The translations under genes were made by a program, and so were the position numbers. The notes under the pieces were generated by a model. That model was not told the origin of the DNA. It made no database searches and saw nothing but the letters and a program-made list of their open reading frames with translations. From the NCBI GenBank assembly GCA_016212085.1, contig JACRHL010000005.1, forward strand, positions 1 to 64,000: 64,000 nucleotides of DNA, given 5' to 3'. Source of the stretch: Nitrospirota bacterium. GTDB taxonomy: Bacteria; Nitrospirota; JACRHL01. Shown here in pieces: positions 1 to 64,000 of the stretch; position 1 is the stretch's first letter, and every line of letters starts with the position of its first letter.

Positions 1-49
1 CAATGGTACTGCGCGGGCCACTGCGTGGGAGAGTAGGTCACTGCCAGGA
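1..49 (+). rRNA. rrf: 5S ribosomal RNA, 3' end (partial)
   Basis: The first bases match the conserved 3' part of bacterial 5S rRNA, including the GAGAGTAGGTCACTGCCAGG segment that ends helix I. Only about 50 bases are present; the rest, and presumably the 16S and 23S genes of the rrn operon, lie upstream of the window. A strong intrinsic terminator follows immediately, as expected for the last gene of an rRNA operon. The exact 3' end is estimated from the E. coli molecule. Confidence 0.88.
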
Positions 50-56
50 TTTATCC

Positions 57-90
57 AAAAAGCCCCCCGGCCCAAACCGGGGGGCTTTTT
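57..90 (+). terminator. Intrinsic terminator of the rRNA operon
   Basis: AAAAAGCCCCCCGG pairs perfectly with CCGGGGGGCTTTTT around a six-base loop. The hairpin has a long GC core and a T run, and it sits directly after the 5S rRNA. Confidence 0.93.
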
Positions 91-177
91 CGTGCCCAAT
101 CGCACACCCGACCGCCGTCTTCCATTGACAGAAACGCCCCCCATTTCGTCCCGGCACGCCGCATGCTCGCCCGAGAC

Positions 178-207
178 TTGTCAATGCCGGTTTGAAATCG
201 GTATGAT
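178..207 (+). promoter_or_regulatory. Predicted sigma-70 promoter of the small exported protein
   Basis: TTGTCA (-35) and TATGAT (-10) are separated by 18 bases. The site lies about 70 bases upstream of the ATG at 275 and after the rRNA terminator. Both hexamers match consensus at five of six positions. Confidence 0.5.
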
Positions 208-274
208 TCGCGCATCCAGACAACGCCGTGGAGGTTTGTCTTTGTTTCAGGTTTGTTGTGAGGGAGGAGACCTC

Positions 275-622
275 ATGAAGAAGTATCGTGCGGGATGGGC
301 TGCGGCGGTTGCGCTGGGCCTCGTTGTGAGTGTCGGGCCGGCTTTCGCGGCGGACGACGCGGCTGCGCCGGCGCCCAAGGCACCCAAGAAAATGGTTGTC
401 AACGGCATGTCGAGTGGCGTGTTGCGGTTGCCGGTGATCACCATCTGGGAGTGCCCTGGCGGCGCGCAGGGCGGGTGCAACCCGGCCGGCGAGGTCAAGC
501 ACGGTGTCGAGGTGGTGCGTGACGTGACCGAAACCGCCCGTGGCCTTAAGTGGGCCCACATCACGGGCGACGGCATCAATGGCTGGATTCTTGCCGAGTT
601 GCTGTCGGCGGTGGGCACCTAA
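275..622 (+). CDS. Small exported protein, SH3-like (hypothetical)
   Basis: The protein is 115 residues. The ATG at 275 is chosen because AGGGAGGAG lies just upstream and the encoded start is a clean signal peptide (MKKYRAGWAA, hydrophobic core, cleavage near AFA-ADD). The longer ORF-track start at 92 would bury this signal and run through the promoter. After an Ala/Pro/Lys-rich linker comes a domain of about 70 residues with two cysteines (WECPGG and GGCNP) and a GDGINGWI ending typical of SH3b-like modules. It is therefore likely periplasmic or envelope-associated. No enzymatic motif is visible. It stands alone between two terminators or RNA elements. Confidence 0.7.
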   Translation: MKKYRAGWAAAVALGLVVSVGPAFAADDAAAPAPKAPKKMVVNGMSSGVLRLPVITIWECPGGAQGGCNPAGEVKHGVEVVRDVTETARGLKWAHITGDGINGWILAELLSAVGT

Positions 623-639
623 GCCCCCGGCGTGGCGCG

Positions 640-887
640 ATGCACCAGGAGGTGCCTCTAACCGGATTTCAAACGCTTACACGCGCATGAGATCCGCCGG
701 TACATCCCTAGCCTGCTAAAACCGCCGCGCACCCCGATTTGCTGCACTAGGGCGGTGTCGATCCCTTGCCTATCATCATGATAGATCGCGGGGTCTGCGC
801 TTAAGCCCGCCTCGCACGCGGGGCGCTTGCGGCGGTTATGAGAAGTACCCAAGAGGCGTCCCCAGGTCCTGGGGGCGCCTCTTTTTT
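640..887 (+). ncRNA. Candidate structured non-coding RNA ending in a terminator
   Basis: No convincing gene occupies the 270 bases between the small exported protein and lapB, yet the stretch is dense in nested complementarity. Bases 651-659 pair with 852-860. ACCGG at 661 pairs with CCGGT near 697. AACCGCCGC at 720-728 pairs with GCGGCGGTT at 829-837, enclosing further stems (CCCCG/CGGGG, GCCCGC/GCGGGGC). It ends in a perfect terminator. It could be an independent small RNA or a long 3' UTR. 6S RNA was considered because of its size of about 200 nt, but I cannot match its consensus. tmRNA, RNase P and SRP RNA signatures are absent. Confidence 0.4.
851..887 (+). terminator. Intrinsic terminator before the convergent lapB gene
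   Basis: A 13-bp stem (AAGAGGCGTCCCC with GGGGGCGCCTCTT, one G-T pair) has a seven-base loop and runs into TTTTTT. Only the plus-strand reading has the U run, so it ends rightward transcripts just before the lapB stop codon. Its left arm also pairs with 651-659, so the two structures are mutually exclusive. Confidence 0.85.
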
Positions 888-891
888 GTTG

Positions 892-2232
892 TCAGCCGGG
901 AGCGGGCAGCAGGATGGTGTCGGTGGGTTCGGTGGCCTCGCCGCCGATGCTCAAGGTTGGGCTGATGTGGCCCCAGCCGCCGCAGCGCCCGCAGCGGGCG
1001 TTCCAGCCGTCGGAGGTGGCTCCGCAGCGGGAGCAGGCGTAGTTCAGCGGCGGGGCGGGTTCACCCAGGGTGCGCAGGGCTTCGGCCACGCGTCCGCGGC
1101 GCAGGTGCACCCGCGCGGTGAGCGCCGCCAGTTCCGGGAACGGCACGCTGATCTGCTGCTCCAGCTGGGTGATGACGTGTGCCGTGTCGTCGATCATCTC
1201 CAGGCGGTAATAGACCCGCGCCAGATAGTAGCGCAGGCGCGCGTTGTTCGGCTCGCGCTCCACCAGCGCGCTGAAGAGGCGCAGTGCCTCGCGCGGGTCC
1301 TCCAGGTGGGCGATCAGCACGCTCTCGATGGGCGGCAGGAAGCTCTCGTCGCGGGTCTGCTCGTAGCCGTGGCGCAGGGTGACGAGCGCCTCGCGCGCCT
1401 TGCCCTCGCGCATCTGCACCTCGGCCAGGGTCATGTGCCCCGGGGCGAAGCCGGCGGATTCCCGCACGAGACGGATCAGGGCGGCGCGTCCCTGCTCGCG
1501 CTGGCCCGTCTGGATGAGGTCCAGGGCGGCCTCCAGGCGGTAGCCGTTGAGGATCTCCTTTTCCTCCCGCGAGACCAAGCCGTCCATGGGCGTGCGCATC
1601 AGCCGTTCCTGGACCTCCGCCGCGGCGTCCCACTCCTTCAGGGCCGCCCGTGCCGTGCGCAGGTGGATGAGCAGGGTCTGGTTCTTCGGGTCGTCCGCTA
1701 GGCCCGGCTCGACCAATTGCGCGACGCTTTCGTGGGCGCCCATGGCCAGGTAGTCGTCCACCATCGACAGCCGGTGTGCCGGATTGTCCGGATCCAGGCG
1801 CATGGCCAGCCGGTGCAGGGTGATGGCTTCCTTGATTGCATCCTTGGCCCTGGCGATATCGCCCAATCGGGAGATGGCCTGGACGTGCTCCGGGTCGAGC
1901 TTGGTGATCTTGCGGTACAGATCCTTGGCCTTCAGCGTGCGCCCGGCCAGGAACTCGCGCTCCGCCGCCAGGAACAGGGCGCGGACGCGCTCCGCCAGGC
2001 GCTTGCGGCGCTTGTTGCCCAGGTTGAAGAAGAAGCCGGTCAGGTCGTTCCAGAGGGTGCCCGCGAGGCCCAGCAACAGGCCCAACGCCACGGCGCCCAG
2101 CAGCAGCGGCACGAGCGGCGCCTGGAACTGGCGCCCCGTGTACAGGGTGATCGTTACCGAAAGGTCGTTGAAATAGGCCAGATAGCCGCCGGCGCCGATG
2201 ATGATCAGTGCGAAAAACAACAGGGTGCGCAT
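892..2232 (-). CDS. lapB: LapA-LapB-like fusion: membrane-anchored TPR protein with rubredoxin-like C-terminus
   Basis: The protein is 446 residues. The start at 2232 has GGGAGAG upstream; the ORF-track start is 14 codons longer and lacks this. Residues 1-70 hold two membrane helices around a short loop (YFNDLSVTITLY), resembling LapA (DUF1049). Next come basic residues and several TPR units (about 85-400). The C-terminus has CSRCGATSDGWNARCGRCGGWG, the rubredoxin-like metal site of LapB. In E. coli LapA and LapB are separate neighbouring proteins that control LPS synthesis with FtsH by acting on LpxC stability. Here both modules appear to be in one chain. The role in LPS homeostasis is inferred from family. 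It lies downstream of rsfS, 84 bases away on the same strand. Confidence 0.78.
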   Translation of the reverse strand: MRTLLFFALIIIGAGGYLAYFNDLSVTITLYTGRQFQAPLVPLLLGAVALGLLLGLAGTLWNDLTGFFFNLGNKRRKRLAERVRALFLAAEREFLAGRTLKAKDLYRKITKLDPEHVQAISRLGDIARAKDAIKEAITLHRLAMRLDPDNPAHRLSMVDDYLAMGAHESVAQLVEPGLADDPKNQTLLIHLRTARAALKEWDAAAEVQERLMRTPMDGLVSREEKEILNGYRLEAALDLIQTGQREQGRAALIRLVRESAGFAPGHMTLAEVQMREGKAREALVTLRHGYEQTRDESFLPPIESVLIAHLEDPREALRLFSALVEREPNNARLRYYLARVYYRLEMIDDTAHVITQLEQQISVPFPELAALTARVHLRRGRVAEALRTLGEPAPPLNYACSRCGATSDGWNARCGRCGGWGHISPTLSIGGEATEPTDTILLPAPG

Positions 2233-2316
2233 GGTCTCTCCCAGTCCATGGATCGGTTCCGCCGGTGGCGGCAATGTGGCAAGCGCGCCGCTACCGGGCG
2301 GGCGGGCGGCGCGCGA

Positions 2317-2718
2317 TCAGCCGGGCGTGGGCAGTTCCAGATCCACCCGTGGGGCATCGCCCCACAGGCGCTCCAGCCCGTAGAACGCCCGCTGATCGGG
2401 CATGAAAATATGGATGATGACGTCGGCGTAGTCCATCAAAATCCACTGCGACTCCTGCCGGCCTTCCACGTGCAGCGGTTCGCGCCCCGCCTTCGACATG
2501 GCCACGTCGATGGCCTCGAAGATGGCGTTCACCTGGGTGCTGGAGGTGGCGGTGACGAACAGGAAGTAGTCGGCGATGGTGGTCAGCGCGTGCACGTGCA
2601 GCGCGACGATGTCCTGCCCCTTCCGGGCGTCCGCCGCGAGGGCGGCGATTTTCACGGAGTCGAGGGCGGACGGGTTACCGGCGTTGGACGGGGCGGTCTT
2701 GTGTGGGGCTTCAGACAT
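2317..2718 (-). CDS. rsfS: Ribosome silencing factor RsfS
   Basis: The 133-residue protein belongs to the RsfS/YbeB/Iojap family. The core ADYFLFVTATSSTQVNAI and the later RQESQWILMDYADVIIHIF are diagnostic. RsfS binds ribosomal protein uL14 and blocks subunit joining in starvation. The first 18 residues are a variable N-terminal tail. Its start overlaps the end of nadD by 8 bases, a coupling with nadD and proA that is widespread in bacteria. Confidence 0.93.
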   Translation of the reverse strand: MSEAPHKTAPSNAGNPSALDSVKIAALAADARKGQDIVALHVHALTTIADYFLFVTATSSTQVNAIFEAIDVAMSKAGREPLHVEGRQESQWILMDYADVIIHIFMPDQRAFYGLERLWGDAPRVDLELPTPG

Positions 2719-3382
2719 AAAGATGGTGCTCGATTATATAGTTCGCCACCGTCTCGGACAAGCCGGGCACGGGGTGTTGGCCCGCGCGGATCGCGGCGCG
2801 GATCGCCGTGGCGGAGTGCGGGCAGGGGGGGATGGGCAGCAGGGTGAGGCGGATGCCGCCGCCGTGCACGGTCACCGGTACGTGGTGCAGGTCGTTTTGC
2901 AGCGGCCCGAAGTCCACCCCCGCCAGCAACGGCATGTGCATCAGCTCGGTGAAATCGGCGCCGGGCCGGAACGGGATGGCCAGGGGGGCCAATCGCAGCA
3001 CCTGATCCGGCTGGTGCCAGGTGGCAAGGCCCAGCACCGCGTCCAGCCCCACGACCAGGGTCCACGCTACCGCCGGCTCGGCGGCGCGCAGGGCGCGCAG
3101 GGTGTCGGCGGTGAACGACGGGCCGTGGCGGTGGACCTCCAGGTCCGATACCTCGAACGCCGGGTTGCCGGCGGTGGCCAGGCGCACCATGGCCAGCCGG
3201 TGTTCCGCCGGTGCCAGCAGCGAGCGCTTGTGGGGTGGCGTTCCCGCCGGGATGAAGCGGATGCGATCCAGCCCCAGTGCCAGCCGGCACTGCTCCGCCA
3301 CGGTGGTGTGGCAGAGGTGGACCGGGTTGAAGGTGCCGCCGAGGATGCCGACGCGCGGCCTACTCGCGGATTTGCCCGTCAC
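2711..3382 (-). CDS. nadD: Nicotinate-nucleotide adenylyltransferase
   Basis: The 223-residue enzyme makes deamido-NAD from nicotinate mononucleotide and ATP in NAD biosynthesis. The nucleotidyltransferase motif GGTFNPVHLCH is at residues 15-25. The second ATP-binding motif, normally ISSTxIR, appears as HSATAIR near residue 190. TPPHK and the TADTL region also fit NadD. It overlaps proA by 23 bases and rsfS by 8, so the three genes are probably co-transcribed. Confidence 0.93.
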   Translation of the reverse strand: MTGKSASRPRVGILGGTFNPVHLCHTTVAEQCRLALGLDRIRFIPAGTPPHKRSLLAPAEHRLAMVRLATAGNPAFEVSDLEVHRHGPSFTADTLRALRAAEPAVAWTLVVGLDAVLGLATWHQPDQVLRLAPLAIPFRPGADFTELMHMPLLAGVDFGPLQNDLHHVPVTVHGGGIRLTLLPIPPCPHSATAIRAAIRAGQHPVPGLSETVANYIIEHHLYV

Positions 3383-4619
3383 CCAGCACCACGAATTTCT
3401 GGCAGGTCAGTTCGGCGAGGCCCATGGCGCCACGGGCATGGATGCGCGAGGTGCTGATGCCGATCTCGGCGCCTAGGCCGAACACGGAGCCGTCGTGCAG
3501 CCGCGACGAGGCGTTCACCTGCACCGACGCCGCGTCCACCTCGCGCACGAAGCGCATGGCGGTGGCATAGTCCCCGGTGACGATCACCTCGGTGTGTTGC
3601 GAGCCGTGGTGGCGGATGTGCTCCAGCGCCTGGTCGTAGCCGTCCACCACCCGCACCGACAGCTCCAGGGCCAGCCACTCCGTGTCGTAGTTGCCGTCCG
3701 TCACCGGCACCGCGCCGGGCATGTGGCGCAGGCTCTCGGGGCAGGCGTGCACGGTGACGCCCGCCGCGCGGTAACGCGCCGCCAGGCGCGGCAGGAACCG
3801 GTCCGCCACGGCCCGGTGCACCAGCAGGGTTTCCATGGCGTTGCACACGCCGGGGCGCTGCACCTTGGCGTTGAAGGCGATGTTCAAGGCCATGTCCAGG
3901 TCCGCCGCCTGGTCCACGTAGGTGTGGCACAGGCCCTTGTCGTGCTTGATGACCGGGATGCGGCTGTTCAAGGTGACGAAGCGGATCAACCCCTCGCCGC
4001 CGCGCGGGATCACCAGGTCGATGGCCTGCTCCTGCCGCAGCATGTGGCTGACCGCCTCCCGGTCGGTGGATTCAAGCAGGGCCAGGCAATGTTCCGGCAG
4101 GCCCGCCCCGCGCCCCGCCGCGTCGAGGATGCGGGCGATGGCGGTGTTGGAGTGGATGGCCTCCGAGCCGCCCTTCAGCACCACGCCGTTGCCGCTCTTG
4201 ATGCACAGGGCGGCGGCGTCGGCGGTGACGTTGGGACGCGATTCGTAGACGATGCCGATCACCCCGATGGGTACGCGCATGCGCCCCACCAGAAAACCGC
4301 CGGGGCGGCGGGTCATGCCGGTGATCTCGCCCACCGGGTCGGGCAGGGCGGCCACCTCGCGCAGCCCCTGGGCCATCTGCCCGATGCGCTCCGCGTTCAG
4401 GGCGAGGCGGTCCAGCAGGGCGCCGGACAGGCCGTGCGCGCGGCCCGCGTCCAGGTCCTTGGCGTTGGCGGCGATGATGCCGTCCGCCTGGGCCTCCAGG
4501 GCGTCGGCCATGGCCAGCAAGGCGCGGTTCTTGACCTCGGCGGACAGCACCGCCAGGCGCGGGGCGGCGGCCTTCACCTGGTTGGCGCGTTCGGCAACGT
4601 AGCGGGCGATATCGTCCAT
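3360..4619 (-). CDS. proA: Gamma-glutamyl phosphate reductase
   Basis: ProA reduces gamma-glutamyl phosphate to glutamate semialdehyde with NADPH in proline synthesis. Visible motifs include YESRPNVTADAAALC, the nucleophile region VQRPGVCNAMETLL with the catalytic Cys, and the C-terminal GAMGLAEL signature. The start at 4619 (MDDIARY) gives 419 residues, the usual family length, with GGAT upstream. The ORF-track start adds 38 Pro/Ala-rich residues that do not look coding. Other in-frame ATGs at 4631 and 4643 are possible. It is the first gene of the leftward nadD/rsfS group and is divergent from ffh. Confidence 0.93.
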   Translation of the reverse strand: MDDIARYVAERANQVKAAAPRLAVLSAEVKNRALLAMADALEAQADGIIAANAKDLDAGRAHGLSGALLDRLALNAERIGQMAQGLREVAALPDPVGEITGMTRRPGGFLVGRMRVPIGVIGIVYESRPNVTADAAALCIKSGNGVVLKGGSEAIHSNTAIARILDAAGRGAGLPEHCLALLESTDREAVSHMLRQEQAIDLVIPRGGEGLIRFVTLNSRIPVIKHDKGLCHTYVDQAADLDMALNIAFNAKVQRPGVCNAMETLLVHRAVADRFLPRLAARYRAAGVTVHACPESLRHMPGAVPVTDGNYDTEWLALELSVRVVDGYDQALEHIRHHGSQHTEVIVTGDYATAMRFVREVDAASVQVNASSRLHDGSVFGLGAEIGISTSRIHARGAMGLAELTCQKFVVLGDGQIRE

Positions 4620-4736
4620 CGTCGGATCCATTTCTTCGTGCATGACCGCCGGCTTGCGCGGTGGATGGACGCGGGTGCCGGGCGCGGCGGCGTGTTCCGG
4701 CTCCCCCTCGGGCACCCGGGCACATGATGCCACCCA

Positions 4737-4766
4737 TTGACCAAAGGGTATCTAGTTTCTTACACT
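4737..4766 (+). promoter_or_regulatory. Predicted sigma-70 promoter of ffh
   Basis: TTGACC (-35) and TACACT (-10) are 18 bases apart in the short AT-richer gap between divergent proA and ffh. The -35 matches consensus at five of six positions. The ffh start codon is about 80 bases downstream. Confidence 0.45.
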
Positions 4767-4846
4767 TCTATGCTTTCCTTCAAGGGGATTCGTGCGTGCG
4801 CCTGGCGCGGACGTTTCCCGCATGGCGTTTAGGGATCGGTAGGTAG

Positions 4847-6184
4847 GTGCTCTCCTCACTCTCGGAAAAGCTCGAAGGCGTTCTCGACCGGCTCAAGGGC
4901 CGCGGCGTCCTGACCGAGCACAACATCACCGACGCGTTGCGCGAGGTGCGTCTGGCGCTCCTCGAGGCCGACGTGCATTTTTCCGTGGTGAAGACCTTCA
5001 TCGACCGGGTGCGCGAGCAGTGCCTGGGGGCCGGGGTGATGGAAAGCCTCAGCCCCGGCCAGCAGGTGGTGAAGATCGTCCACCGCGAGCTGACCGACCT
5101 GATGGGCAAGCGCAACGTGGCGCTGGACCTGCGCCCGGACGACCTGTCCGCCGTGCTGATGGTGGGCTTGCAGGGCTCCGGCAAGACCACCACCGTGGGC
5201 AAGCTGGCAAGGCGCCTGAAGGCGGATGGCAAGCGCGTGCTGATGGTCGCCTGCGACCTGCAACGCCCCGCCGCCATCCAGCAGCTCATCACCCTGGGCG
5301 AGCGCATCGACGTGAAGGTCCTCGCCCCCCGTGAGAGCGGTGGCGACCCGGTGGCCGCCGCCCGCGAGGGCCTGGCCCACGCCCGTGCCAACCGCTACGA
5401 CGTGGTGCTGTTCGATACCGCCGGCCGCCTGCACGTGGACGACGCCCTGATGGCCCAGTTGGTGCAGGTGAAGGGCGCCGTGCAGCCGCACGAGGTGCTG
5501 CTGGTGGCCGACGCCATGACCGGCCAGGAGGCGGTGAACATCGCCGAGCGCTTCCACCAGGCGCTCACCGTCACCGGCATCATCCTCACCAAGCTGGAGG
5601 GTGACGCCCGCGGCGGCGCCGTGCTGTCCATGCGCCAGGTGACCGGCTGCCCGGTCAAGTTCGTGGGCATGGGCGAGAAGCTGGACGCCCTGGAGGCGTT
5701 CCACCCGGAGCGCATGGCCAGCCGCATCCTGGGCATGGGCGACGTGCTGTCGCTCATCGAGAAGGCCGAGGCCACCATCTCCCGCAAGGAGGCCGAGCAG
5801 GTCGCGGACAAGGTCAAGAAGGGTGGTTTCACCCTCGAGGACTTCCGCGACCAGCTGCGCCAGATCAAGAAGATGGGCTCGATAACCGACCTGCTGGGCA
5901 TGATCCCGGGGGCCGGCAAGCTGGCCAAGAGCCTGCCCGCCGCCATGCCCGACAAGGAGCTGGGGCGGGTGGAGGCGATCATCAACTCCATGACCGTGCA
6001 GGAGCGCCGCAACCACACGATCATCAACGGCAGCCGCCGCAAGCGGATCGCCGCCGGCAGCGGCACGTCCGTGCAGGACGTGAACCGCCTGCTCAAGAAC
6101 TTTGCCCAGGGCCGCAAGATGATGAAGCAGGTTGCGGGCGCCAAGGGCAAGCCTTACAAACTGAGGAACATGCTGCCGTTCTGA
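4847..6184 (+). CDS. ffh: Signal recognition particle protein (SRP54 homologue)
   Basis: The 445-residue GTPase delivers signal-sequence-bearing ribosomes to FtsY at the membrane. It has an N domain, a G domain with P-loop GLQGSGKTTT (about 103-112), DTAGR, TKLEGDARGG, and a Met-rich M domain (KMGSITDLLGMIPGAG, then RRKRIAAGSGTSVQDVNRLLK) that binds 4.5S RNA. The GTG at 4847 gives MLSSLSEKLEGVLDRLKGRG, which aligns with known Ffh starts. It leads the plus-strand operon with rpsP, rimM, trmD and rplS. Confidence 0.96.
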   Translation: MLSSLSEKLEGVLDRLKGRGVLTEHNITDALREVRLALLEADVHFSVVKTFIDRVREQCLGAGVMESLSPGQQVVKIVHRELTDLMGKRNVALDLRPDDLSAVLMVGLQGSGKTTTVGKLARRLKADGKRVLMVACDLQRPAAIQQLITLGERIDVKVLAPRESGGDPVAAAREGLAHARANRYDVVLFDTAGRLHVDDALMAQLVQVKGAVQPHEVLLVADAMTGQEAVNIAERFHQALTVTGIILTKLEGDARGGAVLSMRQVTGCPVKFVGMGEKLDALEAFHPERMASRILGMGDVLSLIEKAEATISRKEAEQVADKVKKGGFTLEDFRDQLRQIKKMGSITDLLGMIPGAGKLAKSLPAAMPDKELGRVEAIINSMTVQERRNHTIINGSRRKRIAAGSGTSVQDVNRLLKNFAQGRKMMKQVAGAKGKPYKLRNMLPF

Positions 6185-6221
6185 ACCGGGCGGCATCGAT
6201 TTGAACAAAGAGGACTCGTAA

Positions 6222-6464
6222 ATGGCTGTTACCATCCGTCTGACCCGCAAGGGCCGCACCAAGCTCCCGTTCTACCGCGTGGTGGCCACCGACCAGCGTT
6301 CGCGCCGCGACGGCCGCTTCCTGGAGGTGCTGGGCACCTACGACCCGCTGGCCTCCGATGGGGGTGTGAAGCTGGACGTGGCGAAGATCCGCGACTGGGA
6401 GTCGAAGGGCGCCTCCATCACCCCGGTGGTCCGCGGCCTCATCAAGCGGGCCGCCGAGGGCTGA
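6222..6464 (+). CDS. rpsP: 30S ribosomal protein S16
   Basis: The 80-residue protein MAVTIRLTRKGRTKLPFYRV... matches bS16 in length and sequence, including the characteristic ATDQRSRRDGRFLEVLGTYDP. It is an early 30S assembly protein. It sits 37 bases after ffh with AGAGGA upstream, in the ancient ffh-rpsP-rimM-trmD-rplS block. Confidence 0.97.
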   Translation: MAVTIRLTRKGRTKLPFYRVVATDQRSRRDGRFLEVLGTYDPLASDGGVKLDVAKIRDWESKGASITPVVRGLIKRAAEG

Positions 6465-6513
6465 CTGCCCTTGCCGACCGCTCCCGGCGCCGTCCGGCGC
6501 CAGGGTGCATGAC

Positions 6514-7059
6514 ATGACCGAGCGGGTTGCCGACAATCTGGTGTGTATCGGTGTCGGCGTGCGCGCGCACGGGGTGCGCGGCGAGTTGCGCGTGACATCC
6601 TTATCGGAACTGCCCGACCGGTTCTCCAAGGGGCTGCGCGTGGTGTGGCGGCGCGACGGGCACCCGGACCGGGTGCTCACCGTGCAGTCCGCCCACCCAC
6701 AGGGGGACAAGGTGATCCTGCGGTTCAGCGGGATCGCCGACCGGACCGCCGCCGAGGGGTTGAACGGCGGCGGGCTGTGGGCCGCCGCCGACAGTTCGCC
6801 GCGGCTGGACGAGGGGGCCTATTACCACCACCAGCTCATCGGCCTTGCCGTTCAGGACGAGGCCGGGGCGCCGCTGGGCACCCTGACCGCCATCCTGGAG
6901 ACCGGCGCCCACGACAACTACGAGGTGACCACCGCCGCCGGCGCGCGCTTCATGGTGCCCGCCGTGTCCGTCTTCGTGCGCCGGGTGGACCTGGATGGCG
7001 GCCGCATGGTGATCCGCCCGATCCCCGGGCTGCTGCCCGAGGCGGGCGGCGAGGGGTAA
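6514..7059 (+). CDS. rimM: Ribosome maturation factor RimM
   Basis: The protein is 181 residues from ATG 6514; an alternative ATG lies at 6505, three codons earlier. The N-terminal barrel has GVGVRAHGVRGELRV, followed by RTAAEGLNGGGLW. The PRC-barrel domain begins near YYHHQLIGL and ends with a MVPAVSVFVRRVDLDGGRMVI motif. RimM binds S19 and assists maturation of the 30S head. It lies between rpsP and trmD as in most proteobacteria. Confidence 0.93.
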   Translation: MTERVADNLVCIGVGVRAHGVRGELRVTSLSELPDRFSKGLRVVWRRDGHPDRVLTVQSAHPQGDKVILRFSGIADRTAAEGLNGGGLWAAADSSPRLDEGAYYHHQLIGLAVQDEAGAPLGTLTAILETGAHDNYEVTTAAGARFMVPAVSVFVRRVDLDGGRMVIRPIPGLLPEAGGEG

Positions 7060-7063
7060 CGCC

Positions 7064-7780
7064 ATGCGCGCCGAGATCGTGACCCTGTTCCCGGAGATGG
7101 TGCAGGCGGTACTGGACGCCAGCATCCTGGGCCGCGCGCGGGAGGCGGGCCGGCTTGCCACCACCATCACCAACCTGCGCGAATTCGGCCTGGGGCGCTA
7201 CCGGCGCGTGGACGACGCGCCCTACGGCGGCGGCCCCGGCATGATCTTCCGCCCGGAGCCCGTGTTCGCGGCCGTCGAGACGGTGCTGGCGCGGGTGGCC
7301 GAGCCGTGCCGGCTGATCCTGCCCTCGCCCCAGGGGCGGCCGTTCACCCAGTCGCTGGCGGCGGAACTGGCCGCCGAGGCGCGGCCGCTGCTGTTCCTGT
7401 GCGGCCATTACGAGGGGATCGACGAGCGGATCTTGCAGGGGTTCGCCTTCGAGGAGGTCTCGCTGGGCGACTTCGTGCTCACCGGCGGCGAATTGCCCAT
7501 GCTGGCGATGCTGGACGCCGCCGCGCGCCTGCTGCCGGGCGTGCTGGGCAATGCCGACTCCGCCGGAGCGGACTGCTTCTCGGAGGCGGTGGACGGCAGG
7601 CTCAAGTATCCGCAATACACGCGCCCCGCCGTGTTCCGGGGCATGGCCGTGCCCGACGTGCTGCGGTCGGGCCACCATCTGGAGATCGAACGCTGGCAGC
7701 GCGCCGAGGCGGCGCGCGCCACCCGCGAAAAGCGCCCGGACCTGCTGGCCGGGCCGGACGCGGGCAGCGCGGGCGGATAG
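7064..7780 (+). CDS. trmD: tRNA (guanine-N1-)-methyltransferase
   Basis: The 238-residue SPOUT enzyme methylates G37 of tRNAs using SAM and prevents +1 frameshifting. Motifs are VDDAPYGGGPGMI, the SAM-binding knot LFLCGHYEGIDER, and SLGDFVLTGGELP. It begins four bases after rimM. The C-terminus is followed directly by a second methyltransferase gene with no gap. Confidence 0.96.
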   Translation: MRAEIVTLFPEMVQAVLDASILGRAREAGRLATTITNLREFGLGRYRRVDDAPYGGGPGMIFRPEPVFAAVETVLARVAEPCRLILPSPQGRPFTQSLAAELAAEARPLLFLCGHYEGIDERILQGFAFEEVSLGDFVLTGGELPMLAMLDAAARLLPGVLGNADSAGADCFSEAVDGRLKYPQYTRPAVFRGMAVPDVLRSGHHLEIERWQRAEAARATREKRPDLLAGPDAGSAGG

Positions 7781-8371
7781 GTGGCGGCGCTGTACGTGGC
7801 CCTGGTGCACGGGCCGGTGCTCAACAAGCACGGCGACCGGATCACCACCGCCGTGACCGGGCTCAACATCCACGACATCGCCCGGGCGGTGACCACGTTC
7901 GGCGGCAGCGGCTACCTGCTGGTGACCCCGCTGCCCACCCAGCAGCGCCTGGTGCGGCGCATCATCGGCCACTGGGAGGGCGGCTTCGGCAGCCGCTACA
8001 ACCCGAACCGCAAGGAGGCGCTGGCGGCGGTGCGGGTGGCGGACACCCTGGCCGATGCAGCCGCGCTGGTCGCCGGAGCGGAGGGGGCTCAGCCCACCGT
8101 GGTGGCCACCTCGGCGCGCGCCGTGGACGGCGTGCCGCCGGTGGCCTATGCGGCGTTGCGCCGCCGGCTGGCGGCGGGTGGCCCGCCGGTGCTGCTGGTG
8201 TTCGGCACCGGATGGGGCCTGGCGCCGGAGGTGATGGCCGGGGTGGACGCGCTGCTGCCCCCGATCCTGGGGCCGGTGGATTACAACCACCTGTCGGTGC
8301 GCAGCGCCGTGTCGATCATCCTGGACCGGCTGGCGGGCGACCGGGAAACGGATTTAACGGAACGGTATTGA
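7781..8371 (+). CDS. SAM-dependent RNA methyltransferase, TM1570-like (PF09936 type)
   Basis: The 196-residue protein starts with GTG directly abutting the trmD stop codon. Its start ([32 protein letters not shown]) and the knot segment [15 protein letters not shown] match the SPOUT-like family that follows trmD in Thermotoga and many Deltaproteobacteria. The C-terminus [17 protein letters not shown] is also typical. The RNA target is not established as far as I know. Its tandem position suggests tRNA or rRNA modification coordinated with TrmD. Confidence 0.85.
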
Positions 8372-8429
8372 TTTAAGCTCGGGATTCGGTCAAAATAGCG
8401 AATTCGGCTGCTTTGTTTGGAGTGGAGCA

Positions 8430-8879
8430 ATGAACCGGCTACAGCGTCTTGAAAAATCCCTGATCCCGCAGAACCAGTACGACGCGTTCGCGGTGGGCGA
8501 CACGGTGCGGGTGCACGTGAAGGTGCTCGAGGGTGGCAAGGAGCGCATCCAGGTGTTCGCCGGCGTCGTGATCGCCCGCAGCGGCGAGGCGGCGCGCGAG
8601 TCCTTCACCGTCCGCAAGGTGTCCTACAACATCGGCGTGGAGCGGACCTTCCCCATGCACTCCCCGAAGATCGACAAGGTCGAGCTGGTGCGCCGCGGCC
8701 ACGTGCGCCGGGCCAAGCTCTACTACCTGCGCGACCTGCGTGGCAAGGCCGCCCGCATCTCCGAGAAGGACATGCGTGGCAAGGTGGCCGCCGCCGCCGT
8801 TGCCGAGGCCGTCGCGGCGGTTGCCGCCGCCGAGACCGTCGCCCCGGAGAGCGCGCCGGAGGCCGAGCCCCAGGGCTGA
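8430..8879 (+). CDS. rplS: 50S ribosomal protein L19
   Basis: The 149-residue bL19 lies at the 30S-50S interface. The core [31 protein letters not shown] and [15 protein letters not shown] are highly conserved. GGAGTGGAG precedes the ATG. After the family core (about residue 115) is an Ala/Glu-rich extension of roughly 30 residues ([21 protein letters not shown]) that is longer than in E. coli and probably disordered. Confidence 0.96.
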
Positions 8880-8890
8880 TCGGGCCGCCG

Positions 8891-9541
8891 GTGGACCAGC
8901 CGCCGCTGTGGGAATACGAGGCGCGCGCCCTACAGCGGGGCGCGCGCCACATCGCTGGGATCGATGAGGCCGGGCGCGGTCCGTTGGCCGGCCCGGTGGT
9001 CGCCGCCGCGGTGATCCTCCATCCCGCCGACCCCATCGCCGGGGTCGACGATTCCAAGAAACTCACCGAACGCCGCCGCGAGGCCCTGTTTTCCGAGATC
9101 CAGGCGCGCGCCCTGGCGGTGGGGGTCGGCATCATCGAGCCCGGCGAGATCGACCGCATCAACATCTACCAGGCCACCCTGCGCGCCATGGCGCAGGCGG
9201 TGGCCGCCCTGTCCGCCGCCGGGGAGCACATCCACCCCGACCACCTGCTGATCGACGCCCTCACCCTGCCCGGCATGCCGATCCCCCAGCAAGGCATCAT
9301 CAAGGGCGACGCCAAGAGCGCCAGCATCGCCGCCGCCTCCATCGTCGCCAAGGTCACCCGCGACCGGCTGATGGTTCACTACGACGGCCTCTACCCCGGT
9401 TACGGCTTCGCCGGCCACAAGGGCTACCCCACCCGTGCCCACCGGGACGCGATCCACCGCCTGGGGCCGTGCCCGATCCACCGCAAGACATTCCGTGGCG
9501 TGGCCGATACGATTCGGGATGGGCTGGCTGCCGAGGCGTAA
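8891..9541 (+). CDS. rnhB: Ribonuclease HII
   Basis: The 216-residue enzyme cleaves RNA in RNA-DNA hybrids, including single ribonucleotides in DNA. The catalytic motif GIDEAGRGPLAGPVVAAAV is near residue 20, with the active-site Asp-Glu-Gly signature. The further acidic residues in DDSKKL and HLLIDALTLPG are present. It starts with GTG 11 bases after rplS, and its 3' end overlaps yraN by 23 bases. Confidence 0.95.
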   Translation: MDQPPLWEYEARALQRGARHIAGIDEAGRGPLAGPVVAAAVILHPADPIAGVDDSKKLTERRREALFSEIQARALAVGVGIIEPGEIDRINIYQATLRAMAQAVAALSAAGEHIHPDHLLIDALTLPGMPIPQQGIIKGDAKSASIAAASIVAKVTRDRLMVHYDGLYPGYGFAGHKGYPTRAHRDAIHRLGPCPIHRKTFRGVADTIRDGLAAEA

Positions 9542-9905
9542 TCCCAAGGCGCTGGGGGGTGCCGGCGAGGAGGCCGCCGCGCGCCACCTGGCGGGCCTGG
9601 GGTTCGAGGTCGTGGCGCGCAACTACCGGGGCGCCGGCGGTGAGCTTGATATGATTTGCAGGGATGGCGACACCTTGGTGTTCGTGGAGGTCAAGGCGCG
9701 CGGTTCGGACCGGTTCGGTGGCGCCCCGTGGGCGGTGCCGCCCGCCAAGCGCCGGCAGGTGGCCAAGGTGGCGCGCGCCTACCTGACGGAGCGTGCCCTG
9801 TACGGCAAGGTGCCGTGCCGGTTCGACGTGGTGTTGATCGACGCCGGGCGTACCCCCTTCGGGGTGACCCACATCCCCGGCGCGTTTCAGGCGGATGCGG
9901 ATTGA
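9519..9905 (+). CDS. yraN: UPF0102 nuclease-like protein YraN
   Basis: The protein is 128 residues from the ATG at 9519; the ORF-track start at 9435 is the shadow of rnhB. The restriction-endonuclease-like fold is visible as GEEAAARHLAGLGFEVVARNYRG, GGELDMICRDGDTLVFVEVKAR (the E-D-ExK type motif) and RFDVVLID. The cellular role of YraN is unsettled. Overlap with rnhB is a common arrangement and supports the start. Confidence 0.9.
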   Translation: MGWLPRRNPKALGGAGEEAAARHLAGLGFEVVARNYRGAGGELDMICRDGDTLVFVEVKARGSDRFGGAPWAVPPAKRRQVAKVARAYLTERALYGKVPCRFDVVLIDAGRTPFGVTHIPGAFQADAD

Positions 9906-10170
9906 CGTGTTGATCGGCCTCAACCAGAACGTCGCCGCGGACGGCTACATCTTCCATGTCCAGACGGAGGATGTGCCGGAGCGCGGCGAGCTGGTCACCC
10001 AGGTGTTCCTGGAGGGGCGCGTGCTGCACACCTACAGCCACGCCTATGGCGGCTGGAAGGCGCGGGACGATTGGCGCGACAAGGTCGCGGCCCAGGCCCG
10101 CCGCCAGCACACGGTGATGGTGGCGGCCATTATGCGTGGCCGCCTGACGCCCCGGGCGGGTAACCCGTGA
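9895..10170 (+). CDS. Hypothetical protein (FHVQTED motif)
   Basis: The 91-residue protein starts inside the end of yraN (11-base overlap), suggesting translational coupling. It contains YIFHVQTEDVPERGELVTQVFLEGRVLHTYSHAY. I recall similar stretches in uncharacterised deltaproteobacterial proteins but no function. It is small, soluble and basic at the C-terminus, without a signal peptide or metal motif. It is the last gene of the ffh-yraN run; ctpA follows after 71 bases. Confidence 0.7.
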   Translation: MRIDVLIGLNQNVAADGYIFHVQTEDVPERGELVTQVFLEGRVLHTYSHAYGGWKARDDWRDKVAAQARRQHTVMVAAIMRGRLTPRAGNP

Positions 10171-10241
10171 TACTCTATGTGAACCAAAGGGCCGCGGTCA
10201 CCGGACGGCGGCGCTCATACGTTGTGAGGGCTTAGGGGCTT

Positions 10242-11672
10242 ATGACCAACCGCACGAAACGCTTTGGCGGCGCCACGCTGGGCATCCTGTTCGCCCTGCT
10301 GCTCGGCTGCCTGATCGGCTACACACTGGACGACAAGCCGGTGATGGCCGAGGGCAACGCCACCACCGATCACCTGGCGGTGTTCTCGGAGGTGCTCGCG
10401 CACATCCAGAACAAGTACGTGGAAGAGGTGGACGTCGAGCAGCTCATCGATGGTGCCGTGAACGGCATGATCGCGACCCTCGACCCCCACAGCAGCTACA
10501 TGAAGAAGGAGTCCTACACGGAGCTCAAGGTCGATACCAAGGGCGAATTCGGCGGCCTCGGCATCCAGATCAGCGTGCGCGACCACAAGCTGGTGGTGAT
10601 CTCGCCCATCGAGGACACGCCCGCATTCCGTGAGGGCATCAAGGCCGGTGACCAGATCCTGAAGGTGGACGGCGAGGCCACCCAGGACATGACGGTCACG
10701 GAGGCGGTCGACAAGATGCGCGGCCCCAAGGGGTCCGATGTCACCCTCACCATCGTCCGCGACGGTGAGGACAGCAAGCCGTTCGACGTGGTCATCACCC
10801 GCGACATCATCAAGATCAAGAGCGTGCGCGCCAAGATGATCGAGCCGGGCATCGGCTATCTGCGCGTCACCCAATTCCAGGAGCGCACCGGCATCGAGGC
10901 CAGGGAGAAGCTGGACGAGCTGCGCAAGGAGAGCCTCCAGGGGCTGGTGCTCGACCTGCGCAACAACCCCGGTGGCCTGCTCACCGCCGCCGTGGAGGTG
11001 TCGGAACTGTTTCTCGATGACGGCAAGATGGTGGTCTACATCCAGGGCCGCGACGGCAAGCGCGACGAGTACTACGCCCACTCCGCCGATTCCGGTGGCG
11101 ACTATCCCATCGTGGTGCTGGTGAACAACGGCAGCGCCTCGGCCTCGGAGATCGTTTCCGGCGCCCTGCAGGACCTGGGTCGGGCGGTCATCGTGGGAAC
11201 GGTCACCTTCGGCAAGGGCTCGGTGCAGACCATCCTGCCCCTGTCCGACGAATCGGGGCTGCGCCTCACCACCGCCAAGTACTACACCCCCTCGGGCCGC
11301 TCCATCCAGAACACCGGCATCACGCCGGACATCGTGGTGGAATACAGCCCGGACAAGGATATTTCCAAGGAGCGCAAGCAGGCCCTGACCCGCGAGAAGG
11401 ACCTCGACGGCCACCTGCCCAACCCCGACGCCGGCACCGAACCCGATTCCGAGACCGAGCCCGAAGCGAAACCCGAGCCAAAGCCCAAGCCCGAGACCAA
11501 GTCCGAAGCCCCCACCATTGGCGAGGTGGGCGGCACCGCCGACGAGCCAGCCCTCACCTCGGAGGAAGAGGAATACCTGCGCGACAACCAGTTGCAGGAG
11601 GCGGTGGATCTGCTCAAGGGCTGGCGCATCCTGCAGGGCAAGCAGCCGCTGCTGGTCACCGCCGGAGGGTGA
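10242..11672 (+). CDS. ctpA: Carboxy-terminal processing protease (S41 family)
   Basis: The 476-residue protease has an N-terminal signal/anchor (residues about 10-32), a PDZ domain (GGLGIQISVRDHKLVVISPIEDTPA...) and the S41 catalytic core. The nucleophile lies in NNGSASASEIVSGAL and the catalytic Lys in TFGKGSVQT. The C-terminal region carries an acidic/proline repeat (EPDSETEPEAKPEPKPKPE) before a last helical segment. The family trims C-termini of periplasmic proteins and is often tied to murein hydrolase control. AGGGGC precedes the ATG. Confidence 0.93.
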   Translation: MTNRTKRFGGATLGILFALLLGCLIGYTLDDKPVMAEGNATTDHLAVFSEVLAHIQNKYVEEVDVEQLIDGAVNGMIATLDPHSSYMKKESYTELKVDTKGEFGGLGIQISVRDHKLVVISPIEDTPAFREGIKAGDQILKVDGEATQDMTVTEAVDKMRGPKGSDVTLTIVRDGEDSKPFDVVITRDIIKIKSVRAKMIEPGIGYLRVTQFQERTGIEAREKLDELRKESLQGLVLDLRNNPGGLLTAAVEVSELFLDDGKMVVYIQGRDGKRDEYYAHSADSGGDYPIVVLVNNGSASASEIVSGALQDLGRAVIVGTVTFGKGSVQTILPLSDESGLRLTTAKYYTPSGRSIQNTGITPDIVVEYSPDKDISKERKQALTREKDLDGHLPNPDAGTEPDSETEPEAKPEPKPKPETKSEAPTIGEVGGTADEPALTSEEEEYLRDNQLQEAVDLLKGWRILQGKQPLLVTAGG

Positions 11673-11705
11673 CGGCGGCCCGTCCGGCCTGCCGCCGCGC
11701 CACGG

Positions 11706-12356
11706 ATGGAACGCGGTGACGCCACCACCCTGCTGCTGATCCGCCACGCCCCCGCCGATTCGGGCGGCGGCCTGCGCGGATGGCGCGATGTGCCGCTCAC
11801 GGCGGATGGCCACGCCGTGGCCATCCGCATGGCGGACGCGGCGCGCGGATTGCCGCTGGATTTCATCTACACCAGCCACCTGGCGCGCAGCCGGTCCACG
11901 GCGGCCCCCATGGGCGCCGCGCTGGGCCGCTTTCCGCGTCCGCTTCGGGCGCTGGCGGAGCGCCGCTTCGGGGCGTGGGAGGGGCTGCCCGCCGCCGCGC
12001 TCCCCGCCGCCGACCTGGCACGCCTGTGGTCCGATCCGCGTTTCACGCCACCCGGCGGCGAATCCACCGCCGCCCTTGCCCGGCGCGTCACGCGGGCGGT
12101 GGCGGGCCTGTGCCGCCGCCACCCGGGCGGGACGCTGGCGCTGGTGACCCACGGCGGCCCGATCCGCGCCCTGCTCGGCCACTGGCTTGGGCTGGGGGTG
12201 GGTGCCATGCTGCGGCTGGACGTGGGCTGCGGCCACGCCGTGCTCGCCCAGCGGTTCGCCGACGGCGGCGTGCGCATCGCCGCGGTGGGCCTGCCGCCGG
12301 CGGCATGGGCGGACACGCTCCGTGGCCAGTTTCCCGCCCCGGTCATTCCGCGTTGA
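11706..12356 (+). CDS. Histidine phosphatase family protein (CobC/PGAM-like)
   Basis: The 216-residue protein has the N-terminal phosphohistidine motif as LLIRHAPAD. This is RHA rather than RHG, as in SixA/CobC-like members. Also present are FGAWEG near residue 80, the catalytic ERR/E region, and ALVTHGGPIRALLGHW with the second catalytic His. FGAWEG resembles alpha-ribazole phosphatase (CobC), which would suit a cobalamin-making cell, but no cobalamin gene is adjacent. The exact substrate is undetermined. It lies between ctpA and a DegP-like protease and is probably co-transcribed. Confidence 0.8.
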   Translation: MERGDATTLLLIRHAPADSGGGLRGWRDVPLTADGHAVAIRMADAARGLPLDFIYTSHLARSRSTAAPMGAALGRFPRPLRALAERRFGAWEGLPAAALPAADLARLWSDPRFTPPGGESTAALARRVTRAVAGLCRRHPGGTLALVTHGGPIRALLGHWLGLGVGAMLRLDVGCGHAVLAQRFADGGVRIAAVGLPPAAWADTLRGQFPAPVIPR

Positions 12357-12372
12357 ACCGAAAGGAAGCGTG

Positions 12373-13806
<1,434 letters not shown>

Positions 13807-13979
13807 CCGCCGGTGAGCCCGCGCATGGCCGGCATGGCCCCGGCGCCTTGGCTTACGGGAAAACGGGCTCCGTCAGCGCCTTGCCGTCTGGATTGACAGT
13901 CCCCGGTGCGTTGATTTTTGCTACCATGCCCCGGGGGGCGCCCGGCCGCCGGGCATGCCCAAAAGGGGAGGGAGGGGCC
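13807..13979 (+). other. Intergenic region, 173 bp
   Basis: No ORF or RNA is recognised. TTGACA at 13893 could be a -35 element for the PilZ-like gene, but no good -10 lies at standard spacing (the nearest, TACCAT, is 23 bases away). A short GC palindrome CCGGCCGCCGG precedes the Shine-Dalgarno sequence. Confidence 0.4.
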
Positions 13980-14360
13980 ATGGCGGTGGCAAAACGGATC
14001 CAATCCATCGCGGCGATTCGGTCCATGGGCGACCAGTTGCTGACCGAGTGCTATGTGGTGGGCATCGGCTATTCCGGCCTGTCCGCCATGGCCGAGCACC
14101 CGGTGCCGCCGGGCACGCCGGTGCTGGTGGACATCACCTTCGTCGGCGCCACCGGCGCCGTGGAGGCCGAAAGCGTTGCGGGGCGGGTGCTGCGCTGCCG
14201 CGAGCGGCCCGGCGCCTGCCAGATGGATGTGGCCTTCGTCCAGGCCCTGCACCCGGAGTCGCCGTCGCGGCTGGCGGCGTTCATTCAGCGCGATCTGGGG
14301 CCGGAGCGTCCGGCAGCAGGGCCGCCACGCTATCATGAAGCAGCGGGCGGAAGCGCCTGA
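13980..14360 (+). CDS. PilZ-like domain protein
   Basis: The 126-residue protein starts at the ATG after GGGAGGGAGGGG, a strong Shine-Dalgarno sequence; the ORF-track start 44 codons upstream is not supported. The fold looks like PilZ: GIGYSGLSAMAEHPVPPGTPVLVDITF, SVAGRVLRCRERPGACQMDVAFVQ. The usual N-terminal RxxxR of c-di-GMP-binding PilZ domains is not obvious, so nucleotide binding is uncertain. Its last 80 bases overlap, tail to tail, the convergent serine hydrolase gene. Confidence 0.65.
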   Translation: MAVAKRIQSIAAIRSMGDQLLTECYVVGIGYSGLSAMAEHPVPPGTPVLVDITFVGATGAVEAESVAGRVLRCRERPGACQMDVAFVQALHPESPSRLAAFIQRDLGPERPAAGPPRYHEAAGGSA

Positions 14361-15411
14361 TGGCGTCCGCTCCCTTATCGTCCGGGTGCAGCCGGTTGCT
14401 GAGCAGCACCACCACCCAGCCCCGCTCCAGGTCGATCCACACCGAGGTGCCCGTGTAGCCCAGGTGCCCCACCGCGTGCGGCCCGAAGCGGGTGCCCGCG
14501 CTGGATGCGCCGGACGGCGTGTCGAACCCCATGGCCCAGCTCGATCCGGGCACCGCCCAGCGCGTCAGGAACCGCCGTGCCAGTCCGGGGGCGATCCAGC
14601 CCGAGTCCCCCCGGTATGCGGCCAGCACGGCCCGCGCCCAGCGCCCCACGTCGGCGGCGCTGGCGAACAGCCCCGCGTGGCCGGACACCCCGCCCATCAC
14701 GTAGGCATTGTCGTCGTGCACCACGCCGCGCAGCACCCGGCGGCGCCATGGGCAGTCGAGGGTGGCGGCCAGGGGCGCCGCGCCGAACGTCCCCTCGCGG
14801 TGGTCCGCATTGTAACGGGCGCTGGCCAGGCCCAGGGGGGCGGCCACCCGTTCCCGGAACAGGGGGTCGAGCCCCGTCCCGGTGGCCCGTTCCAGCACCT
14901 CGCCCAGCAGGATGAAGCCCAGGTCGCTGTAGACGCCGCGCGTGCCCGGCGGGGCTTCCAGCGGTTCGGCGCAGATGCGCGCGAGGATGTCGGCGCGTGC
15001 CGCGGCGCCCACACCGTGGACGGCCCGCGCGGCCTCGTGATAGGGGCGCCAGGCGGGCAGGCCGGCGCTATGGGTGAGCAGGTGGCACAGGGTGACGGCG
15101 CGGCGCCAGGCAGGCTCCGGGCCGTTCGCGAAGGCGGGCAGCCACGCCACCAGTGGCGCGTCCCACTTCGCGCCCAGTTCGTCCGCCAGCGCCATGCACA
15201 GGCTGGCGGTGACCATGGGCTTGGTGAGCGAGGCCAGGTCGAACACCGTGTCGTCCGTCATGGGCAGCGCTTCCGGGCGCACCTGGCGCCGGCCGACGGC
15301 CAGGGTCAGCGGCGCGAAACCCGGTGCCCAGGCCCACAGCACCGCACCGGGGAACACCCCCTCGGAAACCCCTGCCGCGAGCACGTGGCGGAGGCTGGTG
15401 GACTGCGCCAT
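14281..15411 (-). CDS. Serine hydrolase, beta-lactamase class C / esterase family
   Basis: The protein is 376 residues from the ATG at 15411; the longer ORF begins with an unlikely TTG at 15450. The SxxK nucleophile is in LASLTKPMVTA, the YxN-like tyrosine in GVYSDLGFI (Tyr-Ser-Asp) and the third motif in HLGYTGT. LLTHSAGLP is also typical. No signal peptide is evident, so a cytoplasmic esterase, transesterase or peptidase is as likely as antibiotic hydrolysis. It converges on the PilZ gene. Confidence 0.82.
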   Translation of the reverse strand: MAQSTSLRHVLAAGVSEGVFPGAVLWAWAPGFAPLTLAVGRRQVRPEALPMTDDTVFDLASLTKPMVTASLCMALADELGAKWDAPLVAWLPAFANGPEPAWRRAVTLCHLLTHSAGLPAWRPYHEAARAVHGVGAAARADILARICAEPLEAPPGTRGVYSDLGFILLGEVLERATGTGLDPLFRERVAAPLGLASARYNADHREGTFGAAPLAATLDCPWRRRVLRGVVHDDNAYVMGGVSGHAGLFASAADVGRWARAVLAAYRGDSGWIAPGLARRFLTRWAVPGSSWAMGFDTPSGASSAGTRFGPHAVGHLGYTGTSVWIDLERGWVVVLLSNRLHPDDKGADAIRRFRPLLHDSVAALLPDAPAPDRAE

Positions 15412-15471
15412 TGTGAGCAGTGGCGCGGGATTGCGGTGGAGGTGACTCAAAATTTGCGGCGCATGGGTTGA

Positions 15472-15501
15472 TTGACCGGATATCCTGCTTTATCGTACTA
15501 T
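15472..15501 (+). promoter_or_regulatory. Predicted promoter of the ferredoxin gene
   Basis: TTGACC (-35) and TACTAT (-10) are separated by 18 bases in an AT-richer gap. The ferredoxin ATG is about 85 bases downstream with GAGAGAAGGGG upstream of it. The -35 is good and the -10 moderate. Confidence 0.4.
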
Positions 15502-15560
15502 CCAACTACACGCTGAAACCAAGCCTTTCATCTCAGACTATAGTCTCTACACCCTCATAA

Positions 15561-15839
<279 letters not shown>

Positions 15840-15863
15840 GCGAGCCGGCCACTGTTCGTACCG

Positions 15864-15900
15864 AAAGGCCCGCCCTTTTCCGGGGCGGGCCTTTCTTGTT
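15864..15900 (+). terminator. Intrinsic terminator after ferredoxin
   Basis: AAAGGCCCGCCC pairs with GGGCGGGCCTTT around a seven-base loop, followed by CTTGTT. It lies 24 bases after the ferredoxin stop codon. Confidence 0.85.
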
Positions 15901-15931
15901 TGATCCGACCGTTGCCACGGGAGAGGGGACG

Positions 15932-16708
15932 ATGCTGCACACGCACCCGCGCCAGATCGTGCTCGACACGGAAACCACGGGGCTGAGCCCCACTGATGGC
16001 CACCGCGTGCTGGAGATCGGCGCCGTGGAGCTGGTCAACCTGCATCCCACGGGAAACCGCTTCCAGGTCTACCTGAACCCGGAGCGGGACATCCCGGACG
16101 ACTCCATCCGCATCCACGGCATCACCAACGAGCGCGTGGCCGGGGAGCCCAAATTCTTCGAGGTGGCCGAGCGCTTCCTGGAATTCATCGCCGACTCCCC
16201 CTTGGTGATCCACAACGCCGCGTTCGACCTGGCGTTCCTGAACCACGAGCTGACCCGGTGCGGCAAGCCGGACCTGTCGGCACACCCGGTGATCGACACC
16301 CTGGCCGAGGCCAGGCGCCGTCACCCGCGCCAGCGCAACAGCCTGGATGCCTTGTGCCGCCGCTACGAGGTGGACAGCGCCCACCGCACCCTGCACGGCG
16401 CGCTGCTGGACGCGGAGATATTGACCGACGTGTACGTGGCCATGCTGGGCGGGCACCAGACCGTGCTGGTCGGCATGGAGGAGCAGTGGGGCGCCGGTGA
16501 CGGCCCGTCGGCCGGGATGGCGGATGGTGCGGCGCCTGATGCGGTGGCGGCGCCCGCGTGCGGCCTGATCCCCGCCGGGGCGACGCTGCCCGCGGGCCGC
16601 CGGCCGTTGCTGGCGGCCACCTCGCCGGAGGAGCTGGAGGCCCATGGCGCGCTGCTCAGGCGCCTGGGTGAGGCGTGCATCTGGCAGGCGGCGCCCGCCG
16701 AGGCCTGA
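15932..16708 (+). CDS. dnaQ: DnaQ-type 3'-5' exonuclease (Pol III epsilon subunit-like)
   Basis: The protein is 258 residues from the ATG at 15932 with GAGAGGGGAC upstream; the ORF-track start at 15641 is a ferredoxin shadow. DEDDh nuclease motifs are ExoI VLDTETTGL (about 10-18), ExoII HNAAFDLAFLN, and ExoIII with HGALLDAEIL. NSLDALCRRYEVD also matches proofreading epsilon subunits. The C-terminal 70 residues are an Ala/Pro-rich linker and tail that could contact the polymerase, as in epsilon. The exact paralogue (true DnaQ versus another exonuclease) is not proven. Confidence 0.88.
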   Translation: MLHTHPRQIVLDTETTGLSPTDGHRVLEIGAVELVNLHPTGNRFQVYLNPERDIPDDSIRIHGITNERVAGEPKFFEVAERFLEFIADSPLVIHNAAFDLAFLNHELTRCGKPDLSAHPVIDTLAEARRRHPRQRNSLDALCRRYEVDSAHRTLHGALLDAEILTDVYVAMLGGHQTVLVGMEEQWGAGDGPSAGMADGAAPDAVAAPACGLIPAGATLPAGRRPLLAATSPEELEAHGALLRRLGEACIWQAAPAEA

Positions 16709-16714
16709 TCCCGA

Positions 16715-17095
16715 TCAGATCCGGTTCTTGAAGTAGATCACCAGGTCGCGCACCGAGATGATGCCGACCACGGTGCCGCGCTCCGTCACCACCAGGTGGC
16801 GGATGCGCTTCTCGCTCATGATCTCGTTGGCGTCGGTGAGGGTCTGGTTGATGTCGATGGTGATGAGCGGGGAGCTCATCACGGTCTTGGCCAGCGTGGC
16901 CTCGGGCTTGAGGCCGGCGGCCACCGCGCGGCGCACGATGTCCGTCTCGCTCAGGATGCCCTGGTATTCCCCGTCCTGCTTGACCAGCACGGCGCCCACC
17001 CGATTCGCCAGCATGGATTCGGCCACCTTGGTCAGGGTGTCGTCGGCCTTTACCCAGCAGATGTCCCGGTTCATCAAGACCGCCAACGGCATCAT
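16715..17095 (-). CDS. CBS-domain pair protein
   Basis: The 126-residue protein is two CBS motifs and nothing else (about 10-65 and 70-126). Characteristic pieces are VGAVLVKQDGEYQGILSETDIVRRAVA and RIRHLVVTERGTVVGIISVRDLV. The start is the first of two adjacent ATGs at 17095, preceded by GGGAGGGC; the ORF-track start is 32 codons too long. Stand-alone CBS pairs usually bind adenine nucleotides. No partner is evident. It converges with dnaQ, leaving six bases between stops. Confidence 0.88.
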   Translation of the reverse strand: MMPLAVLMNRDICWVKADDTLTKVAESMLANRVGAVLVKQDGEYQGILSETDIVRRAVAAGLKPEATLAKTVMSSPLITIDINQTLTDANEIMSEKRIRHLVVTERGTVVGIISVRDLVIYFKNRI

Positions 17096-17195
17096 TGCGT
17101 GCGCCCTCCCGCAAGGAAATGGTGAATGCCCCATCCTACCATCTGTGGCGGAATGCGGCAAATGGGTTCCGCCGGCGGCGCGCGGCCGCAATTCG

Positions 17196-17867
17196 CTAAC
17201 GCGCCAGTCGCCTTAGGGCGAGCGGCATGAGCAGGGCCAGGGCGGCGAACAGGAGCACGTTGCACACGCTCACCACGTGCCGGAAGCGCGCCACCAGCGC
17301 CTCGGGAACCGGCCCGTCGGGGGTGCCGCCGATATCCAGGCCGCCGTTCCAGTAGAGCACCCCCAGTGCCGCCATTGCCAGCGCCGCCAAGGCCAGTGTC
17401 ACAAGGCGTACATCCCGGCGCCGCCACAGGGGCCGGCACACCATCGAGGCCAGCACGCAGAACAGCACGAAACCGATGCCCGCCGCCAGCCAGTTGCCCT
17501 GGCGCACGGCCACCGATGCGTGGTGCGCCACGCCCGGCGGCACCGGTGCCATCAGCACGCCGGGAATCAGGATCAGGCCGACGAAGCCCAGGGCGGCCAC
17601 CGCGCCGCCCTGGCGCAGCGTGGGTGCGCCGCTGGCGTGCAGCACCGGCGTGAGGATGAGGGCCATGGCGGTGGCCAGCGCCACGGAACCGATAACGGTC
17701 CACAGGGCGCGCGCCGCGCCGTGGTCCACCGCGCCGCCCATCTCGAACGCCTCCGCCTGGAACAGCAGGGGCGAGGCCAGGGTGAGGGTGGCGGCGGCGT
17801 AGATCAGCCCGGCCGGAACGCCCGCCGCGACGGCGGCGGCGATCAGGCCGCGAACGGAGGCGGGCAC
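17196..17867 (-). CDS. cbtA: Cobalt transporter subunit CbtA
   Basis: The protein is 223 residues from a GTG at 17867. The ORF-track start at 17966 lies in a frame that is the shadow of cbtB. Several hydrophobic helices are visible, with LLFQAEAFEMGGAVDHGAAR, PVPPGVAHHASVAVRQGNWLAAG and RHVVSVCNVLLFAALALL typical of CbtA. The product is predicted to form a cobalt uptake system with CbtB, four bases upstream. The pair is controlled by a cobalamin riboswitch. Confidence 0.85.
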   Translation of the reverse strand: MPASVRGLIAAAVAAGVPAGLIYAAATLTLASPLLFQAEAFEMGGAVDHGAARALWTVIGSVALATAMALILTPVLHASGAPTLRQGGAVAALGFVGLILIPGVLMAPVPPGVAHHASVAVRQGNWLAAGIGFVLFCVLASMVCRPLWRRRDVRLVTLALAALAMAALGVLYWNGGLDIGGTPDGPVPEALVARFRHVVSVCNVLLFAALALLMPLALRRLAR

Positions 17868-17871
17868 AAGG

Positions 17872-18048
17872 CTAGTGGCAGGGGAAGCCCGCCGCGTGGC
17901 GGATGTCGTGCAGGGCGTCGTGCACCGCCGGATAGGGGGCAAAGCCCACCACGCCCAACAGGGCAAGCCCGAGCAGCGCCGGGATCATGAGCGGCAGCGC
18001 GCGGCGGGCGGCAACGGAGAGGGTGCGGGAAACGGCGGACGGGGTCAT
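17872..18048 (-). CDS. cbtB: Cobalt transporter subunit CbtB
   Basis: The 58-residue protein is too short for the ORF track. It reads MTPSAVSRTL..., has one membrane helix (LMIPALLGLALLGVVGFAPY) and ends in the hallmark metal-binding tail HDALHDIRHAAGFPCH. This C-terminal His/Asp/Cys cluster defines CbtB. GAGGAAC precedes the ATG. The riboswitch lies directly upstream and cbtA directly downstream. In this family the tail is thought to bind cobalt at the membrane surface. Confidence 0.92.
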   Translation of the reverse strand: MTPSAVSRTLSVAARRALPLMIPALLGLALLGVVGFAPYPAVHDALHDIRHAAGFPCH

Positions 18049-18071
18049 GGGTTCCTCCTCGGGACGGACGA

Positions 18072-18258
18072 TGGTCGCACCGCGGCAGGTCTCCTGGCTC
18101 GCGCGTCATCACCCCCGGACGGCCTTCCCAGGCCATGGGGCCCAGTGGCGCGCGGGGTCCGGGGATTCGGCGCTTACAGTGGCGGGACCGCACCGGACTC
18201 GCACCGGTTTCCCTCTTCGGCCGGGAAAGCTCCCGGCACCGCGAGGGGTGGATTAAAC
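18072..18258 (-). promoter_or_regulatory. Cobalamin (B12) riboswitch upstream of cbtBA
   Basis: On the minus strand the region contains the conserved core GCGAGTCCGGTGCGGTCCCG followed by CCACTGTAA, and downstream the B12 box AGCCAGGAGACCTGCC (plus 18084-18099), about 35 bases before the cbtB ATG. These are the diagnostic parts of the cobalamin riboswitch. Binding of adenosylcobalamin would lower expression of the cobalt transporter. The end nearest cbtB could mask its ribosome binding site; I see no separate terminator. Confidence 0.95.
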
Positions 18259-18319
18259 ACCAATCGCGGGTAAGGGTCAACGGGAATCGCCGCCGGCCGT
18301 AACCGGGGCGCGGGGCCGC

Positions 18320-19540
18320 TCAACCGGGCGGAAAGTCCCGTTCCAGGCCGGCCACGCCACCCAGCAGGTGGCGGCGCACCAGGTCCAGCGCGCGGGTCAC
18401 GGAACGCTGGATCACCCGCGGCCGGTCGCCCATGTGGTGGAAGGTGCGGCAGAAGGTGCCGTCGGCGGCGGTCAGCGCCATCACCACCGTGCCCACCGGT
18501 TTCTGCCCGGTGCCGCCGGTGGGGCCGGCGATGCCGGTCACCGCCACGGCGATGTCGGCGTGGGAACGGGCCAGGAGCCCCTCCGCCATGGCGCGGGCCA
18601 CCGGCTCGCTGACCGCCCCGTGCGTGGCGATGAGCGCCTCGGGCACCCCCAGCGCCTCCACCTTGGCGGCGTTGGAGTAGCTCACCACCCCCCGGTCCAC
18701 GTAGTCGGAGGCCCCGGCAATGGCGGTGAAGGCGGCGCTGAGGGCCCCGCCGGTGCAGCTTTCGGCGGTGGCCACCCGCTTGCCCGCGCGGCGCAGGGCA
18801 TCCCCCACCACCTGGGCAAGGGGGGCGTCGGTCTCCGTGAAGACGTGGTCGCCCAGGGCGCCCCTGGCGGCTGCGGCGGCCAGTGCCAGGGTGTCCGGGC
18901 TGGCGGCGGCCAGGTGCACGTCCACCGCCAGCGGCTTGGCCGACACACCCACTTCCACGGCGGCAAGGTCGTGCCGCTCCAGGGCGGCGCGCACCCGCCG
19001 CTCCACCTCCCGTTCCGTGAGGCCCACGGTGCGCAGCAGCGCCCGGTGCCGGGTGGCGCCGCCAAACAGGGGCGCCGCCCGCCGCGCCACCTCGGGCCAC
19101 ATGGCCCGCAGCTCCCACGGCACGCCGGGCAGGGCGGCCAGGGCGCGGCCGCCCTGGGCGAACCAGATGCCCGGCGCGCTGCCCTTGGGGTTGGCGATGG
19201 GCTCGCCCCCCTGGGGCAGTGGGTAGGGCGGCCGGCCGTCCCGTTCCGGCCCCGCCACCAGCGGCACCCCCAGGGCGGCGGCCAGCACCGGGCGGGTCAG
19301 ATCGTCGCCGGTGGGGCCGAGGCCGCCGGACATGACCACCAGTGTCGCCGCGCGGAACAGGGTGCCGATGGCCAGGGTCAGGCGCTCCCGGTCGTCGCCC
19401 ACCACGGTGATGCCGGCCACGGGGATGCCCATCTCGGAGAGACGCCCGGCCAGGAACGGGCCGTTCACGTCGCTTACCCGGCCGGTCACCAGTTCGCTGC
19501 CGGTGATGAGGATGTGGGCCACGCCGGGGGTTGCGTGCAT
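18320..19540 (-). CDS. cinA: CinA family protein (nicotinamide-nucleotide amidase/pyrophosphatase)
   Basis: The 406-residue protein has the full two-domain architecture. The N-terminal MoaB/MogA-like domain (about 1-165) contains GSELVTGRVSDVN and MSGGLGPTGDDLT. The C-terminal PncC domain (about 245-400) contains ATAESCTGGALSAAFTAI and VAVTGIAGPTGGT. CinA/PncC recycles pyridine nucleotides by deamidating NMN. It begins seven bases after pgpA, and the two are probably co-transcribed as in many bacteria. Confidence 0.93.
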   Translation of the reverse strand: MHATPGVAHILITGSELVTGRVSDVNGPFLAGRLSEMGIPVAGITVVGDDRERLTLAIGTLFRAATLVVMSGGLGPTGDDLTRPVLAAALGVPLVAGPERDGRPPYPLPQGGEPIANPKGSAPGIWFAQGGRALAALPGVPWELRAMWPEVARRAAPLFGGATRHRALLRTVGLTEREVERRVRAALERHDLAAVEVGVSAKPLAVDVHLAAASPDTLALAAAAARGALGDHVFTETDAPLAQVVGDALRRAGKRVATAESCTGGALSAAFTAIAGASDYVDRGVVSYSNAAKVEALGVPEALIATHGAVSEPVARAMAEGLLARSHADIAVAVTGIAGPTGGTGQKPVGTVVMALTAADGTFCRTFHHMGDRPRVIQRSVTRALDLVRRHLLGGVAGLERDFPPG

Positions 19541-19547
19541 GGGCGCG

Positions 19548-20036
19548 TCACCAGCCGCTGAGGTAAAGGGTCAGGTGCAGGGCGGCGGCGGCGTAGATCC
19601 CCGCCAGGATGTCGTCCGCCATCACCCCCAGGCCGCCACCAAGGCGCCGCTCCGCCCAGCGGCACGGGAACGGCTTGGTGATGTCGAACAGCCGGAACAG
19701 GGCGAAGCCCAGCAGCAGGTGCGGAAGGGTGGGGGTGACGGCGATGAGGGTGACCAGAATTCCGGCGATCTCGTCGATGACGATGGCGCCCGGGTCCTTG
19801 ACGCCGAAGCGCCGTTCCGCGACGCCCGCCGCCACCACCCCCAGCGCGCAGCAGGCGGCGGTGGCCAGCAGGTACGGGGGCAGCGGCAGCGCCAGCAGCG
19901 GCCAGGCGATCAGCAACCCCACCAGGCTGCCGAAGGTGCCCGGCGCCTTGGGGAGGTATCCGCTGCCGAAACCGGTGGCGATGAACACCAGGGCGCGGTT
20001 TGTGTATGAGGGCTTGGAAGGGGGGGGCGCGGCCAT
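19548..20036 (-). CDS. pgpA: Phosphatidylglycerophosphatase A
   Basis: The protein is 162 residues from the ATG at 20036 (MAAPPPSKPS). It dephosphorylates phosphatidylglycerol phosphate in the inner membrane. Family signatures are GSGYLPKAPGTFGSL near the N-terminus, VIDEIAGILVTL in the middle, and FRLFDITKPFPCRWAE with VMADDILAGIYA at the end. Several hydrophobic helices are visible. The adjacent cinA follows on the same strand. Confidence 0.92.
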   Translation of the reverse strand: MAAPPPSKPSYTNRALVFIATGFGSGYLPKAPGTFGSLVGLLIAWPLLALPLPPYLLATAACCALGVVAAGVAERRFGVKDPGAIVIDEIAGILVTLIAVTPTLPHLLLGFALFRLFDITKPFPCRWAERRLGGGLGVMADDILAGIYAAAALHLTLYLSGW

Positions 20037-20200
20037 GGTGGAGAACGTAGCACGGGCCGATGGGCGGATCAACGCGCCCCGCGCCCCGCACCGCTAAAGG
20101 CCGTGGCCGCAATGTGCCGATGAGACGGACATATTCGTTGTGATCCCGTGCCGTGGGTGCCGCGCCGCGCCCCCGGCGCCTCCGATGAGAAGGTGCGATC

Positions 20201-21568
20201 TTGATCCAGAAACAGGCCCCCGTGACCACCCACAAGCTGCTGCGCCACCGGGACTATCCGGGCATTCACCAGCTTCCCAGGTACTTCGAGGTGGGCGGAT
20301 ACCAGACGTTGCACCAGGTGCTGGGCAAGGTACCGCGCGCGGAGTTCATCGAGTGGCTGGCGGTTTCCAAGCTGCGCGGGCGTGGCGGGGCCGGCCAGCC
20401 GGTGGCCAAGAAGTGGCGCCGCATGGCGGACATACCCGGCCAGCGCTACGTGATCGCCAACGGCGACGAATCGGAACCGGGCACCTTCAAGGACAGGGAG
20501 CTGATGGAGGAAAACCCCCACCAGCTCATCGAGGGGGTGATCCTGGCCGCCTACGCGGTGCAGGCCACCAAGGCCTTCATCTACGTGCGGCTGGAGTACG
20601 AGGAGGCCCAGGCGCGGGTGCGGCGGGCCATCGACGACGCCCGTGCCGCCGGCATCGTCGGCACCGACATCATGGGTTCCGGCGTGGAGTGTGACATCCA
20701 GATGTTCGTGTCCGGCGGCGCCTACATCTGCGGCGAGCAGACCGCCCTCATCGAGAGCATCGAGGGCAAGCTGCCCATCCCGCGCCCCAAGCCGCCGTTT
20801 CCAACCGTCAGCGGCCTGTGGGGGCGCCCCACGGCGGTGCAGAACATCGAGACCATGATGGCCATTCCCCTGGTGGTCACCGAGACGCCAGAGGGTTTCG
20901 CCGCCATCGGCTCCAGGAATTCGCCCGGCCCCAAGGTGTTTTCCATGAGCGGCCACATCGCCCGGCCCGGCAACTACGAGGTGCCCATGGGCACCACCCT
21001 GCGCACCCTCATCCAGATGGCCGGCGGCATCCCCGGCGGGCGCTTCAAGGCCGCCCTCACCGGTGGCGCGGCCAGCGCCTTCGTCACCGAGGCATACCTG
21101 GACACGCCGCTGGACTTCGACTCCCTGCGGGGGGTGGGGGCCGAGTTCGGCACCGGCGCCATCATGATCTTCGACGAGCACACCTGCATGGTGGGCGCGG
21201 CGCAAAGCCTGCTGCGCTTCTTCCGCGACGAGTCGTGCGGCAAGTGTACCCCGTGCCGGGAGGGCACCTTCCACATGCACAACTGGCTGGCCATGATCGA
21301 GGACGGCCAGGGCACCCGGAGGGACACCGACAACTTGGCACGCCTGTCGGGCATGATCCCCGGCACCACCTGCTGCGCCCTGGCGGACGGGGCGTGCATG
21401 CCGGTGGCCAGCGCCCTCAAGCATTTCATGGACGAGTTCACCTATCACATCGAACACGGCCACTGCCCGCCCGGCGAACGCCCCGTGCACCTGCCGTACG
21501 ACGACGTGGAGGGCGTGTACCACACCGGTGATACGGTGGGCATGCCGCCGGCGCAGCACCACGAGTAG
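20201..21568 (+). CDS. nuoF: NuoF-like NADH-dehydrogenase flavoprotein, orphan, altered nucleotide site
   Basis: The protein is 455 residues from a TTG preceded by AGAAGG. It aligns throughout with the FMN/NADH-binding subunit of complex I: RGRGGAG at 60-65, NGDESEPGTFKDRELM, GAYICGEQTAL, KPPFPTVSGLWGRPT, and the 4Fe-4S ligands ESCGKCTPCREG plus a distal CC. Two conserved stretches differ: GAGFPTGxKW reads GAGQPVAKKW, and CGEETAL reads CGEQTAL. No nuoE, nuoG, hydrogenase or formate dehydrogenase gene is adjacent. It may be a complex I subunit encoded apart or a diaphorase for another enzyme. Confidence 0.82.
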   Translation: MIQKQAPVTTHKLLRHRDYPGIHQLPRYFEVGGYQTLHQVLGKVPRAEFIEWLAVSKLRGRGGAGQPVAKKWRRMADIPGQRYVIANGDESEPGTFKDRELMEENPHQLIEGVILAAYAVQATKAFIYVRLEYEEAQARVRRAIDDARAAGIVGTDIMGSGVECDIQMFVSGGAYICGEQTALIESIEGKLPIPRPKPPFPTVSGLWGRPTAVQNIETMMAIPLVVTETPEGFAAIGSRNSPGPKVFSMSGHIARPGNYEVPMGTTLRTLIQMAGGIPGGRFKAALTGGAASAFVTEAYLDTPLDFDSLRGVGAEFGTGAIMIFDEHTCMVGAAQSLLRFFRDESCGKCTPCREGTFHMHNWLAMIEDGQGTRRDTDNLARLSGMIPGTTCCALADGACMPVASALKHFMDEFTYHIEHGHCPPGERPVHLPYDDVEGVYHTGDTVGMPPAQHHE

Positions 21569-21640
21569 CGGCGCATAATCCGGCGCGTGGACGCCGGAGC
21601 GCGCTATACTGGCCGCCGGACCCAGGCGGGAAGCGCGACG

Positions 21641-22414
21641 TTGCACGAATTCACACCCCCATCCGGCACGCTGCTCGGCGTGGGCCTTGGCCCCGGCGAT
21701 CCCGCGCTGATCACCCTCAAGGCGGCGGACGCCGTGGCGCGCACCCGCGTGCTGGCGGTGCCGGTCAAGGCGCGCGGGGCGGAAAGCTTCGCCCGGCGCA
21801 TCGTGGCAGGGCGCATCACCCCGGCGCACACGGTGCTGGAGCTGGTGTTTCCCATGCGTTCCGACCCGGAGGTGCTGCGCCCCCACTGGCAGCGCGCGGC
21901 GCAGGCCATCCTGACGCACCTGGACCGGGGGGAGGACGTGGCCTTTCTGTGCGAGGGAGATCCGTTCACCTTCGGCACCTTCATCTACGTGTTCCGCGAG
22001 GTGGCGCGGCTGCGCCCGCACGCGCCGGTGGAGGTGATTCCCGGCGTCAGCGCCTACCACGCCGCTGCCTGCCGCACCCTTACCCCCCTGGCCGCCGGGG
22101 ACGACCGGCTGTGCGTGCTACCCGCCACCTACGGGGTGGAGGTGGTGGAAACCATGCTGGAACGGTTCGACACGGTGGTGCTCCTCAAGGTGAAGCCGGT
22201 GATGGACGCGCTGCTCGACATGCTGGCCCGCACGGGGCTCACCGGTCACGCGGTGTTCGTGAACAAGGTGGGCACCGACGAGGAGGCGGTGGTGACCGAC
22301 GTGGCCTCCCTGCGCGGCCGGAAGCTCGACTATCTGTCGTTGATGCTGGTGCGCAACCCGGCACGGGTCAAGGAGCCGGTGCTGCGCGGTTGCCGGCCCA
22401 AGGTGGGGGCGTGA
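21641..22414 (+). CDS. cobI: Precorrin-2 (cobalt-factor II) C20-methyltransferase
   Basis: The SAM-dependent enzyme adds the C20 methyl group in corrin ring synthesis. GVGLGPGDPALITLKAADAV at the start, the second motif VAFLCEGDPFTFGTFIYV, and VEVIPGVSAYHAAACRT are the family motifs. The TTG at 21641 gives 257 residues and places the glycine motif at the usual distance; the ORF-track GTG at 21587 would add 18 residues without a visible Shine-Dalgarno sequence. CbiL (anaerobic) and CobI (aerobic) cannot be separated by eye, but the presence of cbiG favours the anaerobic route. Confidence 0.88.
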   Translation: MHEFTPPSGTLLGVGLGPGDPALITLKAADAVARTRVLAVPVKARGAESFARRIVAGRITPAHTVLELVFPMRSDPEVLRPHWQRAAQAILTHLDRGEDVAFLCEGDPFTFGTFIYVFREVARLRPHAPVEVIPGVSAYHAAACRTLTPLAAGDDRLCVLPATYGVEVVETMLERFDTVVLLKVKPVMDALLDMLARTGLTGHAVFVNKVGTDEEAVVTDVASLRGRKLDYLSLMLVRNPARVKEPVLRGCRPKVGA

Positions 22415-22728
22415 AGGCGCTCAAGGTGATCGTGGTGGGCATGGCGGTGGTGCTGGTGGCCGGCTTCGTGGCGCTGTTCGTGACGTGGCAGGACAGGCGC
22501 GTCGCCAGGCGGGAGGTTCCGGCGCCGGCCGCCGCGCGGCCGCCCGAGGCCGGGGACGGCCGGGTGGTGCTGCCCGCCGGCAGCCGCGTGGTGGGCGTGG
22601 CGTCGGCGGAAACCATGCTCGATGTGCTGGTGGAGAACGGCGACGGCACCCGCGACGTGTACCAGGTCGCCCGTGACGGCGGCGGGGCCGTGCAGGGCGT
22701 CCTGCGTTTCCGCCCGGAAGCGCCGTAG
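22411..22728 (+). CDS. Small membrane-anchored protein, DUF6476-like
   Basis: The 105-residue protein starts at a GTG that overlaps the cobI stop (GTGA), indicating coupling. It has one N-terminal helix (VIVVGMAVVLVAGFVALFVTW), a short Pro/Ala linker, then a compact domain with LPAGSRVVGVASAETMLDVLVENGDGTRDVYQV. This layout resembles the DUF6476 proteins I know from Alphaproteobacteria, which have no assigned function. The ORF-track start at 21949 is a cobI shadow. Confidence 0.65.
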   Translation: MKALKVIVVGMAVVLVAGFVALFVTWQDRRVARREVPAPAAARPPEAGDGRVVLPAGSRVVGVASAETMLDVLVENGDGTRDVYQVARDGGGAVQGVLRFRPEAP

Positions 22729-22731
22729 GCC

Positions 22732-24894
22732 GTGGCGCGCAAGACCAAGAACAAACCCACCGCCCGCCGTGGCGGCGGCAAGGCCCTGTCCATGCTCCTG
22801 TACGCGGCGGTCAAGCGCGCCGGCGGCGTGCCCATGGCGGCGGGCGAGCTGATGCACCGGCTGTCCCTGCCCCGCGCCCGCAAGGTGGAGGTGCGCGACG
22901 CGCTCTCCGACCTGGTGCAGGCGGGCAAGCTGGCACGTCTGCGCGGCAGCTATGTGGTGCCGGAGCAGATGGGCGGGGTGACCGGCCGCTTCATCGGCCA
23001 CCCGGACGGCTTCGGCTTCGTGGTGCCCGAGGGCGGCGGCGAGGACGTGTACGTGCCGCGCAGCGAGGTGAAGGGTGCCATGCACGGCGACACGGTGACG
23101 GTGCGGGTGGTCACCGGGCGCGACGGCCGCACCCAGGGGGGCGCCCTGGCGATCGTCACCCGCGCCCACGCCACCCTGGTGGGGCGGCTCGACCGTTGGC
23201 GCGGCCGCTGGCGGGTGCTGCCCCTGGAGGAGCGTTTCGGCCGCGAGGTATGGGTGGACCCGAAGGGCGCCGAACAGGCCCGCCAGGACGACCTGGTGCT
23301 GGTGGCCATCACCGCCTACCCGGACCGGGGCGAGCCCATGGCCGGCCGGGTGCTGCGCGTGCTGGGCGACGGCACCGACGCGGCGCGCGACAGCGAGGTG
23401 CTGCTGGCCGCCGCCGGGGTGGACCCGCAGTTTCCCGCCGCCGCCGCCGAGGATGCGGAGCGTCTGCCGCAGAAGGTGCTCCCCCGCGACCGGGAGGGCA
23501 GGATCGACCTGCGCGACCTGCCCACGGTCACCATCGACGGCGAGTACGCCAAGGATTTCGACGACGCCGTGTCCCTTGTGGCCGGGCCCGATGGCGCCGT
23601 CACCCTGTGGGTGCACATCGCCGACGTGGACCACTTCGCCCCGCCGGGCTCCGAGCTGGACCAGGCGGCCCGCGAGCGCGGCACCAGCATCTATCTGCCC
23701 GACATGGTCGTGCCCATGTTCCCGGAAGCCCTCTCCAACGGCATCTGCTCCCTGAAGCCGGAGGTGGACCGGGTCACCCTCACCGCCGAGATGGTGTTCG
23801 ACGGGAACGGCCACCGCACCGCCCGGCGCATCTATCCCTCCGTCATCCGCAGCGACGCGCGCCTCACCTACACCCAGGTGAACGCCATGCTGGTGGATGC
23901 GGACGCCGCCCTGCGCGAGCGCTTCGCCCCGCTGCTGCCCATGCTGGAGGGGATGGCGGCCCTCGCGGCCCAGCGCCAGGCCATCCGCGAGGCGCGCGGC
24001 AGCCTGGATTTCGACCTGCCCGAGATGCTCATCGTGCTCGGCGAGGGCGGCGAGATCCACGACATCGTGCAGCGCCCGCGGGCGGTGGCGGAGCGGCTCA
24101 TCGAGGAGTTCATGCTGGCCGCCAACGAGGCGGTGGCGGAATGGCTGACGGAGGGCGAGTGGCCGGTGGTGTACCGGGTCCACGAGGACCCGGACCTGGA
24201 AAAGCTGGCCGCCTTCGTGCCCGTGGCGCGCAACATCCTGGGGCCCGACGTGCCCATCCCCGCCTTTTCCGGCGTGCCCGAGCCCAGGACTCTGCAACGG
24301 CTGCTCAAGGTGGCGCAGGGCCACCCGGGGGAGCGCGTGCTCAATTCCCTTTTGGTGCGCTCCCTCAAGCAGGCGCGCTATACCGGCGAGCACCTGGGCC
24401 ACTACGGCCTGGCCTCGCCCTGTTACTGCCACTTCACCTCCCCCATCCGCCGCTACCCGGATCTGATGGTGCACCGCCTGGTGAAGCACCGGCTGAACAA
24501 CGGCGAGTACCGGCGCCTGCGCTGGATCGGCGAACTGGAGGGCACGGCGCAGCTCGCCTCCGAGCGGGAGCGGCGCGCCATGAACCTGGAGCGTCAGGTG
24601 GTGGCCATCAAGAAGTGCCGCTACCTGGCCCGCCACGTGGGCGACGTGCTGGCCGGGGTGATTTCCTCCGTGGCCCGCTTCGGCCTGTTCGTGGAACTGT
24701 CGGTGGCGGGCCACGAGGGGCTGGTGCATGCGGACCAGCTTCCGAAGCCGGTGGTGCACGACGAGCGCCACATGGCGCTGTTCATCGGCCGGGGCGGCCG
24801 GCACCTGGGCATCGGCGACCCGGTGCGGGTGGAGGTCCTGCACGTGGACGTGCTGGCGGCCAAGGTGTCCCTGGCCCTGGCGGACGACGTCTAG
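22732..24894 (+). CDS. rnr: Ribonuclease R
   Basis: The 720-residue 3'-5' exoribonuclease unwinds and degrades structured RNA. A Lys/Arg-rich N-terminus and winged helix precede cold-shock domains (GVTGRFIGHPDGFGFV). The RNB catalytic domain has DLPTVTIDGEYAKDFDDAVSL with the metal-binding aspartates, and the C-terminal S1 domain has GVISSVARFGLFVELSV. It starts with GTG three bases after the previous gene. Its TAG stop lies within a CTAG that is also the target site of a repeat element. Confidence 0.95.
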   Translation: MARKTKNKPTARRGGGKALSMLLYAAVKRAGGVPMAAGELMHRLSLPRARKVEVRDALSDLVQAGKLARLRGSYVVPEQMGGVTGRFIGHPDGFGFVVPEGGGEDVYVPRSEVKGAMHGDTVTVRVVTGRDGRTQGGALAIVTRAHATLVGRLDRWRGRWRVLPLEERFGREVWVDPKGAEQARQDDLVLVAITAYPDRGEPMAGRVLRVLGDGTDAARDSEVLLAAAGVDPQFPAAAAEDAERLPQKVLPRDREGRIDLRDLPTVTIDGEYAKDFDDAVSLVAGPDGAVTLWVHIADVDHFAPPGSELDQAARERGTSIYLPDMVVPMFPEALSNGICSLKPEVDRVTLTAEMVFDGNGHRTARRIYPSVIRSDARLTYTQVNAMLVDADAALRERFAPLLPMLEGMAALAAQRQAIREARGSLDFDLPEMLIVLGEGGEIHDIVQRPRAVAERLIEEFMLAANEAVAEWLTEGEWPVVYRVHEDPDLEKLAAFVPVARNILGPDVPIPAFSGVPEPRTLQRLLKVAQGHPGERVLNSLLVRSLKQARYTGEHLGHYGLASPCYCHFTSPIRRYPDLMVHRLVKHRLNNGEYRRLRWIGELEGTAQLASERERRAMNLERQVVAIKKCRYLARHVGDVLAGVISSVARFGLFVELSVAGHEGLVHADQLPKPVVHDERHMALFIGRGGRHLGIGDPVRVEVLHVDVLAAKVSLALADDV

Positions 24895-25005
24895 CAGGAC
24901 TATTGAAAAAGTCCCACCCCCGGACTTATTCGATTCGAAACCGGACAGGCGCGGTTTCTCGATTTCTCCGGAGTTCACGCGCTTGCGCGCGCTGAGTCCT
25001 GCTAG
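24891..25005. mobile_element. Stem-loop MITE-like element 1 (107 bp) flanked by CTAG
   Basis: CAGGACT at 24895-24901 is mirrored exactly by AGTCCTG at 24995-25001. CTAG lies outside both ends (24891-24894 and 25002-25005). Internal hairpins AAGTCC/GGACTT and GAAACCG/CGGTTTC fill the interior. There is no ORF. Because CTAG is itself palindromic, the perfect 11-bp inverted repeat can be read as a 7-bp terminal repeat plus a 4-bp target duplication. It could also simply be a bidirectional terminator. Confidence 0.5.
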
Positions 25006-25274
25006 GGCCTGTTGACACAAAGGCAAAGGCGGCGACGGAGCCCATTTTTTTGCAAACCGAGGCGCGGCGCGCGGGCCGTACCGGCCGTACGGGCGAGCGC
25101 TGCAACGCAAGGGTTGCGAAAAAATGGGCCGTCCCTTCGGGTTGTGCCCCGAACGGCCCCATGCCGCGTTGCGCGTCGCTCATTCAGCTTACGCCAAACC
25201 ACGCTTCCGCGCGCCTTGCCTGGTGCCGTTCGGGGCGCAACGCCGCGCTTGCCATTTGTGTTGACAGGCCCTAG
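25002..25274. mobile_element. MITE-like element 2 (265 bp) with ~29-bp terminal inverted repeats and CTAG duplication
   Basis: GGCCTGTTGACACAAA at 25006 is mirrored by TTTGTGTTGACAGGCC ending at 25270, with two mismatches. The similarity continues inward for nearly 30 bases (GGCAAAGGCGGCG with CGCCGCGCTTGCC). Both ends abut CTAG. Inside are two more long inverted repeats: GCCCATTTTTTTGCAA (25040) with TTGCGAAAAAATGGGC (25114), and GTTGTGCCCCGAACGG (25141) with CCGTTCGGGGCGCAAC (25226). No transposase is encoded. YTAR target duplications are known for part of the IS5 family, so mobilisation by such a transposase is plausible. Confidence 0.7.
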
Positions 25275-26041
25275 ACGATCACCCCCAGCACCGGAGTGCC
25301 GATCCCGGCGCGCAGCGCGTTCGCCGCCGACCCCTCCCGCAGGAACACCTCGATGTGGCCCGCGCTGCCCAGCAGGGCGCCCACGGTGCCCTTGGCGATG
25401 TCCGCATAGGCGTTCGCCAGGGGCAGGGTCATGCCCTCCACCCGCAGGGCCGCAAGCTCCACCGCGTGGCGCGTGTCCAGGTTGGTGATCAGGTTGCCAA
25501 AGCGGTCCACGTGCACCACCCGGCCGTGCCAGCCGTCGTCCCGCCGCTCCGGCCCGGAGGTGCGCGCCGCGGTCGGCGTGTCGATGGGCTGGCCGAGGCG
25601 CTCCAGGGAGATGCCGGCGGCCAGGTGCGCCGCCGCCGGCGCGAACACGTCGCGGCCATGGAAGGTGCTGCTGCGGGCCTCCGGCAGCAGGGGCGACTGG
25701 GAGATGTCGAACACCCGCGCGGGGCCGTCCGCGTCCAGCAGCGGCGCCAGCACGCCGTTGTCGGGCCCCACGAAGCGGGCGCGCCGTCCGGCGGCGGCCA
25801 GGGCGCGGCGCCGGGTGCCCACCTCCGGGTCCACCACCACCAGGTGGATGGTGTCCGGGGGAAAGTAGGGGAGTGCCTGGAGGACGGCGAAGGTGGCCGC
25901 CTCCGTGTCGAACGGCGGCACCTCGTGGGTGATGTCGACGATGCGCGCCTCGGGGGCGATGCCCAGGATCACCCCCTTCATGACCCCCGCGTAGGGGTCG
26001 CGCGCCCCGAAATCGGTGGTGAGGGTGATGATCACCGGCAC
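25271..26041 (-). CDS. SAM hydrolase / SAM hydroxide adenosyltransferase (DUF62 family)
   Basis: The 256-residue protein matches the chlorinase/fluorinase-like family that, in ordinary bacteria, hydrolyses SAM to adenosine and methionine. Signatures are ITLTTDFGARDPYAGVMKGVI, VVDPEVGTRR, FVGPDNGVLAPLL, STFHGRDVFAPAAAHLA and GRVVHVDRFGNLITN. The stop codon is read from the CTAG that bounds the mobile element. It lies five bases after greA on the same strand. Confidence 0.9.
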   Translation of the reverse strand: MPVIITLTTDFGARDPYAGVMKGVILGIAPEARIVDITHEVPPFDTEAATFAVLQALPYFPPDTIHLVVVDPEVGTRRRALAAAGRRARFVGPDNGVLAPLLDADGPARVFDISQSPLLPEARSSTFHGRDVFAPAAAHLAAGISLERLGQPIDTPTAARTSGPERRDDGWHGRVVHVDRFGNLITNLDTRHAVELAALRVEGMTLPLANAYADIAKGTVGALLGSAGHIEVFLREGSAANALRAGIGTPVLGVIV

Positions 26042-26046
26042 GGCTG

Positions 26047-26517
26047 TCAGTGGAAGGTGACGGCCTGGATCTCGTACTCGCGGGTGCCGCCGGGGGCCAC
26101 CAGGGTCACGTCGTCGCCGGCGGACTTGCCGATCAGGGCGCGGGCCATGGGCGAACGCACCGAGATGCGGTTGGCGTTCAGATCCGCCTCGGCCACCCCC
26201 ACGATCTGATAGGTGACCTTCTTCTCCGTGTCCATGTCGAGCAGGGTGACGGTGGCGCCGAAGGTCACCCGGTCGCCGGACAGGGTGGTCACGTCGATGA
26301 TGTCGGCGGTGGCGATCTTGGTCTCGATCTCGCGGATGCGCCCCTCGATGTGGCCCTGCCGGTCCTTGGCGGCGTCGTACTCGGCGTTCTCGGACAGGTC
26401 GCCGTGGCTGCGGGCCTCGGCGATGGCCTCGATGACCGCCGGCCGTTCGACCACCTTGAGATGCTCCAGTTCGCGCTTCAGCTTCTCATAGCCCTGGATG
26501 GTAATCGGTTCGCGCAT
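26047..26517 (-). CDS. greA: Transcription elongation factor GreA
   Basis: The 156-residue factor rescues backtracked RNA polymerase by stimulating transcript cleavage. The coiled-coil N-terminus holds [25 protein letters not shown], with the acidic tip residues. The C-terminal domain carries [20 protein letters not shown] and [16 protein letters not shown]. It is separated from carB by a terminator, so it is probably transcribed apart from the pyrimidine genes, together with the SAM hydrolase. Confidence 0.96.
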
Positions 26518-26552
26518 GCGTCACACCCTAATCGAGAAAAAGGCCTGTCCTA

Positions 26553-26608
26553 TAAAAAATAGCAAACGCCGACCGCGGCCGCACGGGGCGGTGGCGCGAT
26601 TCGGCGTT
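26553..26608 (-). terminator. Intrinsic terminator after carB
   Basis: On the minus strand AACGCCGA pairs with TCGGCGTT around a long GC-rich loop with secondary pairing, followed by TGCTATTTTTT. It lies about 40 bases past the carB stop and would end the pyrimidine transcript before greA. Confidence 0.7.
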
Positions 26609-26648
26609 GTTGTGAGGATGGAGCGGCCCTGCCGGGCCTTGCCCCGAT

Positions 26649-29876
<3,228 letters not shown>

Positions 29877-29895
29877 GGGATGAGCGGATCGCGGC

Positions 29896-31029
29896 CTATT
29901 TTGCGGCCAGGCGGTAGTCCGCCATGAGGCCGATGAAGCGGTTGAACAGGTAACGGGCGTCGTGCGGGCCGGGGGCGGCCTCCGGGTGGTATTGCACGCT
30001 GAACGCGGGCAGCGTCTTGTGGCGCACCCCCTCCACGGTCTGGTCGTTGAGGTTGACGTGCGTCACCTCCAGGGTGTCGGGCAGGCTGTCCGGGTCCACC
30101 GCGAAGCCGTGGTTCTGGGCGGTGATCTCCACCTTGCCGGTGGCCAGGTCCATCACCGGCTGGTTGCCGCCGTGGTGGCCGAAGCGCATCTTGAAGGTGC
30201 GCGCCCCCAGCGCCAGGCACAACAACTGGTGCCCCAGGCAGATGCCGAAGATGGGCAACTGGCCCATCAGCCGGCGGATGCGGTCGGCGGCGTAGGGCAC
30301 CGCCGCCGGGTCGCCGGGGCCGTTGGAAAGGAACAGCCCGTCCGGGCGCATGGCCAGCACCTCGCCGGCGGGCATGTCGGCGGGCACCACGGTGACATCG
30401 CAGCCGTGGTCCACCAGGAGGCGTAGGATGTTGCGCTTCACCCCGTAATCGTAGGCCACCACCTTGAAGCGCGGCGCCGGGCGGGAGGCGCCCACGGAGG
30501 GCTGATTCCAGGCGTGGGGGGCGGCGCAGGTGACCGCCTTGGCCAGGTCCTGCCCCTCCATGGACGGGGCCGCCTGGGCCGCCGCCACCGCCGCCGCCAC
30601 GTCCGCCGCCGCCGGGCCGGACACGATCACCCCCTGCTGGGCGCCGTGGTCGCGGATGTGGCGGGTGAGGGCGCGGGTGTCGATGCCCTCGATGCCCGCC
30701 ACGCCGTGGCGCTTGAGGTAGCCGTCCAGATCCTCCTCGGAGCGGAAGTTGGAGGGCATGCGCTCCAGCTCGCGCACGATGAAGCCCGACAGGTACAGCC
30801 GCCCCGACTCGGCGTCGGCGGCGTTCACGCCGTAGTTGCCCTGGTGCGGGTAGGTCATGGTGACCATCTGCCCGGCGTAGGACGGGTCGGTGATGATCTC
30901 CTGGTAGCCGCACAGGGAGGTGTTGAACACCACCTCGCCGGCCACCGGCCGGTCGATGCTGGCGCCCACGGCGTAACCACGGAAGATGCGGCCGTCGGCC
31001 AGGGCCAGCAGGGCGGGGATGCGGCTCAT
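29896..31029 (-). CDS. carA: Carbamoyl-phosphate synthase small subunit
   Basis: The 377-residue glutaminase subunit releases ammonia for CarB. The start at 31029 overlaps the preceding gene by four bases (ATGA); the ORF-track version runs on through it. The N-terminal domain has [24 protein letters not shown]. The class I amidotransferase domain has the nucleophile in [10 protein letters not shown], with [12 protein letters not shown] carrying the catalytic His-x-Glu. It is fourth in the pyrR-pyrB-pyrX-carA-carB operon. Confidence 0.97.
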
Positions 31030-32356
31030 GCGCCACCCCCAAGGCCGGCGGCCACGGGCGGCGCCTCGGCGGCGAACACGGCTTGGCCGCCGATCAGGGT
31101 GTGGCGCACCCGCCCCGGCAGGGTGTGGCCCAGGAACGGGGTGTTGAGCCCGTGGCCGGACAGGGCGGCGCGGGTCACCTGCCAGCGGGCGCCCAGGTCG
31201 ACGACGCTCAGGTCGGCGGGCGCGCCCTCCGCAAGGGTTCCGGCGCCGGCGGGCGCCCCGAAGACTTGGCCGGGGCCCACGGTCCAGCGGGCGACGGCGG
31301 TGGGCAGATCCAAAATTCCCTCCTCCACCAGTAACAGCGTGAGTGACAATGCGGTGGCCAGTGCCGCCACGCCGAACGGCGCGTGGTCGAACTCCACCTG
31401 TTTCTCGAATTCGGCGTGCGGGGCGTGGCACGAGGCGATGACCGCCACCGTGCCGTCCGCCACCGCCTCGCGCAGGGCGCGGACATCCGCGTCCGAGCGC
31501 AGCGGCGGGTACACCTTGCCGTTGGTGTCGTACCCTTCCAGGAAGGCGTCGGTGAGCAGCAGGTAGTGGGGCGCGGTGCCGGCGCTCACCGGCACGCCGC
31601 GGCGGATGGCGTCGCCGAGCAGGCGCACCGAGCCGGCGGTGGACACGGGCGAGATGTGCACCCGGCAGCCGGTGAGCTCCGCCAGGGCGATGTCGCGCGC
31701 CACGGAGATCTCCTCGCTGGCGGCGGGGATGCCCGACAGCCCCAGGCGGGTGGACACCGCCCCCTCGTGCATCACGCCCTTGCCCGAGAGGCCCAGATCC
31801 TGCGGCACGGTGATCACCGGCAGGCCCACGCCGCGGGCGTATTCCAGGGCGCGGCGCATCATCTGGCTGCTGTCCACCGGCACCCACGCGTCGGACACCG
31901 CCGGGCAGCCGGAGCGCGCCAGCTCGCCCATCTCGGAGAGCACCTCGCCGGCCATGCCGCGGGTGAGCGCCCCCACCGGCAGCACGTGCGCGGCCCCGGC
32001 GGCGCGGGCCTTGGCGCGCACCAGCTCGCACACCGCCAGGGAATCCGCCACCGGGTTGGTGTTGGGCATGGCGAACAGCCGGGTGATGCCGCCCCTGGCC
32101 GCGTCCCCCGCCGCCTGGGCGATGGTTTCCTTGTATTCGTAGCCCGGCTCGCGCAGGTGCGCCTGGGTGTCGGTGAAGCCCGGCAGCACGTGGCAGCCGG
32201 CGGCGTCGAGGGTGGCGCCATGGCCCGGCAGCCTTCCCGGCTCGGCCACCATCGCCACCCGGCCGTCCACGATCAGCAGGTCGCGCGGGGCGTCGATGCC
32301 CGCCGCCGGGTCCACCAGGTGGCCGCCGACGATGCGGACGGTATGCTGTAACGCGC

Positions 32357-32360
<4 letters not shown>
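31026..32360 (-). CDS. pyrX: Dihydroorotase-like protein lacking metal ligands (PyrX / pyrC')
   Basis: The 444-residue protein has the class I dihydroorotase fold ([29 protein letters not shown]) but has lost the catalytic set. The DxHxH motif is DTQAH, SDDG is SDAW, the HxED region reads VPQD, the PHH motif is PHY, and the catalytic DHAPH is CHAPH. In Pseudomonas an inactive homologue encoded next to pyrB (pyrC'/pyrX) is needed to assemble aspartate transcarbamylase. The same role is inferred here from position and lost residues. Its start and stop overlap pyrB and carA by ATGA. An active PyrC should be encoded elsewhere. Confidence 0.85.
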
Positions 32361-33309
<949 letters not shown>

Positions 33310-33313
<4 letters not shown>

Positions 33314-33903
33314 GGCTGGCCTCCCGGATGGAGCACCACGCGGCTGACGTGATGGTCGCCGGTGAACCGCACGCGCACCCGGTCGGCGCGCTCGGTGGGG
33401 ATGTTCTTGCCGACGATGTCGGGGCGGATGGGCAGCTCGCGGTGGCCCCGGTCCACCAGCACCGCCAGCCGCACCCGGTCCGGCCGGCCGAAGTCCATGA
33501 GGGCGTTCAGGGCCGCGCGGATGGTGCGCCCGGTGAACAGCACGTCGTCCACCAGCAGCACGTCCTTGCCGGCGATGTCGAAGGGGATCAGGGTTTCCCT
33601 CAGCTCCGGCTGGTCCGCCCGCTCGCCCAGGTCGTCCCGGTACAGGGTGATGTCGAGCAGCCCCAGGGGGGGGCGGGTGCCGCTGATCTGGGTGATGAGT
33701 TCCACCAGCCGCTGGGCCAGATAGTCGCCGCCGGTGCGGATGCCGATCAGCGCCAGTTCCGCGTTGGGGTGACGGGTTTCCAGGGCCTCGTGGGCGATGC
33801 GGCGCAGCACGCGCTCGGCGGCCTCGCCATCGAGGATGGTGCGCCCCGCGGGGTCCTCGGCGCCCGTGTGCGCGGACGGCTGCTGTTCGATTGGCGGCGC
33901 CAT
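33310..33903 (-). CDS. pyrR: Bifunctional pyr operon RNA-binding regulator / uracil phosphoribosyltransferase PyrR
   Basis: The protein is 197 residues from the ATG at 33903. Its Shine-Dalgarno AAGGA is eight bases upstream and lies in the PyrR-binding hairpin. The PRPP loop [18 protein letters not shown] and LYRDDLGE are typical of PyrR. The C-terminal [23 protein letters not shown] also matches. UMP- or UTP-bound PyrR binds pyr mRNA in Bacillus and mycobacteria. Many Gram-negative PyrR proteins are thought to lack RNA targets, so the leader hairpin here is important evidence for regulation. Confidence 0.93.
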
Positions 33904-33945
33904 GGGGATGATCCTTCTCGGCCTCACGGGACCGGGTTAAAGGAC
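33904..33945 (-). promoter_or_regulatory. PyrR-binding RNA hairpin overlapping the pyrR ribosome binding site
   Basis: On the minus strand the leader contains CCTTTAACCCGGTCCCGTG followed by AGGCCGAGAAGGAT. It matches the PyrR site of Bacillus (CUUUAA, then GUCC, a GAGAGG-like loop and GAGAAGGAU) almost position for position. GGTC pairs with GGCC around the CCGTGA loop, and TCCTT pairs with AAGGA. The AAGGA strand is the pyrR Shine-Dalgarno sequence. Binding should therefore block translation rather than act through a terminator, and no terminator is visible. Confidence 0.85.
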
Positions 33946-33978
33946 GTGCGTAATCAATGACTCGATTGGAGCCTATCC

Positions 33979-34007
33979 ATGTTAAGGAGATCGGCCGGTC
34001 CGGTCAA
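33979..34007 (-). promoter_or_regulatory. Predicted promoter of the pyr operon
   Basis: On the minus strand TTGACC (plus 34002-34007) and TAACAT (plus 33979-33984) are 17 bases apart. A start near 33972 would give a leader of about 70 nt that contains the whole PyrR hairpin. Confidence 0.5.
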
Positions 34008-34068
34008 GGGAGCGCCGCCCCCGTCGGGCGGTGGATTTTTCGGCCATCGGCAAGCGGGGGGTTTGGGG

Positions 34069-34074
34069 TATAAT
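34069..34074 (+). promoter_or_regulatory. Candidate -10 element for gltBD
   Basis: A perfect TATAAT stands in the divergent pyrR-gltB region, with no good -35 at standard spacing. Transcription from here would give gltB a GC-rich leader of about 150 nt, including GCCCG/CGGGC long-range pairing before an AT-rich stretch. I recognise no known riboswitch in it. A hairpin CCGCCC/GGGCGG at about 34016-34032 lies just upstream. Confidence 0.35.
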
Positions 34075-34227
34075 ACCTGATCCAGGGGTCAATCCGTTCG
34101 TCGACGATGCCCGTTTCCGGCCGCCGGCCAGTGCCGCCGGGCCGGCCTTGGGGCACCGGAACGGTGCGCGACCTCCGGGCATGTTTTGTTAACGAGACGA
34201 CACGTTATATAAGCCAACGGTTCGAAT

Positions 34228-37200
34228 ATGTCATCCAAGGATAACCACCCGCGCCCGTCCGGCGGCCTGTACCGCCCCGAGAACGAGCACGATGCCTGCG
34301 GCGTCGGGTTCGTCACCCACATCAAGGGGGTGAAATCCCACGGCATCATCAAGGACGGGCTGCAGATCCTGAACAACCTCACCCACCGTGGCGCGGTGGG
34401 TGCCGACGCGGATTCCGGCGACGGCGCGGGCATCCTCATCCAGCTGCCCGATGCGTTCATGCGCAAGGTGGCGGGGGTCGACCTGCCCCCGGCGGGGCAG
34501 TACGCCGCGGGCGTGGCGTTCCTGCCCACCGAGGTGGACCAGCGCAACCGCTGCGAGCTGGTGATCGAGCAGTTCGTGGCCAACGAGGGCCAGCGTTTCC
34601 TGGGCTGGCGCGACGTGCCCACGGACAACTCCGTCATCGGCGCCGTGGCCAGGCAGGAGGAGCCGGCCATCCGCCAGTTCTTCGTGGCCGCCGAGCACGT
34701 CACCGGCAACGCCTTCGAGCGCAAGCTGTACGTGATCCGCAAGCAGGCCGAGCGCACGGTGCGCGGCCTGGGCATCGGCCAGGGGCACTACTTCTACATC
34801 CCCAGCCTGTCCGCCAACACGCTGATCTACAAGGGCCAGCTCATGGCCCACCAGGTGGCCCCGTATTACCCGGACCTCACCGATCCGGACATGGTCTCCG
34901 CCATCGCCCTGGTGCACCAGCGCTACAGCACCAACACCTTCCCCACCTGGGGTCTGGCGCAGCCGTTCCGCTTCATCGCCCACAACGGCGAGATCAACAC
35001 CATCACGGGCAACCGCCACTGGATGCAGGCGCGCGAAAGCCAGCTCGAATCCGGCCGCTTCGGCCGCGACATCGGCAAGCTGCTGCCCATCATCGAGCCG
35101 CGCATGAGCGACTCGGCCAGCTTCGACAACGTGTTCGAGCTGCTGGTCATGGCGGGCCGCTCGCTGCCCCACGCGGCCATGATGATGATCCCCGAGGCGT
35201 GGGGCCGGCACGACGAGATGCCCCAGGAGCGCCGCGACTTCTACGAGTTCCACGCCAAGCTCATGGAGCCGTGGGACGGGCCGGCGGCCATGGCCTTCAC
35301 CGACGGCCGCATGGTGGGCGCCACCCTGGACCGCAACGGCTTGCGCCCGGCGCGCTACATGGTCACCAAGGACGATCGTATCATCATGGCCTCCGAGGCC
35401 GGCGTGCTGGACGTGCCGCCGTCCCAGATCGTCAGCAAGTGGCGCCTGCAACCGGGCCGCATGTTCCTGGTGGACACCGTCCAGGGCCGCATCATCGACG
35501 ATGTGGAGGTGAAGCAGGAGATCTCCGCCGCCAAGCCGTATGGCCGCTGGCTCAAGTCGAACCAGCTGCACCTGGCCCGGCTCGACCTGTCGCCGGTGGT
35601 GCCGCCGCTGACCGGCGAGGAGTTGCTGGCCCACCAGCGCACCTACGGCTATTCGGACGAGGATCTCAAGGTGATCCTGGGGCCCATGGCCCTGGAGGGG
35701 CAGGAGCCCGTCGGCTCCATGGGCAACGACACCGCGCTGGCGGTCCTGTCGGACAAGCCGCAGTTGCTGTACAACTACTTCAAGCAGCTGTTCGCGCAGG
35801 TGACCAACCCGCCCATCGATCCGATCCGCGAGGAGATCGTGATGTCCACCGGCTGCGCCATCGGTTCCGAGCAGAACCTGTTGCGCGCCAGCCCCATCAG
35901 CGCGCGCCGCATCCGCCTCGAGACGCCGATCCTCAGCAACGAGGAGCTGGCCAAGATGCGTTCGGTGAAGCTGTACAACATCAAGACCGTCACCCTGCCC
36001 ATGCTGTTCAACGCCACCGACGGCGCGACGGGCATGGAGGACGCCATCGACCGCCTGTGCGAGAAGGCGGAGGATGCCATCCAGAACGGCTGTACCATCC
36101 TCATCCTGTCGGACCGGGGCGCCACCCGCCGCAAGGCCCCCATTCCCAGCCTGCTGGCCACGGCGGCGGTGCACAACCACCTGATCCGGAAGGGGCTGCG
36201 CACCCGCGCCGGCTTCGTGGTCGAGACCGCCGAGGCGCGCGAGGTGATGCACTTCGCGCTGCTGCTGGGTTATGGCGCCGGCGCCATCAACCCCTATCTG
36301 GCGCTGGACACCATCAACGCGCTGTGCGACACGGGCCTGATCCCCGCCGACAAGCCGGTGGAGAAGTGCCACGCCAACTACGTGAAGGCGATCACCAAGG
36401 GGCTGCTCAAGGTCATCTCGAAGATGGGCATCTCCACCGTCCAGAGCTACCGCGGCTCGCACCTGTTCGAGGCCATCGGCCTCACCACCGAGGTGGTGGA
36501 GCGCTACTTCACCGGCACCGCCTCGCGCCTGGAGGGCATCGGCATCGCCGAGATGACCGAGGAGACCCTGCGCCGCCACCGCAAGGCGTTCCCGGCGCGC
36601 CCGGTGCCAAGCCTGCCCCTGGAGCACGACGGCCAGTACCAGTGGCGCCGCGGCGGCGAGTTCCACCAGCTCAACCCGGACGTGGTGGCCACCCTTCAGG
36701 AAGCGGTGCGCCGCAACAGCTTCGAGACCTTCCGCGACTACTCGCGCAAGGTGAACGAGGCCAGCCGCCGCTATGCCACCCTGCGCGGCCTGATGGACTT
36801 CAAGTTCGCCAAGCAGCCGGTGCCCCTGGACGAGGTGGAACCCGCGTCGGAGATCGTCAAGCGCTTCGCCACGGGGGCCATGTCGTTCGGCTCCATCAGC
36901 AAGGAGGCGCACGAGAACCTGGCCATCGCCATGAACCGCATCGGCGGCCGCAGCAACACCGGCGAGGGCGGCGAGGACCCGGATCGCTTCAGCCGCGACG
37001 CCAACGGCGACCTGCGCCGCAGCGCCATCAAGCAGGTGGCCTCCGGCCGCTTCGGGGTGACCAGCCACTACCTGACCAACGCCGACGAGTTGCAGATCAA
37101 GATCGCCCAGGGCGCCAAGCCCGGCGAGGGCGGCCAGTTGCCGGGCCACAAGGTGGACGCCGTCATCGCCAAGGTGCGGCACGCCACCCCCGGCGTGGGC

Positions 37201-38772
37201 CTGATCTCGCCGCCGCCGCACCACGACATCTACTCCATCGAGGACTTGGCCCAGCTCATCTTCGACCTGAAGAACGCCAACCCCCAGGCGCGCATCAGCG
37301 TGAAGCTGGTGGCCGAGGTGGGCGTGGGCACCATCGCCGCGGGCGTCGCCAAGGGCCACGCCGACCTGATCGTGATCGCCGGGCACGACGGCGGCACCGG
37401 CGCCTCGCCCATCAGCAGCGTGCGCCACGCGGGCTCGCCGTGGGAGCTGGGCCTGTCGGAAACCCAGCAGGTGCTGGTGCTGAACGACCTGCGCGGCCGC
37501 ACCCGCGTGCAGACGGACGGCCAGCTCAAGACCGGCCGCGACGTGGTGGTGGGCGCGCTGCTCGGCGCCGACGAGTTCGGCTTCGCCACCGCACCGTTGA
37601 TCGCCTCCGGCTGCATCATGATGCGCAAGTGCCACCTGAACACCTGCCCGGTGGGCATCGCCACCCAGGACCCGGAGCTGCGCAAGAAGTTCGCCGGCAA
37701 GCCGGAGCACGTGATCAACTTCTTCTTCTTCCTGGCGGAAGAGGTGCGCGAGCTGATGGCCAAGCTGGGCTTCCGCAAGTTCGAGGACATGGTGGGCCGG
37801 GTGGACCTGCTCAGGACCAAGGCCGCCATCGACCACTGGAAGGCCAAGGGGGTCGACCTGACCGCCATCCTGCACCGGCCCGACACCCCGGGTTACGCCA
37901 TCCGCAACGTGGCGCGCCAGCACCACGACATCGCCGACGTGATGGATCGCAAGCTCATCGAGCTGGCGCAGCCGGCCCTGGAGCACGGCCAGCGGGTCGA
38001 GGCGCGGCTGGACATCCGCAACGTGCACCGCACCGTGGGCACCATGCTCGGCCACGAGGTGACCAAGCGCTTCGGCGCCGACGGCCTGCCGGACGACACC
38101 ATCCGCTTCACCTTCAACGGCACGGCGGGGCAGAGCTTTGGCGCGTTCCTGCCGCGCGGCATCACCCTGCGCATCTCCGGCGACGCCAACGACTACACGG
38201 GCAAGGGCCTGTCCGGCGGGCGCGTCATCGTCGCCCCCCCTGCGGACGCCACGTACCTGTCGGACCGCAACCTCATCGTCGGCAACACGGTGTTGTACGG
38301 CGCCACCGGCGGTGACGCGTTCTTCCGGGGCGTCGCCGGCGAGCGCTTCGCCGTGCGCAACTCCGGCGCCCGCGCGGTGGTGGAGGGCGTGGGCGACCAC
38401 GGCTGCGAATACATGACCGGCGGCCGCGTGGTGGTGCTGGGCAAAACCGGCCGCAACTTCGCCGCCGGCATGAGTGGCGGCGTCGCGTTCGTGTACGACC
38501 CGCGCGAGCGCTTCCCCGAGCGCTGCAACAAGGCCATGATCGAGCTGTCCCACGTGAGCGATCCGGACGACGTGCGCGAGCTGCACGATCTGGTTTCGCG
38601 TCATGCGGCGTTGACCGGCAGCCTGGTCGCGGCGGATATTCTGGAGGAGTGGGAAGAGGCCTATCCCAGCTTCGTGAAGGTGTTGCCCGTCGACTACAAG
38701 CGGGTGATGGCGGAGATGGCGCGGGCCGCCGGGAACAAGGATTCGGTGCTGGAGGGTTCCGGTCGTGGGTAA
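34228..38772 (+). CDS. gltB: Glutamate synthase large subunit
   Basis: The 1514-residue subunit converts glutamine and 2-oxoglutarate to glutamate with GltD. The short propeptide ends before the catalytic Cys in [14 protein letters not shown]. The class II amidotransferase domain ([18 protein letters not shown]) leads into the central and FMN-binding domains ([36 protein letters not shown]). The 3Fe-4S cysteines are in [15 protein letters not shown], and the C-terminal beta-helix domain ends near residue 1450. It overlaps gltD by eight bases. Confidence 0.97.
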
Positions 38773-40210
38773 GGTCACCGGTTTCAAGGAGTATGAACGC
38801 CGCCTGTACGGGTACCGGCCCGTCGAGGAGCGCCTGAACGACCACAAGGAGTTCGTGCTGCCGCTCACGGACGACGAGCTCAGAATCCAGGGCGCCCGCT
38901 GCATGGACTGCGGCGTGCCGTTCTGCCACAGCGGCTGCCCCCTGGGCAACTACATCCCGGACTGGAACGACCTGGTCTACAAGGGGCGCTGGGCCGACGC
39001 CCTCGCGCGCCTGCACGCCACCAACAACTTCCCCGAGGTGACCGGCCGCATCTGCCCCGCCCCGTGCGAGGCCTCGTGCGTGCTCAACATCCACAACAAC
39101 CCGGTCACCATCAAGCAGATCGAGGTGAGCATCATCGACCACGCCTTTGGCGCCGGCCTGGTGAAGCCCCAGGCGCCCGCCAAGCGCACCGGCAAGCGGG
39201 TGGCGGTGGTGGGCTCGGGACCGGCGGGCCTGGCGGCGGCGCAGCAGCTCAACCGGGCGGGCCACTCGGTCACCCTGTTCGAGAAGGACGACCGCATCGG
39301 CGGCCTGATGATGTACGGCATCCCCGACTTCAAGATGGAAAAGACCCTGGTGCAGCGCCGGGTGGACCTGATCGAGGAAGAGGGCGTGGAGATGCGCGCC
39401 GGCACCAACGTGGGGGTGGACATCCCGGTGGCCGAGCTCAAGGAGCAGTTCGACGCCGTCTGCATCTGCATCGGCTCCACCGTCCCGCGCGATCTGCCGG
39501 TGCCGGGGCGCGAGCTTGCCGGCATCCACTTCGCCATGGAGTTCCTGGTGCCGCAGAACCGGCGCAACTGGGGCGATGCCCTGGCGCCGGAGCAGGACAT
39601 CATGGCCACCGGCAAGCGGGTGGCGATCCTGGGCGGTGGCGACACGGGATCGGATTGCCTGGGCACGTCGCTGCGCCACGGCGCCAAGTCCATCCACCAG
39701 TTCGAGCTGCTGCCCGAGCCGCCCCGCGTGCGGACCGACGACAACCCCTGGCCCCAGTGGCCGCGCGTGTGGCGCGACTCCACCAGCCACCAGGAGGGCG
39801 GCGAGCGGCTGTTCGCCGTGCTCACCAAGTCCTTCTCCGGCCACGATGGCAAGGTCACCCGGCTGCACGCCGTCAAGGTGGCGTGGGAGCAAGGCCCCGA
39901 CGGCCGCCCGCGCATGACCGAGGTGCCCGGTTCCGAGTTCACCCTGGATGTGGACCTGGTGCTGCTGGCCATGGGCTACCTGTATCCGGCCACCGCCCCG
40001 TTCGTGAAGGACCTGGGCCTGGAGCTGGACCCGCGCGGCAACATCCGCACCGACGACCGCATGGCCACCAACGTGCCGGGGGTGTTCGCCGCCGGTGACT
40101 GCCATCGGGGCCAAAGCCTGGTGGTGTGGGCCATCTCCGAGGGGCGCCGCGCCGCCCACAACGTGGATGCCTACCTGATGGGCGAAAGCCAGCTCCAGTA
40201 CCACGTCTGA
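38765..40210 (+). CDS. gltD: Glutamate synthase small subunit
   Basis: The 481-residue NADPH-dependent FAD enzyme passes electrons to GltB. The N-terminal 4Fe-4S region has [24 protein letters not shown] and [15 protein letters not shown]. The FAD motif is [17 protein letters not shown], and the NADPH domain has [34 protein letters not shown] near the C-terminus is typical. It starts with GTG inside the gltB end, so the two are coupled. Confidence 0.97.
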
Positions 40211-40218
40211 TCCACGCC

Positions 40219-40249
40219 GGGGCCGGGCCTTTCCAAGGCGCCCGGCCCC
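40219..40249 (+). terminator. GC-rich hairpin after gltD (weak terminator)
   Basis: GGGGCCGGGC pairs with GCCCGGCCCC around CTTTCCAAG. The T tract after it is poor (CCTTGATTGG), so it may only attenuate readthrough into cbiG or protect the gltBD mRNA. Confidence 0.45.
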
Positions 40250-40271
40250 GCCTTGATTGGGGAGGGTTGCC

Positions 40272-41384
40272 GTGGCCCGGCACGACGGCACCGCCGTGAT
40301 CGCCATCACCAAGCACGGCGCCACCCTGGCGCGGGATCTGGCGGCCAGGCTTCCCGGCGCCCGCCTGATCCTGAGCGACAAGTTCCGGCACATCGGCGGC
40401 GCGGCGGCGGAGTACTATTCCGGCCCCCTGAGCGCCCGGATCGGCGCCTGGTTCCAGACCTATGACCAGTTGATCTTCCACGTCTCGCTGGGGGCGGTGG
40501 TGCGGCTCATCGCGCCCCATCTCCAGTCCAAGGAGACGGACCCGGCGGTGCTGGTGATCGACGACGCCGGGCGCTTCGTCATCTCCGTGCTGTCCGGCCA
40601 CGTGGGGGGCGCCAACGCCTACACGGAGGAGGTGGCCCGCGCCATCGGCGCCACCCCGGTGATCACCACCGCGTCCGACGTGGGCCAGACCATCCCGGTG
40701 GACATCCTGGGCCGCGAGCTGGGCTGGCAGGTGGACCCGGCCACCCACGGCCACATCACCCGCGTGTCCGCCGCCGTGGTGAACGAGGAGCCGGTGGCGT
40801 TCGTCCAGGAGACCGGCGAGCGCGGCTGGTGGACGCGGGACACCCCGCTGCCCCGCAGCATCACCCTGTACGACTCGCTGGACGGGGTGCCGGACACCGC
40901 CGCCGCCATCCTGTGGGTGACGGACCGGGTGCCCGCCGGGCCCGCCTGGGAGCGCATCGCCCCAAGGACGGTGATCTACCGCCCCAGGTCCCTGGTGCTG
41001 GGGCTGGGGTGCGACAAGGGGGCGAGCCGCGAAACCCTGCTGGAGGCCATTTATAAAGCCCTGGAGGGGGCGGCCCTGAGCCTCATGTGCGTGCGGGGCG
41101 TGGCCACCATCGACGCCAAGCGGAACGAGCCCGGCCTGCGCGCCCTGTGCGACGAGATGGACTGGGATTTCGTGACCTATCCCGCCGCCCAACTGGCCGC
41201 CGTGCCGGATATCCCCAACCCCTCCGACGTGGTCCTCAAGTACATGGGCACCCCCGCCGTGGGCGAGCCGGCCGCCATGCTCTCCGCTGGCGTGGGGCCG
41301 GGCGGCCTGGTGGTGGAGAAGCTCAAGTACAAGGGGGCGGACGACCTGAACGCCACGGTGAGCGTGGCCAGGGTGGCCTTTTAG
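40272..41384 (+). CDS. cbiG: Cobalt-precorrin-5A hydrolase CbiG
   Basis: The protein is 370 residues from GTG 40272, preceded by GGGGAGGG at good spacing. It opens the ring A delta-lactone of cobalt-precorrin-5A in anaerobic cobalamin synthesis. The N-terminal domain has ITKHGATLARDLAARL. The middle has GAVVRLIAPHLQSKETDPAVLVIDDAGRFVISVLSGHVGGAN. The C-terminal CobE-like domain has LGLGCDKGASRETLLEAI. It stands apart from cobI by 18 kb, so corrin genes are scattered in this genome. Confidence 0.92.
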   Translation: MARHDGTAVIAITKHGATLARDLAARLPGARLILSDKFRHIGGAAAEYYSGPLSARIGAWFQTYDQLIFHVSLGAVVRLIAPHLQSKETDPAVLVIDDAGRFVISVLSGHVGGANAYTEEVARAIGATPVITTASDVGQTIPVDILGRELGWQVDPATHGHITRVSAAVVNEEPVAFVQETGERGWWTRDTPLPRSITLYDSLDGVPDTAAAILWVTDRVPAGPAWERIAPRTVIYRPRSLVLGLGCDKGASRETLLEAIYKALEGAALSLMCVRGVATIDAKRNEPGLRALCDEMDWDFVTYPAAQLAAVPDIPNPSDVVLKYMGTPAVGEPAAMLSAGVGPGGLVVEKLKYKGADDLNATVSVARVAF

Positions 41385-41427
41385 CTGGCCTTGCGTTCAG
41401 CCGGGCCCAGGGGCCGTGGCGCCGGCC

Positions 41428-42393
41428 TCAGGCGTGTGCCTGCATCGCCTCCTCCGGCGCATCCACCATGCGGAAGCCGCCATCCATCAGGCGCGTGCAC
41501 GCCGCCACCACCTGGGGGTCGTAGTGCGTGTCGCAGTGGTCGTACAGCTCCGTCATCGCCTCCCGTAGCGCCAGGGCCGGGCGGTAGGGGCGGTGGGAGC
41601 TCATGGCCTCCACCACGTCGGCCACGGTCACGATGCGCGCCTCCAGGCAGATATCGTTCCCCTTCAGCCCCTGGGGATAGCCGGAGCCGTCCAGCCGTTC
41701 GTGGTGCTGGTGCGCGATGTCCGCCACCGGCCACGGGAACGCGATGTCCTTCAGCACGTCGTAGCCGACGCTCGGGTGGCGCTGCATGAGGCGCCATTCC
41801 ATGTCGTGCAGTTGGGTGGGCTTGACCAGGATCTCGGCGGGCACGTCGATCTTGCCGATGTCGTGGATTTCCGCGCCGATGAACACCCCTTCCGCCCGTT
41901 CCTCCCCCAGTCCCATGTCCAGGGCGATGGCGCGGGCCAGGCGGGCCATGCGCTGCTGGTGGCCGGCGGTGTAGGGGTCGCGCGCCGCCATCATCCTGCC
42001 GATGGCGGCGATGGTCGCGTGCATGATGTGGTGCTCGCGCAGCCGGGCCGCGCCCAGGTCCCCCTGCTCCCCCGCCTCGCGGATCACCGCGATCACCCGG
42101 CGCCGGGAGTGGATGGTGTAGGCCGAAAGGGTCATCGCCGCCTCCAGCACCCCCCCGTCACCACGGCGGACCGGAACATCCACGGTCACATCGGCGGGGG
42201 GCCAGCCGGAAGCGGCGAAATACCGCTCCACCGCCTGGACCGCATCCCCGCCGGGAACGCGGTCGGCATCGAGCAGGTCCGCCAGGGGCACGCCCAGCAC
42301 CTGGTCGGCCGCCAATCCCAGAAGCGCCTCGGCCCCGGCGCTCCAAAGGCGGACGCGGCCACGGGCATCCATGTCCAGCACGGCCGTGTTCAT
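41428..42393 (-). CDS. PAS and HD-GYP domain cyclic di-GMP phosphodiesterase
   Basis: The protein is 321 residues from the ATG at 42393. Residues 1-110 form a PAS-like sensor (VLDMDARGRVRLWSAGAEALLGLAADQVLGVPL). Residues 125-310 are HD-GYP: RDPYTAGHQQRMARLA, IHDIGKIDVPAEIL, HQHHERLDGSGYPQGLKG, DVVEAMSSHRPYRPAL. The HD and GYP residues are intact, so it probably hydrolyses c-di-GMP. No membrane segment is seen. Its start overlaps an upstream small ORF by ATGA. Confidence 0.92.
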   Translation of the reverse strand: MNTAVLDMDARGRVRLWSAGAEALLGLAADQVLGVPLADLLDADRVPGGDAVQAVERYFAASGWPPADVTVDVPVRRGDGGVLEAAMTLSAYTIHSRRRVIAVIREAGEQGDLGAARLREHHIMHATIAAIGRMMAARDPYTAGHQQRMARLARAIALDMGLGEERAEGVFIGAEIHDIGKIDVPAEILVKPTQLHDMEWRLMQRHPSVGYDVLKDIAFPWPVADIAHQHHERLDGSGYPQGLKGNDICLEARIVTVADVVEAMSSHRPYRPALALREAMTELYDHCDTHYDPQVVAACTRLMDGGFRMVDAPEEAMQAHA

Positions 42394-42581
42394 GGCCGCG
42401 CGGGCGGTCCCGGCCGCCGATACCCTCTCCCAACGTCCGGGCACCCCTCGAAACCTGCTGCGCGGACCGCTCGCAACGGTTTTGAGAGGCGCGCATCCAC
42501 GCGCCGCCCACCCAACCCCACGCAACGGCGCCGCCCACGCCACCCCCCACCCGGGGAGGTGCGGATGCCCGCGATTGTCAT
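42390..42581 (-). CDS. Candidate Arg-rich small protein coupled to the HD-GYP gene
   Basis: The 63-codon ORF begins at ATG 42581 after AAGGAGAG, the strongest ribosome site in the region. It ends with TGA overlapping the HD-GYP ATG (ATGA). The peptide (MTIAGIRTSPGGGWRGRRRC...) is rich in Gly and Arg and resembles no family I know. It could be a translated leader that couples HD-GYP translation, or a real basic small protein. Low complexity and high GC make chance ORFs common here. Confidence 0.4.
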   Translation of the reverse strand: MTIAGIRTSPGGGWRGRRRCVGLGGRRVDARLSKPLRAVRAAGFEGCPDVGRGYRRPGPPARP

Positions 42582-42692
42582 AATGCTCTCCTTCGGTGCC
42601 CGCGCCCCCAACGGCACTCGCCCCCACCGGCCGGTGCGCCGGAATGACAGGAATCCAAGCAGTTGTCCGGCAAGCCACGATCCCGTAGATCG

Positions 42693-42721
42693 ACTATAGA
42701 CCCCCGGAGGGCGCCGTGCAA
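42693..42721 (-). promoter_or_regulatory. Predicted promoter for the HD-GYP transcript
   Basis: On the minus strand TTGCAC and TATAGT are 17 bases apart. Transcription would begin near 42686, leaving about 105 nt before the small ORF and 290 nt before the HD-GYP gene. The -10 is good and the -35 poor. Confidence 0.4.
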
Positions 42722-43054
42722 TCCCGTTATGCGGAGCATTTTGCGATTGTATCGGCTGGAGCCGTCGCGCCCGCCGCCTTGCTCCCGGAACGCGGCCAAA
42801 CGCCCCGCAAGGCCGCCCCGCGCGGCCCGGACGGCGTACGGTCCTTGCCGGCAGGCGTTTCTGATGGCGCCCGCCCAATACGGACATCGATCCCGGGATC
42901 CATATCAACGGGGTGAGAATTCGCCGTTGATTTGGCGCAAATGCCATGTCAGCCTTGTGTTGGTCGTTCGGCCCTCATACACGGCAGGATGAAATGTGTC
43001 CCGGTCTGTGAGTTTAATGTATATTGGAGCGCCGCTTCCGGTTCGCCCGCTTAG
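42722..43054. other. Intergenic stretch without recognisable gene
   Basis: All ORFs here have the composition of chance GC-rich frames and lack ribosome sites. From about 42900 base composition falls toward AT, marking the left edge of the island that carries the next two genes. I see no tRNA, integrase or direct-repeat attachment site. Confidence 0.5.
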
Positions 43055-43083
43055 TTGACTATGCTTGCCTACGGTCGTAAAAT
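43055..43083 (+). promoter_or_regulatory. Strong predicted sigma-70 promoter in the AT-rich island
   Basis: TTGACT (-35) and TAAAAT (-10), each five of six to consensus, are exactly 17 bases apart. The predicted start near 43090 gives a leader of about 245 nt before the first island gene. Confidence 0.6.
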
Positions 43084-43335
43084 TTATAGGAAAAAAACTT
43101 GACTTCTCTTGTTTGCATGGCTACTTGTACGGTGTGGGCTGTCTGGGCCCATCAACCGGGGAGGGCGATGACCAGGGTGGTGCAACCAACCGGGGGGAGG
43201 GCGGTACATTGCCCTAATCCGTTAATATCTTTAGATTTCTCGCGATTGGCCGACAAGGCAAGAGGGGTTGCTCTGGTTTAGCCGGTACCTTGGGCACTGG
43301 CGGCGTCGGATTGTATCTTTTGAGGGCGAAACACC
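43084..43335 (+). other. Leader region with a direct repeat, upstream of the island genes
   Basis: CAACCGGGGAGGGCG (43153) recurs as CAACCGGGGGGAGGGCG (43187), 34 bases apart. A hairpin GGGC/GCCC closes GGTACATT at 43200-43215. No known riboswitch consensus fits. The 60-codon ORF at 43099 starts with TTG without a ribosome site and is not convincing. Confidence 0.4.
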
Positions 43336-43623
43336 GTGACTGATCTGTTTGCCGCATTATTGATCTTGGCCGGAGGTGGGCTCGCAGCCCTTTTCTTTTT
43401 GACTGCGTGGCTGATTTTTGGGGCGGATCACGGCGACTATGAGATGAGCCGTGTTGCATCTGGTTCATTTTCGGATCTGCTTAGTGGCCAAGTTCCCACA
43501 GACGACGACGGTGAGACTGGTGCTACTCGTCAATACGGTATGGCCGTTACCAGGGATGGGCAGGTAGTGCCTCAGGGGGCCATTTCCGAACATGCCATCG
43601 ACCGCATAGTGCGCCACGGCTAA
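43336..43623 (+). CDS. Unknown small membrane protein of the AT-rich island
   Basis: The 95-residue protein starts with GTG after GAGGGCGA. One N-terminal membrane helix (LFAALLILAGGGLAALFFLTAWLIFG) is followed by a soluble, acidic then neutral tail of 60 residues (DHGDYEMSRVASGSFSDLLSG..., GMAVTRDGQVVPQGAISEHAIDRIV). I do not recognise a family. It is 20 bases upstream of the next gene on the same strand, and its codon use is less GC-biased than the flanking chromosome. A two-gene unit is likely. Confidence 0.65.
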   Translation: MTDLFAALLILAGGGLAALFFLTAWLIFGADHGDYEMSRVASGSFSDLLSGQVPTDDDGETGATRQYGMAVTRDGQVVPQGAISEHAIDRIVRHG

Positions 43624-43643
43624 ACGCGACGACCTCAAATCCG

Positions 43644-44960
43644 ATGAAATTTCGTGGGTGGATCCCAACCGTTGCCGGACGATTGTCTTTTAGCGTCGTT
43701 GGATTTTCCAGTCAGCCAACCCGCGCGGTGACAGCAAATGTGTCCGACTTGCGTAGTCGTTACATAATTTCCCACCAACGGCGGATGCTGCTGGACACTC
43801 CGATTCCCATCTTTAAAAGATTTTTCATTCGGAATGTATTTGGGCTGAAATCAGATTTTACGTTCGTATTGGTTGGTAAATGTTCCAATAATCCAAACCT
43901 CGATAAAGGGCATCTTGAGGGTTCCATCTTGTTGTTCGTCGGCCAGGAGAATTGGTGTGGTGAGGTATTTGACTGGATTCGTTGGACCCAAGGTCGGTTG
44001 ACCGAATATAGCCCTAAGTTAGGCGAACAGCATGGCTCGCTGGATAATTATTTCGAAGACAAGCGCCATGATCTGTTGGGAGTAATTCGCAGCAAAGCTG
44101 CGTTTTGTTTCCCATTTTCTCTTGCCCGAAACGGTGTGGTAGAAATGGAGTGGGATGAACAAGAACCGCTGCGTGGGACTGGTATATCGCTTCCGATAGA
44201 TGAAAAACAAAGAGAAACAAAAGTTTCTATCGTAGCCGGACAAGCGTTTTTTTTCCTGAAGGATATGGTGTATCGACACCAGCACCATAATCCGAGGACC
44301 GATACCATCACGCTGTTATACAGAAGTGACGAAGATGATGTGGCATGGCGATCAGAAACGTTGCGGTGTCTTTACAAGAAAGCGCTTGATTACAAACGGT
44401 CGGCTATTCTTGAGGAATATTTGTCGTCCTTAGGTCTAGTTGCGTATATTCGCGCATTTAAGAGGGTGTGTTCTGAAGATGGCCATAAGACAGTGAAACC
44501 GAAACTGTTCCTCGACCTTATCGAAAAATCCGTACAAATCGGTCGAGAGATGGCTACCCTTACGTCATCACTGCCTGTCCTCTCATTTGTTCAAAATCTA
44601 GCGTTTGGGATAGCGGGCATCTCCATTGCCGTTTTGTCGGCTGTTAATATTGGTCAAGGGCCTGAAGGTACGACTGCTTCTTCGGTGATTGGGACGGTCG
44701 TGTATGATCCGTTCCTTATACTCTCTGCGAAGTTCATTGCTGAGCGCTTTACGAGCTTCACTGCGATCAGTTGCGTTTTGTTGTTGTTCGTTTATGGTTA
44801 CCATCGGAAAATTGATGTCGGGACCACAACCTTTGTCAGAACTCTTGCTCGCGTTCTCGCGCCATTGCCTAAGAGTGCATCGGTTGCGGTTACAATTGTC
44901 CTAGGAATTTTGGTAATCGGAGCAACGTTTTTTGTGTGGAATCTCCTTACCCATCCGTAG
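43644..44960 (+). CDS. Unknown protein with soluble N-terminal domain and C-terminal membrane helices
   Basis: The 438-residue protein is unrecognised. Residues 1-310 are soluble, with an unusual run of Phe, Trp and charged residues (FDWIRWTQGRLTEY, AFCFPFSLARNGVVEMEWDE) and a helical stretch rich in Lys/Arg (LRCLYKKALDYKRSAILEEYL). Residues about 310-438 hold three hydrophobic helices: SFVQNLAFGIAGISIAVLSA, FTAISCVLLLFVYG and VAVTIVLGILVIGATFFVW. There is no CorA GMN motif, toxin or nuclease motif. The gene is strikingly AT-rich with many A/T-ending codons, implying transfer. A membrane effector or sensor is possible but unproven. Confidence 0.75.
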   Translation: MKFRGWIPTVAGRLSFSVVGFSSQPTRAVTANVSDLRSRYIISHQRRMLLDTPIPIFKRFFIRNVFGLKSDFTFVLVGKCSNNPNLDKGHLEGSILLFVGQENWCGEVFDWIRWTQGRLTEYSPKLGEQHGSLDNYFEDKRHDLLGVIRSKAAFCFPFSLARNGVVEMEWDEQEPLRGTGISLPIDEKQRETKVSIVAGQAFFFLKDMVYRHQHHNPRTDTITLLYRSDEDDVAWRSETLRCLYKKALDYKRSAILEEYLSSLGLVAYIRAFKRVCSEDGHKTVKPKLFLDLIEKSVQIGREMATLTSSLPVLSFVQNLAFGIAGISIAVLSAVNIGQGPEGTTASSVIGTVVYDPFLILSAKFIAERFTSFTAISCVLLLFVYGYHRKIDVGTTTFVRTLARVLAPLPKSASVAVTIVLGILVIGATFFVWNLLTHP

Positions 44961-45029
44961 CTGAAAGCCCATCGCAGGCATGCTTTCTGGATTCGTATTT
45001 TTACTGGGTCGTTCAGGGCTAACCGAGAG

Positions 45030-45056
45030 AAAAAAGGGCGGCCAGATTGGCCGCCC
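45030..45056 (-). terminator. Bidirectional intrinsic terminator between the island and mrp
   Basis: GGGCGGCCAGATTGGCCGCCC forms a nine-pair stem with a three-base loop. On the minus strand it is followed by TTTTTT and ends the mrp transcript. On the plus strand TTTCGTGTTT follows, so it may also end the island transcript. Confidence 0.85.
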
Positions 45057-45087
45057 TTTCGTGTTTCCCGTGTCTTAAGTCGAAGCC

Positions 45088-46152
45088 CTAGATAATCCGC
45101 AGCACGTTCCCCTGGTTGCGCACGGCGATCTTGGCGGCGATGTGCTGGGCGATTTCGGTGATGATCTGGGACTGGGGCGATTCCGGGCAGGTGGCCACCA
45201 GGGGGGCGCCCTGGTCGCCGCCCACGCGGATGGCCGTGTCGATGGGGATCGCCCCCAGGAACTCCACCCCCAGCTTTTCCGCCGCCGCCTTGCCGCCGCC
45301 GGTGGAAAAGATGTCGGTGCGCTCGCTACAGTGCGGGCACAGGAAGTAGCTCATGTTCTCGACGATGCCCAGCAACGGCACGTTCACCTTCTGGAACATG
45401 GCCATGCCGCGCCGGGAATCCAGCAGGCTCACCTCCTGCGGGGTGGTGACGATCACCGCGCCGGTGACGGGCATGAGCTGGCAGATGGAAAGCTGGGCGT
45501 CGCCGGTGCCGGGCGGCAGGTCCACCACCAGGTAGTCGACCTCGTTCCAGGCCACGTCCTTGAGGAACTGCTGGATGGCGCCGTGGATCATGGGGCCGCG
45601 CCACACCAGCGGGGTGTCCTCGGGCACCAAAAAGCCCATGGACATCACGTGCACCCCATACGCCTCCGGCGGCACCATCTTGCCATCCCGCGAGGTGGGC
45701 TGCTTGGAGAGGCCCATCATCTTGGGCACGTTGGGGCCATAGATGTCCGCATCCAGCAGGCCCACCTTGGCGCCCTGCCTAGCCAGGGCCACGGCCAGGT
45801 TCACCGCCACGGTGGTCTTGCCCACGCCGCCCTTGCCGGACGACACGGCGATCACGTTCTTGATGCCCGGCGCCATCTCCTGCATCTGCGGGTTGGTGGC
45901 GCCGGCCCGCACGTGGGAGCCGAACTTGATGTCGATGCGGTTCAGGCCCGGCATCCCCGCCAGCCCCTCGCGGCAGCGCTTGTCGATCTCGCTCTTGAGC
46001 GGGCAGGCGGGGGTGGTGAGCTGCACGGTGAAGGTGAGGGCGTCGCCCTCGATGACGATGTCCTTCACCATGTTGAGGGAGACGATATCCTTGCCCAGTT
46101 CCGGCTCCTGCACGTTGCGCAGGGCATCCAGCACCATCTGTTCGGTCAGCAT
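45088..46152 (-). CDS. mrp: Mrp/ApbC family iron-sulfur cluster carrier ATPase
   Basis: The protein is 354 residues from the ATG at 46152. A DUF59/MIP18 N-terminal domain (DALRNVQEPELGKDIVSLNMVKD) precedes the P-loop domain with the deviant Walker A VSSGKGGVGKTTVAVNLA, and DADIYGPNVP. The CPHC motif near residue 275 would bind the bridging 4Fe-4S cluster. Such proteins transfer clusters to apo-enzymes. Terminator downstream; the lexA gene is divergent. Confidence 0.94.
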   Translation of the reverse strand: MLTEQMVLDALRNVQEPELGKDIVSLNMVKDIVIEGDALTFTVQLTTPACPLKSEIDKRCREGLAGMPGLNRIDIKFGSHVRAGATNPQMQEMAPGIKNVIAVSSGKGGVGKTTVAVNLAVALARQGAKVGLLDADIYGPNVPKMMGLSKQPTSRDGKMVPPEAYGVHVMSMGFLVPEDTPLVWRGPMIHGAIQQFLKDVAWNEVDYLVVDLPPGTGDAQLSICQLMPVTGAVIVTTPQEVSLLDSRRGMAMFQKVNVPLLGIVENMSYFLCPHCSERTDIFSTGGGKAAAEKLGVEFLGAIPIDTAIRVGGDQGAPLVATCPESPQSQIITEIAQHIAAKIAVRNQGNVLRII

Positions 46153-46370
46153 CGTTCGCGGTATCTCCAGTTGGCCCGAAAAAAGGCGGGCGGATCGGCA
46201 ATGGGGAAAGCCACCGGGCACCGGAACCAGGGCCGGGCCTTTCCAAATGATCAAGGTGTGCGCGGTTGCGTGGGTTGATTATCCGGCCGGTTTCCGCGGC
46301 CGGTCAAGGGCCGATCGGATGCGCCGCGCCCCTTCGTGGCGCCCGGGTTCCGGCGCGGCGGCGATTTTGT

Positions 46371-46395
46371 GTTTGACGGGCAAACATTTGTTTTG
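46371..46395 (+). promoter_or_regulatory. Candidate LexA operators and promoter of lexA
   Basis: Two overlapping palindromes lie 14-38 bases before the lexA ATG: GTTTGACGGGCAAAC (46371-46385) and CAAACATTTGTTTTG (46381-46395), sharing CAAAC. TTGACG inside the first could be the -35. The motif is neither the gamma CTGT-N8-ACAG nor the alpha GTTC-N7-GTTC box. Self-regulation is inferred from position and symmetry. Confidence 0.5.
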
Positions 46396-46408
46396 ATAGC
46401 CTGACCCC

Positions 46409-47020
46409 ATGGAGACCCTCAACGCCAAGGCGCGCCTGGTTCTGGCCTACGCGCAGTCCTATTACGCGGAGCACGGCTGCCCGCCCACCGTGCGCGAGAT
46501 CTGCGCCGGCTGCGGCATCAAGTCCACCCGCAGCGTGAGCGACTACCTCAAGCTGCTCGAACGCGGCGGCCACATCCGCCGGCGCGAGGGGCGCTCGCGC
46601 GGCATCGAGCTTGCCGCCGACGCCGTTCGCCCCGTGGGCACGGTGCCGGTGCTGGGCCGCATCGCCGCCGGCCAGCCCCTGGGGGCGGAGGCGTACGACG
46701 CGGGGGCGCTGGCGCTGGACTCCCGCTCCGTGTTCGGCGCCGACGGCTGCTTTGCCCTGCGCGTGCAGGGCGACAGCATGATCGACCGGCACATCGTGGA
46801 GGGGGACTACGCGGTCATCCGCCCCCAGCCCGTGGCCCGGGATGGCGACGTGGTGGCGGTGGACATCGATGGCGAGGTGACCCTGAAGGAATTCCGCCGC
46901 CAGGGCCCGCGCGTGCTGCTGCGGCCCGCCAACCCGGCCTATGCCCCCATCGCGCTGGACGGCTCGGAGGGGCCGGTGCGCATTCTGGGGGTGATGGTGG
47001 GTCTGGTGCGCGCCGCCTGA
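46409..47020 (+). CDS. lexA: LexA repressor
   Basis: The 203-residue SOS repressor has an N-terminal winged helix (LVLAYAQSYYAEHGCPPTVREICAGCGIKS, RGGHIRRREGRSRGIEL). The cleavage site is Ala-Gly in GRIAAGQPL. The C-terminal S24-like protease has the nucleophile Ser in VQGDSMIDRHIVEGD and the Lys in VTLKEFRR. It would self-cleave on RecA filaments. The recognition helix region CGIKSTRSVSDYLKLL differs from E. coli, in line with a different operator. Confidence 0.94.
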   Translation: METLNAKARLVLAYAQSYYAEHGCPPTVREICAGCGIKSTRSVSDYLKLLERGGHIRRREGRSRGIELAADAVRPVGTVPVLGRIAAGQPLGAEAYDAGALALDSRSVFGADGCFALRVQGDSMIDRHIVEGDYAVIRPQPVARDGDVVAVDIDGEVTLKEFRRQGPRVLLRPANPAYAPIALDGSEGPVRILGVMVGLVRAA

Positions 47021-47100
47021 GGGGGGCCGTACCCCTGCGGATTGCCCGGCCCAGGGCGCTCGCGACGGTTAACAGATGCGCCCTAATCGCACCATCCTGA

Positions 47101-48024
47101 TCAGATCAGATGGGTCGGCTCGATGGCGAAATGGGCGGCGGTGGGGGTCTGGCCGTCCGGCCCGCGCCCGCCCACCAGCACCAGGCGGCCGCCCAGGTGG
47201 GCCATGGCGCCCATCACGCGCGGCTCGGGCAGGGGCGGGGCATCCTCCCAACGGCCGTGGGCGGCGTGGTAGAAGGCGAGGCGGTCGCTGATGCGGCCGC
47301 CGTCATTGCCTCCGGCCACCCACAGGGTGGTGCCCAGGGTGGCCGCATGGAGGCCGGCGGCGGGCCACGGCAGGCGGGTGGGGCCGGGGGTCCAGCGGTC
47401 CGCGCGCGATGCGTAGCACTCGATCAGGTCCAGGTTGCGGAAGGTGCCGTGCTGGCAGGCGCCGCCGCCCAGCGCCCAGATGTCGCCGCCCATGGGCAGG
47501 GCCGCCAGGGAGAAGCGCGCCGTGGGCATGGGCGCCAGGGGGCGCCACACCGTGGCGGCCGGGTCCAGCGCCTCGCAGAAGTCGAACGCCGGGTCGGTGA
47601 GCGGCCCGCCGCTGGCGTCCGGGTGGTGGCCGCCGAACAGGTGGACGGTGCCGCCCAGGGCCACCGCCGCCGGGGCGTCGTGGCGCATGAGCAGGGCGGG
47701 GCCGCCCTCCCAGCGGTCCTCCAGGGGCAGGTACACGTCCACGGTGCTCTTGAAGTCGAAGCTGCCGTCCGGCCGCCGGAAGCCGCCGCCCATCACCAGG
47801 ATGCGGTCGCCCACGGTGGCGGCGGCGATGCCGGAGCGTGGCGTGGGCATGGGGGAGCGGGCCTCCCAGCGGTCCGCCGCGGGGTCATACGCCTCCACGG
47901 CGGACAGGCTCTTGAAGCCCGCGCCGCCGCCGCCGAACACGTACAGCCGCCCGCCGTGCACGGCGAAGCCGAAGTGGGAGCGCGCCCGGTGCATGGGCGC
48001 CAGGCTGTCGATGCGGACGGTCAC
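47101..48024 (-). CDS. Kelch-repeat beta-propeller protein (second of tandem pair)
   Basis: The protein is 307 residues from a GTG at 48024, seven bases after the first kelch gene; the ORF-track entry runs far upstream in a shadow frame. Six GG doublets mark six blades (YVFGGGG, LVMGGGF, HLFGGHH, WALGGGA, WVAGGND, VLVGGRG). No signal peptide, membrane helix or fused domain is seen, so a cytoplasmic protein-interaction role is likely. It is clearly paralogous to its neighbour, sharing GGHHPDA in blade three. Confidence 0.85.
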   Translation of the reverse strand: MTVRIDSLAPMHRARSHFGFAVHGGRLYVFGGGGAGFKSLSAVEAYDPAADRWEARSPMPTPRSGIAAATVGDRILVMGGGFRRPDGSFDFKSTVDVYLPLEDRWEGGPALLMRHDAPAAVALGGTVHLFGGHHPDASGGPLTDPAFDFCEALDPAATVWRPLAPMPTARFSLAALPMGGDIWALGGGACQHGTFRNLDLIECYASRADRWTPGPTRLPWPAAGLHAATLGTTLWVAGGNDGGRISDRLAFYHAAHGRWEDAPPLPEPRVMGAMAHLGGRLVLVGGRGPDGQTPTAAHFAIEPTHLI

Positions 48025-48031
48025 GTTGCCG

Positions 48032-48958
48032 TCAGGCGCCGGAGAGGGTGAGCGCCTCGACCCGGTTGGTGACCTGCCGGCCGTCGCCCCGCCAGCCGCC
48101 GATGGCGTACAGCCGGCCGTCCACGATGCAGGTGCCCATGGCGGCGCGCGGCTCGCCCAGGGAGGGCAGGTCCCGCGCCTTCCCGCTGTCGGCGTTGAAG
48201 CGCACCGCCCGGGCGTGGATGCCGGGGCCGGAGTAGCCGCCGATGACGTACACCGTGTCGCCGTCCCGCGCCACGCCGTGGGCCGCCGCCGGCCACGGCA
48301 TGGAAAAGCCGGGGGTGGTCCAGGCGCCGCCGGCGGGGTCGTACACCTCGATGCGGTCGAAGTCGCGCACGCCGCCCGCCTCGGGGCTGTAGGCGCAGCC
48401 GCCGACGGCCCACACCCGGCCGCGCCAGGTGACGCCCATGGGGGCGAAGCGCGGCGTGGGCATGTCGGCCAGGCGCTCCCAGCGGCCGGCGCCGGGGGCC
48501 AGCCGCTCGCAGAAGTTGAAGCCGGGGTCCTCGGACGGGCCGCCCTCGGTGGCGTCCGGGTGGTGGCCGCCGAGGATGTAGATGGCCCCGTCCAGCTCGG
48601 CGCAGGCGGGGTAGTCGTGGGGTTGCAGCATGTCGGGGCCGGCGGCCCAGGTGTCGCTGGCCGGGTCGTAGATCTCGGTGGTGGGCAGGAAGCGGAACTT
48701 GCCGTCATCCTTGCGGAACCCGCCGCCCACCACGAAGATGCGGCCGCCGATCACGGCGGTCACGGCGCCGGAGCGCAGGGTGGGCATGGGGGCGGCCGCG
48801 TCCCAGCGGTCCACCCGGGGATCGTACACCTCCACGGTGTTCAGGCTGGCGAAGCGGGGGCCGCCGCCGCCGAACACATAGATCTTGCCGTTCCACACCG
48901 CCGTGGCCGGGTGGGAGCGGATGTGCGTGAGGGGGGCGACGTCGGTCCAGGCGTGCAT
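48032..48958 (-). CDS. Kelch-repeat beta-propeller protein (first of tandem pair)
   Basis: The 308-residue protein has six kelch repeats (YVFGGGG, FVVGGGF, YILGGHH, WAVGGCA, YVIGGYS, YAIGGWR), enough for one six-bladed propeller. Blade three has the insertion GGHHPDATEGGPSEDPGFNFCE, shared in form with the next gene. It starts MHAWTDVAPL without signal peptide. The duplication with near-equal lengths and a seven-base gap suggests a heterodimeric or paired function. A small membrane protein gene lies 30 bases upstream in the same direction. Confidence 0.87.
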   Translation of the reverse strand: MHAWTDVAPLTHIRSHPATAVWNGKIYVFGGGGPRFASLNTVEVYDPRVDRWDAAAPMPTLRSGAVTAVIGGRIFVVGGGFRKDDGKFRFLPTTEIYDPASDTWAAGPDMLQPHDYPACAELDGAIYILGGHHPDATEGGPSEDPGFNFCERLAPGAGRWERLADMPTPRFAPMGVTWRGRVWAVGGCAYSPEAGGVRDFDRIEVYDPAGGAWTTPGFSMPWPAAAHGVARDGDTVYVIGGYSGPGIHARAVRFNADSGKARDLPSLGEPRAAMGTCIVDGRLYAIGGWRGDGRQVTNRVEALTLSGA

Positions 48959-48988
48959 GGCGCGGGATTCCAGGGTGGGGCGGGCGGA

Positions 48989-49159
48989 TTACGGGAAGCC
49001 GGGGGTGGCGGGCGTTTCCAACCCCTCCACGTCCGGATGGAAGGTGTTGAACATGTGGAACCCGTGACGCATTTGCAGGAAGATCATGATGCACAGGGCC
49101 GCCACCAGCGTGAGCAGGATGATCAGGCTCAGGGGCGGCTTCTTGGCGGGTTCGCTCAT
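48989..49159 (-). CDS. Small single-pass membrane protein upstream of the kelch genes
   Basis: The 56-residue protein is below the track's true-start limit; the listed 130-residue ORF starts in the shadow of pepP. It reads MSEPAKKPPLSLIILLTLVA..., one membrane helix, then a His/Phe-rich segment (MRHGFHMFNTFHPDVEGLE) and a Pro-rich tail. No clear Shine-Dalgarno sequence is seen. It is 30 bases before the kelch pair and divergent from pepP, so it may anchor or regulate the kelch proteins; that is inference. Confidence 0.55.
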   Translation of the reverse strand: MSEPAKKPPLSLIILLTLVAALCIMIFLQMRHGFHMFNTFHPDVEGLETPATPGFP

Positions 49160-49271
49160 GACCGGTTGATGATACGTGGGATACCATGATGGGCGCAACG
49201 GCCGGTGGCGCCGGGAGGCGTGGTACCATGCGGCGCCGCCGTTCGCGCGAACCACCAGACCGGGAGGAAAC

Positions 49272-50588
49272 ATGGCATGGGTCGACAAGGGGGTGCACGC
49301 GCGCCGGCGCGAGCGCTTCATGGCCGCCATCGACGGGGCGATCGCCATCTTCGCCGGCGCCCCCGAGACCGTGCGCAGCAACGACGTTCACCACCGCTAC
49401 CGGCAGGAGAGTGATTTCCTGTACCTGACCGGCTTTGCCGAGCCGGGCGCCTACCTGGTGCTGGACGCGGGCGCCAACCGCCACCGCTACACCCTGTACG
49501 TGCCCCCCAAGGACCCGGCCATGGAGCGCTGGACCGGCCGTCGCGCCGGGGTGGCCGGCGCCCGCCGCCGCTTTGGCGCCGACGCGGCCCACGAGGCGGG
49601 AACGTTCTTCGACCACCTGGCCAGGCTGCTGGCGGGCCGCGACCGGGTGTACCTGCGCCTGGGTTACGACGCCAAGGTCGACCAGGCGGTGATCGACCAG
49701 ATCGCCACCATGCGCGGCCGCAGCCGGGCCGGCGCCCACGGCCCCGCCCAGGTGGTGGACCCGACGCCGATCCTGGCGGAGCAGCGCCTGCTCAAGAGCG
49801 AGGCGGAGCTGGACCTGCTGCAACGGGCGGTGGACATCACCGCCCAAGGGCACCTGGCGGCCATGCGCGCCCTGCGGCCGGGCATGGCCGAGTACGAGGT
49901 GGAGGCGGAGATCGAATACCACTTCCGCCGCGCCGGTGCCGCGGGCCCCGCCTATCCCACCATCTGCGGCAGCGGCGTCAACGCCACCATCCTGCACTAT
50001 GTCGAGAACGACCGGCGCATGCGGCGGGGCGACCTGCTGCTCATCGACGCCGGCGCCGAATACGGCGGCTACGCCGGCGACGTGACGCGCACCATCCCGG
50101 TGGGCGGGCGCTTCGGGGAGGCCCAGCGCGCCGTGTACGAGGTGGTGCTGAACGCCAACCGGGTGGCCATCCGCCGGGTGCGGCCGGGGGTCACCTTCGA
50201 CGCGGTGCACCACGCCGCCGTGCGCGAGCTGACCCGTGGGCTGGTGCGCCTGGGGCTGCTCACGGGCGACCCCAAAAAATTGATCCAGGACGGGGCCTAC
50301 CGCCGCTTCTACATGCACCGCACCAGCCACTGGCTGGGGCTGGACGTGCACGACGTGGGGCGCTACTACCTGGACGACCACAAGCCGCGCCCGCTGGAGC
50401 CGGGCATGGTGCTCACCATCGAGCCCGGCCTGTACATCGACGCCGCCCCGGACATCCCCAAGCCGTTCCACGGCATCGGCATCCGCATCGAGGACGACGT
50501 GCTGGTGACCGACGGCCCCGCCCGGGTGCTGTCGGCGGCCATTCCCAAGGACGTGGATGCCATCGAACGGGCCATGGCGGGGGCCTAA
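49272..50588 (+). CDS. pepP: Xaa-Pro aminopeptidase (aminopeptidase P)
   Basis: The protein is 438 residues from the ATG at 49272 with GGGAGGA upstream. The N-terminal creatinase-like domain has NDVHHRYRQESDFLYLTGFAEPGAYLVL. The pita-bread metallopeptidase domain has the ligands in LLIDAGAEYGGYAGDVTRTIPV, MHRTSHWLGLDVHDVG, MVLTIEPGLY and GIGIRIEDDVLV. It removes N-terminal residues before proline using two manganese-type metals. The gene is followed without gap by a cytochrome gene. Confidence 0.95.
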   Translation: MAWVDKGVHARRRERFMAAIDGAIAIFAGAPETVRSNDVHHRYRQESDFLYLTGFAEPGAYLVLDAGANRHRYTLYVPPKDPAMERWTGRRAGVAGARRRFGADAAHEAGTFFDHLARLLAGRDRVYLRLGYDAKVDQAVIDQIATMRGRSRAGAHGPAQVVDPTPILAEQRLLKSEAELDLLQRAVDITAQGHLAAMRALRPGMAEYEVEAEIEYHFRRAGAAGPAYPTICGSGVNATILHYVENDRRMRRGDLLLIDAGAEYGGYAGDVTRTIPVGGRFGEAQRAVYEVVLNANRVAIRRVRPGVTFDAVHHAAVRELTRGLVRLGLLTGDPKKLIQDGAYRRFYMHRTSHWLGLDVHDVGRYYLDDHKPRPLEPGMVLTIEPGLYIDAAPDIPKPFHGIGIRIEDDVLVTDGPARVLSAAIPKDVDAIERAMAGA

Positions 50589-51021
50589 CGCGCGCTTGGC
50601 CGGGGCGTTGCTTGCCGCCCTGGCCGCCGCTTGCAACGCCCCGGCCCCGCCCCCGCGGCCGCCGGACCCGGAGCGGGTGATCGCCGCCGCCCTGGCGCTG
50701 GAGCCCGACCAGGCGGCGGGCCGTGGGGTGTTCCGCGCCTGGTGCATCTTCTGCCATGGCGACCAGGCGGCGGGCGAGCCTCCCACGGACTTCGACCTGG
50801 GCGCGGAGAACCCGCGCCGCTTCCGGGGTTACGAACTGGGCCACCGGGAGCACGTGGAGGCCATCGTCAATGGCTTCGTGAGCCATGACAGCGGCCGCCG
50901 CAACATGCCCGCCTTCGCCCTGCGCCTCACCCCGCGCGAAATCGCCGACGTGGCCGCCTACGAACGGACGGTGATGGCCCTTTCCCCCGCCTACCGCGAC
51001 CCGCCGTCCGAGCAGCCCTGA
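50557..51021 (+). CDS. Lipoprotein c-type cytochrome
   Basis: The 154-residue protein starts inside the end of pepP (32-base overlap); a TTG at 50596 is an alternative start. A signal with lipobox LAALAAAC predicts lipid anchoring at the periplasmic face. One heme site is seen in FRAWCIFCHGDQAAGE (CxxCH), with a probable axial Met in RRNMPAFALRLTPREIADV. The size and ADVAAYERTVM end fit class I cytochromes c. The partner is unknown; another cytochrome lies 0.5 kb downstream. Confidence 0.82.
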   Translation: MPSNGPWRGPNARLAGALLAALAAACNAPAPPPRPPDPERVIAAALALEPDQAAGRGVFRAWCIFCHGDQAAGEPPTDFDLGAENPRRFRGYELGHREHVEAIVNGFVSHDSGRRNMPAFALRLTPREIADVAAYERTVMALSPAYRDPPSEQP

Positions 51022-51156
51022 CGCGGGCGGCCGGGCGCTGCGCCCGAACCCCCGCCGCCTTCAAGTTGCCGGGCCGGAATGCCGAAAAAGGGGGGACGCC
51101 CCCCTGCCGCGAGCCGGCGGCGGGCCACCCCGGGGCGCATGGGAATGGAGCCGACG

Positions 51157-51492
51157 ATGCTGCACACCAAGCTCTTCACGGCCGCCCTGGTCGCGGCCAC
51201 CCTGTGGGCCCTGCCGGTGGTCGCCACGGCGGAGACCGCCGCCGGTCCCGCCGCCGCCACGGAAACCATCGCCAAGGGGCTGCACCTCTATCACCACGGC
51301 GACTACCTGGCCGCCGAGGGGGCCTTCACGGAGGCCCTGGCCGCCGATCCGACCGCCCTCGCGGCGCGCTACTACCTGGGCTACACGCACTACCGCATGG
51401 GTGAGTTCGACAAGGCCCGCGCCGATTTCGAGAGCGCCTACCTGGTCGACCCCGGCTTCACGCCCGCCGCGCCCGGCCGCCGCGGCAATTGA
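51157..51492 (+). CDS. Exported TPR protein
   Basis: The protein is 111 residues from the ATG at 51157, preceded by GGAG; upstream in-frame ATGs lack a good site. A signal peptide ends near VATA-ETA. About two TPR units follow (KGLHLYHHGDYLAAEGAFTEALAADPTALAARYYLGYTHYRMGEFDKARADFESAYLVDP). It is periplasmic by prediction and lies between two cytochrome c genes, so it may help their assembly or docking. That role is inferred only from position. Confidence 0.75.
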   Translation: MLHTKLFTAALVAATLWALPVVATAETAAGPAAATETIAKGLHLYHHGDYLAAEGAFTEALAADPTALAARYYLGYTHYRMGEFDKARADFESAYLVDPGFTPAAPGRRGN

Positions 51493-51539
51493 CGCGCCGC
51501 TTTACGGCGCGAAAACCCCTCTGTTACATTTGCCCTGTA

Positions 51540-52073
51540 ATGGGTGCGAAGGCCGTCATAAGCGTGCTGTGCGTCGCCCTGCTGGGCGGGGTGGGGCACC
51601 TGGCGGCGGCGCCCGCCTGCGCGGCGGAGCCGGGGGGTGACGTCATGCCCGGCGCCGGGGGCGACCCGCTGCGCCAATACCTTTCCGATCCCCTGCAACC
51701 GCCGGACGCCCAGACGGACGGCGCGTGGCCCCCGTCGCCGGTGCCGGAGCGGCTGCGCAAATTTTACGGCAACATGCGGAACCCGGTGCCCGACACGCCG
51801 GAGGCAGTGGCCAAGGGGCGCCTGTTGTACGGCGCCAACTGCCAGGTCTGCCACGCGGGCGCGCCGGGCGGTGCCGCGCCGGACCGCATCCTGGACACCG
51901 TTCCGCGCGATTTGACCGCCCCCGCCTTCCAGGTCACCCGGAGCGACGGCGAGATCTTCTATGCGATCCAGAACGGCGTGCGGGACACGGCCATGCTGCC
52001 CTGGGGCGGACGTTTGTCGGACCGGGAGATCTGGCTGCTGGTGTGCTACGTCCGGCACCTGGCGGTGCCGTAG
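51540..52073 (+). CDS. Periplasmic c-type cytochrome
   Basis: The protein is 177 residues from the ATG at 51540; a TTG at 51489 is possible. A signal peptide ends near ACA-AEP. After a Pro-rich linker, the cytochrome domain has GRLLYGANCQVCHAGAPGG (heme attachment) and AMLPWGGRLSDREIWLLVCYVRHL (axial Met and last helix). RNPVPDTPEAVAKG is typical of class I domains in respiratory complexes. It forms a cluster with the upstream TPR protein and lipoprotein cytochrome. Confidence 0.85.
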   Translation: MGAKAVISVLCVALLGGVGHLAAAPACAAEPGGDVMPGAGGDPLRQYLSDPLQPPDAQTDGAWPPSPVPERLRKFYGNMRNPVPDTPEAVAKGRLLYGANCQVCHAGAPGGAAPDRILDTVPRDLTAPAFQVTRSDGEIFYAIQNGVRDTAMLPWGGRLSDREIWLLVCYVRHLAVP

Positions 52074-52079
52074 CGGGCG

Positions 52080-53375
52080 TCAGGCCACCTTCTGCGGGGG
52101 TTGGTCGATCTTCACCTTGGCGATGCGCACCCCGTCCATGTCGACGATGGTGAACTTGTACTGGGCGTAGTGCACCATCTCGCCGCCGTGCGGGATGCCT
52201 TGCAGCTGGCTGAGCATGAAGCCGCCCAGGGTCTCGTAGTCCGGCGAGTCGGGGATGTCGAGCTGGTAGTCCTCGTGCAGGTCGTAGATGGCCGTGTCCG
52301 CGTCCACCACCAGCGAACCGTCGCGCATGCGCTGCACGCTCTTGTCCTCGGTGTCGTACTCGTCGCGGATGTCGCCGACGATCTCCTCGAGCAGGTCCAC
52401 CACCGTGACCATGCCGCTCACGTCGCCGTATTCGTTGACCACCATGGCCATCTGCACGTGGCGGCGCTGCATCTCCTTGAGCAGGCGCAGCACCTTCATG
52501 GTCTCGGGCACGAAATAGGGGGGGTGCAGCAGCTTGCGGATGCCGCCCGCCCGCTCCGGGTCGAGCATGAGCTGCATCAGGTCCTTGTAGTTGAGGATGC
52601 CCACCACCTTGTCGCCGTCGTACACCGGATAACGGGCGTGCATCTTCTCGGCGATGAAATTGAACACCTCCTTGAGCGATGTCTGAACCTCCAGGGTGTG
52701 CATCCTGGGCCGGGGCACCATCACCTCGCGCACGCTGGTGTCGGTGAACTCGAACACGCTGTGGATCAACTCCTGCTCGCCGGGTTCGATCTCACCCTTC
52801 TCGCGCCCCTCGCGCAGCAGCAGCTTGATGTCCTCCTCGGTGGCCATGGGGTTGGCCCGGACCATGTCGATGCGCAGCAATTTCAGCAGCAGGCCGGTGG
52901 AGCCGGACAGGATGCGCGCCAGCGGATACGCCAGGCGCGAGATGCCGTGCATGGTGCGCCCCAGGGCGAGGGCGATCTGATCCGGGTAGCGCATCGCGAT
53001 GGCCTTAGGCACCAGCTCCCCCACCACCAGCGACAGGTACGAAATGGCCACCACGGCCAAGCTCAGCGCGATCATTTCGGAAAAGGGGACGAGGGACTCG
53101 GGCAGGTGCGTGGTCAGCACCGGCGCCAGCCGGTCGCTGGCGGTGGCACCGCCCAGGGCAGCGGCAGTGGCGCCGACCACGGTGATGCCCACCTGCACCG
53201 TGGCCAGGAAGCGGTCCGGATCGGCGTGCATGTTCGCCACGTGGCGTGCCTCGTCGTTCCCTTCCTCGGCCAGTTGTTTGATGCGCCCCTTGTGGGACGA
53301 GATGATGGCAATCTCGGCACAGGCAAAAAACCCGTTGGCGATGATCAGGCCGAGAATGATCATCGCCTCGAACAT
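52080..53375 (-). CDS. CorC/HlyC family membrane protein (CNNM, CBS pair, CorC domain)
   Basis: The protein is 431 residues from the ATG at 53375 with GGACGG upstream. The N-terminal CNNM (DUF21) domain has about four helices and [31 protein letters not shown] pair follows ([62 protein letters not shown]). The C-terminal CorC/HlyC domain has [22 protein letters not shown]. These proteins are linked to magnesium or cobalt efflux; they are not hemolysins despite older names. Confidence 0.9.
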
Positions 53376-53592
53376 GACGCCGTCCAAAGTGGCAGGTCCC
53401 TCCAGCTAACATGACATGATACGCGAAGCATAGACGTAGCCCACCGGGCGAGGCAAGCGGATCGCCAAACCCCGTGCGCGGCGCGCGGTTTTTGTTTTTT
53501 CGCTGGCTCGCGGTATCCTTTGGGTTTGGGCGCCGTGCCCGCCACGATGTGTGGCGCCGCCTGTTTGCATCCGGTTCGATAGGTTTTTGACG

Positions 53593-54483
53593 ATGGCGAT
53601 CAAGGGGATCATCCTGGCCGGCGGCAGCGGCACGCGCCTGTATCCGCTCACGCGGGTGGTGGGCAAGCAGCTCATGCCCGTGTACGACAAGCCGATGATC
53701 TACTACCCGCTGGCCACCCTCATGCTCACCGGCCTGCGCGACATCCTGCTCATCACCACCCCCCACGAGCAGCCCCTGTTCCGCGAGCTGCTGGGCGACG
53801 GCTCCCAGCTCGGCATCAACCTCTCCTATGTGGCGCAGCCGGCGCCGGAGGGGCTGGCCCAGGCGTTCATCCTGGGGCGCGCGTTCGTCGGCAACGGCCG
53901 GGTGGCCCTGATCCTGGGCGACAACATCTTTTACGGCACCGGCCTCACCGCCACCGCCAAGGTGGCGGCCGCGCGCGAGCGGGGCGCCACCATCTTCGCC
54001 TACCGGGTCAGCGACCCGGAGCGCTACGGCGTGGTGTCCTTCGACCGGGAGGGCCGGGTGACGTCCATCGAGGAGAAACCCCAGAACCCCCGCTCCCGCT
54101 ACGCGGTGCCCGGCCTCTATTTCTATGACAACCGGGTGCTGGACATCGCCGCGGCCTTGAAGCCCAGCGCCCGTGGCGAGCTGGAGATCACCGACGTCAA
54201 CCGCGCCTACCTGGAGATGGGCGAGCTGCACGTGCAGCGCCTGGGGCGGGGCGTGGCGTGGCTGGACACGGGCACCCACCAGTCGCTGTTGCAGGCCTCC
54301 AACTACATCGAGACCATCGAGGCCAGGCAGGGGCTCAAGGTGGCCTGCCTGGAGGAGATCGCCTACCGCATGGGGTACATCGGCGCCCTGGACGTGGAGC
54401 GCATCGCCGCCGGCATGAGGAACAACGGCTACGGCCGCTACCTGCTGGACATCCTGGCCGAGGAGAGGGAGCTGGGCGCATGA
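53593..54483 (+). CDS. rfbA: Glucose-1-phosphate thymidylyltransferase
   Basis: The protein is 296 residues from the ATG at 53593. It makes dTDP-glucose, the first step to dTDP-rhamnose and other dTDP sugars. [33 protein letters not shown] is the nucleotide site, with [10 protein letters not shown] and [11 protein letters not shown] following. It begins the surface-polysaccharide cluster and overlaps rfbC by ATGA. The order is rfbA-C-B-D. Confidence 0.96.
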
Positions 54484-55043
54484 AGGTGGAAACCACGCCC
54501 CTGGAGGGGGTGTTGCTGATCTCCCCCCGGGTGTTCGAGGACGCCCGCGGTTTCTTTATAGAAACCTATCACGCCGACCGGTTCCGGGAGCACGGCATGA
54601 CGTTGCCGTTTGTGCAGGACAACCACTCCGCCTCGGTGCGGGGCACCCTGCGCGGGCTGCACTACCAGATCGAGCGGCCGCAGGGGAAACTCGTGCGGGC
54701 GATCATCGGGGAAATTTTCGACGTGGCGGTGGATATCCGGCGCGGCTCGCCCACGTTCGGGAAGTGGTACGGCGTGACCCTGTCGGCGGAGAACCGGCTC
54801 CAGCTCTACGTGCCACCCGGCTTCGCCCACGGCTTCTGTGTGACGAGCGGCCGCGCGGAGGTAATCTACAAATGCACCGACATCTATCACCCCGGCGGCG
54901 AGCGCGGCATCCGCTGGAACGATCCCGATATCGGCATCGTCTGGCCGGTGGCCGATCCGCTCCTGTCCGACAAGGACCGTAACGCCCCACTGCTTACCCA
55001 GCTGGCGCCGGGCGACCTGTTCCGTTTTCCGCAAGGCGCTTGA
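54480..55043 (+). CDS. rfbC: dTDP-4-dehydrorhamnose 3,5-epimerase
   Basis: The 187-residue cupin enzyme has [38 protein letters not shown] with the catalytic His, [18 protein letters not shown], and [30 protein letters not shown]. It epimerises the RfbB product at C3 and C5. It overlaps rfbA by ATGA and touches the rfbB start directly (TGA-ATG). Confidence 0.96.
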
Positions 55044-56102
55044 ATGACCCGGCACACCCTGCTCGTCACCGGCGGCGCCGGCTTCATCGGCTCCAACTTC
55101 GTGCGCCACATGCTGGCGGCGGACGCGGACCGGCGCGTGGTCAACCTGGACCTGCTCACCTACGCCGGCCGGCGCGAGAACCTGGACGATCTGGCGGACC
55201 ACCCGCGCCACCTGTTCGTGCACGGCGACATCCGCGACCAGGCGCTGGTGAACGCGCTCATGACCGGCGCGCACCCGGACATGGCGGCGCGCGGGTTCGA
55301 TCCGGTGGACCGGGTGGCGCACCTTGCCGCCGAGTCCCACGTGGACCGCAGCATCACCGGGCCCGAGGCGTTCGTGTCCACCAACGTGCACGGCACCCTG
55401 GTGCTGCTGGAGGGGGCGCGGGCCGCCTGGGCGGAGGGGGACGGCGGCTGGCGCCCGGGCACGCGCTTCCTGCACGTGTCCACGGACGAGGTGTACGGCA
55501 GCCTGGGGCCGGAGGGCTGTTTCACGGAGCGGACGCCGCTCGCCCCCAACAGCCCCTATTCCGCCAGCAAGGCCGGTTCCGACCTGCTGGCGCGCGCCTA
55601 CCGCGAAACCTACGGCCTGCCCGTGGTCACCACCCGCTGCTCCAACAACTACGGCCCCTACCAGTTGCCGGAGAAGCTGATCCCGGTGGTGATCGACCGC
55701 ATCCTCGACCGCCGCGCCATCCCGGTCTATGGGGACGGGCGCAACGTGCGCGACTGGCTGTTCGTGCTGGACCACTGCAAGGGCCTTGAGCGGGTGCTGG
55801 AGGCGGGCGCCCTGGGCGAGGTGTACAACATCGGCGGCCACAACGAGTGGGCCAACATCGACATCGTCGGCCTGCTCTGCGACCGGGTGGACGAACGGGC
55901 GGGGCTGTCCGGCTCCCGCTCCCTCATCACCTTCGTCACCGACCGCCTCGGCCACGACCGGCGCTACGCCATCGATGCGGGCAGGATGGCCCGTGAACTG
56001 GGCTGGAAGCCGGACCACACCTTCGAGACCGGCATCGCCGAAACCGTGGACTGGTACCTGGCCCACCGGGACTGGGTGGCCCGCGCCAAGGCGGGGCTGT
56101 AA
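55044..56102 (+). CDS. rfbB: dTDP-glucose 4,6-dehydratase
   Basis: The 352-residue extended SDR enzyme has the NAD motif GGAGFIGSNFVRHML, LAAESHVDRSI, the catalytic VSTDEVYGSLG and YSASKAGSDLLARAY with Tyr-xxx-Lys, and RCSNNYGPYQLPEKLIP. It makes dTDP-4-keto-6-deoxyglucose, the branch point to rhamnose and, through the WecE-like transaminase at 62287, to 4-amino-4,6-dideoxygalactose. A short insertion, TGAHPDMAARGFDP, precedes the substrate loop. Confidence 0.96.
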   Translation: MTRHTLLVTGGAGFIGSNFVRHMLAADADRRVVNLDLLTYAGRRENLDDLADHPRHLFVHGDIRDQALVNALMTGAHPDMAARGFDPVDRVAHLAAESHVDRSITGPEAFVSTNVHGTLVLLEGARAAWAEGDGGWRPGTRFLHVSTDEVYGSLGPEGCFTERTPLAPNSPYSASKAGSDLLARAYRETYGLPVVTTRCSNNYGPYQLPEKLIPVVIDRILDRRAIPVYGDGRNVRDWLFVLDHCKGLERVLEAGALGEVYNIGGHNEWANIDIVGLLCDRVDERAGLSGSRSLITFVTDRLGHDRRYAIDAGRMARELGWKPDHTFETGIAETVDWYLAHRDWVARAKAGL

Positions 56103-56106
56103 GGCC

Positions 56107-56943
56107 GTGAAGCTGCTCCTCACCGGCGCCGGCGGCATGCTCGCCCGCGATGTCATGGCCACCCTGGCCGACCGGCACCAGGTCCACCCGTTCCCGGAGG
56201 AGGCCCTCGACATCACCGATTTCGCCGCCGTGCGGCGGGCGGTGGACGGCCTGCGCCCGGACCTGATCGTCAACTGCGCCGCCTTCACCGACGTGGACCG
56301 CTGCGAGACCGAGCCCGGCCCGGCCTTTGCCGTGAACGCCCTGGGGCCGCGCCACCTGGCGGTGGCGGCGCACGGGGCCGGGGCGGCGCTGCTGCACGTG
56401 TCCACCGACTACGTGTTCGACGGAACCGCCACGGCGCCTTACAGCGAGTTCGACCCGGTGGGGCCGGTCACCGCCTATGGCCGCTCCAAGCTGGCCGGCG
56501 AGCTGGAAGTGCGCGCCCACTGCCCGCGCCACTACATCGTGCGCAGCGCCTGGCTGTATGGCGCCCACGGCCGGAACTTCGTGCACACCATGCTGCAACT
56601 GGCGGCCCAGCGGGAGCGGCTGACGGTGGTGGACGACCAGGTGGGCAACCCCACCTGGACCGTGGAGCTGGCCCGCGCCATCGGCGCGCTGATGGAGACC
56701 GGCGCCTTCGGCACCTACCACGCCAGCGCCGAGGGGGAGGCAAGCTGGTACGACTTCGCCCGTGAGATCCTGCGCCTGAAGGGAGTCTCCACCCCGGTGG
56801 ACCCGGTGCCGAGCACGGCGTTCCCGCGCCCCGCCCGGCGCCCCGCGTTCTCGGCGCTGGACAAGGGCTGCCTGCGCGCCCTGGGGCTGACCATGCGCCC
56901 ATGGCGGGAGGCCCTGGCCGATTACCTGAAGGACAACCCGTAG
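56107..56943 (+). CDS. rfbD: dTDP-4-dehydrorhamnose reductase
   Basis: The protein is 278 residues from a GTG four bases after rfbB. The SDR motif LLTGAGGMLARDVMATL, NCAAFTDVDRCE, VSTDYVFDGTATAPYSE and YGRSKLAGE are typical of RmlD. WLYGAHGRNFVHTML and QVGNPTWTVELARAI complete it. It reduces the 4-keto sugar to dTDP-L-rhamnose with NADPH. Confidence 0.95.
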   Translation: MKLLLTGAGGMLARDVMATLADRHQVHPFPEEALDITDFAAVRRAVDGLRPDLIVNCAAFTDVDRCETEPGPAFAVNALGPRHLAVAAHGAGAALLHVSTDYVFDGTATAPYSEFDPVGPVTAYGRSKLAGELEVRAHCPRHYIVRSAWLYGAHGRNFVHTMLQLAAQRERLTVVDDQVGNPTWTVELARAIGALMETGAFGTYHASAEGEASWYDFAREILRLKGVSTPVDPVPSTAFPRPARRPAFSALDKGCLRALGLTMRPWREALADYLKDNP

Positions 56944-56972
56944 GGCCCCGTTCCGCGGCCCAAGGCGAACCC

Positions 56973-57914
56973 ATGAGCGAACAGCGTCCCCGGTACAGCG
57001 TCGTCATCCCGGTCTACAACAGCGAGGGGATCGTGGGCGAGACCCTGGACCGTACCGCGCGCTTCTTCGAGGAGCGGGGGCTGTCCTACGAGATCATCGC
57101 CGTCAACGACGGCAGCCGTGACGGCAGCTGGCAGGTCATCGCCGCGAGGGCGCGCGCCAACCCGCGCATCATCGCCGTCAACCTGCTCAAGAATTATGGC
57201 CAGCACAACGCCAACATGTGCGGCTTTCAGCAAAGCCGGGGCGACTGGGTGGTGACCATGGACGACGACATGCAGAACCCCCCGGAGGAGATCGCCCACC
57301 TCATCGACAAGGCCGCCGAGGGGCACGACCTGGTGATCGGCCGCTTCCGCCAGAAGAAGCACGCCTTCTACCGGCGCGTGGGCACCATCCTCATCAAGGC
57401 GGTCAACGAGCGCATCTTCAAGAAGGAAAAGGACCTGGTGCTCACCAACTTCCGCCTGATCCGGCGCGACGTGGTGGACCGGGTGTGCGCCTACAAGACC
57501 AGCTACCCCTACATCCCCGGCCTGTCGCTGATGTTTTCCAACAGCCGCGCCAACGCCTGGGTGGAGCACCGCCCGCGCGCGGTGGGGGCCACCAATTACA
57601 GCCTGGCCAAGATCGTCTCGCTGGTGGCCACCATCCTGTTCAACTATTCGTCGTACCCGCTGCGCTTCGTGGGGGCCATCGGCCTGGGCATCTCGGCGTT
57701 GAGCTTCCTGCTCGGCGGCTATTACCTGCTGGCCGCCCTGTTGCACACCACCGAGGTGCCCGGTTGGACCACGCTGGTGGTGCTGCTCAGCTTCTTCAAC
57801 GGCGTGGTGATCCTGATCCTGAGCATGCTGGGCGAGTACCTGGTGCGGCTCATCAACCAGAGCAGCTCGGCGGAGAGTTTCCACGTGCGGGAGGTGGTGG
57901 GCGGCGGTGACTGA
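56973..57914 (+). CDS. Polyprenyl-phosphate glycosyltransferase (GtrB/ArnC-like GT2)
   Basis: The protein is 313 residues from the ATG at 56973. The GT2 domain has VVIPVYNSEGIVGETLDRT, IIAVNDGSRDGSWQVI and the DxD-type TMDDDMQNPPEEI. KTSYPYIPGLSLMFSN and the two C-terminal helices (about 230-300) are characteristic of GtrB, ArnC and DPM-like enzymes that load a sugar onto undecaprenyl phosphate on the cytoplasmic face. The downstream flippase-like pair and large membrane proteins fit a GtrA-GtrB-like sequence of events. Confidence 0.88.
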   Translation: MSEQRPRYSVVIPVYNSEGIVGETLDRTARFFEERGLSYEIIAVNDGSRDGSWQVIAARARANPRIIAVNLLKNYGQHNANMCGFQQSRGDWVVTMDDDMQNPPEEIAHLIDKAAEGHDLVIGRFRQKKHAFYRRVGTILIKAVNERIFKKEKDLVLTNFRLIRRDVVDRVCAYKTSYPYIPGLSLMFSNSRANAWVEHRPRAVGATNYSLAKIVSLVATILFNYSSYPLRFVGAIGLGISALSFLLGGYYLLAALLHTTEVPGWTTLVVLLSFFNGVVILILSMLGEYLVRLINQSSSAESFHVREVVGGGD

Positions 57915-58665
57915 GCGCTTCTTCATCGTCGGCGCCCAGCGCTCCGGCACCACTTACCTGTATCACCTGCTCGACGCGCACCCGGAGATCGAGATGGCGC
58001 GGCCGGTGCGCCCCGAGCCCAAGTTCTTCATGCGCGATGACGACTTTGCCAAGGGCCTGGCGCACTACGAGCGCACCTTCTTCGCCGGCAAGCCCGGCGC
58101 CTGGCTGAAAGGGGAGAAGAGCACGTCGTACCTGGAGTCGGCGGTCGCCGCCGGGCGCATCGCCCATTGCTATCCCGATGCCCGGATTCTGGTGATGGTG
58201 CGCGACCCGGTGGCCCGCGCCGTGTCCCACTGGCGCTTCAGCCGGGCCAACGGGGTGGAGCCCCTGGGCATGGCCGAGGCGTTCGCCGCCGAGGGGGCGC
58301 GCCGGGAGGCGTGGGACCCCCAAAGATTCTCCGTGTCGCCGTTCGCCTACCTGCGCCGGGGGCGCTACATGGACGATATCGCCATCTGGGAGCGCCACTT
58401 CCCCAGGGAACGCATCCGCATCCTGGTGCACGAGACCTTCGTGGGCAACGCCCGGGCGGTGGCGGATTTGTATGCCTTCCTGGGGGTGGCGGCGGGCTTC
58501 GTCCCCCAGGGCTTGAGCGAGCGGGTGAACGCCAGCGAGGTTCCCGGGGGGGCGGAGGCGGACCTGCCGGACGCCCTGCGCGGGGAGCTGGCGACGGGCT
58601 TCGCCGACGCCAACGCCCGCCTGGCCGCGGCCTATGGCCTCGACCTGGGCTGCTGGCGGCACTGA
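57907..58665 (+). CDS. Sulfotransferase
   Basis: The 252-residue protein starts with GTG inside the end of the glycosyltransferase gene. The PAPS-binding 5' phosphosulfate loop is IVGAQRSGTTYLYHLLDAHP (residues about 7-26), and the 3' phosphate motif is ILVMVRDPVARAVSHW. KGEKSTSYL and FAYLRRGRYMDDIAIWERHF fit carbohydrate sulfotransferases. Location inside a polysaccharide cluster suggests a sulfated surface glycan. No PAPS synthesis gene is in the window. Confidence 0.88.
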   Translation: MTERFFIVGAQRSGTTYLYHLLDAHPEIEMARPVRPEPKFFMRDDDFAKGLAHYERTFFAGKPGAWLKGEKSTSYLESAVAAGRIAHCYPDARILVMVRDPVARAVSHWRFSRANGVEPLGMAEAFAAEGARREAWDPQRFSVSPFAYLRRGRYMDDIAIWERHFPRERIRILVHETFVGNARAVADLYAFLGVAAGFVPQGLSERVNASEVPGGAEADLPDALRGELATGFADANARLAAAYGLDLGCWRH

Positions 58666-58672
58666 GGGCCGC

Positions 58673-60955
58673 ATGACCCAGGTCTCGCGGCGCGCCGCCA
58701 CCGTTTCCGTCCTGGCCCTGGTGGCCGCGCTGCTGGTGGCGCTGGACCTGTGCTTCTTCGCGGCGGGGACCTATCGGGCGCCCGTGTTCGACGCGGCGTT
58801 GTACCTGGAACTGGCCAACTACCTGCTGGTGATCGTGGGCGGCCACGTGCCCGGCATGGCGGGGTGGGTGGCGGCGATGGCGCCCACGGTTCCGGTGGAG
58901 CGGGCCGCCGACCTGGATGGGGACGTGGTGGTCCGCTACCTGGCCGGCAAGGGACTCGGCTACCCGGCCTTTCTGGCGGGCGCCCAACTGCTGCTGGGGG
59001 AGGGGGTGGAGCGGCTGCGGCTGGCCCAGGCGCTGCTGCACGGCCTGTCCGCCGTGCTGGTATTCGACATCGCCCGGCGCCTGGCGCCCCCCGCCGTGGC
59101 GTTCCTGGCGTTGGGCCTGTTCGCCCTGTACCTGCCCGCCACCTACATGGCCTCGCAGGTGCTGGCGGAAAGCCTGTGCCTGTTCCTGATCCTGCTGGCC
59201 GTCCTGCTGGCCATGATCCTGTGCCGGGGCGCGGCGGGCCCCCGCCGGGCGCCGTGGCTGGCGGCGGCGTTGGGCCTGGTCCTGTTCTGGCTGGGGGTGA
59301 GCCGGCCGGCCTATTTCCCGTTCTCCCTGCTGGCCGTGGCGGGGCTGGCGTTGCTGGTGCCGTGGCGGCTGCGCGCCCGGGGGGGCGGCGCGGCGGCGCT
59401 GGCGGGGGTGTTGCTGATGGGCGCGTATCTGGTGCCGTACCTGGCGTGGCAGGCACAGGTGACCCGCGCCCACCATGCGGAGGCCTTCCTGTTCTCCCCC
59501 TCCGGCCAGCGCTCCATCACCCCCAGCCTGAACGAGTCCTACGACCTGGCCAACGACGGCTGGGTGGCGCCGGCGGCCTTTGTGGGCCCGCGCGGGCGCA
59601 ACCCCTATGCGCCACCGGCGCTCGACAGCGTGCGGGAGCACCCCCTGGACAGCGCGTTGCTCAGGGTCGAGAAGTTTTACCGGCTGTGGAAGGGGCCGGC
59701 GGTGACCTACGTCAACCCGTTCATCCTGTCTGGCCACGTCACGGCGGCGTTGCACGGGCTGCTCGTCCTGGGCGCGCTGGTGGGCCTTGCCACCGTGGCG
59801 CGCGGGCTGCCCGCGCTGCTGTTGGCCGCCCCGGTGGTGTACACGGCGGCGGTGTACACGGGCTATTTTTCCGAGGAGCGGCGCTTCGCCTTCCCGGTGA
59901 TGGGGCTGGTGGCGGTATTGTGCGCCCTGGGGCTGCACTGGGCGTGGCGCGCCTATGTGGATGCCGGCCTGCGGGCCTACGGCCACCGGGTCGGGTTCCG
60001 CCCCGGGCTGTGGGCGGCGTTGTGTGTCACGGCCTGGATGCTGGCGGCGGGACCGGGATGGGTGGTCCAGCCGTGGGTGGACCCGGGGCTGACCCACTTG
60101 GCCGCCGCGCTGCTGCTGGGGATGCTGCTGGCCGCGGGCGCCGTGTGGCTGGCGCGCCATGCCGGCCTGGACATGGGCCGGCGTGTCTGGGCGGGGGCAT
60201 TGCTGCTCGGCTGCGGGGTGCTTCCGGTGACCGTTCACCTGGCCCGTGATCCCGGCTGGCACGCCTGGTCGCTGCCCTTGAGCCGGCCCGGCACCCTGGC
60301 CGTGCAGACCTTCCTCCTGCCCGACGGGCTGACCGCCGAGGCCATCGCCGTCGCCACCCTGCAACTGGACGTGCGCGACGGCGACGGCCGGGTGGACGAC
60401 CTGGACGTGCGCCTGGATGGGATGCCGCTCACCGGGCCGGTGAGCGTGGCCGCCATGCCCGGGCCGTTGCGCTTCGCCGCGGAGCAGATGACGCCGTTGC
60501 GCCAGGTGGACTGGCGGACCGTGGCGGTGGTGCCCGGCATGCGCCAGTGGCTGACCTACCGCCTGCCCCCGCAACTGCTGGCGGCCGGCGCGGCGCAGGT
60601 CAGCGTGCGGGCGCGCGCGCCCGGCGCCGATACCCGCCTGTATGGCGACCTGGCCTTCGGCAACCCCGCCGTGGCGGCGGGCCCGCGCCCGTGGATCGCC
60701 CCGGCGGACCTGAAGCGCCACGCCCGGCGGCTGGTACACTTGGGCCGCGACTCGCTCTGGCGCTACCAGACGGAGGGCGACATGCGGCTGTATGGCGGCA
60801 CGCCGCTGTCCGGCCGGGCGCAGAGCGGCTTCGTGCCCGGACCGGGCCTGCCTAAGCAGGCGGACGACCTGTCGTCCGCCCCGCTCAGGCAGGGCGGGGG
60901 GTACCGCATCCGCCTGCAACTCATCACCGTGGATGGCCGCGAGTTGATCCTGTGA
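58673..60955 (+). CDS. Large polytopic membrane protein, glycosyltransferase-like
   Basis: The protein is 760 residues from the ATG at 58673. Residues 10-530 hold about ten membrane helices. An early periplasmic loop has FDAALYLELANYLL and VVRYLAGKGLGYPAFLAGAQ, reminiscent of lipid-linked sugar transferases (GT39/GT83). SRPAYFPFSLLAVAGLALL and NPFILSGHV follow. Residues 560-760 are a soluble beta-rich domain (LQLDVRDGDGRVDDLDVRLDGMPL...). No exact family is assigned. It likely transfers a sugar from a polyprenyl carrier in the periplasm. Confidence 0.72.
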   Translation: MTQVSRRAATVSVLALVAALLVALDLCFFAAGTYRAPVFDAALYLELANYLLVIVGGHVPGMAGWVAAMAPTVPVERAADLDGDVVVRYLAGKGLGYPAFLAGAQLLLGEGVERLRLAQALLHGLSAVLVFDIARRLAPPAVAFLALGLFALYLPATYMASQVLAESLCLFLILLAVLLAMILCRGAAGPRRAPWLAAALGLVLFWLGVSRPAYFPFSLLAVAGLALLVPWRLRARGGGAAALAGVLLMGAYLVPYLAWQAQVTRAHHAEAFLFSPSGQRSITPSLNESYDLANDGWVAPAAFVGPRGRNPYAPPALDSVREHPLDSALLRVEKFYRLWKGPAVTYVNPFILSGHVTAALHGLLVLGALVGLATVARGLPALLLAAPVVYTAAVYTGYFSEERRFAFPVMGLVAVLCALGLHWAWRAYVDAGLRAYGHRVGFRPGLWAALCVTAWMLAAGPGWVVQPWVDPGLTHLAAALLLGMLLAAGAVWLARHAGLDMGRRVWAGALLLGCGVLPVTVHLARDPGWHAWSLPLSRPGTLAVQTFLLPDGLTAEAIAVATLQLDVRDGDGRVDDLDVRLDGMPLTGPVSVAAMPGPLRFAAEQMTPLRQVDWRTVAVVPGMRQWLTYRLPPQLLAAGAAQVSVRARAPGADTRLYGDLAFGNPAVAAGPRPWIAPADLKRHARRLVHLGRDSLWRYQTEGDMRLYGGTPLSGRAQSGFVPGPGLPKQADDLSSAPLRQGGGYRIRLQLITVDGRELIL

Positions 60956-61014
60956 GTCCATGCCGCCGAAAGGATGCGGATGCCCCTGCGGCCGCCGACG
61001 GAAAGGGAAGACCG

Positions 61015-61383
61015 GTGCACGACACAAACCGACAGGCGCGCCGCGGCTGGGTGCCGCTGCTCGTGGTGTTCGTGGCGGTGGCGCTCAACGTCGCCAGCGC
61101 CGTCACCCTGAAGACCCTGGCCGACCTGGAGCGCGTGTCCCTGTGGCTGCTGGTGGGGGCCGTCGCCTTCGTGGCGGGGCTCAACTGCCTGCGCTTTCTG
61201 GTGTGGGGGGTGGCCCACAAGAAATACCCCCTCAGCCTGAGCTACCCTCTGTCCAGCATGTTCTTCCCGCTCATGCTCGGCGTGTCGTACCTGTATGGCG
61301 ACCCGGTGCGCCTCACCCAGGTGGCGGGCACCGGGCTGATCACCCTCGGCGTGCTGTGGATGGCGCTCAGGGTCAAGTCGTGA
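61015..61383 (+). CDS. EmrE/ArnE-like small DMT transporter subunit (A)
   Basis: The protein is 122 residues from GTG 61015 after GGGAAG; the ORF-track GTG at 60952 is less likely. Four short helices span most of the chain: VPLLVVFVAVALNVASAVTLK, LWLLVGAVAFVAGLNCLRFLVWG, YPLSSMFFPLMLGVSYLYG, and VAGTGLITLGVLWMAL. This is the size of one EmrE/ArnE unit. It overlaps the acyltransferase gene by GTGA. A partner half is encoded after that gene. Confidence 0.75.
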   Translation: MHDTNRQARRGWVPLLVVFVAVALNVASAVTLKTLADLERVSLWLLVGAVAFVAGLNCLRFLVWGVAHKKYPLSLSYPLSSMFFPLMLGVSYLYGDPVRLTQVAGTGLITLGVLWMALRVKS

Positions 61384-61934
61384 GCGGACTCAAGGCATAC
61401 CTTGCGGGCAACCGGTGGGCCAAGCTCACCGCCAACCACGCCTATGCCTACCTGATCCACCTGCTGCACGCCCTGCTCAACCTGATGCCGTGGTTCGTGC
61501 GCAACCTGTGCTTCCGTCTCATGCTGGGGCGGGCCGGCTGCCACGTGTTCATCGACCACGACGTGTACATGAAGTTCCCCTGGCTGGTGGAGATCGGCGA
61601 CAACGCCAGCATCAACCGGGGGGCGTCGTTCTATCCCAGCTTCTTCGGCGGCCACCGCATCGTGCTGGGCAACAACGTGCGCATCGCCCCCGGCGCGCGT
61701 CTGCACGCCGCCGGGCACGACATCGCCGACGTGGAATACCAGGACAGCGGCGGCCCCATCACCGTGGGGGACGACGTGTGGATCGGCGCCGGGTCCATCA
61801 TCCTGCCCGGCGTGCGCATCGGCGCGCGCAGCGTGGTGGGGGCGGGGGCGGTGGTCACCCGCGACGTGCCGCCGGACTCGGTGGCGGTGGGGGTGCCGGC
61901 GCGCTGCCGGCCCAGGCGGCCTGGTGCCACGTGA
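61380..61934 (+). CDS. wbbJ: Left-handed beta-helix acyltransferase (WbbJ-like)
   Basis: The 184-residue protein starts with GTG overlapping the previous stop. Hexapeptide repeats form the helix (FIDHDVYMKFPWLVEIGDNASINRGASF, GHRIVLGNNVRIAPGARLHA, GGPITVGDDVWIGAGSIILPGVRIGARSVVGAGAVVTRDVPPDSVAVGVPA). The active His lies near HAAGHD. It would O- or N-acetylate a sugar nucleotide or lipid-linked sugar. It is encoded between the two small transporter genes, with four-base overlaps on both sides. Confidence 0.88.
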   Translation: MSGLKAYLAGNRWAKLTANHAYAYLIHLLHALLNLMPWFVRNLCFRLMLGRAGCHVFIDHDVYMKFPWLVEIGDNASINRGASFYPSFFGGHRIVLGNNVRIAPGARLHAAGHDIADVEYQDSGGPITVGDDVWIGAGSIILPGVRIGARSVVGAGAVVTRDVPPDSVAVGVPARCRPRRPGAT

Positions 61935-62242
61935 GCGGCGGCTGGCCGGCCCTGGCGGGTGCCCTGTTCGCCACCGCCCAGGCGCAACTCTCCTACAAGC
62001 TCTATTTCCGGGCGCGGCGCCGGGTGCACCTGGCGGTGGCGATCGCCTGCTTCGTGGGGGCCTCCGTGTGCGCCTATCTGGCGCTCAAGTCGCTGTCCAT
62101 CGGCATGGTGTACATGAGCACCGCGCTCACCCAGTTGATGGTGGTGGGCCTGGCGCACCGGGTGCTGGGCGAGCCCTTTACCCGCGACCACGGCATCGCC
62201 ATGGTGCTGATCGTGGTGGGCATTCTGGTCTATGCCACCTGA
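61931..62242 (+). CDS. EmrE/ArnF-like small DMT transporter subunit (B)
   Basis: The 103-residue protein starts with GTG overlapping the wbbJ stop (GTGA). Helices: LAGALFATAQAQLSYKLYFR, LAVAIACFVGASVCAYLALKSL, MVYMSTALTQLMVVGLAHRVLGE, and IAMVLIVVGILVYAT. The LSIGMVYMSTALTQ and VLGEPFT elements match small multidrug-resistance and ArnF-like proteins. With the 122-residue gene it would form a heterodimer that flips an undecaprenyl-linked sugar. Confidence 0.75.
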   Translation: MSGGWPALAGALFATAQAQLSYKLYFRARRRVHLAVAIACFVGASVCAYLALKSLSIGMVYMSTALTQLMVVGLAHRVLGEPFTRDHGIAMVLIVVGILVYAT

Positions 62243-62286
62243 AGGATGGGGTAAACTAGCTTGATATCACTTTGGGTTGTCTTGCC

Positions 62287-63411
62287 GTGACGCTTCGTTT
62301 CAATCAGCCGTTCCTCACCGGCCGCGAGCTGGGCTACATCCAGGATGCCTTGCACAACGGCGTGCTCGCCGGCGACGGCCCCTACACCAAGCGCTGCGGC
62401 CGGTGGCTGGAGGAATACGTGGGCTGCCGGAAGGCGCTGCTCACTCACTCCTGCACGGCGGCGCTGGAGATGGCGGCGATCCTGTCCGGCGTGGGGCCGG
62501 GTGACGAGGTGATCATGCCGTCGTACACCTTCGTCTCCACCGCCAACGCCTTCGTGCTGCGCGGCGCCGTGCCCGTGTTCGTGGACATACGGCCCGACAC
62601 CCTGAACCTGGACGAAACCCTCATCGAGGCGGCCATCACCCCCCGCACCAAGGCCATCGTGCCCGTGCACTACGCCGGCGTGGGGTGCGAGATGGACGCC
62701 ATCATGGACATTGCCCGCCGCCACGACCTGATCGTCATCGAGGACGCCGCCCAGGGCGTCCTGGCCGAATACAGGGGGCGCCCCCTGGGCGGCATCGGCC
62801 ACCTGGCGGCGTTCTCCTTCCACGAGACCAAGAACCTGATGTCCGGCGAGGGGGGCGCGCTGCTGGTGAACGACGATCGCTTCGTGGACCGGGCCGAGAT
62901 CATCTGGGAGAAGGGCACCAACCGCCGCCAGTTCTTCCGCGGCCAGGTGGACAAGTACACCTGGGTGGACGTGGGCTCGTCGTTCCTGCCCTCGGAGCTG
63001 GTGGCCGCCTTCCTGCTGGCGCAGCTGGAGGACGGGCGGGCCATCACCGACCGGCGGCTGGCGGCGTGGAACGCCTACCACGCCGCGTTCGAGGGCATGG
63101 AGCGGGCCGGCGACCTGCGCCGCCCGATCATCCCCGGTCACTGCGTCCACAACGCGCACATGTACTATCTGCTGCTGCCCACCATGGCGCGCCGCGATCT
63201 GCTGCTCAAAACCCTGAACGACCAGGGCATCAAGGCCGTGTTCCACTACGTGCCGCTGCACGACGCCCCGGCGGGCCGCCGCCACGGCCGCCCCCATGGC
63301 GACCTGGCGCGCACCGTGGACCTGAGCGGCCGCCTCTTGCGCCTGCCCCTGTGGGTGGGCCTGCCGGACGACGCGGTGGCAACCATCCGCCGCATCGTGG
63401 CCGAAGCCTGA
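62287..63411 (+). CDS. wecE: dTDP-4-amino-4,6-dideoxygalactose transaminase (WecE/RffA)
   Basis: The protein is 374 residues from GTG 62287; a TTG at 62272 is alternative. It aligns with E. coli WecE over its whole length: GVLAGDGPYTKRC, MPSYTFVSTANAFVLRGAVPVFVD, VPVHYAGVGCEMDAIMDIARRHDL, and the PLP lysine in SFHETKNLMSGEGG. It converts dTDP-4-keto-6-deoxyglucose (RfbB product) to dTDP-Fuc4N. The early glycine and aromatic residues are intact. Confidence 0.93.
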   Translation: MTLRFNQPFLTGRELGYIQDALHNGVLAGDGPYTKRCGRWLEEYVGCRKALLTHSCTAALEMAAILSGVGPGDEVIMPSYTFVSTANAFVLRGAVPVFVDIRPDTLNLDETLIEAAITPRTKAIVPVHYAGVGCEMDAIMDIARRHDLIVIEDAAQGVLAEYRGRPLGGIGHLAAFSFHETKNLMSGEGGALLVNDDRFVDRAEIIWEKGTNRRQFFRGQVDKYTWVDVGSSFLPSELVAAFLLAQLEDGRAITDRRLAAWNAYHAAFEGMERAGDLRRPIIPGHCVHNAHMYYLLLPTMARRDLLLKTLNDQGIKAVFHYVPLHDAPAGRRHGRPHGDLARTVDLSGRLLRLPLWVGLPDDAVATIRRIVAEA

Positions 63412-63439
63412 GCCGCCCGCCCGCCACCGGCCCCATCCG

Positions 63440-64000
63440 ATGATCCGCCTCCCCGCCCGCCCGCGCCTGCTGATCTGGTCCGCCCTGGCGCTGGCCGTGC
63501 TGGCCCTCACCCTGCTGCGCTCGGCGGGCCTGCGCGACTATTCCACCTGGATCATCGACGAGGAGCGCATCGTCACCACCGCCCTGGGCTTCCTGGGGGG
63601 CGACCTGAACCCGCGCTGGTTCAACTACCACACCCTGCCCATGTACATCCTGGCGGCGTGGTACACGGCGCAGTACGCGGTCTATTCCGTGCTCGGCCTG
63701 GTGGCCTCGAAGACGGAATTCGTGGCGTTCCTGTACGGCGCCGACGCCCACGTCTATGTGAGCGCCAAGCTGTGCTTCTCGCTGGCCTACAGCCTGGGGT
63801 GCCTGGTGCTGGCGCTGATGGCGCACCGGCGCACCGGCTCGCTGGCGGTTGCCGCCCTGTGCCTGCTGCTGCCGGTGCTGCTGCCGGACGGGCAGGCGGC
63901 CGCCGTGCAGGTGCGCAACGACACCTTCGTGTTCCTGTTCCTGGCGCTCACCGCCTATTTCGCCTGCTTCGCCCAGCCGCGCCCGCGCAACGCCTACCTG
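63440..64000 (+). CDS. Polytopic membrane glycosyltransferase, GT39/ArnT-like (partial)
   Basis: At least 187 residues are encoded, cut by the window end. The N-terminus has a helix (LIWSALALAVLALTLLRSAG), then a periplasmic loop with STWIIDEERIVTTALGFLGG (acidic DEE pair after the first helix, as in lipid-carrier-dependent transferases) and NPRWFNYHTLPMYIL. Further helices follow. It is 28 bases after wecE. The remainder and exact family need downstream sequence. Confidence 0.78.
   Translation, partial: MIRLPARPRLLIWSALALAVLALTLLRSAGLRDYSTWIIDEERIVTTALGFLGGDLNPRWFNYHTLPMYILAAWYTAQYAVYSVLGLVASKTEFVAFLYGADAHVYVSAKLCFSLAYSLGCLVLALMAHRRTGSLAVAALCLLLPVLLPDGQAAAVQVRNDTFVFLFLALTAYFACFAQPRPRNAYL

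Follow-up and report, generated by a model that had tools for sequence, protein, structure and literature searches.

The pyr operon and its host

The window, a stretch of 64,000 nucleotides, carries on its minus strand a pyr operon headed by pyrR (33310..33903), which encodes a 197-residue protein of the bifunctional PyrR/uracil phosphoribosyltransferase family (NF003549, 214 bits against a cut-off of 138). The best solved relative of this protein is 1ufr, annotated as 'pyr mRNA-binding attenuation protein' (E 7.6e-53). Downstream on the same strand lie pyrB (32357..33313), encoding aspartate carbamoyltransferase; a pyrX-like (pyrC') gene (31026..32360; TIGR00857, 322 bits); carA (29896..31029); and carB (26649..29876; 1075 residues), the last two named from their own sequences alone. 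The GTG start of pyrB overlaps the pyrR stop codon by 4 nt (GTGA), the pyrX-like gene overlaps pyrB and carA overlaps the pyrX-like gene by 4 nt each (ATGA in both cases), and carB begins 19 nt past the carA stop codon. The chain of overlapping genes from pyrR to carA described in a first-pass annotation of this DNA is thus borne out, and because of these overlaps repression of pyrR could spread along the operon by translational coupling.

The dihydroorotase homologue at 31026-32360 looks like a non-catalytic PyrC'/PyrX, judging from the metal ligands it has lost: DTQAH stands in place of DxHxH, VPQD in place of AHAED, HISP in place of HICH and SCHAPH in place of TDHAPH. The reference for this loss was an intact pyrC found elsewhere in the genome (G000:C14:39204-40418; L112).

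The host belongs to the phylum Nitrospirota, since it shares its phylum with a relative recorded as 'Nitrospirae bacterium' (JAHFEP010000036.1), and its earlier description as a proteobacterium is therefore withdrawn. The class of the host is represented by four sampled genomes, all from one family and from four genera, and its wider relatives share only the phylum with it.

A PyrR binding-loop hairpin over the pyrR Shine-Dalgarno sequence

The intergenic region between pyrR and a divergent gltB-like ORF (1514 residues) holds the pyr leader, in which a predicted PyrR binding-loop RNA hairpin occupies positions 33911..33944 of the minus strand. Read from 33944 to 33911, its successive segments are UCCUU, UAA, CCCGGUC, CCGUGA, GGCCGAG, AAGGA and a final U. 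The lower stem pairs UCCUU (33944-33940) with AAGGA (33916-33912), and the upper stem is formed between 33936-33930 and 33923-33917 and has a single C-A mismatch in the window copy. The hexaloop CCGUGA (33924..33929) has C, G, G and A at loop positions 1, 3, 5 and 6, which are invariant in 37 aligned relatives, as is the UUUAA segment. The 3' arm of the lower stem, AAGGA (33912..33916), is the Shine-Dalgarno sequence of pyrR and lies 8 nt before the pyrR ATG at 33903, as the first-pass annotation had proposed. The likeness to the Bacillus PyrR site that it pointed out also holds, the UUUAA, NUCC, GNGAGG and AAGG elements being common to both.

The Rfam model RF00515 gives the hairpin 26.9 bits against a gathering score of 54, so that the above-threshold covariance match suggested earlier as a check formally failed; the model spans 115 positions, for the full attenuator, and the hairpin matches positions 4-37 only, which form the binding loop. 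Among 14 control genomes, RF00515 gave weak matches in nine, including Escherichia coli, and exceeded its cut-off in two. As RF00515 alone was too weak, a dedicated 34-nt covariance model (R1) was built from a gapless alignment of 34 related pyrR leaders from which the class of the host was excluded. R1 matches the hairpin (33944-33911, minus strand) with 44.0 bits, at E values of 4.1e-8 for the window and 1.7e-6 for the 2.70 Mb genome, and a search of this genome with R1 for a second PyrR site found none, leaving the hairpin as its sole match. R1 also detected this element, at the same place, in each of the three sister genomes sampled from the class.

Base pairing in the stems is conserved through covariation of the two helices. 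Across 37 relatives aligned without gaps, standard pairs fill 90.1% of the pair cells; the share drops to 78.3% on shuffling and does not exceed 55.9% with the partner slid. Double changes, affecting both bases of a pair, number 69, against 22.8 on shuffling. With its conserved loop and internal-loop sequences (UUUAA and C-N-G-N-G-A), its covarying two-helix stem and its location 5' of pyrR and the pyr operon, the hairpin in front of pyrR is real and matches the PyrR binding loop, to which PyrR is predicted to bind.

Within the class, the arrangement of AAGGA 6-9 nt before the pyrR start is kept in all four genomes. This conservation bears on whether the site could be vestigial, with the hairpin a relic and PyrR acting only as a uracil phosphoribosyltransferase. 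Residues aligned with T41, H140, R141, R146 and K152 of Bacillus subtilis PyrR, which we take, as a lead only, to be those assigned a role in RNA binding by mutagenesis, are kept in the window protein, and the positions aligned with T18, R27 and R42 differ (R34, T43 and G58). The changes at some of the presumed Bacillus RNA-contact residues would fit a relic, but the hairpin persists, its stem differences compensated, across four genera with PyrR proteins only 63-70% identical to that of the window, and a vestigial site is scarcely credible.

Promoter, leader and start codon

The only minus-strand promoter-like site in 33250-34300 is TTGACC-17-TAACAT (33979..34007), which predicts a transcription start near 33972 and places the beginning of the hairpin about 28 nt downstream. 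Similar promoter-like sites, with 9-10 of 12 matches, lie upstream of the hairpin in three sister genomes. A pyr leader of approximately 70 nt, as first annotated, is consistent with this site at 34007-33979. The divergent gltB-like gene is preceded on the plus strand by a promoter-like site (TCGGCA-16-TATAAT) and, close to it, a terminator-like hairpin, both within 34013-34074.

The start codon of pyrR is constrained by its surroundings. PyrR of the window has an N-terminal extension of approximately 20 residues (33841..33903, minus strand), and no in-frame ATG, GTG or TTG occurs between the ATG at 33903 and the conserved PyrR core; upstream of 33903, the sole further in-frame start is a GTG inside the hairpin loop. 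There being no alternative usable start, the ATG at 33903 has to be used. All four class genomes have the extension, as do four genomes of another Nitrospirota family, f10, that show the direct arrangement, and its sequence differs among them.

The same leader bears on transcription attenuation of the Bacillus type, in which PyrR would alter the choice between antiterminator and terminator. The protein family and the binding loop are those of Bacillus, and most relatives do have a leader terminator between hairpin and pyrR; here, however, a scan of 33250-34300 found no terminator-like site on the minus strand, all four class genomes lack a terminator in the interval from hairpin to pyrR, and the gap from hairpin to start codon is only 8 nt. 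The terminator and alternative antiterminator of a Bacillus-type attenuator are thus absent from the leader, and attenuation is a very improbable account of it.

Proposed mechanism

UMP-dependent translational repression of pyrR, with pyrB, pyrX and carA coupled behind it, is very probably the best explanation of this arrangement, and we infer the binding, the UMP effect, the repression and the coupling from what the PyrR family does. When UMP is plentiful, PyrR-UMP would bind and stabilise the hairpin, closing the pyrR Shine-Dalgarno sequence, and ribosomes would then fail to initiate at the pyrR AUG. The overlapping downstream genes would fall with pyrR by translational coupling, to which decay of the mRNA or Rho polarity may add. 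Under UMP scarcity PyrR would come off, allowing ribosomes to melt the hairpin, which is marginally stable, and the operon would be expressed.

Folding predictions made in the absence of protein give the lower-stem pairs of the window leader, up to AUG+3, probabilities of 0.96-1.00, and the hairpin is dominant at every length of this leader that was folded. Extending the fold to AUG+40 leaves three of the class's four members with a dominant predicted structure other than the hairpin, and for one member (L004) the hairpin is predicted to be minor even in the leader up to AUG+3. Because folding predicts that in the window sequence the hairpin masks the Shine-Dalgarno sequence by itself, some of the effect may be independent of PyrR. 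The strong predicted pairing would also suit two other readings: a hairpin that lowers pyrR translation constitutively, and a PyrR whose binding, once translation is blocked, matters chiefly by way of mRNA stability or Rho-dependent polarity. The second is favoured in that Rho commonly targets the untranslated mRNA of long operons. Plain masking of a Shine-Dalgarno sequence would not, however, need unpaired loop positions and a UUUAA segment that are invariant across phyla, and these alternatives are considered unlikely, though less so than a relic or an attenuator.

Leader layouts in Nitrospirota and other diderms

A PyrR site (E 0.1 or better) is present in 153 of 198 sampled Nitrospirota genomes, and the PyrR protein in 187 of them. 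Three layouts were distinguished. In the first, found at most sampled loci outside the class of the host and f10, the hairpin, whose 3' arm is a Shine-Dalgarno sequence, is followed by a short ORF, an intrinsic terminator and pyrR. The leader ORF crosses the terminator in many of these loci, with peptide endings such as ..EEVFFC and ..GEGFFVP, and some loci (for example L151 and L152) have a terminator with no such ORF. The terminator U-tract lies within the ORF in many Nitrospirota loci, L007, L012, L020 and L022 among them, and the leader peptide there often ends near FF or VFLC. Such crossing of the U-tract suggests, by analogy, ribosome-driven antitermination as proposed for Thermus.

The second layout is that of f10 (L187-L205), in which the leader terminator is absent from 18 of 19 loci. 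The ORF under the hairpin overlaps the pyrR start by an exact NTGA in 12 of the 19 loci, an overlap with a single-locus chance of 0.04-0.18 in loci that are related and hence not independent; in three further loci the ORF is close to pyrR but does not form this overlap, and in four it is pyrR itself. The f10 leader ORFs with their Shine-Dalgarno sequence under the PyrR site have 17-58 codons, and the 4-nt overlap with pyrR occurs in 12 of the 15 non-fused loci. The loop region of the PyrR site is altered (CAGGACUGAGAGCCUG) at four f10 loci (L015, L202, L204 and L205), and these loops may represent a sub-type of PyrR recognition loop. In the third, direct layout, the ORF controlled by the hairpin is pyrR with its N-terminal extension, and this arrangement is found in four of four genomes of the class and in 4 of 19 f10 loci.

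In one sampled genome (G017), a contig other than the one bearing pyrR holds another PyrR site of equal strength (49.6 bits; G017:C113:17556-17589, plus strand), which may indicate that a further gene is regulated or that a contig is duplicated.

Judging from nearby start codons, the arm of the hairpin serves as a Shine-Dalgarno sequence well beyond the class of the host. In other Nitrospirota, an ATG lies 5-11 nt past AAGG in 34 of 59 loci, compared with about five expected, and among named loci of other, mostly diderm lineages an ATG at Shine-Dalgarno distance occurs in 19 of 29, compared with about one expected. The corresponding count in Bacillota is 10 of 30 loci, with about four expected. 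PyrR sites also lie 5' of pyrR in named Desulfuromonadales, Nitrospinota, Omnitrophota, Zixibacteria and Meiothermus. In many diderm lineages outside Nitrospirota, too, the ribosome-binding sequence under the hairpin is that of a short leader ORF, with a terminator usually following.

The layout of the window looks like a derived, fused end-point. Its probable source is the more common Nitrospirota arrangement, in which a hairpin over the Shine-Dalgarno sequence of a leader ORF precedes a terminator: the terminator would have been lost and the leader ORF joined to pyrR. We propose that the N-terminal extension of PyrR is a remnant of the ancestral leader ORF fused to pyrR, and the direct layout would then represent fusion after terminator loss, the direction of change being the one we infer.

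Relation to known PyrR systems

Direct translational repression by PyrR is known from Mycobacterium smegmatis (Fields and Switzer, 2007). There PyrR reportedly acts on pyrR translation at its own leader, which has no terminator. The two systems would share a PyrR acting at its own leader with no terminator, and differ in phylum, in the N-terminal extension of the window PyrR and in the relatives of the window, which point to an origin from a leader ORF. The window has a PyrR site over the Shine-Dalgarno sequence of the first gene and no leader terminator, the features that define the mycobacterial type, and on these features it is a predicted case of direct PyrR translational repression of the M. 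smegmatis kind in a new phylum.

In the pyr leader of Thermus ZO5, a ribosome translating a leader peptide reportedly prevents terminator formation (Van de Casteele et al., 1997). The same PyrR and site family is involved, and the order of hairpin, Shine-Dalgarno sequence, leader ORF and terminator is found in Meiothermus (L042) and in most sampled Nitrospirota. A distinct leader ORF that continues into a terminator ahead of pyrR, as many other Nitrospirota have, is absent from the class of the host, in which the regulated start is that of pyrR. With Bacillus attenuation (RF00515) the window shares the binding loop, whereas the antiterminator and terminator are absent.

In Geobacter, a 35-bp element upstream of pyrRBC-carAB (Gmet_P1768/GSU1269.1) was listed in 2009 as a conserved sequence, with no mechanism given (PMC2700814); it resembles the present case in being a conserved element 5' of a Gram-negative pyrR operon with a length similar to that of the binding loop. 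A 2026 review treats PyrR control as a Gram-positive mechanism and assigns other means to Gram-negatives (PMC13328217), and among the titles it cites is one on PyrR-dependent translational repression of the pyr operon in M. smegmatis. That a PyrR RNA circuit in a Gram-negative would be a rarity, as the first-pass annotation held, is weakened by the sites in most sampled Nitrospirota and in other named diderms and by the Geobacter element (PMC2700814). Neither the translationally coupled f10 variant nor a translation-linked PyrR site across diderms with stepwise loss of the attenuator was found described in the literature examined, most classical PyrR papers lying outside its scope.

Sequence evidence thus places PyrR RNA sites across Nitrospirota and in several diderm lineages, mostly tied to translation starts, and this wider diderm pattern is more interesting than the window's own switch. 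We lean towards the view that in diderms the PyrR site serves fundamentally to switch translation of a leader ORF, and that in Nitrospirota attenuation gave way to direct repression at least twice, by fusion in the class of the host and in f10 through a 4-nt overlap, a close ORF or pyrR itself. The intermediate layouts would offer a way for one regulator and one RNA site to pass from transcription attenuation to translational repression.
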